A stretch of DNA of 64,000 bases from contig MAAN01000027.1 of NCBI GenBank assembly GCA_002163135.1, positions 62,001 through 126,000 of the forward strand, in the 5' to 3' direction. The position numbers and the translations under genes are program-made. Positions 1-64,000 of this stretch are shown here, piece after piece (the stretch's first letter is position 1; each line of letters opens with the position of its first letter). The stretch comes from Alphaproteobacteria bacterium 46_93_T64. GTDB lineage: Bacteria; Pseudomonadota; Alphaproteobacteria; Sneathiellales; Sneathiellaceae. The notes below the pieces were generated by a model. The model did not search any database. It was not told the DNA's origin and worked only from the letters and a program-made list of their open reading frames with translations.

Positions 1-655
<655 letters not shown>

Positions 656-660
656 TTAGA

Positions 661-1491
661 TCAGAGATTTTTAGAAATTTTATCAAACGCGACTAAGTTT
701 GTAAGAAGTGCTTCCATTTGATCAATTGGGACCATGTTAGGTCCATCGGACGGCGCATTGTCAGGATCTTCATGGGTTTCCATGAAAACCATTGCGCATC
801 CTACAGCCACGGCGGCACGAGCTACCACAGGAACGAATTCCCGCTGACCACCAGAAGTGGTCCCATGCCCGCCCGGTTGTTGCACAGAATGCGTTGCATC
901 AAAAACAATTGGGTGTCCGGTTTCAGCCATAATGGGGAGGCCCCGCATATCGCTTACCAAAGTATTGTAGCCGAAGCTTGTTCCGCGATCCGTTAGCAGA
1001 ACGTTCTGATTACCACTTTCCACCAGTTTATTTGCCACATGTTTCATGTCCCAAGGCGCAAGGAATTGCCCCTTCTTGACGTTTACCACATTGCCTGTTT
1101 TCGCAGCTGCAATGAGCAAATCGGTTTGACGACACAAGAACGCAGGAATTTGGATTACATCAACTACAGAGGCGACTTCCGCGCATTGACCTGCATCGTG
1201 TACATCCGTCAAGACCGGAATTTTATATTCTGCTTTGATACGTTCAAAAACCGGAAGTCCCGCATCTATACCCAAGCCACGTTCCGTGTGAAGAGAAGAA
1301 CGGTTGGCTTTATCAAATGATGTTTTGTAAACAAGACCCATGCCAAGCTTGCTGGTTATATCAACCAGCTTGCCTGCCATATCCATCGCATGATCCAAAC
1401 TCTCCATCTGGCAAGGGCCGGCGATCAACGCCAAGGGAAGATCGTTACCAACTTCAAAATTACCGATTTTGACATGGGCAGGTGAGGTCAT
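661..1491 (-). CDS. kdsA: 2-dehydro-3-deoxyphosphooctonate aldolase (KDO-8-P synthase); start moved to [10 protein letters not shown]
   Basis: ORF translation contains [10 protein letters not shown] and [12 protein letters not shown], typical of KdsA; the longer ORF start at 1563 would overlap pyrG. Confidence 0.94.
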
Positions 1492-1516
1492 TCTATTTCC
1501 AATTTTCAGGTCGTAA

Positions 1517-3157
<1,641 letters not shown>

Positions 3158-3222
3158 CTATATTTAAACTTTTTGGGTTCGTGAAGTAAAAGAACAGAAA
3201 ATTTCCGTCCTCGATGAAATTT

Positions 3223-3543
3223 TTACTGAGTCGATAAAGGTGCCGCAGGTTCAGCAGGCGCATCCTGTGCCGCCGGAGCTGTCATTGCTGGCTGATCCAA
3301 AATGGATGTTGGCGTGTTATGAGAGCCGCTCATAATAGCAAGAACAATACTGGTTCCAAAAAAGGCTGCGGCCAAAACCGCTGTTGTTCTAGTCAGCAAG
3401 TTTGCAGCACCACGGCCAGTCATAACACCACCTTGTCCACCGCCACCCATACCCAACGCACCACCTTCGGAACGCTGCAATAAAACGACGCCAATCAAAA
3501 ATACCGCGATCATAACGTGAACGACCAATAGAACTGTTTCCAT
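3223..3543 (-). CDS. secG: Preprotein translocase subunit SecG
   Basis: Small two-TM protein with VLLQRSEGGALGMGGG, next to tpiA. Confidence 0.92.
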   Translation of the reverse strand: METVLLVVHVMIAVFLIGVVLLQRSEGGALGMGGGGQGGVMTGRGAANLLTRTTAVLAAAFFGTSIVLAIMSGSHNTPTSILDQPAMTAPAAQDAPAEPAAPLSTQ

Positions 3544-3650
3544 AATCCTAGTTTTCCCGGATAATGAGCGGCATAACCGCCTTAGGTTTCAAGCATAATT
3601 GCACGGCTTCTACACCAATGCACAAAGAATTACCAGACATATATATGTCT

Positions 3651-4412
3651 TTAGATACTTGTTTCAACAATCGGCCAGAAATCTCCAGCCTTTAAACTTG
3701 CACCGCCAACAAGACCACCGTTGACATGCTCAAGCGCCATCAATTCTGCAGCGTTGCTTCCCTTGACAGAGCCACCATAAAGCAATCGAACACCATCCGC
3801 ATCAGACATCACAGATTTGAGATCCGAACGAATATGAGCATGAACTTCCGCGACATCGTCGGGTGTCGGTGTTTTTCCCGTGCCAATGGCCCAAACCGGT
3901 TCATAAGCGACGACAGTATTCTGCGCGGTCACATCACTCGGAAGTGAATTTTTAACCTGATTAGAAATAACAGATAGTGTTTTACCACTTTCACGCTCTT
4001 CCAATGTCTCGCCAACACAAACAATAGCAATTAATCCTGCTGCAATTGCAGCTTCAGCCTTGGCTTTGACAACTTCATTTGTTTCCAGATGATCCGTACG
4101 GCGCTCTGAATGACCTACGATACAATAAGTCGCGCCAGCATCTTTCAACATTTCTGCGCTGATATCGCCTGTGTGGGCACCGGACACATTCATGTGACAG
4201 TCCTGGCCGCCAATTTGTACGTTAGTCCCCTTAGTAAGGGTTACCATTTCACGAACGATAAGCGCAGGAGGGCAAATAAGGATGTCACAACCGACGTCTT
4301 TATATTCAGAAGCCTGTTCAACAAGGTCCGTTAACTGGGCCGCTGATTCACTACCAAGACCATTCATTTTCCAGTTACCGGCAATTAATGGACGCACACT
4401 CATGCTCTTCAC
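3651..4412 (-). CDS. tpiA: Triose-phosphate isomerase
   Basis: [34 protein letters not shown] motifs. Start may be the internal Met at 4403. Confidence 0.96.
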
Positions 4413-4606
4413 CCCTCATTGATTTTGCGATTACATGTTGTTTTTGAACAATTCCTGCCCATATGCCATTTTTTTACGGAGAAAGATACCGCTTTACGAA
4501 TTTCCGTATTGCGGCGAGCAACCATTAACTCCTATCATGTCGCGCTGCGGTGGGTTTTAGCCTGCCGTATAAGGGTTTAAACTAAAGAAACAAGTGTTGG
4601 AAAATC

Positions 4607-6481
4607 ATGCTTCACACGATGCGTAAAGGAGCCAGTGGATGGCTCGCCAAAGGAATGTTAGTACTTCTAGTCGGCTCTTTTGCCGTTTGGGGAATTGGCA
4701 GTGACATGCTCGGCAGTTCTGTCGGAAGTGACGTTATTGAAGCAGGTAACCAAAAGATATCTCTTGGTGAATTCCAACGCGAGTATAGAAATAGAGTTAA
4801 TCAGGTTTCTCAATATACCGGACGCCAACTTACAGCTGAACAAGCGCGTCAATTTGGTGTCGCGAAATCGACTGAACTCACCATTGTTAAGCGGCTACTC
4901 GAAGCGGAGAGAACTCAAGAATTGGGTCTCGGCGTTGACGACACTGCGGTACTGGATGAAATTCGGAACGGCGCTGGCTTCAAAAATGAGGCAGGTGTTT
5001 TCGATCGCTTCCGCTTTGAACAAGCACTTCGCCAAAACGGTTACTCCGAAGGTGAATACCTTGAAATTCTTCGCGGCGAAATCAAACGGCGCCAGCTAAC
5101 AGACAGCTTTATCCTCCCGATATCAACTGCGCCTGCTATATTGGTCGACACATTATTCAAACATCATTTGGAAAAACGTAGCGCCAATTACATTGAAATT
5201 CTTGACGCAGAAGTTGGTGCGGCTCCAGCCCCAATGGACGAACAACTTACAAAATATATTGAGGAGAACAAGGCACGTTACACAGCCCCTGAATATAGAA
5301 AAGCGAAATTCCTGTTCCTGACACCTGAAAAATTCACTGAAAAAGTAACAGTTACACCGGAACAGCTTCAAGAGGAGTACGATGGCCGATCCAGCGAATT
5401 TAACATCGTGGAAAGACGCGCGATCCATCAGATGATTTTTGAAAACGAAACATCTGCACAGGACGCGGCCGCTAAACTGGTTGGCGGTGCCGACTTTGCT
5501 GGTGTTGCAAAGGACTTGCTACAATTAACTCCTGCAGACATTGATTTAGGTCAAATCGGTCGTACCGATCTCTTGGACGAATTGCAGGGTCCGGTTTTTT
5601 CTGCTCCAGAAGGCGGTGTTACGGTTCCAGTTAAAACAATTCTCGGGTGGCATTTGGTCAAAGTCGTCAAAATTGACGAAGCCCACACAAGACAGCTGGA
5701 TGAAGTGAAGGACCAACTGTCAACGGCAATCGCCCTCCGCGGTGCAACTGACCTTATGTATGAAGCCGCAACTCAGCTACAAGATGAGTTTGCAGGCGGT
5801 GCAAGTGTTGAAGAAGCTGCTGCTGCAATCGGTATCAAAGCAGAAGATCTCGGCTGGACCGATGCGACAGGCCGCGGTGAAGACGGAAAACCATCCGCGA
5901 AACTTCCTCCCCAACCTGAATTTGTCACGCAACTTTTTGCGGCGAACAAAGGGGATGACGTTGATCTGACTGAAACCACCAGCGGCACTTATTTCGCCAT
6001 CCAACTTTCCGATACGCAAGTGACAGCGCTTAAAGGGCTGGATAAAGTTCGCGGCGAGGCCACAACTGCATGGCAGGCTAACTGGCAACATGATGAGAAC
6101 AAAAAGAAAGCAGAAGCGTTACTTGAAAAAGCTAAAGGTGGAACTGCTTTATCCTCACTTGGCTCTGATTTGAAAATTTCAGCATCTGGCACACGCGCTG
6201 GCCCAATCGTCGGGTTCTCCGCCGCCGCGATTACTGAGCTTTTTGCACTTGATAATAACGGCTTTGCCCTTGCCAATAATGAGCAAGGAAACGGGTATGT
6301 CCTTCTTAGCCTTAAAGATGTGATCGCGGCAGACCGGGTTGCTGAAAAACAAATTCTGGATCAACTTAAAAATGATCTGAAAACAGGTTTCCAGCAGGAT
6401 ATCGCACTGCAATATCAAGTGTATCTTGAAAAGAAAATTGGCTACTCCGTTAAGGAAAGCCTGATCAGGGATTATTTCTAA
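4607..6481 (+). CDS. ppiD: SurA N-domain / PpiC-type peptidylprolyl isomerase (PpiD-like periplasmic folding factor)
   Basis: N-terminal TM anchor (GWLAKGMLVLLVGSFAVWGI), SurA_N-like region and parvulin-like region (RRAIHQMIF...GWHLVKV). Confidence 0.82.
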   Translation: MLHTMRKGASGWLAKGMLVLLVGSFAVWGIGSDMLGSSVGSDVIEAGNQKISLGEFQREYRNRVNQVSQYTGRQLTAEQARQFGVAKSTELTIVKRLLEAERTQELGLGVDDTAVLDEIRNGAGFKNEAGVFDRFRFEQALRQNGYSEGEYLEILRGEIKRRQLTDSFILPISTAPAILVDTLFKHHLEKRSANYIEILDAEVGAAPAPMDEQLTKYIEENKARYTAPEYRKAKFLFLTPEKFTEKVTVTPEQLQEEYDGRSSEFNIVERRAIHQMIFENETSAQDAAAKLVGGADFAGVAKDLLQLTPADIDLGQIGRTDLLDELQGPVFSAPEGGVTVPVKTILGWHLVKVVKIDEAHTRQLDEVKDQLSTAIALRGATDLMYEAATQLQDEFAGGASVEEAAAAIGIKAEDLGWTDATGRGEDGKPSAKLPPQPEFVTQLFAANKGDDVDLTETTSGTYFAIQLSDTQVTALKGLDKVRGEATTAWQANWQHDENKKKAEALLEKAKGGTALSSLGSDLKISASGTRAGPIVGFSAAAITELFALDNNGFALANNEQGNGYVLLSLKDVIAADRVAEKQILDQLKNDLKTGFQQDIALQYQVYLEKKIGYSVKESLIRDYF

Positions 6482-6484
6482 ACC

Positions 6485-8002
6485 ATGTCTATACAGCCTG
6501 CTTTTTCTGAATTTAGTGAAGGCTTTAATCAAGGGAACTCCCAGATACTCTGGACAACCCTTGTTGCAGATCTGGAAACACCTGTTTCTGCAATAATGAA
6601 GCTCGCGGAAGGAAAAGCAAATTCCTTCCTCCTTGAATCTGTAGAAGGTGGCGCTGTGCGCGGCCGATATTCCATTATTGGGATGAAGCCTGACTTAATC
6701 TGGCGATGCGATGGCAAACAAGCACGCATCAATCGCACTGCTCGCTTTGATCCGGAGGCATTCATAGCCTGCGACAAGCCCGTATTGGATAGCTTGCAGG
6801 CTCTGATTGACGAAAGCCATATTGATTTGCCCCCTCACCTGCCACCAATGGCTGCGGGTCTCGTGGGATACATGTCATATGACACTGTCCGTCTGGTTGA
6901 AGATATCCCAGATGGTAATCCCAACGAACTTGGACTGCCGGACGGCATGTTTATTCGTCCGACTGTGATGGTTATTTTTGATAGCATCCTAGACGTCGTG
7001 ACGATTGTAACACCTGTTTGGGTAGGCGACGGTCGTTCTGCACAAACAGCCTATAATCATGCCGCTGAAAGACTATCAGACGCCGTTAATGATTTCTCAC
7101 GTAGTCTGCCGCATACAGTCTCATCTGACATGACAACTGCAGATCTGCCAGAACCTGTTTCTAACACCAGCAAAGAAGAGTTCTTTGCTATGGTGGAAAA
7201 AGCTAAAGACTACATCCGTGCGGGTGATATTTTCCAAGTGGTGCCAAGCCAACGCTTTGAAATGCCGTTTGAACTTCCGTCTCTGTCTCTATACCGAGCT
7301 CTTAGAAGAACAAATCCATCTCCGTTTATGTTCTATCTGAATTTTGGCGAGTTCTCGGTTGTCGGCTCCAGCCCGGAAATTTTGGTACGGTTGCGCGACG
7401 AGAAGGTCACTATTAGACCAATCGCCGGAACGCGGCCCCGCGGGGCAACCCCGGCTGAAGATAAAGCTCTAGCTGAAGATCTTTTGAGTGATCCTAAAGA
7501 ACTAGCGGAACATTTGATGCTGCTGGACCTTGGCCGAAATGATGTTGGTCGTGTAGCCCGTATTGGAAGTGTCACTGTTACCGAGAAAATGATCATCGAG
7601 AATTATTCTCATGTGATGCATATCGTTTCCAACGTCGAAGGTGATATTCAAGAAGGCCTAACTGCGATTGACGCTTTGAAGGCTGGCTTCCCGGCAGGAA
7701 CCGTATCTGGCGCGCCAAAAGTTCGAGCGATGGAAATCATTGACGAGCTTGAAAAATCTCGCCGCGGTGTTTACGGCGGTGCTGTTGGATATTTCTCTGC
7801 TAATGGCTCTATGGATACCTGTATTGCCCTTCGCACAGCAGTTTTAAAAGACAACAAGATTTATATTCAGGCTGGCGGCGGCGTTGTTGCGGACAGCGAT
7901 CCGGAAGCGGAATATCAAGAGACTGTAAACAAAGCTAAAGCCCTTGTGAGAGCAACACAGGAAGCTGTGCGTTTTGCGTCTGAAGGTAGCGGTAACCGAT
8001 AA
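6485..8002 (+). CDS. trpE: Anthranilate synthase component I
   Basis: GDIFQVVPSQRF, GSSPEILVR, IRPIAGTRPRG, GTVSGAPKVRAMEIIDELE motifs. Confidence 0.96.
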   Translation: MSIQPAFSEFSEGFNQGNSQILWTTLVADLETPVSAIMKLAEGKANSFLLESVEGGAVRGRYSIIGMKPDLIWRCDGKQARINRTARFDPEAFIACDKPVLDSLQALIDESHIDLPPHLPPMAAGLVGYMSYDTVRLVEDIPDGNPNELGLPDGMFIRPTVMVIFDSILDVVTIVTPVWVGDGRSAQTAYNHAAERLSDAVNDFSRSLPHTVSSDMTTADLPEPVSNTSKEEFFAMVEKAKDYIRAGDIFQVVPSQRFEMPFELPSLSLYRALRRTNPSPFMFYLNFGEFSVVGSSPEILVRLRDEKVTIRPIAGTRPRGATPAEDKALAEDLLSDPKELAEHLMLLDLGRNDVGRVARIGSVTVTEKMIIENYSHVMHIVSNVEGDIQEGLTAIDALKAGFPAGTVSGAPKVRAMEIIDELEKSRRGVYGGAVGYFSANGSMDTCIALRTAVLKDNKIYIQAGGGVVADSDPEAEYQETVNKAKALVRATQEAVRFASEGSGNR

Positions 8003-8020
8003 CGATATATAAATCGGGTT

Positions 8021-9226
8021 TTAGTTTCTCTTGGCGACTTTGCGTGAAAGCGCAGCAGTGACTGGGATAAATTGAAACCCGTTTTTCTTTGCTTGCGGGA
8101 TCCACTTTGCCAACGCTTCTATTGTTTCCGGATATGGATGACCGATGGCAATAGCGATGCCTTTTTTCCGCGCTTGCTGTTCAACTTTCGCTAATTGTTG
8201 ATTAATCGCAGACACGCTGATTTCATTATCGATAAAGACGTCCCTGTTGCCGGTTGGCATCTTACGCTCTTTCGCAAGCTGATAGCCTTTGCTCTTGGCA
8301 GTGGTCCGACTATCCAGAAAAAGAAGCCCCTCGCTCGCCAGAATATCCATAACAACCTTCATACCAGGCTCATAGGCAGTAAACTTACTTCCCATATGGT
8401 TATTTACTCCGACGTAACCTGTAAATTGCGCCAGATTTTTTAGTGTGCGGCGACGTATTTCGTCAGCACTTAGTGCTTGCAACAGCGCATCCGGTCCCGG
8501 GTCAGCAGAAGCACGAGAAGGCTCCATCGGCAAATGAAGCATCACCTCATGCCCGCGTTCACGTGTTAGATCGGAAAATTCTTTTAACCGCTTGCCATAA
8601 GGTAAAAACGACAACGTCAGCGGCGCGGGAAGAGCGATAAGATCCTGCACACGCTTCGTGTTAAGGCCGACATCGTCAATCACCATGGCAATAACAGGAT
8701 TACCGGTTAAAACCGGAAATGCCGCTGCATATTTCTGCCATTTGGGGAGTTCGGTCTTGTTTACGGTTTTAGAGATTATCTCTGACGGCGGAAGCGCTGC
8801 TATTTCCACGTCTTTGTCCGGCGTCATCTCAACTACTACTGAGCCTGTCGGAGCAAGTCGGTAATCTGAAGGATCATATTCAAGTGCATCAACAGGATTA
8901 CTTGACGGATCATTCTTAGTCTCGGTTAAAATCTCTTCTCTTTCCAGAACTGTGACTTCGCGCTCTGCAGTTTGTATCTTGCCGGAACGGACATCATTTT
9001 TTGTGTCCATAGCTGTAGTCTGCTCATCGGGGTTTTCATTTTTTATGAACCCTCCAACAAACATTCCAGTCATCAAACTAAATAAAAGTATAGCGGCGCA
9101 CAGAGTTATTACCCGGACCGGAGAATCCAGCAGAATTTCAAGAGAAGACCTTTCATCTTCTAATTTCACCTTCGTTTGTTTAGTACCCGGCATAAAGATT
9201 TTGCACTCTCGAGAATTCGAATTCAA
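8021..9226 (-). CDS. Divergent polysaccharide deacetylase family protein (YibQ-like)
   Basis: AMVIDDVGLN, HEVMLHLPMEP, NNHMGSKFT, AIAIGHPYPETIEAL motifs; N-terminal TM. Confidence 0.82.
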   Translation of the reverse strand: MNSNSRECKIFMPGTKQTKVKLEDERSSLEILLDSPVRVITLCAAILLFSLMTGMFVGGFIKNENPDEQTTAMDTKNDVRSGKIQTAEREVTVLEREEILTETKNDPSSNPVDALEYDPSDYRLAPTGSVVVEMTPDKDVEIAALPPSEIISKTVNKTELPKWQKYAAAFPVLTGNPVIAMVIDDVGLNTKRVQDLIALPAPLTLSFLPYGKRLKEFSDLTRERGHEVMLHLPMEPSRASADPGPDALLQALSADEIRRRTLKNLAQFTGYVGVNNHMGSKFTAYEPGMKVVMDILASEGLLFLDSRTTAKSKGYQLAKERKMPTGNRDVFIDNEISVSAINQQLAKVEQQARKKGIAIAIGHPYPETIEALAKWIPQAKKNGFQFIPVTAALSRKVAKRN

Positions 9227-9494
9227 ATAACTAAAGGGTTGTCTGTTTGGGGTAAAGCGACTTCTTGTTCTTTTCTAGTCATCACCTTTCCCACAATGCC
9301 AAAAGAAACTATTTAGCGAATATGTCAATAGCGAGACAACAGTTTCATATCCTTGAAAAATAAAGCAACAATATACAAAATGGACACTTGACGCAGGGCG
9401 AAAAGCATAGAAACTAGGGCCAATATGCCTTTAATTTTCTACAGAGACATAAACGTTCTATCCGAACTTAATAAAAGTCTCGTAAGTTGCTGAT

Positions 9495-10088
9495 ATGATA
9501 ACACTTATTGATAATTATGATAGCTTTACGTATAATCTCGTTCACTTCTTGGGCGAACTTGGTGCAGACGTAAAAGTCTATCGCAATGATGTAATTTCTG
9601 TTGAGGAAGTACTGGCAGAAAAGCCAGCGGGTATAGTTTTGTCACCTGGCCCCTGCACACCTGATAAGGCTGGTATCTGTCTAGAGATGGTAAAAAAAGC
9701 CGCGGCAACTAAAACACCCTTACTTGGCGTTTGTCTTGGGCATCAATCATTGGGCCAAGTATTTGGCGGAAAAGTCATTCGAGCCGAGCAGCTAATGCAC
9801 GGGAAAACCTCGCCAATATCACATAAGAGTGTTGGTGTTTTTGAGAACCTCTCAAATCCATTTACCGCGACCCGATATCATTCCCTAATTGTTGAACGTG
9901 AGAGCCTTCCCGATTGCTTTGATATTACAGCTGAAACAGAAGATGGCGTGATTATGGGCCTTCAACACAAAGAGTTTCCATTGCACGGGGTTCAATTCCA
10001 TCCGGAAAGCATCGCCTCTGAAGAAGGACATGCTCTTCTTCGCAATTTCTTGAAATTAACGGGTGAACCCCTTAAAGCGGCAGCATAA
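9495..10088 (+). CDS. trpG: Anthranilate synthase component II (glutamine amidotransferase)
   Basis: [52 protein letters not shown]. Confidence 0.96.
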
Positions 10089-11120
10089 ATGAGTGTTTCA
10101 AAAAACTTTAAGGGTCTAATCGCAAAAATTGCGTCTGGCGAAACGTTAACGCAAGTAGAGGCAAAACTGGCCTTTAGTACCATTCTTTCTGGTGATGCGA
10201 CACCATCGCAAATGGGCGCCTTTCTATTGGGGTTACACCTTCGCGGCGAAACCACCGATGAAATGATTGGCGGCGTTTCTGTTCTTCGTGAAAAAGCGAA
10301 ATACATCACAGCCCCAGAAGGTGCGATTGATCTTGTTGGTACAGGCGGTGATGGCTATGGCACGTTGAACATTTCAACGGCCGCAGCATTCGTTGTCGCA
10401 GGTGCTGGTGTTCCTGTTGCAAAACACGGAAACAAAGCCGCGTCATCAAAATCTGGGACAGCAGATGTTCAGGCTGAGCTCGGCATTAACACGGAATGCG
10501 ATCTGTCCCTTACTGAAAAGGCAGTTCACGAGGCTGGTATCGGTTTTATGGTTGCCTACCGTCACCACGGTGCTATGCGCCATGTAGGACCAACACGAGT
10601 TGAATTGGGCATTCGGACAATCTTCAACCTTCTGGGCGTTATGTCCAACCCTGCCGCTGTTAAACGACAATTAACCGGTGTTTATGATCCAAGGTGGATG
10701 CTGCCAATGGCACAGACACTCCAACAACTGGGATCAGAGCATGTCTGGATTATGCACGGATCCGATGGTCTTGATGAATTGACGACAACTGGCCCATCTT
10801 ATGTTGCTGAACTTAAAGACGGTAAAATTCGCGAGTTTGAAATCACCCCGGAAGAAGTTGGCCTTCCTCGCGCCACACTGGCTGATATTACTGGCGGTAC
10901 GCCAGCGGAAAATGCCAAGGCACTCATGGCGCTGCTCAAAGGTGAACACAGCGCATACCGCGATATTACATTGTTGAACGCTGGCGCCGGTTTGGTTGTT
11001 GGTGGTAAATGCGACACCGTAAAAGATGGTATAGCGCTTGCCGCTGAAGCAATTGACAACGGTAAAGCACTCCATGCCATGGAAGAACTTAAACGTATTA
11101 CAAATCTGACTGTATCTTAA
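10089..11120 (+). CDS. trpD: Anthranilate phosphoribosyltransferase
   Basis: DLVGTGGDGYGTLNISTAAAFVVAGAGVPVAKHGNKAASSKSGTADV. Confidence 0.97.
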   Translation: MSVSKNFKGLIAKIASGETLTQVEAKLAFSTILSGDATPSQMGAFLLGLHLRGETTDEMIGGVSVLREKAKYITAPEGAIDLVGTGGDGYGTLNISTAAAFVVAGAGVPVAKHGNKAASSKSGTADVQAELGINTECDLSLTEKAVHEAGIGFMVAYRHHGAMRHVGPTRVELGIRTIFNLLGVMSNPAAVKRQLTGVYDPRWMLPMAQTLQQLGSEHVWIMHGSDGLDELTTTGPSYVAELKDGKIREFEITPEEVGLPRATLADITGGTPAENAKALMALLKGEHSAYRDITLLNAGAGLVVGGKCDTVKDGIALAAEAIDNGKALHAMEELKRITNLTVS

Positions 11121-11123
11121 ATT

Positions 11124-11915
11124 ATGAGCATTCTTGCAAAAATCTGCGCGGACAAACGCGAACATATCCTAGGCTGTAAAGCCAACAAATCTTATGCAAC
11201 ACTCGAAGCAGAAGCGAAACTGGCTTCTGCACCCCGAGGCTTTGTAAATGCGCTTCGAGCGGCACGTGAGGATGGACGTTATGGTCTTATTGCGGAAGTT
11301 AAAAAAGCATCCCCTTCCAAAGGGCTTATCCGCGAAGACTTCAATCCGCCCGAACTTGCCAAGGCATATGAAGACGGCGGTGCAACTTGCCTCTCTATAT
11401 TGACAGACATTCCGTATTTTCAAGGCGCTGACGAATATCTAGTGGCAGCACGTGCTGCGGTCTCCCTTCCCGTTCTGCGGAAGGATTTCATGTTGGACCC
11501 GTATCAGGTTATGGAAGCTCGGGCCCTAGGGGCTGACTGCATTCTACTCATCATGGCTGCCCTTTCTGATGCACAGGCACAAGAGCTGGAAGCTGCAGCG
11601 TTTGACCTTGGCATGGATGTCTTGATCGAAGTACATGATGCTGAAGAGCTTGGACGTACGTCATGCCTAAAAAGCCCTCTGATCGGTGTTAATAACCGTA
11701 ATTTGAAAACACTTGAAGTCAACATTGCGACGACAGAAGCTTTGTCAAAAGGCCTTCCCAGTGATTGCATTGCAGTAAGCGAAAGTGGCTTGTACACGCC
11801 AGCGGATTTATCCCGCATGGAAAAAGCTGGCTGTGGTTGTTTCCTTGTCGGGGAAAGTTTAATGCGTCAAGACGATGTAGCTGGGGCTGTTCGTACACTT
11901 TTGACAAAAGCATAA
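11124..11915 (+). CDS. trpC: Indole-3-glycerol phosphate synthase
   Basis: [46 protein letters not shown]. Confidence 0.97.
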
Positions 11916-11926
11916 AGGCAAATTTC

Positions 11927-12403
11927 ATGGCAGGTTTTACGCACTTTGATGAAAAAGGCGCGGCTCATATGGTCAATGTGGGCGAAAAGGAAATAACTGA
12001 ACGTAGCGCTACTGCAACCGCGCGGGTTGTTATGCTCCCAGACACCCTGGCACTTATTCAGGACGGTAAAGCCAAAAAAGGTGACGTTCTCGGTGTGGCG
12101 CGGTTGGCAGGTATTATGGCAGCGAAGAAAACACCGGATTTGATCCCCCTTTGCCATCCCCTCGCTCTCACCAATGTGTCAGTTGAATTTGAAATTGATG
12201 AGACATCGAATGCCATTGATATTTTCGCAACATGTAAGCTCAAAGGGCGGACAGGTGTTGAAATGGAAGCCTTAACAGCAGCATCAATTGCAGCACTTAC
12301 CATCTATGACATGTGCAAAGCCATCGACCGCGGAATGGAAATAACAGGAACCCGTCTACTGGAGAAAAGCGGTGGCAAATCAGGGGTTTATAAGGCTCAA
12401 TGA
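11927..12403 (+). CDS. moaC: Cyclic pyranopterin monophosphate synthase MoaC; start set to [11 protein letters not shown]
   Basis: [49 protein letters not shown]; the longer ORF start at 11765 overlaps trpC. Confidence 0.95.
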
Positions 12404-13614
12404 TTTCAGTAGATGAAGCTCGCAACAATATCCTTAAAGAGCTAAAGGCAGTTTCAACCGAAACCGTTTCTGTTGCAGATGCTGCTGGCCGGGTATTGGC
12501 GGAAGACGTCATCGCACGGCGCACGCAACCTCCCGCGGATTTGTCTGCTATGGACGGGTACGCGGTAATAGCGGCTGATGTTGCCACTGTGCCTGTCACA
12601 CTTGACGTAGTGGGTGAAGCTGCCGCAGGTGGATCATATGACGCCGAAGTGACCTCAGGTCAGGCTGTACGCATCTTTACAGGTGCGCCTTTGCCATCTG
12701 GTGCTGATGCCATTGTTATCCAAGAAGATACCCAGCGTAATGGCGACAAAGTGCTTATTGAAGAAGGTGTTTCCACTGGTCGTTACGTGCGTGGTGCTGG
12801 AATTGATTTTCGCGAAGGTGATGCCGGTTTGAGTGCAGGTAAGACTTTGACCGCACGCGACATCGGATTATTAGCTGCCATGAATATTCCGTGGCTTACT
12901 GTTCATCGGAAACCTCGTGTTGCTCTTCTTTCCACAGGCGATGAACTTGTACGTCCTGGAGAACCTGTTGGACCCAATCAGATCATTTCAACAAATAGTC
13001 TGGTTGTTGCTGCAATGATTAATGCAGCCGGTGCTGAAGCCATAGATTTGGGAATTGCAAAGGACAACGAAGCATCCTTGAGACAAATGGCGACCGGTGC
13101 CGCCTCTGCTGATTTACTTGTTACACTCGGCGGTGCCTCCGTTGGTGATCACGATCTGGTGCAATCCGTATTAGGTAAAGAAGGCCTTGAGATTGATTTC
13201 TGGCGAATTGCCATGCGCCCGGGAAAACCTTTGATGTTTGGTGATCTTGCAGGAACTCCCATGCTTGGAATGCCGGGAAATCCGGTTTCTAGCATGATTT
13301 GTAGTTATATATTTTTATACCCTGCCCTTGATGTTCTTATGGGCCGAAAACCACGTATGCCTGTCTATGTACCAGCCATTTTATCGCACGATATAAAAGA
13401 AAATGATCAACGACAGGACTATCAACGGGCATTGATCATTGGCGAAGAAGAGGGCATTCCTTTTATTAAATTGTTTAATAATCAAGATAGCTCACTGCTT
13501 TCATCGCTATCTGCTGCTGATTGCCTGATCAAACGCGCGCCGTTTGCAGAACCTTTGAGCAAAGGAAGCAGAGTAGAAATTATCATGTTGGAAAACGGAT
13601 ATCCCACCTGTTGA
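12400..13614 (+). CDS. moeA: Molybdopterin molybdenumtransferase MoeA
   Basis: [40 protein letters not shown]; 4-bp overlap with moaC. Confidence 0.95.
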
Positions 13615-13664
13615 AGCTAAAGACATGGTTAGCAATTGAATTTTACCCCCTTGACGTGCAACCG

Positions 13665-13703
13665 GAACTTTTGTAGAACATTCACAATGTTTTTGTTTTG
13701 TTC
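13665..13703. promoter_or_regulatory. Tandem LexA (SOS) boxes upstream of lexA
   Basis: GAAC-TTTTGTA-GAAC at 13665-13679 (perfect GTTC-N7-GTTC class on the reverse strand) and GTTT-TTGTTTT-GTTC at 13689-13703 (one mismatch), directly before the lexA start. A TTGACG -35-like hexamer sits at 13651-13656. Confidence 0.85.
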
Positions 13704-13720
13704 TAAAGGGGTTGGAACGG

Positions 13721-14452
13721 ATGCTGACGAAAAAACAACATGAACTTCTGATGTATATTCACACTTATCTTGAAGGAAAAGGTGTGTGTCCTTCATTCGA
13801 TGAAATGAAGATAGCATTGGATTTGAAATCCAAATCAGGCATTCATCGTTTGATTACTGGACTTACAGAACGTGGATTTATTCGACGCCTTCCTCACCGC
13901 GCCCGCGCACTAGAGGTTTTGAAATTACCTGATGCAGTTCTACCTGTGGGAATGTCAAAGCGTCATGCAAAACCAACTGACAGTACGAACGATTTTAATG
14001 TTGTAAAGGGTGAGTTTGGATCGAAACCTATTAGCAGTTCGGTTTCGGCATCACCCTCAACATCTGAAACCGCTATTAACCTCCCCCTTTATGGACGCAT
14101 TGCAGCCGGCATGGGTGTCGAAGCCCTCGCCGATCCTAGTAATTTTGTTGATATACCACCTTCAATGCTCGGGGGTGGAGAACACTATTGCCTCGAAGTT
14201 GACGGCGACTCCATGATTGATGCCGGTATTCATGATGGGGACACTGTGATTATCAATGAATGTAAAACTGCGGAAAATGGGGCAATTGTTGTCGCCCTCA
14301 TCGATGATCAGGAAGTGACACTTAAAAGGATGCGGCGCAAAGGTAATACTGTTGCGCTGGAAGCTGCAAATCCAGATTACGAAACCCGTATTTTTGGTCC
14401 CGACCGCATTAAGGTTCAGGGGAAACTCGTTGGGCTATTCCGGAAATATTGA
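13721..14452 (+). CDS. lexA: LexA repressor
   Basis: N-terminal wHTH ([29 protein letters not shown]), AAGMG cleavage site, GDSMIDAGI Ser and [10 protein letters not shown] Lys. ORF track start at 13712 is TTG; ATG at 13721 preferred. Confidence 0.96.
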
Positions 14453-14464
14453 ATTAGAGCGCAA

Positions 14465-16594
14465 TCACTTGATGAACTTTCGATAACGCGCCGGGACCCA
14501 GGGACGGTCTCCGCGAACGGAGTTCACATTTTCAAACTGAAACAAGCCTTCTTTTTTGAAGTAAATTGCATGTGTCCCACCGCGCCATAGATCAAACTTA
14601 TCGATCACTAATCCACCAAGATTACATCTTCGCTTAACCGGTACTGCTGATAGAATGATATTTGCACGCGCGCAGTCTGCATTATGGCTCATCCAGTTTT
14701 TTGAGTATGAAATTAAATTATCGCTTTGTCGCCAAAGACAGCCAACGGCATCACATTTAACCGGATCTCCGGTTTTGTAAATTTTTCCTATTTTGTCGAA
14801 ACTAGGCACACCATACATTTGCGCCCACCTTTTCCGTTCAAATCGGTCAACCCGCCTCGAAGGAATTTTGTAAGTATTTTCTGTCGTTTTGAAAACGAAA
14901 AGTTTACCGGAATCTGCGAAAAGAATGTCGGGTGATTGATGTAAAGCTTGAAAAATCATTCCCACAAATAGAAAAACTGCCGCCGCCCACCGCAGCCGAG
15001 ATCGCCATATAAAAAGCCAAAGAGCGGCGATGGTGACCGTCACAAATAAGGCCGTTGAGTAAGAACCGATCCTGATTGTTGCCGAAGGTAAAGAAGAGAC
15101 GAATTCTGCAATTCTCAGAATACTTAATATACCCTGCCCGGCCAACTCAAGGGGCAATTCCGAAAACCCAAAAGGCATGGCTATGAATGATAGCAGGGTG
15201 AAGGGCATTACCCAAAAACCCATTATTGGGACCGCGATCAAATTTGCAAGTATGCCCAGAGCCGCAAAACTGCCGAAATGATATATGGCGAAAGGAGCTG
15301 TCGCTGTGGATGCGATAAGAGAAGTTATTGCAACTCCACATAAATAGTAGGCACCGCGCTTTAACATGCCCCCAGTGTTTGCAGCTGTGATTAAAACCAC
15401 ACCAAATCTTTCGTAGACAGCAATCAAACAAAACACTGCAGAGAATGACATTTGAAAACTTGCGCCTAACAAGCTTTCAGGTAGGAAAATCAATATCAAT
15501 AAAGCTGCGATTGCGAGATTGCGTAACGATAGCGCGGATCTATCGAAACAAATTGCCAAAAACACCATTGAGATCATCAGAAAGGCGCGTAATGCAGAAA
15601 CCGACATCCCGCTTAGAAGAAGATAGCAGGTCAATCCCCCCATTGCGAAAACCGCGGCCCATTTCTTTATTGGGTACTTTAAGGCAATTGTCGGAAACAG
15701 GCTCAAGCTAAATCTAAATCCAAAAAATATTATTCCGCCGACCATTCCCATATGCAATCCAGATATTGCCAACAGATGCGCTAGACCCGAACCCCGCATG
15801 TTATCTATAACGTGTTTTGATAAAGAGCCCCGATCTCCGGTCATAATAGCAATTGAGAATCCCGCTGTCTCTTTTGGTGCGGCTTCTACAACATGCTGAT
15901 TTACGCTATTGCGAAGCGATGACGTGAAAGAGCTAAATAGATTCCAGCTAGTGAAGCTTTCCCCGATTATTTCCGGTTTGCTCAGGGCATACCCAGTGGC
16001 CCCAATACTTTTAAAGTAGAAATCTCGTTGGAAATCGTAAGCTCCAGGATAAGCGGGCGGCGGTGGCGGCAACAAAACGGCTTTTACTCTAACGTGTTGT
16101 CCGGGACTAATGTGATCGGCTCCCGTTCTAACGGTCAAGCGTATCTTTTTCAGTGAAGGTGCCTTACTGGAAGCAATTTCCAAGTTTCCCAACAGTATTC
16201 TTTGTTTCTTTGCTCCAGAGGACATTTCCAGAACTAAGCCAGAAAGGTCCGTTGTAACTCTTTTTTGGAGTACCGGCGCGGCAACTATCAAATTTCGAAG
16301 GATCGGCGTGATAAAGCCCAAAGTGATTATGGTCAGGATGAGCAAAGGCAGAATAATTGCGATACGATTAATATGCATCGAGACAAGAACACACATGACA
16401 CAAAAGACAGGCAATAACAGCCAAACGATTGCAGGCTCCCACGTAAGGGCAAAATAGATACTAACACCGATCCCGAACAACACCGGTGACCAGATAAACC
16501 ATCTATTTCGATCCCGCTCCACCAGCTCAATGATGATTTTCAGTATTTCTGCCAAACGTCGCTCCCCCCGAAACAACAACACAGGCTTGCTCAA
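14465..16594 (-). CDS. comEC: ComEC/Rec2 family competence/DNA-uptake membrane protein
   Basis: Multi-TM; GSGLAHLLAISGLHMGMVGG, RAFLMI motifs; located between lexA and gltX. Confidence 0.87.
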   Translation of the reverse strand: MSKPVLLFRGERRLAEILKIIIELVERDRNRWFIWSPVLFGIGVSIYFALTWEPAIVWLLLPVFCVMCVLVSMHINRIAIILPLLILTIITLGFITPILRNLIVAAPVLQKRVTTDLSGLVLEMSSGAKKQRILLGNLEIASSKAPSLKKIRLTVRTGADHISPGQHVRVKAVLLPPPPPAYPGAYDFQRDFYFKSIGATGYALSKPEIIGESFTSWNLFSSFTSSLRNSVNQHVVEAAPKETAGFSIAIMTGDRGSLSKHVIDNMRGSGLAHLLAISGLHMGMVGGIIFFGFRFSLSLFPTIALKYPIKKWAAVFAMGGLTCYLLLSGMSVSALRAFLMISMVFLAICFDRSALSLRNLAIAALLILIFLPESLLGASFQMSFSAVFCLIAVYERFGVVLITAANTGGMLKRGAYYLCGVAITSLIASTATAPFAIYHFGSFAALGILANLIAVPIMGFWVMPFTLLSFIAMPFGFSELPLELAGQGILSILRIAEFVSSLPSATIRIGSYSTALFVTVTIAALWLFIWRSRLRWAAAVFLFVGMIFQALHQSPDILFADSGKLFVFKTTENTYKIPSRRVDRFERKRWAQMYGVPSFDKIGKIYKTGDPVKCDAVGCLWRQSDNLISYSKNWMSHNADCARANIILSAVPVKRRCNLGGLVIDKFDLWRGGTHAIYFKKEGLFQFENVNSVRGDRPWVPARYRKFIK

Positions 16595-16681
16595 TCGCCC
16601 TACAAAGAGTAGAAATGCTCAATTATTGTGAATATCGCCTATTTTAAACCTGTAATTGAATTACAAGCAAAGTAAATTGCC

Positions 16682-18079
16682 ATGACTGTTGTTACACGAT
16701 TTGCCCCTTCCCCAACTGGCTTCCTGCATATTGGTGGTGCCAGAACAGCTTTGTTCAATTGGCTCTATGCCCGCAGCAATGGAGGTAAATTCCTTCTGCG
16801 CATTGAAGATACCGATCGTGAACGCTCAACAGACGAAGCTATCGATGCTATTCTGGCTGGCATGAAATGGATGGGTCTTGATTGGGATGGCGAGCCCACC
16901 TTTCAGTTCTCTCGGCGCGACCGTCACGCGGAAATTGCAAACCAACTTCTAAAAGAAGGCAAAGCATATTATTGCTACGCTTCAAAAGAAGAATTGGCAG
17001 AGATGCGTGAAACTGCGCGCGCTGAAAACCGTGCCCCAGGATATGATGGGCGCTGGCGCGATCGTGATCCGTCGGAGGCGCCAGCTGGCGTAGACCCGGT
17101 TGTACGATTTAAATCTCCAAATGAAGGTACTGTTGTCATTAACGATGCCGTTCAGGGCGATGTGACGATCAGCAACGCACAGTTGGATGATCTTATCCTG
17201 CTACGTGCTGATGGAACACCTACGTATATGCTGTCCGTAATCGTCGACGATTACGACATGGGCGTTACAGATATTATTCGCGGCGATGATCATCTTACAA
17301 ACGCAGCCCGACAGTTACAGCTTTATGCTGCCCTTGATTGGAAAGCGCCGAAAATGGCTCATATTCCTCTCATTCATGGACCAGATGGTGCAAAACTTTC
17401 AAAACGTCACGGCGCACTTGGCGTTGAAGCCTATCGCGACATGGGATACTTGCCAGAAGCGATGCGCAACTACCTGTTGCGCCTAGGCTGGTCCCATGGC
17501 GATGATGAGCTTATCTCTACAGAACAAGCAATTGAATGGTTCAACCTAGACAATATAGGGAAATCAGCCTCTCGCTTTGATTTCGATAAGCTGGAAAATC
17601 TAAATGGAACCTATATTCGAAATGCTGATGACGCGTATCTAACGGGCCTGATAACGCCAATTTTGGAAAAAAATACTGCGCTACCATTGGACGAAAATCA
17701 GCTCTTATTGATTAAAAATGCCATGAACGGCTTGAAAGAACGCGCAAAATCAGTAATATCGCTGGCAGAAAGTTCGCAATTCTTAATTGCAGAACGCCCA
17801 TTGGCCATGGATAACAAGGCCAGTAAGCTGCTTACAGCCGATGCGATACAAATATTGCAACGTTTGGCTGACAGGTTAGACACCCTAACCGAGTGGAAAA
17901 AAGAACAGATCGAGGAAGCAGTACGAATAAGTGCTGAAGCCGAAGATTTGAAACTGGGTAAAATTGCACAGCCCTTACGCGCGGCACTAACAGGTACAAC
18001 TGTTTCGCCCGGCATCTTTGACGTCCTTGAGGTTCTTGGAAAAGAAAACTCTCTAGGACGAATAAGAGACGTAGAATAG
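16682..18079 (+). CDS. gltX: Glutamate--tRNA ligase
   Basis: [26 protein letters not shown] and [11 protein letters not shown]. Confidence 0.96.
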
Positions 18080-18210
18080 AATCAGAATTTTCGAGCAAAG
18101 AGATTTTGCTCCTTTCGTATGTGTTTACGAAATGACTGTAGAACCCCATTTGGGGTATCAACAAACTTGAAGTTGGCATACGCGCCTGCTACAAAAACAA
18201 AGGAAAAAAA

Positions 18211-19518
18211 TTGATGAGTGGCTCAAAAGTAAACGGCACCGTTCAAATCAATGAAGAAGGTCACGTATCTACTGACCTTCCAATGTTGGAAGGATCGTTG
18301 GGACCGAAAGTAATCGATATTCGAAAACTTTATGCTCAAACAGGCCATTTCACTTATGACCCCGGTTTCACCTCAACTGCATCATGTGATTCAGCAATCA
18401 CATATATTGATGGTGATGAAGGCATACTCATGCACCGCGGTTATAAAATCGAAGAGTTAGCGTCTGAAAGTGACTTCATGGAAGTTTGCTTTCTACTGCT
18501 GAAAGGTGAATTACCAAACGCAGAAGAAAAAGCAAAATTTTCTCACGACATCACATACCACACAATGCTTCATGAGCAGCTGATCCAGTTGTTCCGTGGC
18601 TTCCGCCGTGATGCGCATCCAATGGCCATTATGGTAGGTGTGGTTGGTGCGCTTTCAGCATTCTATCACGATAGCACAGACATCAATGACCCACATCAGC
18701 GGATGATTGCCAGCTATCGCCTAATAGCGAAGATGCCTACAATTGCAGCTATGGCCTATAAATATTCTGTTGGTCAGCCGTTCATTTATCCAAATAATGA
18801 ATTGTCTTATGCTGAAAACTTCATGCACATGACATTCAGCGTTCCTGCTGAAGACTACAAGCTGTCCCCAACGGTAGCACGTGCTATGGATCGTATCTTC
18901 ATCTTGCATGCTGATCATGAACAGAATGCGTCAACATCAACTGTTCGTCTGGCTGGCTCTTCAGGCGCAAATCCGTTTGCTTGTATCGCTGCTGGTATTG
19001 CGTGCCTATGGGGCCCTGCTCATGGTGGTGCCAACGAAGCCGTTTTGACTATGCTTGAAGAAATTGGCAGCGTTGACAATGTTCAAGAATATATCAACAA
19101 AGCAAAAGACAAGAACGACCCATTCCGTCTTATGGGCTTTGGTCATCGGGTTTACAAAAACTACGATCCACGTGCGAAAGTCATGCAGCAAACTTGTTAT
19201 GAAGTGCTTGATGAACTTGGCATTAAAGATGAGCCTATGCTGAAACTTGCTATGGAACTTGAAAGAATTGCATTGGAAGATGAGTATTTCGTTGAGAAGA
19301 AACTCTTCCCGAATGTTGACTTCTACTCAGGCATCATTCTCAAAGCACTTGGTTTCCCAACAAGCATGTTCACTGTTCTATTCGCTCTCGCCCGTACAGT
19401 TGGCTGGGTGGCACAGTGGAACGAAATGATGGAAGATCCAGGACAAAAAATTGGTCGTCCTCGTCAGCTTTATACAGGTCCAGCAGAACGCCCGTTCGTT
19501 CCATTGGTTAAACGATAA
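18211..19518 (+). CDS. gltA: Citrate synthase
   Basis: [75 protein letters not shown]. Confidence 0.97.
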
Positions 19519-19526
19519 TTCATACC

Positions 19527-19721
19527 ATGAGCCTAAACTTCACTTCCAAAAAAGTGATGCCTTCGACCCCGGTCGAAGGCGGTAGGCGTGGTAAGAAACT
19601 AATTTTGAAAGCGGCGAACGACAATCGCGCGCCGCTTTCAATCCAACTAAAAAAATTTGTTTTTACTCTCGCACCAATAGCGGCTTTGAGTTTTTTTGCT
19701 GCCGTTTGGTGGATGTCCTAA
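19527..19721 (+). CDS. Small hypothetical protein, 64 aa, C-terminal TM segment
   Basis: ATG ORF 9 nt after gltA; C-terminus FVFTLAPIAALSFFAAVWWMS is hydrophobic. No family recognised. Confidence 0.45.
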   Translation: MSLNFTSKKVMPSTPVEGGRRGKKLILKAANDNRAPLSIQLKKFVFTLAPIAALSFFAAVWWMS

Positions 19722-20893
19722 AGTCGGCCGACGAGATCTAAGACAACTTTTGCAGCGCGATCCCCCGGTGCCTCTGCTCCAACACCTAATAATGCTATCG
19801 CCCGATCATACCCTGCGATTTGCTTCGAGCGTTCATTACTATCAACAAACAATTCTATAATCGATTTGCTGAGATTATCGGCAGTGCAATTTTCTAGTAA
19901 ATGTTCCGGAACGATTTCCTCGTCTTCCAGAATATTGATCAGATTTGCATATTTAAGCTTCACCAGTTTACGTGCAAGATAGGCCGTAATCGGATGCATT
20001 TTGTAGGCTATTACAGATGGTAGATGGGATAAACCGAGTTCTAGACCAACAGTACCTGAAGCAGCCATTGCCACATCAGAGGCAGCCATCGCATCATATT
20101 TATCTTCTGTACCCTCTACGATAATAATCTTTGCGGCCCAATGTTTGACAGCATCTTCAACAAGCGGCTTTGTTTTTCCAATTACTGGAATAACAACATT
20201 CAGGTTATCCACTTTCTCGGAAACACGTTTTACAGCCTCCCCAAAAACTTCGAGATGGCGTGTTACTTCCCCTCTCCTGCTACCCGGCAAAATCATCAGA
20301 TTATTATCGGCATCACCGATCAAATATTTTTCTTTAAACTGAACTGCATTCCCTTGCCCCGCACCACTTTCAATAATTGAATGACCGATAAAGGATGCCG
20401 GCAAGCCTTCAACTTCAAAATACGGTGGTTCAAACGGCAAAAGGGTAAGCAAATGATCATAGAGTCTAGCGATTTTTTTGGCACGCCCTTTGCGCCACGC
20501 CCAAACAGAGGGCGCCACATAATGAACCTTCTTAAAGGTTACATTGTCCAACTTCTTCGCCACCCGAAAACTGAAATCGGGTGCATCAACTGTTATAAAT
20601 AGGTCTGGGTTAGTTTCTGTAGCGGCTTGTGCTGTTTGATTAATACGCTTTAGCAATGAGGGAATTTTGGGAACTACTTCTGCTATCCCCATAATACTTA
20701 GCTCATCCATGGGAAACAGACTTATTAGTCCTTCAGCCTCCATTAAAGGTCCGCCAACCCCTGTAAAGCTGATTTCACAGCCGTTGGCTTGGTTTCTTAG
20801 GCCGATCATCAATCGCGAAGCCAGAACGTCTCCTGAAGGCTCTCCTGCCACAAGAAACACCTTTATAGGTATACTGCCATGATTATCAATCAT
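19718..20893 (-). CDS. lpxB: Lipid-A-disaccharide synthase
   Basis: VFLVAGEPSGDVLASRLM, HYVAPSVWAWRKGRAKK, LILPGSRRGEV-type motif. Confidence 0.95.
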   Translation of the reverse strand: MIDNHGSIPIKVFLVAGEPSGDVLASRLMIGLRNQANGCEISFTGVGGPLMEAEGLISLFPMDELSIMGIAEVVPKIPSLLKRINQTAQAATETNPDLFITVDAPDFSFRVAKKLDNVTFKKVHYVAPSVWAWRKGRAKKIARLYDHLLTLLPFEPPYFEVEGLPASFIGHSIIESGAGQGNAVQFKEKYLIGDADNNLMILPGSRRGEVTRHLEVFGEAVKRVSEKVDNLNVVIPVIGKTKPLVEDAVKHWAAKIIIVEGTEDKYDAMAASDVAMAASGTVGLELGLSHLPSVIAYKMHPITAYLARKLVKLKYANLINILEDEEIVPEHLLENCTADNLSKSIIELFVDSNERSKQIAGYDRAIALLGVGAEAPGDRAAKVVLDLVGRL

Positions 20894-21776
20894 CGGAATG
20901 ACAATCGGTACTTATTACATGAACAAAAACACCTGATTTATCGGCCACACTAACAACTTCATCCAAACCAAGTATCAGAGAATGCTCTGCTTCTACAGCA
21001 ATCCCAGATAGCCCAGCTGTTTTTATTTGTCTTATCGTATCAACGCCAATTGCAGGCATATCTGTCCGTAAATCTTGTCCAGTCTTTGAGAGTTTCACCA
21101 ACACACCCGCCGGGTTATCCCAGGAAAATTCCTTGCAACGATGTATGAGTTTCTCAGTCCCTTCTGCGGCTTCTACACCCAGAACATAACCGGCTCTTAC
21201 AATAACGGCTTGGCCAATATCATAAACACTCATGGCCCTGATGATTTCGGCACCTTTTTCTATATCTTTTAGGTCTTCTTCCGTTGGAGTTATTTTGCCC
21301 AACGTACCGATTTTGGCTACAAATTCGCTATCAAGTTCGTGTGCCCCAACCACTTGAAAACCCTTATCCTCAATGAACTGGGTTATTGCCCCTAAAAGTC
21401 CGTCATCCCCTTTACTCAGAGATTTTCCGATCTTGGTGAGCAACTTAAAACCTTCTTTATCAGGAAAAATACTTTTAAAATTGGGCCGGTCAATGGGCCC
21501 CGCCATGGTAACCCGCTTACATTTCTCACGTTTCAGTGCTTTTAGGAATTTTCCAATTTTAGTTATCTGAACTATTTCAAACGAAAAATTGGCATAATCT
21601 TCCGGCTTTGCTTCATTTTCAACTAGAAGCAAGAAAACCGCTGTCCCGCGTTCCTTCAGGGTATTTGCAAGACGCAAGGGTAGTTCCCCTCGCCCTGCGA
21701 TAATCCCTACTTTATCGCCTGGGGTACTATTGAGGTTGGCAGAAACCACGTTTGGTTTCTCCATTAATGAAATCAA
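20886..21776 (-). CDS. lpxI: UDP-2,3-diacylglucosamine diphosphatase LpxI (DUF1009)
   Basis: VGIIAGRGELPLRLA, MAGPIDRPNF, IGVDTIRQIKTAGLSGIAVEA; between lpxA and lpxB. Confidence 0.92.
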   Translation of the reverse strand: MISLMEKPNVVSANLNSTPGDKVGIIAGRGELPLRLANTLKERGTAVFLLLVENEAKPEDYANFSFEIVQITKIGKFLKALKREKCKRVTMAGPIDRPNFKSIFPDKEGFKLLTKIGKSLSKGDDGLLGAITQFIEDKGFQVVGAHELDSEFVAKIGTLGKITPTEEDLKDIEKGAEIIRAMSVYDIGQAVIVRAGYVLGVEAAEGTEKLIHRCKEFSWDNPAGVLVKLSKTGQDLRTDMPAIGVDTIRQIKTAGLSGIAVEAEHSLILGLDEVVSVADKSGVFVHVISTDCHSDD

Positions 21777-22512
21777 GGACTGTTTTTACAACATCTGAAT
21801 TCGGAAATTCCTCAGCAATCAATGAAGTTCTTTCCTGGAATGTACCATCATTTCCAAACAGGCGCTTATAGGCATTCCTGAGGGCGTGGATTTCATCCCG
21901 CGAAAAACCTCGGCGCTTCATCCCAGTAAGATTAAGACCGCCGAGTACAGCCCGGTTGCCGGTTGCTGAACCGAAGGGAATAATATCTGTCTCAACACCT
22001 GATGCACCGCCAATCATGGCATGAGCACCAATTCGTACAAACTGGTGAACGGCTGACAAGCCACCAATAATGGCAAAATCGTCGATGACAACATGCCCGC
22101 CCAAAGTCGCATTATTTACCAATATTACATGATTTCCCACCCTGCAATCGTGGGCAATATGGGCCGCCACCATGATCAAACAATCATTTCCAATTTTTGT
22201 GAGTGCCCCGCCCCCTGCGGTTCCTGGATTAATCGTGACATGTTCACGGATAACGCAGTGGTCCCCAATTTGAACCTCACTGTCCTCACCATGGAACTTG
22301 AGGTCCTGTGGGGCATGACCGATGGAGGCAAAAGGAAAAACAGTACATGCATCACCGATAGACGTTTTCCCAGCCACAGCTACATGTGACTTTAAAACCG
22401 TATCAGCACCAATACTTACACCACTGTCGATTACGCAATAGGGTCCGATTTTGGCCGTGGGGTGGATACTCGCACCTTCTTCAATAACTGCGCTTTGATG
22501 AATATTCGACAT
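21727..22512 (-). CDS. lpxA: Acyl-ACP--UDP-N-acetylglucosamine O-acyltransferase
   Basis: Hexapeptide repeats, IGHAPQDLKFHGEDSEVQIGDHCVIREHVTINPGT, NRAVLGGLNLTGMKRRGF. Confidence 0.96.
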   Translation of the reverse strand: MSNIHQSAVIEEGASIHPTAKIGPYCVIDSGVSIGADTVLKSHVAVAGKTSIGDACTVFPFASIGHAPQDLKFHGEDSEVQIGDHCVIREHVTINPGTAGGGALTKIGNDCLIMVAAHIAHDCRVGNHVILVNNATLGGHVVIDDFAIIGGLSAVHQFVRIGAHAMIGGASGVETDIIPFGSATGNRAVLGGLNLTGMKRRGFSRDEIHALRNAYKRLFGNDGTFQERTSLIAEEFPNSDVVKTVLDFINGETKRGFCQPQ

Positions 22513-22612
22513 CTTGAACCAATAATTAAAATTCTACTATGTATTGCTACCAAGACCCTGAGCAACACGCAAATCAAGCATTGTTACAGCAGGTTTCGGA
22601 CCAACAAATCAA

Positions 22613-23086
22613 TTAGTCTGTAATCATCGCAGCGAAATCAGCCTCTGCAACTTTCTTTCCTTCGACCTCAACAATGCCTGAGAATTTCCAAACAGGACCA
22701 CGCTGATGTTTCTTGGTGACTTTAATTTCTAGTACATCGCCCGGTGTAACCGGCGCACGGAAACGTGCATTATCGATCGACATAAACAAGACGTTTTTTT
22801 GTGTGCCAGCTGAATCCAATGTCTTTATCACAAGAATGGCTGCAGTTTGCGCCATCGCTTCGACAATCATAACCCCTGGCATAATTGGGCGATTTGGAAA
22901 ATGCCCTTGAAAATGAGGTTCATTCATAGTTACATTTTTAATGCCTGTCGCTGATTTATCCAGCACGATGTCTTTAACACGGTCAACAAGTAACAATGGA
23001 TATCTATGGGGCAGCATATCCAGAATTTGAATAATATCAACGGTATCCACGACTGTATTTTCTGTATTTTCTGTCGTTTCTGTCAT
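22613..23086 (-). CDS. fabZ: 3-hydroxyacyl-ACP dehydratase FabZ
   Basis: [33 protein letters not shown]. Confidence 0.96.
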
Positions 23087-24111
23087 TTTTTCGGCCCTTT
23101 ACGTTTTGCCAACTGACTGAGTGTGGCAATTGATCTAAAGAATTCTCTGCGGGGTCTTGCAGGGAAACCCGCATAGACCTGTCCAGCAGGAACATCTGAA
23201 ATTACTCCGGATTTTGCGGAAATCTGAGTACCCGTTCCAATTCTAATATGACCGGCTAGTCCCACTTGACCGCCAAGTACAACGAAATCTTCCAATACAG
23301 TACTTCCGGAAACTCCGGTTTGCGCAGCTATAATACAGCCACGTCCCATTTTAACATTGTGAGCGATTTGGCAAAGATTATCTATCCAACAACTGTCTCC
23401 AATAACAGTATCTGGCCCCGAACCGCGGTCAATCGTTGTATTTGCACCGATTTCTACGCTGCTGCCAATAAGGACACGTCCCAATTGCGGTATCTTAATG
23501 TGCCCGTTTGGATCCGGAGCAAAGCCAAACCCGTCACCACCAATCCGCACGCCAGAATGTAAAGTGACATTGTCGCCAAGTTGACAAGCCATTAAAGAAA
23601 CTTGAGAAAATATCTTACAGTCGCGTCCAATCTTCACATTTTTTTCAACGTTACAATGGCTGGCAACAATAGTATTTCTGCCAATGCGAACACCGTCTTT
23701 TACGACGCTATAGGCACCGATGCTAACATTATTCCCTATTTTTGCAGTGTCCGCTACGATTGCTGTTGGATGTATTTGCCCACTAGATAAATCATCCGGA
23801 TAAAAATATGACGCAATTTTCGCGTAGGCTTTATATGGATCCCCAGCAACAAGTAAAGCCATCTTTGTTGGCGCCTGTTCAATATATTGCTTTGAGACAA
23901 TGCATGCACTGCTGGTTGAGCGTACAAAGTCTTCAACATATTTTGGGTTGCTTAAAAAACTGACATGGCCAGCATCAGCCGTATCCAGAGGCTGAACATC
24001 CAAGATCATAAGGTTAGGATTAGCCACATTTACTAACTCGGCGCCAGCAATCTCAGCTAGCTCGCCTAGTGAAAACGGTCCCCGTTTTTCGAAATAGAGA
24101 GGGTCTGCCAT
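23083..24111 (-). CDS. lpxD: UDP-3-O-(3-hydroxymyristoyl)glucosamine N-acyltransferase
   Basis: Hexapeptide repeats, [35 protein letters not shown]. Confidence 0.95.
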
Positions 24112-24113
24112 AA

Positions 24114-24689
24114 TTATTCTGATTTCAGTGGGACTAGGACAAGTTTCATTTTCTTCAGTTTGGCATTCAATTTTTTAATCACCTCACTGGTGACTTCAAG
24201 CTTCTTTTCGCCAAAAAGGATTTTCTTCTTCTCAACAATCATTGTTGCGCCGACAGATTTTGCTACCTCTGATACAATCGGTTCCATTGCTGCTTCAATT
24301 TTATTGATTGCTACTGATCTACTTTGAGCCAGTTGCTGCAATTTCTTTTGGTAGTCGTTTCTGTAACCACGCCCCTTATTGCTTAAAGCTTTTGATTTTA
24401 ATTGGAATTGTTCTGGTGAGAGGATGACACGCTGTTGTGCTAATTCTTGTTGTTCTTTGCGAAAAGTAGCTTCTCTTGCCTTCGCGTCCTCTTTGAGTTT
24501 TTTGTCCATTGCTTTTAATTGAACATCAACGTCCTTCATCGCAAGCGAGTTTACAAGTACCTTACCCAAATCAAGAATTGCGACTGTTTGCTCTTGCTGC
24601 GCCAATGCAACTGGCATGTGGCCTTGGAATACCACGATAGCAATCCAAAGAAATGCAAAGTAATTAACTTTCAATAATATGTTTCGCAT
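24114..24689 (-). CDS. OmpH/Skp family periplasmic chaperone
   Basis: Signal-like N-terminus, coiled-coil composition (QEQTVAILDLGKVLVNS...), between lpxD and bamA. Confidence 0.85.
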   Translation of the reverse strand: MRNILLKVNYFAFLWIAIVVFQGHMPVALAQQEQTVAILDLGKVLVNSLAMKDVDVQLKAMDKKLKEDAKAREATFRKEQQELAQQRVILSPEQFQLKSKALSNKGRGYRNDYQKKLQQLAQSRSVAINKIEAAMEPIVSEVAKSVGATMIVEKKKILFGEKKLEVTSEVIKKLNAKLKKMKLVLVPLKSE

Positions 24690-26972
24690 TTAGAAACGTG
24701 TCCCAAATTCAATCTGAAAGACTTCGTCCTTGTCATGGTCTTCTTTAATAAATGGATAAGACACATTAACTTGCAAGGGTCCAAACGGAGACGTCCAGTT
24801 AACACCAACACCGGCAGAGGCACGAATTCCAGAACTATCAACAATATCTGGATCATTTTCATCAATGCCAGTAAGAGTACCAACATTAACGTAAGATCTG
24901 CCAATCAAACCAAACTCGTCAGGAAATCCCATAGGGAAGCGTACTTCAGCTTTACCCACAATATAGGCGTTACCACCTAATGCATCACCAGAATCTGTAT
25001 CTCTAGGCCCGATACCGGATTTCTCAAATCCACGGAAACTATTGCCTCCAAGATTAAAACGTTGAGACAAACGAACATCCTCTCCCAACCCGAAGATATA
25101 TCCGACGTCTCCACCCAAACTTAATACAACATCATCATCAAGTAGCGGGAAGAAGTGGATATAATCAGCATTTGACGAAATTGAGTAAACATCGCCGCCC
25201 AATCCACTATAAGTCTGGCCAAAAGTATATTTATAACCTTCAGTAGGAAGTAGGCTGTCGTCTAGATGGTTAAAGCTGACTTTATAGCCAACAGCTGAAG
25301 TCAACAATTCTCCTTCGGCATCAATAATTACTTGAGAGGCTCCTGGATTCACATCACTTACGTTCTCATTTATAAGAGAGTAATTTATTGAAGCGCTCAC
25401 ATTTTCCGTAATCGGAAAGCCAGTTCTGAGTTTAAAACCTAAACGTTCGAGATCGTACCCTGACTCATCTTGCCTATCATCCCGTAAACTAAAGATATCA
25501 AAACCAGCGCGTAAATTTTTATCTAGAAAATATGGCTCTGTAAATCCTAGGTCTATCTGTTGTGTATCTGCTCCTAACGAGATTTTGAACCGGAGATCCT
25601 GCCCCTTGCCAAGAAGGTTCCGTTCACGTATCTGCAGATCTGCAGATACAGAATCCTGTGTAGAAAATCCAGCACCAACACTCAGTTCACCCGTTGATTT
25701 TTCTTGAACATCAACATTAACTATCGTTTTATCCGGACTTGACCCTTCATCTTGTGTAATTTCTACTTTTTCAAAAAAGTTCATACCACGAATTCTAGAC
25801 TTAGTACGACGCAACAGCGCTGTATTAAAGGCATCTCCTTCGACCAGTCTAAACTCCCGACGAATCACGTGATCAAGAGTTCTCACATTTCCTGTAATAT
25901 TAATACGTTCAACATAAACCCTAGGGGATTTTTTAATCTGATAGTTGATCGAAATAGTGAGCGTTTCTTTATCCCGTTTAACCATAGGGCGAACATTTAC
26001 AAACGCATACCCCAAGCGACCAAGTTCAAACGTTAATATTTGTATTGTCTCTTCGATTGCGGTGGCATCATAGGTTTCACCTTCAAATGTCGTGAGTAAC
26101 GCACGAACAGCTTCAGGCTGCAGATCTTTGATCTCACTTTCGACATCGATTTCACCAAAGGTATATTGTTTTCCTTCGTCCACAGCGAAAGAAATAAAGA
26201 AACCGTCGCGATCTGGTGTTAGCTCAGCTATAGCTGAAACCACTCGAAAATCAGCATAACCTTTGCTCAAATAATATTTGCGGAGTAGTTCCCTATCGTA
26301 GGTCAAACGATCTGGATCATATGTATCGTCGTCTGACAACAAATTATACCAGCGTGTCTCGGTGGTAGAGATTTGACCAAGCAAGCGATCATCTGAGAAT
26401 TTCTTATTCCCAATGAAACGAATTTTGCGAATTCCCGTTTCTTCGCCTTCGTTTATTTCAAAGACAAGATCAACTCGGTTTGAGGGAAGCTGAATAACTT
26501 TGGGCTCAACGACAGCGGCAAAACGACCACTCCGCCTGTAAACTGTGATTATCCGCTGCACATCATTTTGGACTCGTGCACGCGTATAAACAACACGAGG
26601 ACGAAGCTGAACTTCTGCATTCAGGATACCATCTTCAATCCTCAGATTTCCTTCAAAGGCCAAGCGGTTAATAATCGGGTTTTCTACTACGGCAATGATC
26701 ACAGTGCTACCGTCTCGCCGAATAGATACATCAGCAAACAACCCTGTGTTAAACAAAGCTTTTAGCGATTTATCGACACGTGAGCGATTGTAAGGTGAGC
26801 CAACAGAAAAAAGCAAATAAGACTGCACAGTGGCAGCTTCGATACGCCGGTTGCCGTCTACCTGTATTTCAGTGATCGTACTTGAGGCTTGCGCATACGC
26901 ATACCCACGATCTGAAACACCGATATTCAGAACTGTCATCGCAAGCAAACAAACGAATAACGTTACGCGCAA
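24690..26972 (-). CDS. bamA: Outer membrane protein assembly factor BamA
   Basis: POTRA domains, C-terminal barrel with SFRGFEKSGIGPRD and terminal ...FQIEFGTRF. Confidence 0.96.
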   Translation of the reverse strand: MRVTLFVCLLAMTVLNIGVSDRGYAYAQASSTITEIQVDGNRRIEAATVQSYLLFSVGSPYNRSRVDKSLKALFNTGLFADVSIRRDGSTVIIAVVENPIINRLAFEGNLRIEDGILNAEVQLRPRVVYTRARVQNDVQRIITVYRRSGRFAAVVEPKVIQLPSNRVDLVFEINEGEETGIRKIRFIGNKKFSDDRLLGQISTTETRWYNLLSDDDTYDPDRLTYDRELLRKYYLSKGYADFRVVSAIAELTPDRDGFFISFAVDEGKQYTFGEIDVESEIKDLQPEAVRALLTTFEGETYDATAIEETIQILTFELGRLGYAFVNVRPMVKRDKETLTISINYQIKKSPRVYVERINITGNVRTLDHVIRREFRLVEGDAFNTALLRRTKSRIRGMNFFEKVEITQDEGSSPDKTIVNVDVQEKSTGELSVGAGFSTQDSVSADLQIRERNLLGKGQDLRFKISLGADTQQIDLGFTEPYFLDKNLRAGFDIFSLRDDRQDESGYDLERLGFKLRTGFPITENVSASINYSLINENVSDVNPGASQVIIDAEGELLTSAVGYKVSFNHLDDSLLPTEGYKYTFGQTYSGLGGDVYSISSNADYIHFFPLLDDDVVLSLGGDVGYIFGLGEDVRLSQRFNLGGNSFRGFEKSGIGPRDTDSGDALGGNAYIVGKAEVRFPMGFPDEFGLIGRSYVNVGTLTGIDENDPDIVDSSGIRASAGVGVNWTSPFGPLQVNVSYPFIKEDHDKDEVFQIEFGTRF

Positions 26973-27029
26973 TTTACATCCCCCCGATAGGATTAATCAC
27001 CTTGTTTAATAAGGTTTTTTATTGGCCAA

Positions 27030-28181
27030 CTATGAAAACAAACCAACGAAGAAATCCTTGACCCATGGTTTATTCAAGTCGTTCCACGTTGCAAATACCA
27101 TTAGCATCAGTACGAGCGTTAGTCCAACACGGAAACCGAATTCCATAGCTTTTTCACCCAATGGACGGCCACGGATTGCTTCGAAAGAATAAAAGAGCAG
27201 ATGCCCTCCGTCCAGCATTGGAATTGGGAACAAGTTGATCAAGCCCAAACTTATAGATACAAAAATCATAAAATTGAAAAGCGATAACAGATTTCCAGTA
27301 AAATCATCGCCGCGTTTGGCCGCATCACCTGACATCTTAATAATGCCAAGGGGTCCACTTAACTCTGTGGTATCCCGAGCGCCTGTGATCATCTGCCAAG
27401 CGCCCTTGAGAGTTGCTGTGGTGATAAACCATGTCTGGTCAACCGCGCTAACTACGGCGCTTCCAAGATTATGATCTTTAAATTCACGTTTGGTCGACCG
27501 AATACCCAACTGACCAATCTTTTGAATGTTACCACTACTATCTTTGTATTCTACAATACGTGGCGTAATATCTATCTTTACATTCGCACCGCCTCGATCG
27601 ACATCCAGGTGGAGAGGTTCATCCAGGCCAATAATTACTTTTTGACGAAGCTCCTCAAAACTACTGATCTCAGATCCATCAATTGCTATAATTCGGTCGC
27701 CAGGTAGAATACCCGCCTTTTCCGCAGCACTTTCAGAAACGACTTCAGTTGCAACTGGCGGAGTATGCGCTTGCCCCAATGTTAGAAATAGAATTGTCAG
27801 GGCAACAATGGCAAAAATGTAATTGGCTGCCGGTCCTGCGAATACGACCGCTGAACGTTGCCAAAGCGCTTTATGGTGAAATGATACGTTGCGCTCTTCG
27901 TCGGTTAATTCTTTAAGACTTCCGTCTGCGGTACTGGCAACACCAGCATCCCCAAAAAACTTCACATAACCGCCAAATGGAATTGCACTTATGCGCCAAC
28001 GGCATCCATTTTTATCATACCAGCCAAATATTTCCTTACCAAAACCGATAGAAAACACATCAACTTTTATGCCACAGAACCTTGCAATCTTGTAATGTCC
28101 ATATTCATGAACAAATACCAAAACAGTAATAACCACAACAAATGCAGGTATGTAAACCCAGTTTTCAGCCAATAGCCCCAT
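27030..28181 (-). CDS. rseP: Site-2 protease RseP (zinc metalloprotease with PDZ)
   Basis: FVHEYGHYKIARFCGIKVDVFSIGFG and NLFPIPMLDGGHL. Confidence 0.95.
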   Translation of the reverse strand: MGLLAENWVYIPAFVVVITVLVFVHEYGHYKIARFCGIKVDVFSIGFGKEIFGWYDKNGCRWRISAIPFGGYVKFFGDAGVASTADGSLKELTDEERNVSFHHKALWQRSAVVFAGPAANYIFAIVALTILFLTLGQAHTPPVATEVVSESAAEKAGILPGDRIIAIDGSEISSFEELRQKVIIGLDEPLHLDVDRGGANVKIDITPRIVEYKDSSGNIQKIGQLGIRSTKREFKDHNLGSAVVSAVDQTWFITTATLKGAWQMITGARDTTELSGPLGIIKMSGDAAKRGDDFTGNLLSLFNFMIFVSISLGLINLFPIPMLDGGHLLFYSFEAIRGRPLGEKAMEFGFRVGLTLVLMLMVFATWNDLNKPWVKDFFVGLFS

Positions 28182-28229
28182 AACGATGTCTATCCAGTCG
28201 TTTTCGAAAAAAATTTAGTACTTCTTAAA

Positions 28230-29435
28230 CTAGCTCAATTTGTCGATAATGTGACGAGCAAGTTCCCGACCTTTGCGATCTTGCTGAAATACATCCTCAA
28301 CGCAAGTGATTACCTGAAGATCAATATCATTCATGACGTCTTCTACAACATGAGCAATTTCCAAAAATCCAATTTCACCACAAAGAAAACTCTCTACAGC
28401 GATTTCATTTGCTGCATTTAGTATCGCAGGTGCTGAATTACCAGCTTCAAGTGCTTCTTTTGCCAGTCGCAGCGCAGGAAAGCGTTGATAATCTGGATCT
28501 TCAAAAGTTAAAGATCCAATTTTCGCGAAATCCAGTTTCTCTGCTGTAAAACTGTGCCTATCCGGCCAGCCTAGAGCGTAGGATATTGGGGTTCGCATAT
28601 CTGGCGTTCCCATTTGCGCCAAGATGGAACCATCTCCATATTCAACCATGCTGTGAATGATAGATTGCGGGTGAACCAAAATATCAATTTGCTCTTTAGC
28701 AACAGGAAATAAGTGGTAAGCTTCAATAAGCTCCAATCCCTTATTCATCATAGTCGCACTATCGATGGAAATCTTTGCCCCCATGTCCCAATTGGGATGG
28801 GCCAAAGCTTGTTCTCTCGTTACTTCTCTCATCTCATCATAGGTGCGACCAAGAAAAGGTCCGCCAGATGCGGTTAATATCAACCGATCCACAGTATCGA
28901 TCTGATGCGTCTCCAGCACTTGGAATATTGCATTATGCTCACTATCCACTGGCAACAAAGTCGCACCGCTTTGCTGAACATTTTTAATCATCAAATCACC
29001 GGCACAAACAAGAGCCTCCTTATTCGCCAGCGCAACCGTCGTTCCGGATTTAATTGCAGATAATGTGGGCTTAAGGCCAGCGGCGCCGACAATAGACGAC
29101 ATGACCCAGTCAACAGGTTCTGCAGCTGCTTCGATTAGTGCATTATTTCCCGCAGCAACTTCGACATTAATACCGGACAGTAGATCCTTTAATCCTTGAT
29201 ACAATTTTTCGTCAGCAATAACCACCTTGCGAGCTTTGAGACGTTTTGCCTGGGCTGCAAGTTCCAAAATATTGCTTTTCGCGGTTAAGACTTCGACTTG
29301 AAAATTTTCAGGCTTTTCCTCAATGAGGCTTATTGTGCTACAACCAACAGATCCGGTAGAGCCCAAAATACTAATTTTCTTTGGTGCCTGCATTGTGAAT
29401 GGCACCGGGTTTGTCGTTTCGGCAACCTTGATCAT
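28230..29435 (-). CDS. dxr: 1-deoxy-D-xylulose-5-phosphate reductoisomerase
   Basis: ISILGSTGSVGCSTI, ALANKEALVCAG, LPVDSEHNAIFQVL, HPQSIIHSMVEYGDGS. Start could be internal. Confidence 0.95.
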   Translation of the reverse strand: MIKVAETTNPVPFTMQAPKKISILGSTGSVGCSTISLIEEKPENFQVEVLTAKSNILELAAQAKRLKARKVVIADEKLYQGLKDLLSGINVEVAAGNNALIEAAAEPVDWVMSSIVGAAGLKPTLSAIKSGTTVALANKEALVCAGDLMIKNVQQSGATLLPVDSEHNAIFQVLETHQIDTVDRLILTASGGPFLGRTYDEMREVTREQALAHPNWDMGAKISIDSATMMNKGLELIEAYHLFPVAKEQIDILVHPQSIIHSMVEYGDGSILAQMGTPDMRTPISYALGWPDRHSFTAEKLDFAKIGSLTFEDPDYQRFPALRLAKEALEAGNSAPAILNAANEIAVESFLCGEIGFLEIAHVVEDVMNDIDLQVITCVEDVFQQDRKGRELARHIIDKLS

Positions 29436-29436
29436 T

Positions 29437-30246
29437 CTAAAATCCCACCAGGGTCTTTATCATATATAACGCAGGCGCGACAAATAGCACTCCATCCAAC
29501 CTGTCCAAAACACCACCATGCCCTGGAATAAGATTACTTGCGTCCTTAATCCCAAAATGCCTTTTCCAAGCAGACTCGGCGAAATCACCGATCTGAGCAA
29601 CCACAGCAAGCACTGCCCCTGTTCCTGCAACAAGCCATGGAACGACATCTAGTTGCAACAGGTAAACATTCAACAAAACAGCGACAAAAGCAGCAGCTAT
29701 CATACCGCCGATTAAGCCTGCCCAGGTTTTGTTTGGGCTAATGGAGGGTGCAATTTTTGGCCCCCCGATGCTTCTTCCTGCGAAATAGGCTCCAATATCC
29801 GTCGCCCATACAATGAAAAACAGGAATATGGTTAGACTAAATCCAATTTCGGCGTCACCTCTAATCGACAAAAGGGACAAAACAGGCACACCGATATATA
29901 TAGGCCCCAGGAAAGCACCTTTCCATTCACGCTCTTCTCTTCTGAACCATGTCAGCGCTATCACACCAACGGCACAGATTAAAACGGCAGCCAAGGCATT
30001 TTGGTTATAACCTTCAAAACCAAAATATAGAGCAAGTAACAACCAAATTGTTATGAGAGTAATATAGCTGGGTTTATGTTTAAGAAAAGAGGCTCGGCAC
30101 CACTCAAAACTCATTGCAGCAGTGGCAATAGCCAAAAACAGCGCAAAATATGCGCCCCCTAAATAGGTAGCACCGATTGCTATGGGCGCAAGCACTAACG
30201 CAGAAATGATACGTAACTGTAAGGAAGACAAACTGGAGCTAGACAC
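29437..30246 (-). CDS. cdsA: Phosphatidate cytidylyltransferase
   Basis: ATDIGAYFAGRSIGGPKIAPSISPNKTWAGLIGG and GHGGVLDRLDGVLF. Confidence 0.95.
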   Translation of the reverse strand: MSSSSLSSLQLRIISALVLAPIAIGATYLGGAYFALFLAIATAAMSFEWCRASFLKHKPSYITLITIWLLLALYFGFEGYNQNALAAVLICAVGVIALTWFRREEREWKGAFLGPIYIGVPVLSLLSIRGDAEIGFSLTIFLFFIVWATDIGAYFAGRSIGGPKIAPSISPNKTWAGLIGGMIAAAFVAVLLNVYLLQLDVVPWLVAGTGAVLAVVAQIGDFAESAWKRHFGIKDASNLIPGHGGVLDRLDGVLFVAPALYMIKTLVGF

Positions 30247-30973
30247 TTACAGCCCCATAGCGCCTGCATCGGCTGTAATATTCTTCAATTGCCTTCTCAA
30301 GGCAATCTCTATTGAAATCAGGCCAAAGAACATCCTGAAAAATAAGTTCAGAATAGGCACATTGCCACAATAGAAAATTGCTCAATCGTTTTTCACCACT
30401 TGTACGCAAAACAAAATCAGGATCCGGGATACCAACTGTATCCAGTGCAGCAGCAAGACTTGCTTCTGTAATATCTTCAACAGACATGTCGCCAGACTGC
30501 ACCAACGCGGCAAGTTTTCGCGCAGAGTTTACAATTTCGGCTTGTGAACCATAACTAAGCGCTATGGTTAGAACCAAATCAGTATTGTGACTTGTTTCAC
30601 TAGCAGCGAGTTTCACCAAATCTTGAACATCACGAGGTAATTTATTGATATTGCCAATAAAATTTACTTTAACGCCTGCCGTTTTTAGTTCTGCCAACTC
30701 GCGTTTAATAAAATACCTGAAAAGCCCCATGAGATGATTTACTTCTTCATCTGGTCGTTTCCAATTTTCTGAGGAAAACGCAAACAGGGTTAAGAAAGGG
30801 ATACCCAGTTCACGGCACCCCTTAATCGCTTCTCTAACTGCTTTAGCACCTTGCTCATGCCCTTTCAGGCGGCTCATGGATCGTTTACTGGCCCAACGGC
30901 CATTCCCATCCATGATGATCGCAACATGCCTAAGCAAATTAGGTGTCAGATCATTTTTATTAACAATCCCCAT
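30239..30973 (-). CDS. uppS: Isoprenyl transferase (undecaprenyl diphosphate synthase)
   Basis: HVAIIMDGNGRWASKRSMSRLKGHEQGAKAV, FAFSSENWKRP, RTSGEKRLSNFLLWQCAYSEL. Confidence 0.96.
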   Translation of the reverse strand: MGIVNKNDLTPNLLRHVAIIMDGNGRWASKRSMSRLKGHEQGAKAVREAIKGCRELGIPFLTLFAFSSENWKRPDEEVNHLMGLFRYFIKRELAELKTAGVKVNFIGNINKLPRDVQDLVKLAASETSHNTDLVLTIALSYGSQAEIVNSARKLAALVQSGDMSVEDITEASLAAALDTVGIPDPDFVLRTSGEKRLSNFLLWQCAYSELIFQDVLWPDFNRDCLEKAIEEYYSRCRRYGAVSV

Positions 30974-30976
30974 GCG

Positions 30977-31534
30977 TCAAACCTGCATAATTTCCTGTTG
31001 CTTCTCAGCCAGTGTGTCATCTACTTTTTTAACAAAAGTATCGGTCAAGGTTTGAATTTCCCCTTCGATGCGCTTCACATCATCTTTGGATAAATCACCA
31101 TCTTTCTCTGCGGTTTTCGCCGCATCAATACCATGGCGGCGTACATTACGGATGGCGATTTTCGACTGCTCAGCATAACCACTTGCAACTTTAGTCAAGT
31201 CCACGCGGCGCTCTTCTGTTAGTTCTGGAATAGGCACTCGAACACTCAACCCATCGACCATTGGGTTGAGACCAAGGCCTGCATTACGGATCCCTTTCTC
31301 AACAGCGGACACATTGCTCTTGTCCCAAACGTTAGCCGTCAACATACGAGGTTCTGGGGCGCTTACTGTTGCCACTTGTACCAGCGGCATCTGTGCGCCA
31401 TAAGATTCCACCATCACAGGCTCAAGCAAACTAACATGAGCACGACCCGTCCGAAGACCCCCGAATTCATGTTTGAGCGAATCCAGAGCCCCGTTCATTC
31501 GTTTTTCAAGGTCTTTCATTTCTGGCGCTGACAT
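30977..31534 (-). CDS. frr: Ribosome recycling factor
   Basis: [50 protein letters not shown]. Confidence 0.96.
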
Positions 31535-31607
31535 CCTGTTTTCCTTTTTTAACGGGCAATCCTACCCTGACGTCGTTAAGTTATTAAGCTGTATAACAAA
31601 TATTGAG

Positions 31608-32324
31608 CTAGATTACTTCAGTAAATCGTCCCTTTTTTTCAATTACGTTGGAGATGGATCCTTCTTCGTGAATTGAAAATACCAGAATAGGGATATTATT
31701 CTCGCGAGCAAGAGAGATTGCAGCTGCATCCATTACTTTAAGATCTTTGGAAATAACATCCAAATGTGTCAACGTTTCGAAGCGGATGGCATCATCATGC
31801 TTGGCAGGATCTTTGTCATAGACCCCATCCACATTAGTTCCCTTAAGAAGAGCATCACACTTCATTTCAGCTGCACGTAAGGCCGCGGCGGTATCAGTTG
31901 TGAAGAACGGATTACCTGTACCCGCAGCAAAAATCACAATGCGCCCACGTTCCAAATGGCGTTCTGCTCTCCTACGTATATACGGCTCACATACAGATGC
32001 CATTGGAATTGCAGAAAGAACACGGCTATCCATGCCTTCTTTTTCAATTGCATGCTGCAGGGCCAAGGCATTCATGACAGTGGCCATCATTCCCATGTAG
32101 TCGGCATTTGCCTGATCCATGCCTTGCGCTGTACCAGATACACCCCGGAAAATATTGCCACCACCAACCACGACACAGACTTCAACACCCATATCGTGGG
32201 CCACTCGTATGTCTTTGGCTATGCGTGTCGCTGTTTCAACATCAATACCATATTGCTGGTTACCCAACAGGGCTTCACCGGAGCATTTGAGAAGAACTCT
32301 TTTGTATTTTGGCTCTTTTGCCAT
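31608..32324 (-). CDS. pyrH: UMP kinase
   Basis: [46 protein letters not shown]. Confidence 0.96.
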
Positions 32325-32419
32325 TAGTATCCCCGATCATGGAAGTTTATTGTACATGTTATATCGGAAAAACAGCATACAGGATTGAGTGAAATTTGAA
32401 AGTAATGCTGTTATCCCTC

Positions 32420-32456
32420 AAAAAAAAGGCGGCCTCGCAAACGAGACCGCCTCTTT
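32420..32456 (-). terminator. Rho-independent terminator downstream of tsf
   Basis: Plus strand aaaaaaaaGGCGGCCTCG-CAAA-CGAGACCGCC; on the minus strand a strong stem followed by a T-run (CCGCCTTTTTTTT). Confidence 0.8.
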
Positions 32457-32476
32457 CCAATTTATTTTTGCAGAAA

Positions 32477-33409
32477 TTAACCGCTAACAGCAGCAGCAAC
32501 CTCAGCAGCAAAATCAGTTTCTTCTTTTTCGATGCCATCACCAACTGCAAAACGAACCATTCCAGTTAGTTTAATTGGGCTACCGATTTCTTTAGCAACA
32601 AGATCGATCGCTTTTTCAACTGTGTTTTCACCGTCAACTACGAACGTTTGCTTCAGGAGAACAACTTCCTGATAATATTTGTTAATACGACCTTCAACCA
32701 TCTTAGCGATGATTTCTTCAGGTTTACCAGATTCGCGTGCTTGATCTGAAAGAACCGTACGTTCACGCTCAACAAGTTCTGGATCCAAATCATCAACGCT
32801 GACTGATTCAGGGTTTGTCGCAGCAACATGCATTGCGATTTGTTTGCCAAGAACGTCAAGACGCGCTGCGTCTCCTTCGCTTTCAAGAGCAATCAAAATA
32901 CCTATTTTACCGAGGCCAGCTGCAACTGCGTTATGAACGTATGATGAAACAACACCATTCCCAACAGACAGGCTAGCTGCCCGACGGAGGTTCATGTTTT
33001 CGCCAATTGTTGCAATTTTACGTGTCAGTGTTTCTTGGACAGTTTCGTCTGAACCTGGGTATTTGGCTGCTTTGATAGCATCCAGATCACCATTTTCATT
33101 TGCAGAAACAGAAGCAATATCAGAAACCAAGCTCTGGAATTCGTCATTCCGACCAACGAAGTCCGTTTCGGCATTGACTTCGACGATAGCACCAGTTGTA
33201 CCAGTAGCCGTTACAGCTACGAGGCCTTCAGCGGCAACACGACCAGATTTTTTGGAAGCTGTAGCCAGACCTTTAGTACGAAGCCAATCAACGGCGGCAT
33301 CTATATCGCCAGCAGTTTCAGTCAGGGCCTTTTTACAATCCATCATGCCCGCGCCGGACTTTTCACGGAGTTCTTTGACCAATGAAGCTGTAATAGCGGA
33401 CATAATCAA
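32477..33409 (-). CDS. tsf: Elongation factor Ts
   Basis: [39 protein letters not shown] and [13 protein letters not shown]. Confidence 0.96.
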
Positions 33410-33443
33410 TCCTCATGTATTAAAATATGTGAATATTAGAAAA

Positions 33444-33472
33444 TGTCACACGACCATAACGACCGTGTGACA
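33444..33472 (-). terminator. Candidate attenuator hairpin between rpsB and tsf
   Basis: 9-bp perfect stem TGTCACACG...CGTGTGACA with an 11-nt loop, followed on the minus strand by TTTTC. Confidence 0.5.
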
Positions 33473-33480
33473 CCTAAACC

Positions 33481-34284
33481 TTATTCAGTAGCGGCGGCTT
33501 TTTCAGCTGGCGCTTCTACAGGTACTTCTTCTGCTGCAGGAAGTTCTTCAAGAACTGGGGCATCAGCTGCACCCAAATCTTCGCCTTGGCCAGCCATTTC
33601 AACAGAAATGCCGTCAAGAACTGCTTGCTTGAAGAGATCGCAGTAAAGGTTGATTGCACGGAGTGCATCATCATTACCCGGGATTGGGAAATCAATTCCG
33701 TCAGGATCTGAATTACTGTCAAGAATAGCAACAACTGGAATTCCCAGTTTATTAGCTTCTTTAACAGCCAATTCTTCTTTGTTTGTATCGATTACGACGA
33801 TCACGTTTGGAAGACCGCCCATATCCTTAATACCACCAAGCGCCAATTCAAGCTTGTCGCGTTCGCGTGTAAGTTTAAGGATTTCTTTCTTAGTCAAACC
33901 TTGGCCGTCACCTGAAAGCAATTCTTCTGCCTTGCGAAGACGTTTGATTGATTCAGAAACTGTTTTCCAGTTGGTCAGCATGCCGCCGAGCCAACGATGG
34001 TTCACATAGAACTGTGCACACTGCTTGGCGCTATCAGCAACAACATCAGAAGCCTGACGTTTTGTACCAACAAACAGAACACGACCGCCGCCGGACACAG
34101 TGTCACGAACAGTTTTAAGTGCCTGATGCAGCATTGGAACAGTTTGCTGAAGGTCAATAATGTGAATATTATTACGTTTGCCGAAGATATACGGACCCAT
34201 TTTTGGGTTCCAACGACGGGCCTGATGGCCAAAATGTACACCAGCTTCTAATAGCTGACGCATAGTAAAGGTTGGCAGTGACAT
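33481..34284 (-). CDS. rpsB: 30S ribosomal protein S2
   Basis: [41 protein letters not shown]. Confidence 0.97.
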
Positions 34285-34299
34285 CCTGCGGTACTCCTT

Positions 34300-34385
34300 A
34301 TCCGGTTGAGCCTCCGTGGGTTTTGGTCCAGAATTATTCCGAACACCGGATGGGCATCATCAACACAACGATACCCGAACCCACG
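34300..34385 (-). promoter_or_regulatory. Candidate structured rpsB 5' leader with interleaved helices
   Basis: Minus-strand order: CGTGGGTT (34385-34378), ATCCGGT (34351-34345), AACCCACG (34322-34315), ACCGGAT (34306-34300). First pairs with third, second with fourth; the last segment adjoins the AAGGAG ribosome-binding site. Confidence 0.5.
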
Positions 34386-34470
34386 TGCGAATTTACAAGG
34401 CGGTAACTACCCCTCAATCGACCAAGATGCAAGGTAAAAATGGCCTTAAGCAACAAATATGCAAAAAAGA

Positions 34471-37400
34471 CTAAATATCGTGAACATCCAGTACTCCCGG
34501 CACGTATTTCAGCGCTTGTCGAACTTCCGGTGAAATGCTGAAAGCAGACGATAAATCGAGTTCAACTTCCTTGGATTCCCCTTCGAGATTCAATACAAAA
34601 GCCACTCGACCGCGTCCAGGTCCACTTTTTTTCAATATTTCAGCGATTTGGTCTAGGGGGCTATCATCATCCATAAATATCCGCACCCCGTCACCAATTT
34701 GGGCGGCGACGGTCTCTAACCGCTGGGCGGATTGCGCAGTTACTCTCGGTTGCTCATTCTCCATGTCGATATGGCCATTTACGCTCAAGACAAGAGAACT
34801 GCCAACATCCAAAATATCCTGACATTGCATCAGGGTTTCCTCAAACATTGTCACTTCAAATGCACCCGATGCATCAGAGAAAGTGATAAACGCGAGGGCT
34901 TTACCCTTTTTCGTCTTGATTTGACGCTTGGCCATAACGGTACCAGCGAGTTTCGCCGCACTCTCTGCTGCGCTCAATCCTCCAAAATAAGCAACACTGC
35001 TACGCACACCGGCTTTGTCCAGAGTTTTAGCGTAAGCATCTAGTGGATGCCCTGAAAGATAAAAGCCGACCGCATCGAACTCCTGCTTCAATATTTCCAT
35101 AGAAGTCCAACGATTAGCTTTCGCAAGAACTGGCGCTACATCTGCACTGGTATCCGCCCCGCCAAACAGGTTCACTTGACCCGAACCACGCTCTTCTTCC
35201 ATTTGTTGAGCATGGCGCAATAAGGTCTCCAACGACGCAAACACTTGCGCGCGATCAGCTATCAATGCATCGAATGCCCCTGCTCGTGTCAGATTTTCGG
35301 CCTGCCGCTTATTCAGATGTTTTGGGTTCAAGCGGGATGAGAAGTCAAAAATATCTTTGAAATATCCGTTTTCCCTTCGGTCTTGTACAATACCGGCCAT
35401 AGCCTCTTTACCGACATTCTTAACAGCAGCTAAGGCATAACGAACCGCCCCGTCTTCACCTTCAATCTCAACACTAAATTCAACTTCTGATCGGTTCATG
35501 CAAGGTGGATGTAACGGGATTTTCATCCGGTCCAGATCCTGACGGAAGATATTGAGCTTATCTGTATTGTTAATATCGAGGCTCATGGAAGCTGCCATGA
35601 ATTCAACAGGATAGTTCGCCTTCAAATAGGCTGTATGATAGGAGACCAATGCATAAGCTGCCGCATGGGATTTGTTAAAACCGTAACTCGCAAACTTTGC
35701 CACAAGATCGAAAATATGACTGGCATCTTTTGCATCAACCCCCTGCTCCACCGCGCCCTCACAGAAACGATCTCGCTGCCTATCCATTTCTTCCTTGATT
35801 TTTTTACCCATCGCCCGCCGGAGCATATCCGCTTCACCCAGACTGTATCCTGCCAGTACTTTTGCGATTTCCATCACCTGTTCCTGATAGATGATGACGC
35901 CGTATGTTTCTTCCAAGATATCTTTTAGCTTTTCATGGAGTAGGTTTGGTTCCTCCTCTCCATGTTTACATCTGATATAGGTTGGGATGTTTTCCATTGG
36001 GCCCGGACGGTACAAGGCCACAATCGCGATAATATCCTCAAATGCATCAGGGCGCATTTTCCGAAGCATGTCCCGCATGCCAGAACTCTCAAGCTGGAAC
36101 ACTCCAACGGTATCACCAGCCGACAGCAACTCAAAACTCGCCTTGTCATCCAAGGGTAGTTTTGCAAAATCAATTTTAATACCGCGTTTAGCAATAAGGT
36201 CTTTTGCGCGATCCAAAACTGTGAGTGTTTTAAGTCCCAAAAAGTCAAACTTAACCAAGCCAGCAGTTTCCGCATATTTCATGGAGAACTGCGTTACAGG
36301 CATGTCAGATCGCGGGTCGCGGTATAGGGGCACCAGCTTATCCAGTTCCCGGTCCCCAATAACAACACCTGCAGCATGGGTAGATGCGTGCCGGTACAGA
36401 CCTTCCAATTGAAGTGCAATTTCAATCAGACGTGCAACTTCAGGATCGTTGCGACGAGCCTCTCGCAACGGAACTTCTGTATCAAGTGCTTCTTGCAAAC
36501 TCACAGGGTTTGCAGGATTGGACGGGATTAACTTACTAATACGATCGACTTGCCCATAGGGCATCTGCAGCACACGTCCTACGTCGCGGATCGCGGCTTT
36601 AGCCTGCAATTTACCAAACGTGATAATCTGCGCCACCTGATCGTGGCCGTATTTTTCCTGAACATAACGAATAACGCGTTCGCGTTTATCCTGGCAAAAG
36701 TCGATATCAAAATCGGGCATACTCACACGTTCCGGGTTGAGGAAACGCTCAAACAGCAAACCAAATCGCAAAGGATCCAAATCGGTAATTGTAAGCGCCC
36801 ACGCGACAACGGAACCCGCGCCCGAACCGCGCCCTGGTCCTACTGGAATATTTTGTTCTTTAGACCATTGAATAAAATCCGAAACGATCAGGAAGTAACC
36901 CGGAAAGCCCATTTGATTAATGATACCGGTTTCATAATCAAGGCGATCCCAATACTCCTTAGCTTTTGCCGCTAAGGTTTCCTTATCCATATCATCAGTA
37001 AAAACTTCTGCATCCAGTCGTTTTTGTAGCCCTGTCCGTGCCAATGCCTCCAACTGCCCTGCTTCGTCAAGCCCGTCACCAGAACCAAATGCTGGCAAAA
37101 TAGGGTCGCGTGCGGGTGACGCAAAAGCGCATCTTTGCGCAATGACCAATGTATTATCGATTGCTTCAGGAAGATCTTTGAAAATATGTCGCATTTCTTC
37201 AGCAGATTTGAAGTAATGATCCGGAGTACGGCGTTTTCGCTCCAGATCCCCGACATATTTACCAGCGGCAATACAAAGCAACGCATCATGTGCGTCATAC
37301 ATATCCCGTTTTGGGAAAAAGCATTCGTTTGTCGCAACTAGCGGAATATCGAGCTCATACGCAAAATCCAGCATTGCGGGCTCTGTCAGTCGTTCATGAT

Positions 37401-37986
37401 CAATACCATGTCTCTGTAGTTCCACATACAGACGATCAGGGAAACACTCTTTAAGGGTGACAAGATAGGCCTTCGCCTCATCCTCTTTTTCAGATGCGAT
37501 CAGTCGCCCAACAGGGCCTTCTGCGCCGCCAGTTAAACATATAAGACCATCTGCATGTTGTTCAATAATATCAAAGGGAACTTGAGCAGTGTCTCCCGCT
37601 TCTGTTTTCAGAAACGCATGAGAGGTCAGTTTTAAAAGATTATGATATCCTGTTTCGTTTTGCACCAACAACACGATGGGATCCGGCTCCGGTCGTCGCC
37701 CATTTCGTTCAATTTCACCATCGTTTGAAACCGCAATTTGACACCCGACAATCGGCTGAACGCCTTTACCCGGAAGCGCAAGAGAGAATTCGAGGCTACC
37801 GAACATATTGTTTGTGTCGGTTATCGCAACCGCGGGCATATTGTTTTCTTTACAAAGATCTACCAGTTTTTTAACTGGTATCGCCCCTTCAGATAAAGAA
37901 TATGCACTATGGACCCGAAGATGGACAAATCCGGCGTGAGACAATGTCGTTCCCTCTAATTCAGACTTCATTCGTCCCATTATCAC
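34471..37986 (-). CDS. dnaE: DNA polymerase III alpha subunit (DnaE1 type)
   Basis: PHP domain VHLRVHSAYSLSEGAI; GPGRGSGAGSVVAWAL; MPDFDIDFCQDKRERVI; FNKSHAAAYALVSYHTAYLKANYPVEFMAA. Confidence 0.96.
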   Translation of the reverse strand: MIMGRMKSELEGTTLSHAGFVHLRVHSAYSLSEGAIPVKKLVDLCKENNMPAVAITDTNNMFGSLEFSLALPGKGVQPIVGCQIAVSNDGEIERNGRRPEPDPIVLLVQNETGYHNLLKLTSHAFLKTEAGDTAQVPFDIIEQHADGLICLTGGAEGPVGRLIASEKEDEAKAYLVTLKECFPDRLYVELQRHGIDHERLTEPAMLDFAYELDIPLVATNECFFPKRDMYDAHDALLCIAAGKYVGDLERKRRTPDHYFKSAEEMRHIFKDLPEAIDNTLVIAQRCAFASPARDPILPAFGSGDGLDEAGQLEALARTGLQKRLDAEVFTDDMDKETLAAKAKEYWDRLDYETGIINQMGFPGYFLIVSDFIQWSKEQNIPVGPGRGSGAGSVVAWALTITDLDPLRFGLLFERFLNPERVSMPDFDIDFCQDKRERVIRYVQEKYGHDQVAQIITFGKLQAKAAIRDVGRVLQMPYGQVDRISKLIPSNPANPVSLQEALDTEVPLREARRNDPEVARLIEIALQLEGLYRHASTHAAGVVIGDRELDKLVPLYRDPRSDMPVTQFSMKYAETAGLVKFDFLGLKTLTVLDRAKDLIAKRGIKIDFAKLPLDDKASFELLSAGDTVGVFQLESSGMRDMLRKMRPDAFEDIIAIVALYRPGPMENIPTYIRCKHGEEEPNLLHEKLKDILEETYGVIIYQEQVMEIAKVLAGYSLGEADMLRRAMGKKIKEEMDRQRDRFCEGAVEQGVDAKDASHIFDLVAKFASYGFNKSHAAAYALVSYHTAYLKANYPVEFMAASMSLDINNTDKLNIFRQDLDRMKIPLHPPCMNRSEVEFSVEIEGEDGAVRYALAAVKNVGKEAMAGIVQDRRENGYFKDIFDFSSRLNPKHLNKRQAENLTRAGAFDALIADRAQVFASLETLLRHAQQMEEERGSGQVNLFGGADTSADVAPVLAKANRWTSMEILKQEFDAVGFYLSGHPLDAYAKTLDKAGVRSSVAYFGGLSAAESAAKLAGTVMAKRQIKTKKGKALAFITFSDASGAFEVTMFEETLMQCQDILDVGSSLVLSVNGHIDMENEQPRVTAQSAQRLETVAAQIGDGVRIFMDDDSPLDQIAEILKKSGPGRGRVAFVLNLEGESKEVELDLSSAFSISPEVRQALKYVPGVLDVHDI

Positions 37987-38037
37987 ACATCCTTGCTTAA
38001 AGATCAGTCCTTGACATCCCTCTTCGCGGATATTTCT

Positions 38038-38046
38038 TGTGGATAA
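38038..38046 (-). promoter_or_regulatory. Perfect DnaA-box consensus upstream of dnaE
   Basis: TTATCCACA on the minus strand (TGTGGATAA on plus), 52 nt before the dnaE start. Confidence 0.45.
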
Positions 38047-38084
38047 CTTTCCAATCAGCCCGACATCATCAAAACCGGCGGGGT

Positions 38085-38192
38085 TTAGCCTGTAAAGCTA
38101 TGAACGATTTCAGCCCAGAAAACCATCGTAGCAAGCACGCCACCAAAGACGACGAATTCGAAACTGTTTTTGATTAGATTTTTACCAGCCAT
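38085..38192 (-). CDS. Small membrane protein, 35 aa, with tandem LexA boxes upstream (candidate SOS-induced SidA-like protein); not in the ORF track
   Basis: Minus strand ...GCGGAGGATAAA-ATG...TAA: MAGKNLIKNSFEFVVFGGVLATMVFWAEIVHSFTG. Strong GGAGGA RBS, one hydrophobic segment, SOS boxes at 38223-38259. Confidence 0.7.
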   Translation of the reverse strand: MAGKNLIKNSFEFVVFGGVLATMVFWAEIVHSFTG

Positions 38193-38222
38193 TTTATCCT
38201 CCGCTATATTTTCAAGCAGAGT

Positions 38223-38259
38223 GTTCTCATTTTGTTCCTGAGTCAAACAAAAAGAGAAC
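38223..38259. promoter_or_regulatory. Tandem LexA (SOS) boxes upstream of the 35-aa ORF
   Basis: GTTC-TCATTTT-GTTC at 38223-38237 (perfect alphaproteobacterial SOS box) and AAAC-AAAAAGA-GAAC at 38245-38259 (one mismatch to GAAC-N7-GAAC). Confidence 0.8.
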
Positions 38260-38338
38260 AAATCTATTTAACGTTTATTTTCAATTACTTATTTCTAAAA
38301 AATATTGAATAGAAGAATCAAGAATCAGAAAATACGAA

Positions 38339-39283
38339 TCAATCGCTTAAGAAGCGATTCCTATCTACGGCTGTTAAGACCGAAACAACCACCTCATTCA
38401 GAGTATGTCTTGAAGTATCGATCTGGAGTTCTGCCTGTTCATATAAAGCTTCCCTACTTTTAAGGATATTACGAAGCTCCGACATTGCTTCGGGGTTACC
38501 GGCCATGGGACGCTCGTCTCCCTGCTTCCTGACCCGCGCCATATGATCTTCGGGATCCGCCTTCAGCCAAATCGTGTGATAATGCCTGAGCAGGTATTTG
38601 AACGTTTCAGGTTCCGAGACAATCCCACCAGCCACCTCTAAAACAAGCGTTTCATTGGTGGCGACAGTGCGTTCAATCGATTGCTTCTCCAATCGGCGAT
38701 AACCTTCTTGGCCATACAAAGCCATCACTTCATCTACAGGCATACCACTAGCCTGTTCTATTTCTTCATTAAGCTCAAGGAAGGGTATATTTTTATGCTT
38801 TGCAAACAGGCGACCGACCGTCGACTTACCCGCCCCTCTCAATCCAATAAAAGCAATACGTGACGCTCTCCTGGAATCAGGGTGTTCTGGGTCAAGAATT
38901 TCCAGTACCTTTTGTCGTTTTTCCGCTGTGGCTTGATTAAAAAGAGTTATCACAGGGAGAATTTCAGAAGAATAAGGATCTTCCTCTCCGACAAGCCATT
39001 CAATTTTGTAATCCAATGCGTCAGCGACACGACGCAACAATACAATTGAGATGTTCCCCGCCCCTGTTTCCAGTTGCGCCAAATATCGTTGCGACACACC
39101 CGAAATTTCAGAAAGCGTTTTCCGAGATATATTCTTCCGTGCCCGCGCAGCACGAACGCGGTCCCCAACGAGTTCCAAAAAACCGTCAGTTACGTCCGCA
39201 TTATTCTGAGAATGAACGTCGCCATTCTCAGCACTCATTTCTCCAAAAGTCGCTATCTCATTCGTCATGTCATTCGAGACCAC
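38339..39283 (-). CDS. boxR: BoxR/BzdR-type regulator: XRE helix-turn-helix plus shikimate-kinase-like domain
   Basis: N-terminal HTH (RVRAARARKNISRKTLSEISGVSQRYLAQLETGAGNISIVLLRRVADAL) fused to a P-loop domain IAFIGLRGAGKSTVGRLFA; adjacent to boxB. Confidence 0.92.
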   Translation of the reverse strand: MVSNDMTNEIATFGEMSAENGDVHSQNNADVTDGFLELVGDRVRAARARKNISRKTLSEISGVSQRYLAQLETGAGNISIVLLRRVADALDYKIEWLVGEEDPYSSEILPVITLFNQATAEKRQKVLEILDPEHPDSRRASRIAFIGLRGAGKSTVGRLFAKHKNIPFLELNEEIEQASGMPVDEVMALYGQEGYRRLEKQSIERTVATNETLVLEVAGGIVSEPETFKYLLRHYHTIWLKADPEDHMARVRKQGDERPMAGNPEAMSELRNILKSREALYEQAELQIDTSRHTLNEVVVSVLTAVDRNRFLSD

Positions 39284-39332
39284 TCAGTATATCTCACCTC
39301 TTGAACAATTGGGACAAAGTGTGACATTGAAA

Positions 39333-40784
39333 TCAGGAATCCTGTATCTGAACATATTCAAAGTCACCAGGCTTGTTGTCAATTCCCATACGAGGCGGTG
39401 CAATCCAACCCGCATATTTACCCGGCTCTAGTTCAGGCTTCATCAAAGACTTTATATACTCGCCATCTTCCTTGGAAGGAAGCCATTCTAGCTGACGATC
39501 CTTCCATTGATCATCACTTATAATTAGACCCTCAGGTGTCGTGTGAACTGCTGAGAATTCACCAATTTGACGATGGAATGCCTGATGAGGCACCTTCAAT
39601 TCTAATTCAATTCCAAGTTTTTCAATAATCGCATTCCAACGCCTTACCCCGCCGCTGGCGTCACGTACATAATCATCACGAAGGCGCATATTAATTCCCG
39701 ACAATGCAGGAACATCTTCATTCACGATCACACCGTCGCGAAGACGCATAATGGGATACGTGGAGTTTTTAAGCTGATGATCATCATCAATTTTCGTTTC
39801 GCGGAAACGTCCCTTGATCCCTGCATTAAACGCATTTGCTGCGTTGGTGGAAACTTCTGATCCAAATAGGTCCAATGACAATGTATAATGTAAATTGAGT
39901 TTTTTCTGGATCGTCGGCAGATCTATCACACCGAGCTCTCTAACCGCATTAATGTCGTAGGGATCCGTAATGCCTGCCTCTTTCATGGCTTCACAAGTGC
40001 AGCGAATAACGCGACCAACGCCAGTCTCTCCGACAAACATATGATGTGCTTCTTCAGTGATCATAAATCGGCAAGTGCGTGAAAGCGGATCAAACCCCGA
40101 TTGCGCAAGGCTTTCAAGTTGCATTTTGCCATCACGATCAGTGAAACATGCGAACATAAAGAAAGACAACCAATCAGGAGTTTCTTCGTTAAAGGCGCCC
40201 AGCATACGAGGCGCCTCGTCTGAACCTGATTGACGGCGTAGAAGCTCATTAGCCTCCTCACGTCCGTCCCGTCCAAAATATTTTTGGAGCAGATACACCA
40301 TCGCCCAAAGGTGACGACCTTCTTCTACATTCACCTGAAACAGGTTTCGCATATCATATAAAGACGGCGCGGTTGCACCAAGGAAACGCTGTTGTTCGAC
40401 CGATGCAGGTTCTGTATCCCCCTGAATTACAATCAAACGGCGTAGCATGGCGCGATATTCACCTGGCACTTCTTGCCAAACTGGTTCCCCTAAATGCTCA
40501 CCAAACGGAATTCGGCGATCTTCTACTTGCGGCGCAAGTAAAATCCCCCACCGATATTCCGGCATTTTGACGTAATCAAACTTGGCCCAGCCCTTAGGAT
40601 CAACACTAACCGCAGTTCTAAGATAGACTTGGCTTTCATGAAATCCATTTGGTCCAAGATCTTTCCACCAATTGATATAACCCGGATGCCATTTCTCCAG
40701 AGCCTTCAAAACCCGCTTATCAGATGACAAACCGACGTTATTGGGGATTTGAGTATCGTAACTCACATTCATTAGATTTGTCAT
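39333..40784 (-). CDS. boxB: Benzoyl-CoA 2,3-epoxidase, oxygenase subunit BoxB
   Basis: Sequence recognisable as BoxB (EKWHPGYINWWKDLGPNGF, QVNVEEGRHLWAMVYLLQKYFGRDGREEA, TEEAHHMFVGETGV with di-iron type E..H ligands). Confidence 0.94.
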   Translation of the reverse strand: MTNLMNVSYDTQIPNNVGLSSDKRVLKALEKWHPGYINWWKDLGPNGFHESQVYLRTAVSVDPKGWAKFDYVKMPEYRWGILLAPQVEDRRIPFGEHLGEPVWQEVPGEYRAMLRRLIVIQGDTEPASVEQQRFLGATAPSLYDMRNLFQVNVEEGRHLWAMVYLLQKYFGRDGREEANELLRRQSGSDEAPRMLGAFNEETPDWLSFFMFACFTDRDGKMQLESLAQSGFDPLSRTCRFMITEEAHHMFVGETGVGRVIRCTCEAMKEAGITDPYDINAVRELGVIDLPTIQKKLNLHYTLSLDLFGSEVSTNAANAFNAGIKGRFRETKIDDDHQLKNSTYPIMRLRDGVIVNEDVPALSGINMRLRDDYVRDASGGVRRWNAIIEKLGIELELKVPHQAFHRQIGEFSAVHTTPEGLIISDDQWKDRQLEWLPSKEDGEYIKSLMKPELEPGKYAGWIAPPRMGIDNKPGDFEYVQIQDS

Positions 40785-40847
40785 TCAATGTTCCTCACCA
40801 ATTAATTTCTAGTGCAGATATATCCGCTTTTGTTTCTATTCGGGACT

Positions 40848-42533
40848 TTAGACCCGACCCATATCAAACTTGCCCCGAACACCCGTTCCATAGCTCTGCA
40901 AGGCACCTTCAGCCCCAACAGCATTCGGACGTTGGAATATCCAGTTTTGCCATGCTGTTAGGCGTCCAAAGATCCGTGTTTCCATTGTCTCCGGTCCCGC
41001 AAATCGTAAATTTGCTTCCATACCAGTCATGGCATCTGGGGAAAATTTTGCACGCTCTTCAAAGAAAATGCGAATTTCATCATCCCAATCAATGTCATCA
41101 AAACAAAAGGTTACAAGACCTAGCTCATCCACTTCACCAGCTTCCAAGGGTTCGTTTTTACGTTTTGCAGCGGAAACAATTTTGTCTGGATCGCCCAAAA
41201 ATCGGGTCTGCAACCGAGACAGGTCATTTGACATCGGATAAAGCCCGAAGTTACCTTCATTCAACAATATGGAAGCCACTGGACGATCATCATCTTCGAA
41301 CTCGCCTTCTGCCATGTAGCTACGATCTACTGAAAATAGAAGCTCAGCCAGAACACCTGCGAAACAGGACCCCGGCTCCACGAGGGCCACAAGTGAGCGC
41401 GATGTCATATCAACACGCTTGAGAACCCTTTTCCAGAATTTCAGGATCTCGTTCGCCAACCAATGATCTTTGTTATCGATCAGGAATTTTTCATGTGCCG
41501 AAACTAATTCATTGCTCCCTTGGGTACCAAAAACAATAACGCCAACCTCAAGCTCATTCAAACGCAGGTTCAAGATTGCGTCATTAAGCTCACGGGCACA
41601 GCGCAACATCCAGCTTTCAGCCCCATCACGTTCCAACTGTTCGGTTGTTTTAGGGGCAGCATCTGCTGGACCAGCGATATCAATACGCGCAATCCCTTTA
41701 TTTCGATCAATATCGACAGATACCGTGCTGTAGCGAATGTTACCACCCTCTTCGAATGTCCGGCTCAGAGGGGTAAGCTCTATTCCATTCGATGGCTTTC
41801 CGGTATCCAAGCTATCAGCAAATTCGCGTGCTCGTTCGCCTACAACGGCATCAAACTTGGCATTGGAGACAACCTCGTCGACAAGCCCCCATTCTTTGGC
41901 CCGTTGCCCCCGAACGCCTTCTTCGAGGGTACAAAAAACATCAGCCAAGTCTCGACGAACTTTCCGCTTATCCGTCACACGCGTAAGACCGCCAGTACCC
42001 GGTAATACGGCAAGCAAAGGGACTTCAGGAAGGGAAACACTGCTAGAGCCATCATCTGTCAACAGAATGTAGTTAGTGGCAAGCGCCAACTCATATCCAC
42101 CGCCGGCGCAGGAGCCTTTTACAGCGCTCATATAAAGCTGCCCAGAATCTTCTGAAGCAGCTTCAAAAGTATTGCGAGTTTCGTTGGTAAATTTACAAAA
42201 ATTCACTTTCAGCGCATGACTAGATCTGCCAAGCATCCTAATATTTGCGCCCGCACAGAACACTTTATCCTTCGCGGATCGCATAACAACGACCTTAATT
42301 TCCGGATGTTCAAAACGCATACGCTGAACAATATCAGCCAGTTCGATATCTACGCCAAGATCATAGGAGTTCAGCTTTAACTCATAGCCATCAAACAGAC
42401 CCCCGTTTTCATCTACATCCATGTAGAGACTGGCGATGTCATTGTTATATTCAATGCGCCAATGGCGGTATGAATTAGGATCTACTTGAAAATCAATGCG
42501 CTCGCCCACAACGAACCTCCCTACATATTCCAT
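40848..42533 (-). CDS. boxC: 2,3-epoxybenzoyl-CoA dihydrolase BoxC (crotonase superfamily)
   Basis: Long crotonase-like protein, VFCAGANIRMLG, KGSCAGGGYELALA; next to boxB. Likely true start is GTG at 42509 (GGGAGG RBS, MGERIDFQV) rather than 42533. Confidence 0.93.
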   Translation of the reverse strand: MEYVGRFVVGERIDFQVDPNSYRHWRIEYNNDIASLYMDVDENGGLFDGYELKLNSYDLGVDIELADIVQRMRFEHPEIKVVVMRSAKDKVFCAGANIRMLGRSSHALKVNFCKFTNETRNTFEAASEDSGQLYMSAVKGSCAGGGYELALATNYILLTDDGSSSVSLPEVPLLAVLPGTGGLTRVTDKRKVRRDLADVFCTLEEGVRGQRAKEWGLVDEVVSNAKFDAVVGERAREFADSLDTGKPSNGIELTPLSRTFEEGGNIRYSTVSVDIDRNKGIARIDIAGPADAAPKTTEQLERDGAESWMLRCARELNDAILNLRLNELEVGVIVFGTQGSNELVSAHEKFLIDNKDHWLANEILKFWKRVLKRVDMTSRSLVALVEPGSCFAGVLAELLFSVDRSYMAEGEFEDDDRPVASILLNEGNFGLYPMSNDLSRLQTRFLGDPDKIVSAAKRKNEPLEAGEVDELGLVTFCFDDIDWDDEIRIFFEERAKFSPDAMTGMEANLRFAGPETMETRIFGRLTAWQNWIFQRPNAVGAEGALQSYGTGVRGKFDMGRV

Positions 42534-42545
42534 ATGTCAACATCA

Positions 42546-42609
42546 TGCATTTTAATGCAATAATTATCATAGTATTTTTATATAATGCAATATAATGCAA
42601 TATTATGCA
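42546..42609. promoter_or_regulatory. Phased TGCA repeats, candidate BoxR operator in front of boxC
   Basis: TGCA at 42546, 42556, 42586, 42596 and 42606; all spacings are multiples of 10 bp; core TATAATGCAATATAATGCAATATTATGCAT. Confidence 0.65.
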
Positions 42610-43391
42610 TAATTCTTAAAAAAGCAACTTAATAAGGGGATTAGCCTGTCAGGATATTCCAAATGCGGGGAATGACCGCATTTATCAAACACTTCAATCT
42701 GCAGCGGTGAATTGATTTCAACCTGTAACGTCTCCATTTGCTTTAGCGTTCCATATTCATCTTCTCGCCCCTGCACGGCGAGTACAGGAACTCTAATATT
42801 TGAAATGAAATCTTCAATATTCCAGTGAGCAAATTCTGGATCTAACCAGCTGTCACACCACCCTCTAAAAGCGCCATCTACATCGGCGTGATACTTAGAC
42901 AATTTCTGCCGAAGATCACTACGTTCATATTTATCACTGACTTTTCTTATTGCTGCAGTGCTTATGGGTTCTGAAAAAAAGTGTGGCGCAATAAGAGATA
43001 TGGCTTTTAATCTGTCATCCTGATGACACGCTGCATATATAGCTGCAATAGACCCACCATCACTATGTCCCAGCAAAAACCCTGACTTAAGTCCAATTTC
43101 GTCAAGCACCATCGGCAGCACCTGTTCACCTTCAACATTCATATAACTAAGAGGTCTTGGAAGTTTTATAGGGTCAGAACGACCGTATCCTTGGCGGGAA
43201 TACACGAACACACCAAACCCGGTTTCTGCAGCAAGTTTTTCTGGAAAATCGCGCCAAAGCTCAACCGAGCCAAGCCCCTCATGCAGCAAAACAATTGTAT
43301 CAGTATCCGCAGGAGAAGGTCCTAAGCACTTTCCTTCTAACTGAACACCATCAACACAAAATGATACATACTCACCTGAGCACCACTCCAT
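42603..43391 (-). CDS. Alpha/beta hydrolase in the box cluster
   Basis: VLLHEGLGSVELWRDFPEKLAAETGFGVFVYSRQGYGRSD, LLGHSDGGSIA nucleophile elbow, KCGHSPHLEYPD His. Confidence 0.85.
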   Translation of the reverse strand: MEWCSGEYVSFCVDGVQLEGKCLGPSPADTDTIVLLHEGLGSVELWRDFPEKLAAETGFGVFVYSRQGYGRSDPIKLPRPLSYMNVEGEQVLPMVLDEIGLKSGFLLGHSDGGSIAAIYAACHQDDRLKAISLIAPHFFSEPISTAAIRKVSDKYERSDLRQKLSKYHADVDGAFRGWCDSWLDPEFAHWNIEDFISNIRVPVLAVQGREDEYGTLKQMETLQVEINSPLQIEVFDKCGHSPHLEYPDRLIPLLSCFFKNYA

Positions 43392-43403
43392 AAGTTCTGG
43401 GCC

Positions 43404-44939
43404 TTATCGCAGCTTGAAACGTTGTATTTTTCCTGTCGCTGTTTTAGGGAGATCTTCAACCACCTCAATCCAACGAGGATACTTCCACTTTCCGACAGCG
43501 TTTTTTACGTGTTCTTTCAAGATTTCCTCTAAGCCAACAACGCCGTTTCCGTCTTTCAAGACAACATATGCTTTAGGCTTGTCGAGACCGTTTTCATCAG
43601 CCGCTGCAACCACCGCGGCCTCTAATACTTCTGGATATGTGACAAGCGCCTGTTCAATTTCAAACGGGGATACCCATATGCCGCTGACTTTGAACATGTC
43701 ATCTGTTCGGCCACAATAAACTAGCCGACCATCCGCTTGTTTTTCGTACTTGTCACCAGTACGCGTCCATTGTCCTTCAAACGTAGCGCGACTTTTATCT
43801 CGTTGGTTCCAATAGGCATCTGCTGCTGATGGACCATTGACCAATAATTCCCCGATCTCACCTGCAGAAACTTCTGCACCGTGATCGTCCACAAGGCGCA
43901 ATTCATAGCCCGGCACCGCCGTTCCTGAAGTTCCATAGACAACGTCGCCAGGACTGTTTGACAGGAAAATATGAAGCATTTCTGTAGACCCCACGCCGTC
44001 CAAAATATCCACGCCGGTAATTTTTTGCCAACCTTTGCCTACTTCTGCGGGCAACGCTTCCCCTGCTGAAATTGATCGGCGCAACTGACCGAAGCCTTCA
44101 GGGACTCCCTCTGCCATAGCAGCAACCAAGGCCGCATATAACGTGGGAACGCCGCAAAATATCGTCGGTTCTGCAGATTTCATCACCTCAAAAATGCTGT
44201 CCGGTGTTGGCCTCCCGGGATACAAGATCGTCGTAGCCCCAACAGACAGAGGAAACGTCATCCCATTCCCAAGACCATAGGCAAAGAACAGTTTTGCTGC
44301 TGAGAAAATAATATCGTTTTCGTCAATTCCAAGTACTTGCCAGCCATATGTATCGGAAGTCGCCTTTAAACTGCTGTGAACATGCATGACGCCCTTGGGT
44401 CGCCCGGTTGATCCTGAAGAATAGAGCCAGAATGCGCATTCATCCTCAGACGCTTGTACGGTATCACGAGGTTTACAGCCCTTTAGAGTTGATCCGAAAT
44501 CGAAATACGGGGCAACCACGTCCTTGCCAATGACAAACACTGCACGAAGGTCTGCCGCATCTTTTAAGATTGGCTCAACGACTGGCAACAATTCTTCGGA
44601 AATGAAAAGTGCCTTGGCACGAGAATCCTGTAATATCGCGCCATATAACTCAGAAGATAAAAGCGCATTTACCGGAACCGGGATAACACCAGCCTTGATC
44701 GCTCCCCAAAAGATTACCGGAAATTCAATGCTGTCGAGTGTGATCATAGCGATACGATCTTCTCTGTGAACGCCACTTTGCTCTAACAGCTCTGCCATTT
44801 GAGCTGAACGCTCTTCAAGTTGAGCATATGTCAGTGACCTGCCATCTTCACCCGCTTCAATAAAAGCTGGCTTATGAGCTCGGTTATGTTCCGCGTGACG
44901 ATCTACAAAGTAAAGTGCAGCATTTCCATTATCTTCCAT
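43404..44939 (-). CDS. Benzoate-CoA ligase family protein; start set to MEDNGNAALYF (GGGAG upstream)
   Basis: AMP-binding motif YSSGSTGRPKGVMHVH, YCGRTDDMFKVSGIWVSPFEIE, PKTATGKIQRFKLR; clustered with boxBC. Confidence 0.9.
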   Translation of the reverse strand: MEDNGNAALYFVDRHAEHNRAHKPAFIEAGEDGRSLTYAQLEERSAQMAELLEQSGVHREDRIAMITLDSIEFPVIFWGAIKAGVIPVPVNALLSSELYGAILQDSRAKALFISEELLPVVEPILKDAADLRAVFVIGKDVVAPYFDFGSTLKGCKPRDTVQASEDECAFWLYSSGSTGRPKGVMHVHSSLKATSDTYGWQVLGIDENDIIFSAAKLFFAYGLGNGMTFPLSVGATTILYPGRPTPDSIFEVMKSAEPTIFCGVPTLYAALVAAMAEGVPEGFGQLRRSISAGEALPAEVGKGWQKITGVDILDGVGSTEMLHIFLSNSPGDVVYGTSGTAVPGYELRLVDDHGAEVSAGEIGELLVNGPSAADAYWNQRDKSRATFEGQWTRTGDKYEKQADGRLVYCGRTDDMFKVSGIWVSPFEIEQALVTYPEVLEAAVVAAADENGLDKPKAYVVLKDGNGVVGLEEILKEHVKNAVGKWKYPRWIEVVEDLPKTATGKIQRFKLR

Positions 44940-45048
44940 CAGCCCATTCTCCCTCAGACGAATTCGCCTGCAGGCTTTTCTCAAGCTCCTTAAGGCGTTC
45001 TTAAAACGAGCTTATATGAGATGTGATAAAGATTAAAGCCTTCAATTG

Positions 45049-45062
45049 TGCAATATAATGCC
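45049..45062. promoter_or_regulatory. Second candidate BoxR site upstream of the ligase
   Basis: TGCAATATAATGCC, 13 of 14 bases identical to TGCAATATAATGCA at 42586-42599, with the same 10-bp spacing. Confidence 0.5.
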
Positions 45063-45091
45063 TATTTTTAAATTTTGTATAAAATTTCGGC

Positions 45092-45126
45092 AAAAAAATA
45101 GCCCCACTGTTAAGTGGAGCCATATC
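45092..45126 (-). terminator. Rho-independent terminator downstream of lolD
   Basis: Minus strand TGGCTCCACT-TAAC-AGTGGGGCTA-TTTTTTT; stem with two G-U pairs, then a T-run. Confidence 0.72.
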
Positions 45127-45152
45127 TATTACCGTTATAGTTCTTGTTTAAG

Positions 45153-45833
45153 CTATATTTCGATCACTTGACGATCATGAACTCGCATAACACGATCCAT
45201 ACGAGACGCAAGTTCTGTATTATGGGTTGCCACAACTGCGGCAACATTTCGGCTTTTAAGCAGCTCTACAAAATTGGTGAACACGATCTCTGCAGTTTGT
45301 TCGTCCAAATTACCTGTCGGTTCGTCCGCTAACAGCAATGAGGGCTTGTTGGCAAGAGCTCGCGCGATTGCTACACGCTGTTGTTCACCGCCAGACAGCT
45401 TAGCTGGCCGGTGCGTCAACCTATGGTCTAGATGCATCATACCAAGTAACTCGGCCGCATTTTCCTGTGCTTTTATTTTTGATACTCCGGAAATTAAATT
45501 CGGCATCATTACGTTTTCCAAAGCGGAAAACTCTGGAAGCAAATGGTGGAATTGGTAAACAAACCCAATTTCATCGCGGCGCATCTCAGTTCGTTTTTTG
45601 TCATTGGCAGCACTACAATCTACCCCACCAACAATGACCTTACCGTCACTTGGCGGCTCCAATAGTCCCGCGATTTGCAGCAATGTAGATTTACCAGAAC
45701 CGGATTGACCTAACAGAGCAACAATTTCACCTGCCTGAATGTTCAAATTCACACCCGATAGAATCTCTAGTTTTTCATTGCCTTGAGTGAAAACCCTACT
45801 AACATTTTCAAGCTGTAAAATAGGATTACTCAT
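45153..45833 (-). CDS. lolD: Lipoprotein-releasing ABC transporter ATP-binding protein; start set to MSNPILQLENV
   Basis: LLGQSGSGKSTLLQIAGLL, LSGGEQQRVAIARALANKPSLLLADEPTGNLD; follows lolC. Confidence 0.93.
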   Translation of the reverse strand: MSNPILQLENVSRVFTQGNEKLEILSGVNLNIQAGEIVALLGQSGSGKSTLLQIAGLLEPPSDGKVIVGGVDCSAANDKKRTEMRRDEIGFVYQFHHLLPEFSALENVMMPNLISGVSKIKAQENAAELLGMMHLDHRLTHRPAKLSGGEQQRVAIARALANKPSLLLADEPTGNLDEQTAEIVFTNFVELLKSRNVAAVVATHNTELASRMDRVMRVHDRQVIEI

Positions 45834-47073
45834 AACGCAACGCCTCCACCGGATCGAGGCGTGCAGCACGCCATGACGGGTAAATTGTTGCCGCCAGCGA
45901 AATAAACAAAGCCATCAGAACAACGACCGCTACTTCCCCCGCATCCACTTTTGCTGGAAGGTGGGAAAGGAAATAAATCTCTGCCGAGAACAACTCAGCA
46001 CCTGTTAGTCCTTCAATCAAATTCTTGATCCGATCGATATTTGCACAAAACCCGATCCCAAGAATAAATCCGAAAAAAGTTCCAACTATGCCAACACTCG
46101 CCCCTGCGATAAAGAAGATGCGCATAATCATACCGCGCGTAGCACCCATAGTTCGCAAGATAGCAACATCTCGTCCCTTGTCTTTTACGAGCATAATCAA
46201 ACTGGAAACAATATTGAATGCCGCAACCAGAATGATCAATGTCAGGATTAAGAACATCACATTACGTTCGACCTCTAACGCATTGAAAAAGCTCGCTCTT
46301 GATTGCTGCCAGTCATAGATATAGGCGCGAATATTGACGGCATTTATTATTTCGCTTCGAATAGCCAATGCCCGATCGGGATCAGTTGCGAACACCTCTA
46401 GCGAGGTAATTCCTTTTCCGTGCTTGAAATATTTCTGTGCAGCAGTCAGTGACATATAAATATAACCGCTGTCATATTCATACATTCCGGTATTGAACAG
46501 CCCACCAACCTTATAGGTTTTAACCCGCGGAACTGTTCCAAAAACCGTTGATGTCCCTTTTGGCGATAAGATCTTTAACTTATCACCGGCACGGACCCCT
46601 AAGGAACGGGCAAGACGATAACCGATCAGAACGGTGTTCCCGCCCTCAAATCCATCAATGGAGCCTTCAACGATGTTTGAGGACAGAACAGAAAGGCTTT
46701 TAAGCTCATCCGGAGCCATCCCGCGTACCAATGCGCCACTTGCCTGCTTTCCAGCAGCAGCCATCACCTGACCTTCAATCAATGGCGAAACGCGCACGAC
46801 ATCTTTTACTGCTGCCAAACGCTTCATTACTGGCTCGTAATCAACGAGCAAGCCATTGTCAGGGGCTTTCACCTCATAGTGACCGTTCATACCAAGAATA
46901 CGGTCTAGAAGATCAGCGCGAAACCCGTTCATCACGGACATTACAATTATGAGCGTCGCAACTCCAAGCCCAATTCCCAAAAACGAGAAAAGCGCAATGA
47001 CGGAGATGAAACCTTCTTGTCTGCGTGCCCGCAAATAGCGGAACGCTAACGTCCATTCAAAACGGGAAAACAC
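45826..47073 (-). CDS. lolC: Lipoprotein-releasing ABC transporter permease (LolC/E)
   Basis: FEWTLAFRYLRARRQEGFISVIALFSFLGIGLGVATLIIVMSVMNGFRADLLDRILG; C-terminal ...YPSWRAARLDPVEALRYE. Confidence 0.93.
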   Translation of the reverse strand: MFSRFEWTLAFRYLRARRQEGFISVIALFSFLGIGLGVATLIIVMSVMNGFRADLLDRILGMNGHYEVKAPDNGLLVDYEPVMKRLAAVKDVVRVSPLIEGQVMAAAGKQASGALVRGMAPDELKSLSVLSSNIVEGSIDGFEGGNTVLIGYRLARSLGVRAGDKLKILSPKGTSTVFGTVPRVKTYKVGGLFNTGMYEYDSGYIYMSLTAAQKYFKHGKGITSLEVFATDPDRALAIRSEIINAVNIRAYIYDWQQSRASFFNALEVERNVMFLILTLIILVAAFNIVSSLIMLVKDKGRDVAILRTMGATRGMIMRIFFIAGASVGIVGTFFGFILGIGFCANIDRIKNLIEGLTGAELFSAEIYFLSHLPAKVDAGEVAVVVLMALFISLAATIYPSWRAARLDPVEALRYE

Positions 47074-47078
47074 CAGGT

Positions 47079-48392
47079 TCAGCCTATCAATTTTTCTAGG
47101 GCTGCTTCTGGAGAGAGTTCTTCTTTCTCACCACTTGCCCGGTTTTTAAATTCAACAACGCCGGATTTCAAACCGCGCGGTCCGATGGTTACCTGCCACG
47201 GAAGACCAATTAGGTCCATTTTGGCAAATTTTCCGCCGGCCCGATCTGATGTGTCATCATAAAGAACATCAACACCTGCCGCTTGCAATTTGTTATAAAA
47301 TTCATCGCAAGCTGCATCACATGCGTCATCCCCAGACTTAAGGTTGATCAAACCAACTTTAAAGGGGGCAACTTCTTCTGGCCAAATAATACCGTTGTCA
47401 TCGTGGCATGCTTCAATAATGCCACCAACCAAACGTGAGACGCCGATACCATAGGAGCCCATGGAGACATTCACGTCTTTGCCATCTGGCCCAGCAACAG
47501 ACGCTCCCATTTTCTCCGAGTATTTTTGCCCAAAGTGGAAAATGTGGCCAACTTCGATACCGCGGCGGGTAATCAGATCCCCTTCGCCAACGGTGCAATT
47601 TTCAGCATCGTGCATTTCATCTGCCGCTGCGTAATAGCTAGTCCATTCGTCAACGAGTGTTTGCAACTCTTCCGGTGAATGATCTTTCGCGTCCGGTGTC
47701 GGCAGGTTCAGGATGTCTTTATGATAAAAGACTTCACTCTCTCCCGTATCCGCCAGAATAATAAACTCATGGGACAAATCACCACCGATGGGTCCAGTAT
47801 CCGCGCGAAGTGGGATCGCTTGCAATCCAAGACGCGCATATGTTTTCAAATATGCTACAAACATACGGTTGTATGTTATTTTTGAATTTTCATAATCCAG
47901 ATCGAAAGAATAGGCATCCTTCATCAAAAACTCTCGCCCACGCATTACGCCAAATCGAGGGCGGACTTCGTCCCGGAATTTCCACTGTATATGATAAAGA
48001 TTTAGCGGAAGGTCTTTATAGCTTTTCACGTTAGAGCGGAAAATATCTGTAACCTGCTCTTCATTCGTTGGCCCGTACAGCATTGCACGACCATGGCGAT
48101 CTTCAATGCGAAGCATTTCCTTGCCATAATCGTCATAGCGATCAGACTCACGCCATAAATCAGCGGGCTGAATTGTCGGCATCAGAATTTCGAGAGCACC
48201 GGCTTTATTTTGCTCTTCACGAACTATTTTTTCGATATTCTTGAGAACCATATGCCCCAGTGGCAACCAGGAATAAATGCCTGCAGAAGATTGCTGGATC
48301 ATACCGGCACGTAGCATTAATCTATGGGAGGCAATCTGAGCTTCCTTAGGATCTTCTTTCAGGGTCGGCATAAAGAAACGGGAAAGACGCAT
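47079..48392 (-). CDS. proS: Proline--tRNA ligase, short form
   Basis: [46 protein letters not shown]; 437 aa. Confidence 0.95.
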
Positions 48393-48519
48393 GGAAACCT
48401 CGGTTAATTGATTATGCTTATGTACAAAATAATTTGAGCCCAGAATAAGGCATTTTGGAATTTTTTATAGGGATTTCGCCAGATTGCAAGACTTAACAGG
48501 CAATAAAGCTATAAGAACG

Positions 48520-48954
48520 CTATTTCCTGTATATTTCTTTGCACTTTTCTGAAATGGCGTGAAGTGCTGGGTCGGCAAGTTCCTGTCCGTTAAAGGTCAG
48601 CTTGCCGCTCCCCAGATTATATTCCAGCGTCCCGACATGAACTTCTGCGTTTTGCAGTTTTCTGCTTGGTGGATTGGCCAAAGAGAATAAATCGTGTAAA
48701 GGAAGAGACAAATCAATCGTTACACTCTCGGGCAACTGAAGTTGATTTTGATTTAAGTCGGCCGACGCGACAGCATTTCCGCGCACATCAACCCCACCTT
48801 TATAGGTTACATCCGCTTTAGCTATATGTTTTTCTATCCGTGCACAATTTTTCTCGCTCACTGTGAGTATCATCTCTTCAGCAGACGCAGTAGATGCCAA
48901 AGAAACTGACAAAAACACAGCGTAAGTCACAAAAAACCGCACTTTAGAACCCAT
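48520..48954 (-). CDS. Hypothetical secreted/periplasmic protein
   Basis: 144 aa with signal peptide FFVTYAVFLSVSLASTASAEE; no named family recognised. Confidence 0.65.
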   Translation of the reverse strand: MGSKVRFFVTYAVFLSVSLASTASAEEMILTVSEKNCARIEKHIAKADVTYKGGVDVRGNAVASADLNQNQLQLPESVTIDLSLPLHDLFSLANPPSRKLQNAEVHVGTLEYNLGSGKLTFNGQELADPALHAISEKCKEIYRK

Positions 48955-49029
48955 CTAAAATTGTTGACGTAGCTTATCAACTATAGAGCGCGCACCCTCA
49001 ACACTCAAATGATCATCAGCGAGACGCAT
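48955..49029 (-). other. 24-codon micro-ORF tiled exactly between two genes
   Basis: MRLADDHLSVEGARSIVDKLRQQF; start overlaps the upstream stop (TAATG), stop abuts the next start (TAGATG). Confidence 0.35.
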
Positions 49030-49283
49030 TAACCTTGGATAATCGCCCTGAAATCAACGAGGTCATATTCGATGGTCGCGTAGAATATTCCGAACAAAAT
49101 TCCCGTTACAATGGTTGTTGCAAATAATTTCGTCCATATTGCTGGGTTAACCGGCGCACTTGCGACAGTACCCGGCTCTACTTCACCCTCTTCATCCTGG
49201 GTCCGTACACCCCATGGCAGCACCGTGAACAAAACGACAAACCAAGTGATAAAATAAACTACAAGACCCGTTAGAAACGTCAT
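49029..49283 (-). CDS. DUF1467 family small membrane protein
   Basis: 84 aa, VVYFITWFVVLFTVLPWGVRTQDEEGEVEPGTVASAP; next to mce. Confidence 0.85.
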   Translation of the reverse strand: MTFLTGLVVYFITWFVVLFTVLPWGVRTQDEEGEVEPGTVASAPVNPAIWTKLFATTIVTGILFGIFYATIEYDLVDFRAIIQG

Positions 49284-49295
49284 ACTTTAAATCCT

Positions 49296-49700
49296 TTAAA
49301 CCTGTTCCAGCTCGACAAGTGTACCGTTGAAATCTTTTGGATGTAGGAAAAGAACCGGTTTTTTATGGGCACCGAGTTTTGGCTCTCCGCTTCCAAGAAT
49401 GCGGGCTCCTTCACTCAACATTTTATCCCTTGCTGCAAAAATGTCTTCAACTTCGTAACAAATATGGTGGATGCCGCCGCTTTTATTCTTTTCAAGGAAG
49501 CCTGCAATTGGTGAGTTCTCTCCGAGAGGGTACAACAACTCGATCTTGGTGTTATCAAGCTCAACGAACACCACAGTTACCCCGTGATCAGGTTCATCTT
49601 GTGGCTCGCAAACTTTCGCACCCAGAACATCACGATAAGTTTTCACAGCAGCTTCAAGATCCGGAACAGCAATAGCAACGTGGTTCAGGCGACCAATCAT
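49296..49700 (-). CDS. mce: Methylmalonyl-CoA epimerase (VOC superfamily)
   Basis: MIGRLNHVAIAVPDLEAAVKTYRDVLGA, GGIHHICYEVEDI, FLHPKDFNGTLVELEQV. Confidence 0.94.
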   Translation of the reverse strand: MIGRLNHVAIAVPDLEAAVKTYRDVLGAKVCEPQDEPDHGVTVVFVELDNTKIELLYPLGENSPIAGFLEKNKSGGIHHICYEVEDIFAARDKMLSEGARILGSGEPKLGAHKKPVLFLHPKDFNGTLVELEQV

Positions 49701-49742
49701 TTTCTTATCCTTTTTATTAGCGTCTTACTCATCCGGGCACAA

Positions 49743-51413
49743 TTAGCCCTCTTCATCATTTATGCGAACTACGTATACATCGGTAAGTGGCCGCCTACCA
49801 GCCAGCTTTCGAAAAACACGCCTAATCGCCTGCCCAGCTCTTTTCTCAACGGCTTCATCCTGCAGTTTCTCAGATTTAGAAAGTTCAGCATGCCCTGCAA
49901 AAATTTGCTTAACGAGCCTGCCGTTCAGATCTTCGAAGTTGGAGACTTCAACCACACCTCTGAGACGCACAACTGGATCTTCTGTAATCTGACCTTTCTC
50001 ATTGATAATGATAAGGGCACTTGCAGCACCATTGTAAATCATTTTCCGGCGCGCGTTTAAGAATTCCCCTTCAAGAGAAGTTAAACCACCAGCATCCACA
50101 GCAAGCCTACCTGCATGAACTTTGCCAATGATTTCAGCTTTTCCTGGAGCTAATTGAAGTACATCACCATTTTTAATCTCAATTGCTGTTTCAACACCCA
50201 ACGATTTTGCGAGACTGCAATGTTCAGCTAAGTGCCGCGCTTCGCCGTGGACAGGAACAGCAATTCTTGGCTTCACTGCGGCGTACATTTCCGCCAGTTC
50301 GTCCCGCGCTGGATGACCAGAAACATGAACAAATTCATCAGCTTCGGTAATGACTTGCATGCCATTTTCGGTGAGCTCATTATGGAGCGCATAAAGCGTC
50401 TTCTCGTTTCCAGGGATAACCTTTGATGAGAAAATAACTGTATCACCTTTCGTCAGGTTTACATGCTGATGATCTCCCCGCGCAATTCGGGCCATCGCCC
50501 CGCGTGGCTCACCCTGGCTACCTGTACAAAGCAGCAAAACTTTATCTCTTGGTAGGAAGTTTGCGTCTTTTTCATTTATGAAAGCAGGCAATTCGCCAAG
50601 ATAACCGGCGCGTTTAGCGGCCTCGGTCATCCGATGCAAAGAACGCCCGACCAACACCACATGCCGATCATGTTTTTCTGCAATTAATGCAATCGTGCAA
50701 ACACGAGCAATGTTTGAGGCAAAAGTAGTAACCGCCACACGGCCTTCTGTAATACGACCAAGCAACAGATCCAGACTATCCTGAACATCGCCTTCGGATC
50801 CAGATAACCCTTTTTTAAATACATTCGTGGAATCGCAGATCATCGCCAAGACATCACCGCCCGTTACTTCGGCCAAGCGGTCCATATCACTTGCGGGTCC
50901 GACAACAGGTCTTGGATCCAACTTCCAGTCACCACTATGCATCACACGCCCGTAAGGTGTCGTAATCATAAGTGCCTGCATTTCAGGAATAGAATGGGTC
51001 AAATCTATGAAATCCAGATGAAAATCCCCTAACTGTAGGGAACTACCCGGCGCAACGATATTGACTTCAACCAGATCGGAAATTCCCTCTTCAGTTAATT
51101 TGTTATGAAGGATTTCAGCTGTAAACGGGCTTGTATAGACAGGACATTGAAATTCAGGCCACAGTCTTGCAACAGCACCAACATGATCCTCATGTGCGTG
51201 GGTAATCACGATAGCCAGCAAATCTTTGCTTCGTTCCGCAATCCAAGCGGCATCAGGTACGATCAAATCTACACCGGGTGCGCGTTCGTCTGCAAAGGAG
51301 ATACCGCAATCAATCATCAACCATTTGCCATTGCAACAGTAGAGGTTGAGGTTCATCCCGATTTCACCGCTTCCGCCTAAGGGCAAGAAAACGAGTTTAT
51401 CGTCAAAATTCAT
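49743..51413 (-). CDS. rnj: Ribonuclease J; start set to MNFDDKLVFLPLGG
   Basis: FLPLGGSGEIGMNLNLY, ITHAHEDHVGA, MHSGDWKLDPRPVVG, CTGSQGEPRGAMARIARG, PVHGEARHL. Confidence 0.94.
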   Translation of the reverse strand: MNFDDKLVFLPLGGSGEIGMNLNLYCCNGKWLMIDCGISFADERAPGVDLIVPDAAWIAERSKDLLAIVITHAHEDHVGAVARLWPEFQCPVYTSPFTAEILHNKLTEEGISDLVEVNIVAPGSSLQLGDFHLDFIDLTHSIPEMQALMITTPYGRVMHSGDWKLDPRPVVGPASDMDRLAEVTGGDVLAMICDSTNVFKKGLSGSEGDVQDSLDLLLGRITEGRVAVTTFASNIARVCTIALIAEKHDRHVVLVGRSLHRMTEAAKRAGYLGELPAFINEKDANFLPRDKVLLLCTGSQGEPRGAMARIARGDHQHVNLTKGDTVIFSSKVIPGNEKTLYALHNELTENGMQVITEADEFVHVSGHPARDELAEMYAAVKPRIAVPVHGEARHLAEHCSLAKSLGVETAIEIKNGDVLQLAPGKAEIIGKVHAGRLAVDAGGLTSLEGEFLNARRKMIYNGAASALIIINEKGQITEDPVVRLRGVVEVSNFEDLNGRLVKQIFAGHAELSKSEKLQDEAVEKRAGQAIRRVFRKLAGRRPLTDVYVVRINDEEG

Positions 51414-51552
51414 AAGGTTCTTTCTGGTAAATATGCCCTTCATCTACCAGTAATTTGCGTAATAAAAAAGTGTTATCTATATGCGCATACAACAAGAATG
51501 TGAATTGACCGCGATTAGCCCGTTTTTTGAAGATCCGCGCGTACAACAATTA

Positions 51553-52011
51553 TCAAAAATTTAGAAACTCAGGAAAACTATATGTACTCTCCAAATCTAA
51601 CCAGCTTTTAACACTTTCAATCTGGAACCTATCTTTAGATGAAACTATTTTCCTCACGATAACATCGGAAGCTACATGAGCCATATATTCGCGAGAAACT
51701 CCAAATGAGAAAAGGTTATTTACAATTAGAAGTTCTTTTGCTTTTCCACGTATCTTGACACGATCTCGTGCAACACTCCCGGCTTTGGCAAGTTCTTCTG
51801 ACGAAATTTCCATTACACTGTCGCTGAAATCTATGAGGCTATTCACACTGGGCTGGAATAATGGGTGTTCAAATACAATGGTTGAGCGGGTCATCAGGGC
51901 TTCCAAATCGAAAAGACCTTTATGTTTAATGAAATAACAATTCACCGCTAAATCAAAATGAAGATCGTAACTACTTTCATTTTTTTTCATAGAACACCGT
52001 CTAATATTCAA
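51553..52011 (-). CDS. Hypothetical protein, 152 aa, in an AT-rich intergenic insertion
   Basis: Uninterrupted ORF between rnj and coaX; no recognised motif. Confidence 0.55.
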   Translation of the reverse strand: MNIRRCSMKKNESSYDLHFDLAVNCYFIKHKGLFDLEALMTRSTIVFEHPLFQPSVNSLIDFSDSVMEISSEELAKAGSVARDRVKIRGKAKELLIVNNLFSFGVSREYMAHVASDVIVRKIVSSKDRFQIESVKSWLDLESTYSFPEFLNF

Positions 52012-52317
52012 AATCCTAAAACCTGCGAGAACTCTATTTGTAACAATCCGAGGTCACATTTGCATTGAATGTTCGCAAGTGTGAGTATTTCTTTTGGAAA
52101 TCGAGAAATCACAACCCGGTATCCCGTAAAGCATGCTTAATCCTATTCAGTGATTTGGATATTTCGAATTAGCAACTATTGAATTCCAGCTCCCCGATTA
52201 TAGAGCCACCAACGAGCTCTTCATCTTTTTTTAGACTAGCAACTAAACAAACAAATGAAAAGTAACATTTTTGTATTAATTGAAGATAAGCCCTTATATT
52301 AAAGTGATGTTTTTAAT

Positions 52318-53091
52318 TTAAATCGGGTGGTTTTTATGAAAAATCTCTACCAATCCCGTTAATGTCAAATCCGGATCAATATGGTCAATAACATCAGTTC
52401 CACGCCCAAAAAGAGAGGCAAGCCCGCCTGTTGCTACAGTAAGAAGATTTTCTCCGTATTCCACCCTCATACGCGCAACCAAACCTTCTACCATGGAGAT
52501 ATATCCCCAATAAATTCCGGATTGCATACAAGAAATTGTGTTCTTTCCAATCACTTTTTCAGGGCGCTCTACGGCAATTCTAGGAAGTTTCGCAGCTGCA
52601 CTGTGAAGGGCATCAAGGCTAAGATTAACCCCTGGTGCAATGACTCCGCCTGCATAGTTTCCATCAGCATTTACAACATCCAGTGTAGTCGCAGTACCGA
52701 AATCGATGACAATTATGGGTCCTCCATATTTTGAATGTGCCGCAACGGCATCAACCAGTCTGTCGGCTCCCGCTTCTTTCGGGTTATCAATCTGTGGCAC
52801 CATACCAATATCAACATTGTCTTCACCAATGACGAAAGGTGTACAGTTGAAATACCGTTTACAGAGGCCTTTAAGATTGAATAATGTCTCTGGTACTACG
52901 GTACCAATGATCACGTTCTTGATGTCTTGGATATGTAGTTTATCAAGGTTCATGGCTTGATTTAACCAGACACCATACTCTTCTGCTGTTCGTGATGCTG
53001 AAGTGGCAATTCGCCATTCCTTTACAAGGCTTTTCCCGGAAAAGGCGGCGAATGTTATATTCGTGTTTCCAACGTCGATCGCTAACAGCAT
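52318..53091 (-). CDS. coaX: Type III pantothenate kinase; start set to MLLAIDVGNTNI
   Basis: MLLAIDVGNTNITFAAF, GADRLVDAVAAHSKYGGPIIVIDFGTATTLDVV, GGVIAPGVNLSLDAL. Confidence 0.95.
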   Translation of the reverse strand: MLLAIDVGNTNITFAAFSGKSLVKEWRIATSASRTAEEYGVWLNQAMNLDKLHIQDIKNVIIGTVVPETLFNLKGLCKRYFNCTPFVIGEDNVDIGMVPQIDNPKEAGADRLVDAVAAHSKYGGPIIVIDFGTATTLDVVNADGNYAGGVIAPGVNLSLDALHSAAAKLPRIAVERPEKVIGKNTISCMQSGIYWGYISMVEGLVARMRVEYGENLLTVATGGLASLFGRGTDVIDHIDPDLTLTGLVEIFHKNHPI

Positions 53092-53109
53092 AGAAAACCT
53101 CATTCCTTT

Positions 53110-53883
53110 TTATGTACCTTGGAAGAAGACCTCTCCCGCAGTTACCAGTTTTGTGGAGCCATCATCCATTGTCAATATCAGAGCTCCGCTTAGGTCCATG
53201 TCTTTAAATATACCGCTAAACTGCGAATTGGCTAACTTGACAGTTACCCTCTCGCCTCGGCCACTAGCTTTATCAAGCCATGCATCGCGGATAAACGCAA
53301 AGCCGTCTTCTTTCCAAGCTTGATATAGGTCAAGGAAATGAGATGCGTAACTATAAAGAAGTGTTTCAAGTTTTACGGATGCACCAGCTTGATCAATTGA
53401 GGTCGCGGCCAAACCATCTGTCACAGTTGGAAACGTCGCGACATTCACGCCAGTACCAACAATCAACCAATCCAGTTGGTTATCGCTGTTGCTTCTGCTT
53501 TCCAAAAGAATGCCGGCAACTTTTTTACCGTCAATTAGAATGTCATTGGGCCACTTCAGGGCCATAGATGTTGTATCGGGCAACACCTGTTTTAACGTGT
53601 TAAACAGCGCTACTGCGACAAGGAATGAGAGCCGTGCCCCCTCCGCTGCATCACAATTTGGTCTAAGAAGGATTGAGCAGTACAAATTGCCACTAGGGCT
53701 GGACCATTGGCGGCCGCGTCTGCCAACGCCACTGGTTTGTATCAAGGACCATATAAGCTGGCCCTCACGGCATTCCAAATCAGCAAGCCGCCTCGCCTCA
53801 TCATTGGTACTTCCAATGGTATCAAAGGCGGAGAGTTCGAAAAATGGCGGCAGCGACACGCCGCTACCGCCATCGTTCATCAT
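53110..53883 (-). CDS. birA: Biotin--[acetyl-CoA-carboxylase] ligase
   Basis: [58 protein letters not shown]. Confidence 0.94.
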
Positions 53884-55319
53884 TTAAATAGCGCGCCAGC
53901 CGCTGCTGCTGCGCTTGTGATAAGCGGAGATGGGTAAACGAAGAACAGAGCCGTAAAGGCACCCGTTACGCCCATTATTATCGCGAGAGACTTGGTGAGA
54001 GGCTCGAACCCTTCTTTGGCGTCGTCAAAATACATGATTTTCACGATACGGATGTAATAGAACGCACCCACAACCGAAGACAGAAGACCAATAATCGCGA
54101 GCGGATAAAGACCCGCATTGATCGCCGCGACAAATACATAGAATTTACCAAAGAAACCAGCGAGCGGTGGAACACCCGCCAAACTGAACATAAAGATCAT
54201 CAGCAAAAACGCCATCATTGGACGACTTTTGCCAAGACCAGCAAGTTCAGAGATATCTTCTACCATGCCATCTTTTTGGCGCATGGAAAGGATAACTGCA
54301 AAGGTTCCGAGGTTCATCACGACATAGATAGTCATGTAAATTAGAACGCCACGAATTCCTTCTTCAGTACCAGCCGCCAGACCAACTAATGCGAAGCCAA
54401 TGTGAGCGATAGACGAATAAGCCATCAGACGCTTGATGTTCTTTTGATTGATCGCAGCAAAAGCACCAAGGATCATGGACGCAATAGAGACAAACACAAT
54501 GATTTGCTGCCATTGGTCAACAAGATCGCCAAACGGTGTAATGAAGGCCCGGATGAACAAAGCCATACCAGCAACTTTTGGTGCCGCAGCAAAGAAGGCA
54601 GTGACCGGTGTTGGAACACCTTCATATACATCTGGTGTCCACATATGAAACGGTACTGCAGAGACTTTAAATGCAAGGCCGGCAATCATGAAGACCAAGC
54701 CAACAAGGAGGCCAAGCCCAGCTGTTGAATGCTCGCCTTGAAAACTTTGAGCGATCACGTCAAAGTTTGTCGATCCCGTGAAACCATAAACCAGAGAGCA
54801 GCCGTAAAGCAGCATGCCGGATGACAAAGCGCCAAGAACAAAATACTTCAGACCAGCTTCTGTTGCGCGGGTACTATCCCGGCGGAATGCAGCCGTCACA
54901 TAAAGAGACAAACTCATCAATTCAATACCCATATAGAGGGACATCAAATCGTTTGCTGAAATCATAACCAACATGCCAAGCGTGGCAATTACGATCAGGA
55001 TCGGAAATTCAAAGCGTTCTATTTTTTCACGCTTATTGAAGTCCATGCTCATAATGATGGCAAGAGCCGATGCACTTAGCGCCAAGACCTTCATAAAGAC
55101 GCCAAAACTATCGACACGATATAAACCGTTAAACGTTGTTTGCATCCCGTTTGATCCAAATAGAACCAAAGCCGCTGCAACCAGCACAGATATCACAGAA
55201 AGCCACGAAACAAGCTTAGTTGCCTCGCTCTTCCTGAATACTCCGATCATCAGCAGTGCCATTGCGGCAACTGCCAAAAAGATTTCCGGAAGTGCAATTG
55301 AAAATTCAGGCAAAACCAT
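53880..55319 (-). CDS. nuoN: NADH-quinone oxidoreductase subunit N
   Basis: Multi-TM Mrp-like protein ([41 protein letters not shown]), last in the nuo cluster. Confidence 0.95.
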
Positions 55320-55333
55320 TTTCCAAAACCTAC

Positions 55334-56845
55334 CTAGTTAGCCGCGTGCAGCGTTGATTTTACAAGTTCCATCGATGCTTGATGTTCGGTCATCAAATTG
55401 GTGACCGACGCATGCATGACATCTAGGAACGGATCTGGATAAACACCGATCCAGAGAGCCACAAGGATCAATGGAACGAAAATCGCGATTTCACGCTTGT
55501 TCACATCCATCATTGTTTTCAAGTCTTCTTTAACAAGCTCACCGAAAACCACCCGGCGATAGAGCCAGAGGCTATAAGCCGCGCCAAGGATAACACCTGT
55601 TGTCGCAAGAGCTGCTGTCCAAGTGCTAACCTGATACGCCCCGATAAGAATTAGGAATTCGCCAACGAAGCCACTCGTACCCGGCAAACCAATTGTTGCC
55701 ATCGTGAAGAACATGAAGATCACAGCATATTTCGGCATCCTGTGAACCAGTCCGCCATAACGCGATATTTCGCGTGTGTGCAAACGGTCATAGATCACAC
55801 CAACACAAAGGAACAAGGCACCGGAAACGATACCGTGACTGATCATTTGAAGGATACTTCCTTCAAGACCTTGTTGCGTGAACGTAAAGATACCGATTGT
55901 GATAAAGCCCATATGCGCAACAGATGAATACGCAATTAGCTTCTTCATGTCTTTTTGCACCAAGGCAACTAATGAAGTGTAGATAATTGCGACAACACTC
56001 AACGTAAATACGAACGGTGTGAAATATTCTGATGCTTCCGGGAACATGGGAAGTGAGAAACGAAGCAAGCCGTAACCACCCATTTTCAACAACACACCCG
56101 CAAGAATAACAGAACCTGCTGTTGGTGCTTGCACGTGGGCGTCAGGAAGCCATGTGTGGACCGGCCACATTGGAACTTTCACCGCAAAGGATGCAAAGAA
56201 CGCGAGCCACAACCAGGTTTGTAAATCACCCGGGAAGTTCGTTACCATCAATGTCGGAATGTCTGTTGTTCCGGCAATCATATACATAGTGATCATTGCG
56301 GCCAACATCAGGACCGAGCCGATCAATGTATAGAGGAAGAACTTAAAGCTGGCATATACGCGGTTCGCACCGCCCCAAATTCCGATAATCAGGAACATTG
56401 GGATCAAGCCTGCTTCAAAGAACAGATAGAACAGAACCATATCTAGCGCACAGAACACACCGATCATCAGAGTTTCCATGATCAGGAAAGCGATCATGAA
56501 TTCGCGTACACGAGAATTGATGGAGGTCCAACTGGCCAGAATACAAATCGGCATCAGGAAAGTTGTCAGGATAATGAACAGCATGGAAATACCGTCAACA
56601 CCCATGTGGTAGTTGATACCACCGCCAAGCCAATCAGCTTTTTCAACGAACTGGAAGCCGGACTGGCTGTTATCGAAGTTAATCCAGATCAACAAAGAGA
56701 CTGCAAATGTAGCCAATGTTGTCCAAAGTGCCACTTGACGCGCATTACGCGCCGCGACCTCTTCTTTTCCGCCGGTTAGCAGTATGAGCAACGCGCCGAC
56801 AAGCGGCAAGAAGGTCACATATGAGAGAATATTCCAGTCAAGCAT
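55334..56845 (-). CDS. nuoM: NADH-quinone oxidoreductase subunit M
   Basis: [13 protein letters not shown]-type motif, [37 protein letters not shown]. Confidence 0.95.
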
Positions 56846-58782
56846 CAGTGACCACCACCAGCAAGGAAGAAGAAGGAAACGAATGCCGCAACACCGATCA
56901 TCATGGCGAAGGCATAGTGATATAGATATCCGCTTTGAAGCATGGATGCGCGTTTAGCAAGATCAAGAACCCGTGCGGCAATACCGTCTGGTCCCAATCC
57001 GTCAATGATTTTTCCATCACCGATCGTCCAAAGCTTGGAGCCAATCCATCTGGCAGGACGAACAAAAACGACGTCATATAGCTCGTCAAAATACCATTTA
57101 TTGAGTAGGAACTGGTACAAAGCAGAATGTGTTTTCGCAAGCTGCACCGGAATGTCCGTACGACGGATATACATATTGAACGCAAGCAAGAAACCAGCAA
57201 TCATCGCAATCATCGGCGCCCAAAATACCCAAGATGGGATATTGTGAAAATCTGTCATGATGGTGTTACTCTCACGTAGGAGAATAGCGTTACCCCAGAA
57301 TTCTTTATATCCATGACCTACCATTGGTTCATAGAAAACAAAACCTGCACCAATCGCACCGGCTGCCAATACGTAAAGTGGGATCAGCATGACATTCGGG
57401 CTTTCATGTACATGAGACATAACCTCTTTGCTTGCGCGAGGTTTTCCGTGGAATGTCATGAACATCAAACGCCAAGAATAGAACGCTGTCATCAACGCTG
57501 CACCAATACCACACCAGAAAGCATAGTTACCAACATCAGTGCCCGCCATAAAGGCGCTTTCAATGATTGCGTCTTTCGAATAGAAGCCCGCGAAGAAAGG
57601 AACACCTGTAAGTGCTACGGTTCCGATAAACATCATCGCATAGGTGATTTTGATGTGTTTCCCAAGGCCACCCATTTTACGCATGTCTTGTTCATCAGAA
57701 ACGGCATGGATAACCGCACCAGATCCTAAGAACAACAAAGCTTTAAAGAAGGCATGTGTGAACAGATGGAAGATGGCAACCGGATACGCACCAACGCCGA
57801 TGGCGAAGAACATATACCCCAGCTGCGAACAAGTTGAGTAAGCAATGACCCGCTTGATGTCATTTTGAACCAAACCAACGGTCGCCGCAAAGAACGCGGT
57901 TGACGCACCGACCACAGTAACAACCGCAAGAGCTGTTGGTGAGAATTCAAAGATCGGGGAACAACGCGCGACCATAAAGACGCCCGCTGTCACCATTGTC
58001 GCTGCGTGGATCAAGGCTGACACTGGTGTCGGACCTTCCATCGCATCTGGTAGCCAAGTATGCAAACCAAGCTGTGCTGATTTACCCATGGCGCCTAAGA
58101 ACAATAGCAAAGCAATTGTTGTAATGACATCTACTTCATAGCCGAGGAAGTTAAAGGTCTCTCCCACTTTCTCCGGCACTGCGGCAAACACTGTATCAAA
58201 CGAGATTGAATCGAAGACCAGATAAATGGCCATGATGCCAAGAGCAAACCCGAAGTCACCAACACGGTTCACGACAAACGCTTTGATAGACGCCGCGTTC
58301 GCAGATGGCTTGTTAAACCAAAAACCGATCAACAGATAACTTGCAAGGCCCACGCCTTCCCAGCCGAAATACATCTGCAGGAAGTTATCGGAGGTTACCA
58401 GCATCAGCATGGCAAATGTAAACAGCGACAAATACGACATGAAACGCGGCTTGTGCGGATCATGTGACATATAGCCAATCGAATAGATATGAACCAATGC
58501 AGAAACCGTGTTCACAACAACCAGCATTACTGCGGTCAAGCTGTCGACACGTAGGCTCCATGATACATCAAAAGTACCGGAATTGATCCAAGTAAAGAGT
58601 TCGATCGTTGTCGGAGCACTTCCAAATGCAACTTGGAACAAGGCAACCCATGAAAGGATCGCGCTTGCAGAGACTGCACCTGAAGTAACGATTTGGCTTC
58701 CGCGATCACCCAGTTGACGGGCACCAAACCCGGCAATCAATGCTGCTAGCAGCGGAAGGAATACGATGAGGACGTACATCAT
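56845..58782 (-). CDS. nuoL: NADH-quinone oxidoreductase subunit L
   Basis: [46 protein letters not shown]. Confidence 0.96.
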
Positions 58783-58793
58783 AGTTTTTAGCC

Positions 58794-59108
58794 TTAGCCT
58801 TTCATGTGATGGATGTCCTCAACCGCGATCGATCCGCGGTTTCGGAAGTAAACGACAAGGATGGCAAGACCAATCGCGGCTTCACCAGCGGCAACGGTCA
58901 GAATAAAGAGAGCAAAAACCTGTCCTACAAGATCATTGAGGAAGGTCGAGAAAGCCACCAGATTAATATTCACTGCCAGCAGCATCAATTCCACTGACAT
59001 CAGAATAACAATCACGTTCTTTCTGTTAAGAAAGATCCCGAAAATACCGAGCGTCAGCAAGATAGCTGAAAGCGTCAGGTAATGAGCTAGTCCAATTTCC
59101 ATTATCAA
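58794..59108 (-). CDS. nuoK: NADH-quinone oxidoreductase subunit K
   Basis: [55 protein letters not shown]. Confidence 0.96.
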
Positions 59109-59113
59109 ACTCC

Positions 59114-59728
59114 TTACACGCCTTGGCCAGGTTCGACTTTACGAACCACCATAGCTTCTTCAGGACGGCGATATACTTGATCAGCAATCACCTGTTTCTT
59201 AACGCCAGGGCGTTTACGATGTGTGAGAACAATCGCGCCGATCATAGCAACCAGCAAGATCATGCCTGCAGCCTGGAACAAATACACATATTGGGTGTAA
59301 AGCAATCCGCCCAATTGTTCGGTATTTGTCAATTTCGAGGCTTCCGTTATCGGCGCCGCAACAACTTTCAGTGCATCAGGCGACAAATGCCAACCGCCAA
59401 CAACAAGGATAAGTTCGACCATCAGGATCAAACCGATCAGTGCGCCAACTGGCAAATACTGTAAAAAACCCTGCCGGAGTTCGGCAAAGTTGATATCCAG
59501 CATCATAACAACAAAGAGGAAGAGAACCGCAACTGCGCCCACATAAACGACGATCAGGATCATCGCAATGAATTCGGCGCCTAGTAGAATGAACAAGGCT
59601 GCTGAATTAAAGAACGCCAGAATAAGGAAAAGAACCGAATGAACAGGGTTCCTGGACGCGATGACCATAAAGGCCGACGCGACCGTCAGGGCGGCGAATA
59701 GATAGAAAGCAAGTGTTGCAATAATCAT
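59114..59728 (-). CDS. nuoJ: NADH-quinone oxidoreductase subunit J
   Basis: [52 protein letters not shown]. Confidence 0.95.
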
Positions 59729-59793
59729 TACTTGGCTCTCCCCACTAGTGTTGACATCATTTTGATCTCAGGATTCACAATTCTCATCCCATT

Positions 59794-60282
59794 TTACCTG
59801 TAAGGCGCATCAGCATTCAGGTTCTGAGCAATTTCCTGCTCCCACCTGTCGCCATTGGCCAACAATTTTTCTTTATCATAGAAAAGCTCTTCGCGACTTT
59901 CTGTTGCAAACTCGAAATTCGGGCCTTCAACAATCGCATCAACCGGACATGCTTCCTGACAGAAACCACAATAGATACATTTGGTCATATCAATGTCGTA
60001 ACGTGTTGTCCGGCGGCTGCCATCTTCGCGGGGTTCCGCATCAATTGTAATGGCAAGGGCCGGACATGCCGCCTCACACAATTTACAAGCAATACAGCGC
60101 TCTTCACCATTTGAATAACGGCGTAGGACGTGTTCACCGCGGAAACGAGGACTTAGAGGTCCTTTTTCATACGGATAGTTGATCGTCGCTTTTGTCTTGA
60201 ACATATATCCAAAGGTTTTCGCCATACCAATGACGATCTCCCCGAGGAGCAGACTTCGCGCTTGTTTATCAATAAAGCCCAT
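59794..60282 (-). CDS. nuoI: NADH-quinone oxidoreductase subunit I
   Basis: Two 4Fe-4S motifs [12 protein letters not shown] and [23 protein letters not shown]. Confidence 0.96.
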
Positions 60283-60363
60283 AATGAAACAGCCTTTTAC
60301 CTATATTTATGTCTCCAACGGCTCGTCAATGAACCGAGGAGGCGATTACTTCATTCGTTTGTC

Positions 60364-61410
60364 TTACGCAGGTACCATGTCAAATGCGACAAGGAAACCG
60401 GCGGTAGCTACTACCCAAAACAGTGTCAACGGCAGGAACACTTTCCAGCCCAGGCGCATCAACTGATCGTACCGGTAACGAGGCAACGTTGCCCGAACCC
60501 AGATAAAGACAAACAACAACAATGCGATCTTAATACCGAACCAAATGATGCCCGGGATCCAGTTAAACGGTGCAATGTCCACAGGGGGCAACCAGCCACC
60601 GAGGAACAAGATGACACAAATTGCACTCATCAGGATCATGTTCACGTATTCTCCAAGGAAGAAAAGCGCAAACGCCATGGCTGAATATTCAGTCTGATAA
60701 CCGGCGACCAATTCCGCTTCAGCTTCTGGAAGGTCAAATGGATGACGGTTTGTTTCAGCAAGGATCGAGATGAAGAAAACGATAAACATTGGGAAAAGCG
60801 GTATAAAAAACCAGCCAAAAATTCCCAGTTCGCTTCTCTGCGCCAGCACAATATCGGTCAAATTCAATGAACCAACGCAAAGCAGAACACTGATTATCAC
60901 AAAACCGATAGAAACTTCGTAGGAAACCATTTGAGCTGCAGAACGAAGCGCACCCAGGAATGGATATCGTGAGTTCGAGGCCCAACCCGCAACAATAATG
61001 CCGTAAACACCCAGCGATGAAATCGCAAACAGGTACAACACACCAACGTTGATGTCAGAAAGCACCATGCCTTCATCAAACGGGATAACTGCCCACGCGA
61101 TTAGCGACAATAGAAACGTGATCATCGGAGCGACTAAGAACAGAATTTTGTTCGCGCCGCTTGGAATAACCGTTTCTTTAAAGAACAATTTGGCACCGTC
61201 AGCAAACGGTTGAAGCAGTCCGTAAAATCCAACAACGTTTGGACCTTTACGTAGCTGCATCGCCGCCATAACTTTCCGTTCATAAAGCGTCAAATACGCC
61301 ATGAAAACGAGAAGCGGAAGAACGATCGCCAGAATTTTCGCAACAATAATAATTGTTGGAAGTGCGTATAAATCCCAGAACTCAACCATTGGTGCCGGTC
61401 CCCTCTTCAC
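60364..61410 (-). CDS. nuoH: NADH-quinone oxidoreductase subunit H
   Basis: [64 protein letters not shown]. Confidence 0.95.
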
Positions 61411-63445
61411 TTGCTACGCTATAGACAGAACTGCATTCCGCCATAATACCGCTCGCACGTGAAATCACGTTGGTCAGATAGTTATCTTTAACTGGGCTTT
61501 CAAAAGCAGCTGCTTCGAAATCACCAGCCGCTCCAAAGTCACCCCAGCTTGCAGCAACAACTTCGTCAATTTCAGCAAAGTGCGGTGCAGCCTCAGCCAT
61601 CTTCTCACGAAGTTGGTTCAAATTGTCATAAGGCAAAGTCTTACCTGCTTTTTCTGAAAGCGCCCGCAAGATTGTCCAGTCTTCACGGGCATCACCCGGT
61701 GCGAAGACTGCACGACTACCTTCTTGAACACGGCCTTCGGTGTTGACCCAAAGCGCGTCTTTTTCAGTGTAGGCAACACCCGGCAGAATAACATCTGCAA
61801 CATGTGCGCCCGCTTCACCATGGCTGCCCTGATAAATCACAAAAGCTTTTTCAAGTTTGGATGTATCAATTTCGTCAGCACCTAGAAGATACATAACCTC
61901 CAGATCGCCAGAAGCCGCCGCATCCAGCATACCGGCAACATCTTTACCGCCGTCACCCGGAACAAGTCCAAGATCAAGACCGGCAACGCGCGCCGCAGCC
62001 GTATGAAGAATGTTAAAGCCGTTCCAGCCTTCACTAATCATTCCAGTATCATCTGCAATTTTCTTGGCAAGCGCCAGAATTGCAGCACCATCAGCGCGAG
62101 TTAGTGCGCCTTGGCCAATGATGATCATTGGACGTTCAGCTGATTTCAGTATTTTTGCGAATGAATGCTTGCCTGCAGCCACTTCGGAAAGTGTTTCAGC
62201 ACCAGCACCCAAATATTCATGGCGGTAAGTCAGATCATTTTCTTCACCGATCAGAGCAATCGGGAAGTTGTCTTTCTTCCAACGTTTACGGATACGTGCG
62301 TTAATTAACGACGCTTCAACTCGTGGGTTAGAACCAACGATAAGAAGGGCATCAGCCTCTTCAATGCCAGCAATCGTACTGTTGAACAAGTAAGATGCGC
62401 GGTTGGAGGCATCCAGTTTCGCGCCGTCCTGACGGCAATCGATATTGGTAACCTCCAAAGCGTCCATAAGGTCTTTGAGGGCCTTCATGCTCTCGCTGCA
62501 AGCCAAGTCACCAGTGATCGCACCAACTTTGGATGCTTCTGTCTTTGCGAGCTTGTCCGCGACAACGTCAAGAGCTTCTGTCCAGCCAACTGGTTGTAGC
62601 TTTCCGTCTTTACGAACATATGGCGTATCAAGGCGTTGACGCTTCAATCCGTCATAAGAGAAGCGTGACCGGTCTGACAGCCATTCCTCATTAATTTCTT
62701 CGTTCAGGCGCGGAAGAATTCGCATGACTTCCTGACCTTTACTATCGATGCGGATATTTGCACCAACAGCATCCAGAACGTCGATGCTTTCAGTTTTCTT
62801 CAGCTCCCACGGGCGAGCCGAAAATGCATATGGCTTAGAAGTCAGCGCACCAACGGGGCAAAGATCAATAATGTTACCCGAAAGTTCTGAATTAAGGGCT
62901 TCCTCTAGGTAAGTTACAATTTCTGTATTCTCACCGCGATTAAGCGCACCCAGCTCATCGATACCAGCTACTTCAGTCGCAAAACGAACGCAGCGCGTAC
63001 AATGAATGCAGCGCGTCATCGTCGTTTTGATAAGCGGGCCCATGTTTTTTTCTTTAACGGCACGCTTTTGTTCCAGATATCGGCTTTCACCTGATCCGTA
63101 TGCCATGGACTGATCTTGAAGATCACACTCGCCGCCCTGATCACAGATCGGACAATCAAGTGGGTGATTGATCAGAAGGAACTCCATAGCCCCTTCCCGA
63201 CCGTTTTTCACCTTTTCCGTGTTGGTATGGATAATCATACCGTCACCAGCAGGCATCGCACAGGATGCTACCAGTTTCGGTGCTTTTTCCATTTCAACAA
63301 GGCACATCCGGCAGTTCCCCGCAATGGAGAGCCGTTCGTGATAACAAAAGCGCGGGATTTCTGCACCAGCCTCTTCACAGGCCTGCAAAATCGTTGCACC
63401 ATTTTCTACAGTGACTTCAACACCATCAACCGTAAGTGTCGGCAT
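61382..63445 (-). CDS. nuoG: NADH-quinone oxidoreductase subunit G
   Basis: 2Fe-2S ferredoxin N-terminus, [25 protein letters not shown], molybdopterin oxidoreductase fold. Confidence 0.95.
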
Positions 63446-63471
63446 ACTTCGCTCCTTAAGTCGCGTGCCAA

Positions 63472-64000
63472 TCAGGCCGCTTTCACGGCTTTTCTATTTT
63501 TAATACGTTCTTCCACAACCGGGCGGAAATGACGGATCAAACCTTGAATTGGCCACGCTGCTGCATCCCCAAGGGCGCAGATTGTATGACCTTCGATACG
63601 TTTGGACATATTGATCAACATATCAATTTCTTCCAATTCCGCATCGCCTGAAACTAAACGCTGCATAACACGCCACATCCAGCCAGTACCTTCACGGCAC
63701 GGTGTACATTGACCACAGCTTTCATGTTTATAGAAATGCGACAAACGCTCAATCGCGGCGATAATGTCTGTAGACTTATCCATCACGATAACAGCCGCAG
63801 TTCCAAGACCACTTTGAACATCCCGTAGGCTGTCAAAGTCCATCAGGACAGTGTCGCAGATTTCTTTTGGAAGCATCGGAACAGAAGATCCACCCGGAAT
63901 TATCGCAAGAAGATTGTCCCAGCCACCACGAACACCGCCCGCATGCTTTTCAATCAACTCTTTAAGTGGAATGCCCATTTCCTCTTCTACATTACAGGGG
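63472..64000 (-). CDS. nuoF: NADH-quinone oxidoreductase subunit F, C-terminal part (frame open to window edge)
   Basis: [39 protein letters not shown]; frame upstream of the ORF-track Met reads [12 protein letters not shown]. Confidence 0.94.

Follow-up and report, generated by a model that had tools for sequence, protein, structure and literature searches.

A 35-residue open reading frame upstream of dnaE

The 64-kb window (that is, the whole stretch of DNA that was analysed) carries on its minus strand an open reading frame of 35 codons plus a stop (38085..38192), here called the sidA-like gene, which starts with ATG, is preceded by GGAGG as ribosome-binding site and encodes MAGKNLIKNSFEFVVFGGVLATMVFWAEIVHSFTG, a protein with a single transmembrane helix. 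An earlier note on this DNA had proposed this frame, from 38192 to 38085, with the same ATG and GGAGG, and its reading and sequence proved to be correct. Also, its description as a single-TM protein agrees with the AlphaFold prediction, where residues 2-34 form one helix (pLDDT 94). Judged from hydrophobicity, the protein would be placed in the inner membrane.

The next gene downstream is dnaE (DNA polymerase III alpha; 34471..37944, minus strand), identified from its N-terminal part, being 57-84% identical to the DnaE proteins of the genus and the sister genus and 50-62% identical to those of other Alphaproteobacteria. Its start is likely the TTG at 37944 rather than the mechanically assigned GTG at 37986; a ribosome-binding site precedes this TTG, as is seen in the genus. 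Several dnaE genes of the genus seem to start with TTG. On the other side of the sidA-like gene, a benzoyl-CoA (box) degradation cluster occupies 38339-44984 (minus strand), with a BzdR/BoxR-type regulator, BoxB, BoxC, a hydrolase and a benzoate-CoA ligase. This cluster stands between the sidA-like gene and a lolD-like motif near 45227, whereas in some relatives (G010, G024, G023 and G001) the lolD motif lies close upstream of sidA; the cluster thus looks like an insertion.

When 61 genomes were searched at the protein level, the 35-aa frame, free of stops, was found in 22 of the 25 genus genomes (that of the window plus 21 more), with dnaE as the next gene on the same strand in all 22. The FVHL motif of dnaE lies 128-184 nt past the sidA stop codon in each of them. 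Concerning the three genomes without the frame, the contigs of G008 and G014 end at dnaE, and in G011 the region upstream of dnaE is intact. This last region (L206) has neither a LexA box nor sidA, an apparent natural loss of the gene. Candidate matches in G008 and G035 were rejected as spurious upon inspection. Across 20 aligned genus sequences, M1, K8, F11, E12, F16, F25, W26 and V30 are invariant. Moreover, mismatches between the orthologues fall on codon positions 1, 2 and 3 in the numbers 1964, 1788 and 4610, and the pooled pN/pS is 0.32, still lower for the closest pairs. By these measures, the frame evolves under purifying selection and is a real gene.

Promoter, LexA boxes and the gap to dnaE

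The coding-strand sequence from 38259 to 38218, GTTCTCTTTTTGTTTGACTCAGGAACAAAATGAGAACACTCT, holds the predicted promoter. Its -35 element is TTGACT (38241..38246, minus strand), of which TTGAC is kept in 22/22 orthologues, and a weak -10 region, CACTCT (38218..38223, minus strand), was placed by comparing the 22 upstream regions, many relatives having CATTAT. The 17-nt spacer between them contains GAACAAAATGAGAAC, a GAAC-N7-GAAC operator (38223..38237, minus strand) that reads on the plus strand as GTTCTCATTTTGTTC, an exact GTTC-N7-GTTC, with the ATG 30 nt away. The perfect motif of the earlier note is thus confirmed, in sequence and distance. This box is exact in all 22 orthologues, some 45-75 nt 5' of the start (with start codons picked by script), with TTGAC just 5' of the box and, in many, CATTAT after it.

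A second copy had also been reported, the two being described as tandem. This LexA-like box, GTTCTCTTTTTGTTT (38245..38259), is real and has one mismatch, but it reads on the minus strand, so that the pair is inverted; at the mismatch, its final four bases, GTTT, overlap the TTGAC of the -35. Its conservation is limited to a subset of the genus, similar boxes being found in G010, G006, G016 and G024 and an exact one in G005, while most others lack it.

The motif taken alone is not beyond chance: the 64-kb window has two exact copies of GTTC-N7-GTTC against 2.1 expected from shuffles, and conservation therefore had to carry the case. The only other exact box (13665-13679, minus strand) belongs to the promoter of lexA (about 13718-14449, plus strand), where an exact operator is accompanied by an inverted one-mismatch partner. 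Because the second exact match sits at lexA, and because the exact box is placed alike in 22/22 orthologues, the box of the sidA-like gene stands out from chance. The double-box layout of the window's lexA is the same as that of the sidA-like gene. More generally, lexA promoters in the genus and in other families have GTTC-N7-GTTC boxes, in most cases paired with an inverted copy that has one mismatch, and recA promoters of the genus have exact or one-mismatch versions of the motif. In these recA promoters (L144-L159), paired GTTT/GTTC-N7-GTTC and GTAC-N7-GTTC boxes lie about 66 bp apart. On the pattern of these promoters, GTTC-N7-GTTC is the LexA operator in the lineage of the window, and it is also the LexA motif of Caulobacter (PMC12700426). 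The conserved sites suggest that the sidA-like gene would be regulated by LexA.

The gap between sidA and dnaE has conserved elements of its own. A TGTGATAATGGG element (37976..37987, minus strand), kept in the genus with small changes, is likely part of a promoter belonging to dnaE, and a perfect 9-mer of the DnaA-box type, TTATCCACA (38038-38046, minus strand), is present in 22/22 genus genomes and in 3/77 upstream regions of dnaE in other Alphaproteobacteria. Control of dnaE by DnaA through TTATCCACA is possible. Since both elements are kept in the gap, an own promoter is suggested for dnaE, which would probably be transcribed from it downstream of sidA, and the LexA box probably acts on the gene of the peptide. 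The opposite assignment, in which the box serves dnaE and the frame is a mere short leader or uORF, would agree with a box that precedes dnaE on the strand of that gene and with a gap where no clear terminator was found. We consider it highly improbable, given that selection acts at the protein level, that a separate promoter-like element and a DnaA box are conserved in the genus between the two genes, and that in Caulobacter the frame at the equivalent place is the division inhibitor SidA (PMC4211646).

Distribution across Alphaproteobacteria and relation to SidA

The arrangement was sought at 80 dnaE loci of named Alphaproteobacteria, with dnaE as anchor and the window's own genus left out, the pattern being a LexA box with at most one mismatch followed by a short hydrophobic frame upstream of dnaE. 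A LexA box, a tiny single-TM frame and dnaE were found together at 24 of the 80 loci (with a box farther upstream in the case of L054), among them those of Caulobacter, Phenylobacterium, Brevundimonas, Maricaulis, Hellea, Aquisalinus, Parvularculaceae, Rhizobium, Sinorhizobium, Neorhizobium, Bradyrhizobium, Tardiphaga, Methylorubrum, Stappia, Ahrensia, Aureimonas, Rhodobiaceae and the PS1 clade. The scan used no SidA sequence, yet the 29-aa frames of two Caulobacter loci (L068, L096) and one of Phenylobacterium (L066) score 56-60 bits with the NCBIfam SidA model, whose cut-off is 35 bits; the scan therefore recovered SidA itself. The Brevundimonas frame reaches 23.9 bits against the same cut-off. 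Moreover, the 38.5 kb that lie upstream of dnaE contain 24 copies of GAAC-N7-GAAC, and the remaining 936 kb of the loci contain 23, an enrichment of about 25-fold.

In a second sample of one genome from each of 80 families, an exact box with a hydrophobic frame was observed in 10, and in none on the opposite strand; this figure is rough, because two additional one-mismatch hits look like chance and a known case (f60) was lost to the hydrophobicity cut. The distribution is patchy, since no such arrangement was seen at most of the sampled dnaE loci of Rhodospirillales-like bacteria, Rhodobacterales and Acetobacterales. The sister genus (G025) carries an intermediate, MFETQKLLRQGIEAVVMLAALYAIFTWATLIDGLIG, under an exact box and upstream of dnaE.

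The equivalog model for SidA (NF033228) finds neither the window protein nor any of 20 genus members, and its search of the window's genome gave no match. Below that cut-off, the window protein is not filed under NF033228. The model matches 1 of 389 sampled genomes of the class, plus the C. vibrioides control, and as it also misses the window protein, the wider SidA family looks largely unrecognised. A Pfam search returned a single match (E 0.08).

The similarity to SidA appears through profiles only. With a profile of 37 SidA-like proteins from outside the genus, run on the 64-kb window and the genus loci only, the window frame ranks first of 1856 six-frame ORFs with an E-value of 2.7e-4, the next one being at 4.8. 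An hhalign comparison of the genus family with the named set gives 65% and an E-value of 5.9e-5; here, none of 200 within-helix column shuffles reaches the real score, the best shuffle being at 21.2 against 21.5. The intermediate of the sister genus adds to this link. As a caution, short hydrophobic helices can resemble each other, and the window frame was not among the hits of the first profile (A2) in a search of the window's own genome. Also, when a profile of 23 named proteins was used on fresh genomes with position and box ignored, the top hits lay under LexA boxes, and for most of them dnaE was the gene that followed.

In sum, SidA is a single-TM inner-membrane protein of about 30 aa encoded directly upstream of dnaE with GTTC-N7-GTTC in its promoter, and the window protein, with 35 aa, one predicted helix, a predicted operator shared by 22/22 orthologues and found also at the genome's lexA, has position, operator, size and profile similarity in common with it; it is a divergent SidA-like variant. 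The earlier suggestion of a SidA-like, LexA-controlled peptide is in this way supported by a frame, a start region and an operator that are conserved genus-wide, by synteny with dnaE and by profile similarity.

Proposed function and comparison with known systems

In Caulobacter, SidA is induced by the SOS response and blocks division, interacting with both FtsW and FtsN; the model favoured by the authors is that FtsW/FtsI/FtsN are kept inactive (PMC4211646). We think it probable that the window protein is a divergent SidA orthologue, LexA-repressed and induced by damage, that would hold septal synthesis by FtsW/FtsI/FtsN inactive from the inner membrane. In undamaged cells, LexA bound at the operator within the promoter spacer would keep the gene off, and in the species of the window it may also occupy the inverted second box that overlaps the -35. 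Upon DNA damage, RecA would trigger the self-cleavage of LexA and the gene would be turned on, the short leader and the GGAGG site allowing immediate translation of the 35-aa peptide. The peptide would then enter the inner membrane, probably with its N-terminus inside, and keep the complex of septal synthesis from acting until LexA has been restored. Gene, operator and helix have good support; LexA binding and induction are predicted from the conserved sites, and topology, target, division arrest and thus the role as a division inhibitor are predicted as well.

Two other functions should be weighed. A long structured leader or an antisense partner is typical of systems of the TisB/DinQ kind, SOS-induced peptides that damage the membrane. 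Were the window protein one of them, it would depolarise the membrane and slow growth with no binding to the divisome. Small single-helix peptides of such action do exist in E. coli, as is described for DinQ (PMC3567139), but this function is unlikely here: the window protein is tied to SidA by synteny and by profile, its gene has a short leader with a strong site for ribosome binding, neither companion is apparent, and positions E12 and F25-W26 are conserved. Alternatively, the protein could be an SOS-regulated SidA homologue by position that acts on another partner, such as a different divisome or envelope protein; with a mean column identity of 29% in the wider family (A2), the target could have changed. 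However, place, regulation, size and helix are all conserved and a retained function is the simplest explanation, so we give a change of partner little weight.

Beyond the genus, we lean towards the sidA-dnaE pair being an ancestral alphaproteobacterial locus. In this view, the LexA-controlled helices of a fast-evolving, mostly unannotated family, fixed on the upstream side of the replicative polymerase gene, would act as the SOS checkpoint of division in much of the class, and it would be the peptide, not the polymerase, that is controlled by the LexA boxes before dnaE. The data suggest that SidA-type control of division after DNA damage is far commoner in Alphaproteobacteria than annotation shows. 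In the literature covered, no report of SidA homologues outside Caulobacter was found, which is weak evidence, and priority is uncertain. As relatives of the locus stand before dnaE in Hyphomicrobiales, Maricaulis, Hellea, Parvularculaceae, Rhodobiaceae and others, many Alphaproteobacteria with no known SOS division inhibitor may carry one that gene callers miss. This yields a list of candidate peptides and a set of natural variation for mapping how a helix of 30 residues can stop septal synthesis.

SidA of Caulobacter crescentus (CCNA_02004; NF033228) resembles the window protein in its LexA-type operator and its place directly upstream of dnaE, both being tiny single-helix membrane proteins where the N-terminal edge of the helix has basic residues followed by acidic ones. 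The window protein differs in having 35 aa instead of 29, in coming from another lineage, in lying below the detection of the SidA model and in a motif of its own, FE...F...FW[AS][ED][IL]V. We take CCNA_02003 to be the dnaE of C. crescentus, though the recovery of SidA by the scan does not hinge on this numbering. In that species, dnaE is listed as CC1926 (PMC1839093), and sidA as CCNA_02004 (PMC10769358). DidA of Caulobacter, an SOS-independent division inhibitor, is likewise a small membrane protein with a single helix, and it acts on the FtsW/FtsI/FtsN complex (PMC4211646). It differs in having 71 aa, in being controlled by DriD rather than LexA and in binding FtsN. YneA of Bacillus and SosA of Staphylococcus are set apart as Gram-positive proteins with larger extracellular parts, and DinQ and TisB of E. 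coli are under the control of antisense RNA and long leaders, their target being the membrane itself. What YneA and SosA share with the proposed function is that they are SOS-induced division inhibitors, YneA having a single transmembrane segment and interacting with FtsW (PMC13396833; PMC6851548). DinQ and TisB are alike in being SOS-induced single-helix peptides, in their case toxic ones (PMC3567139).
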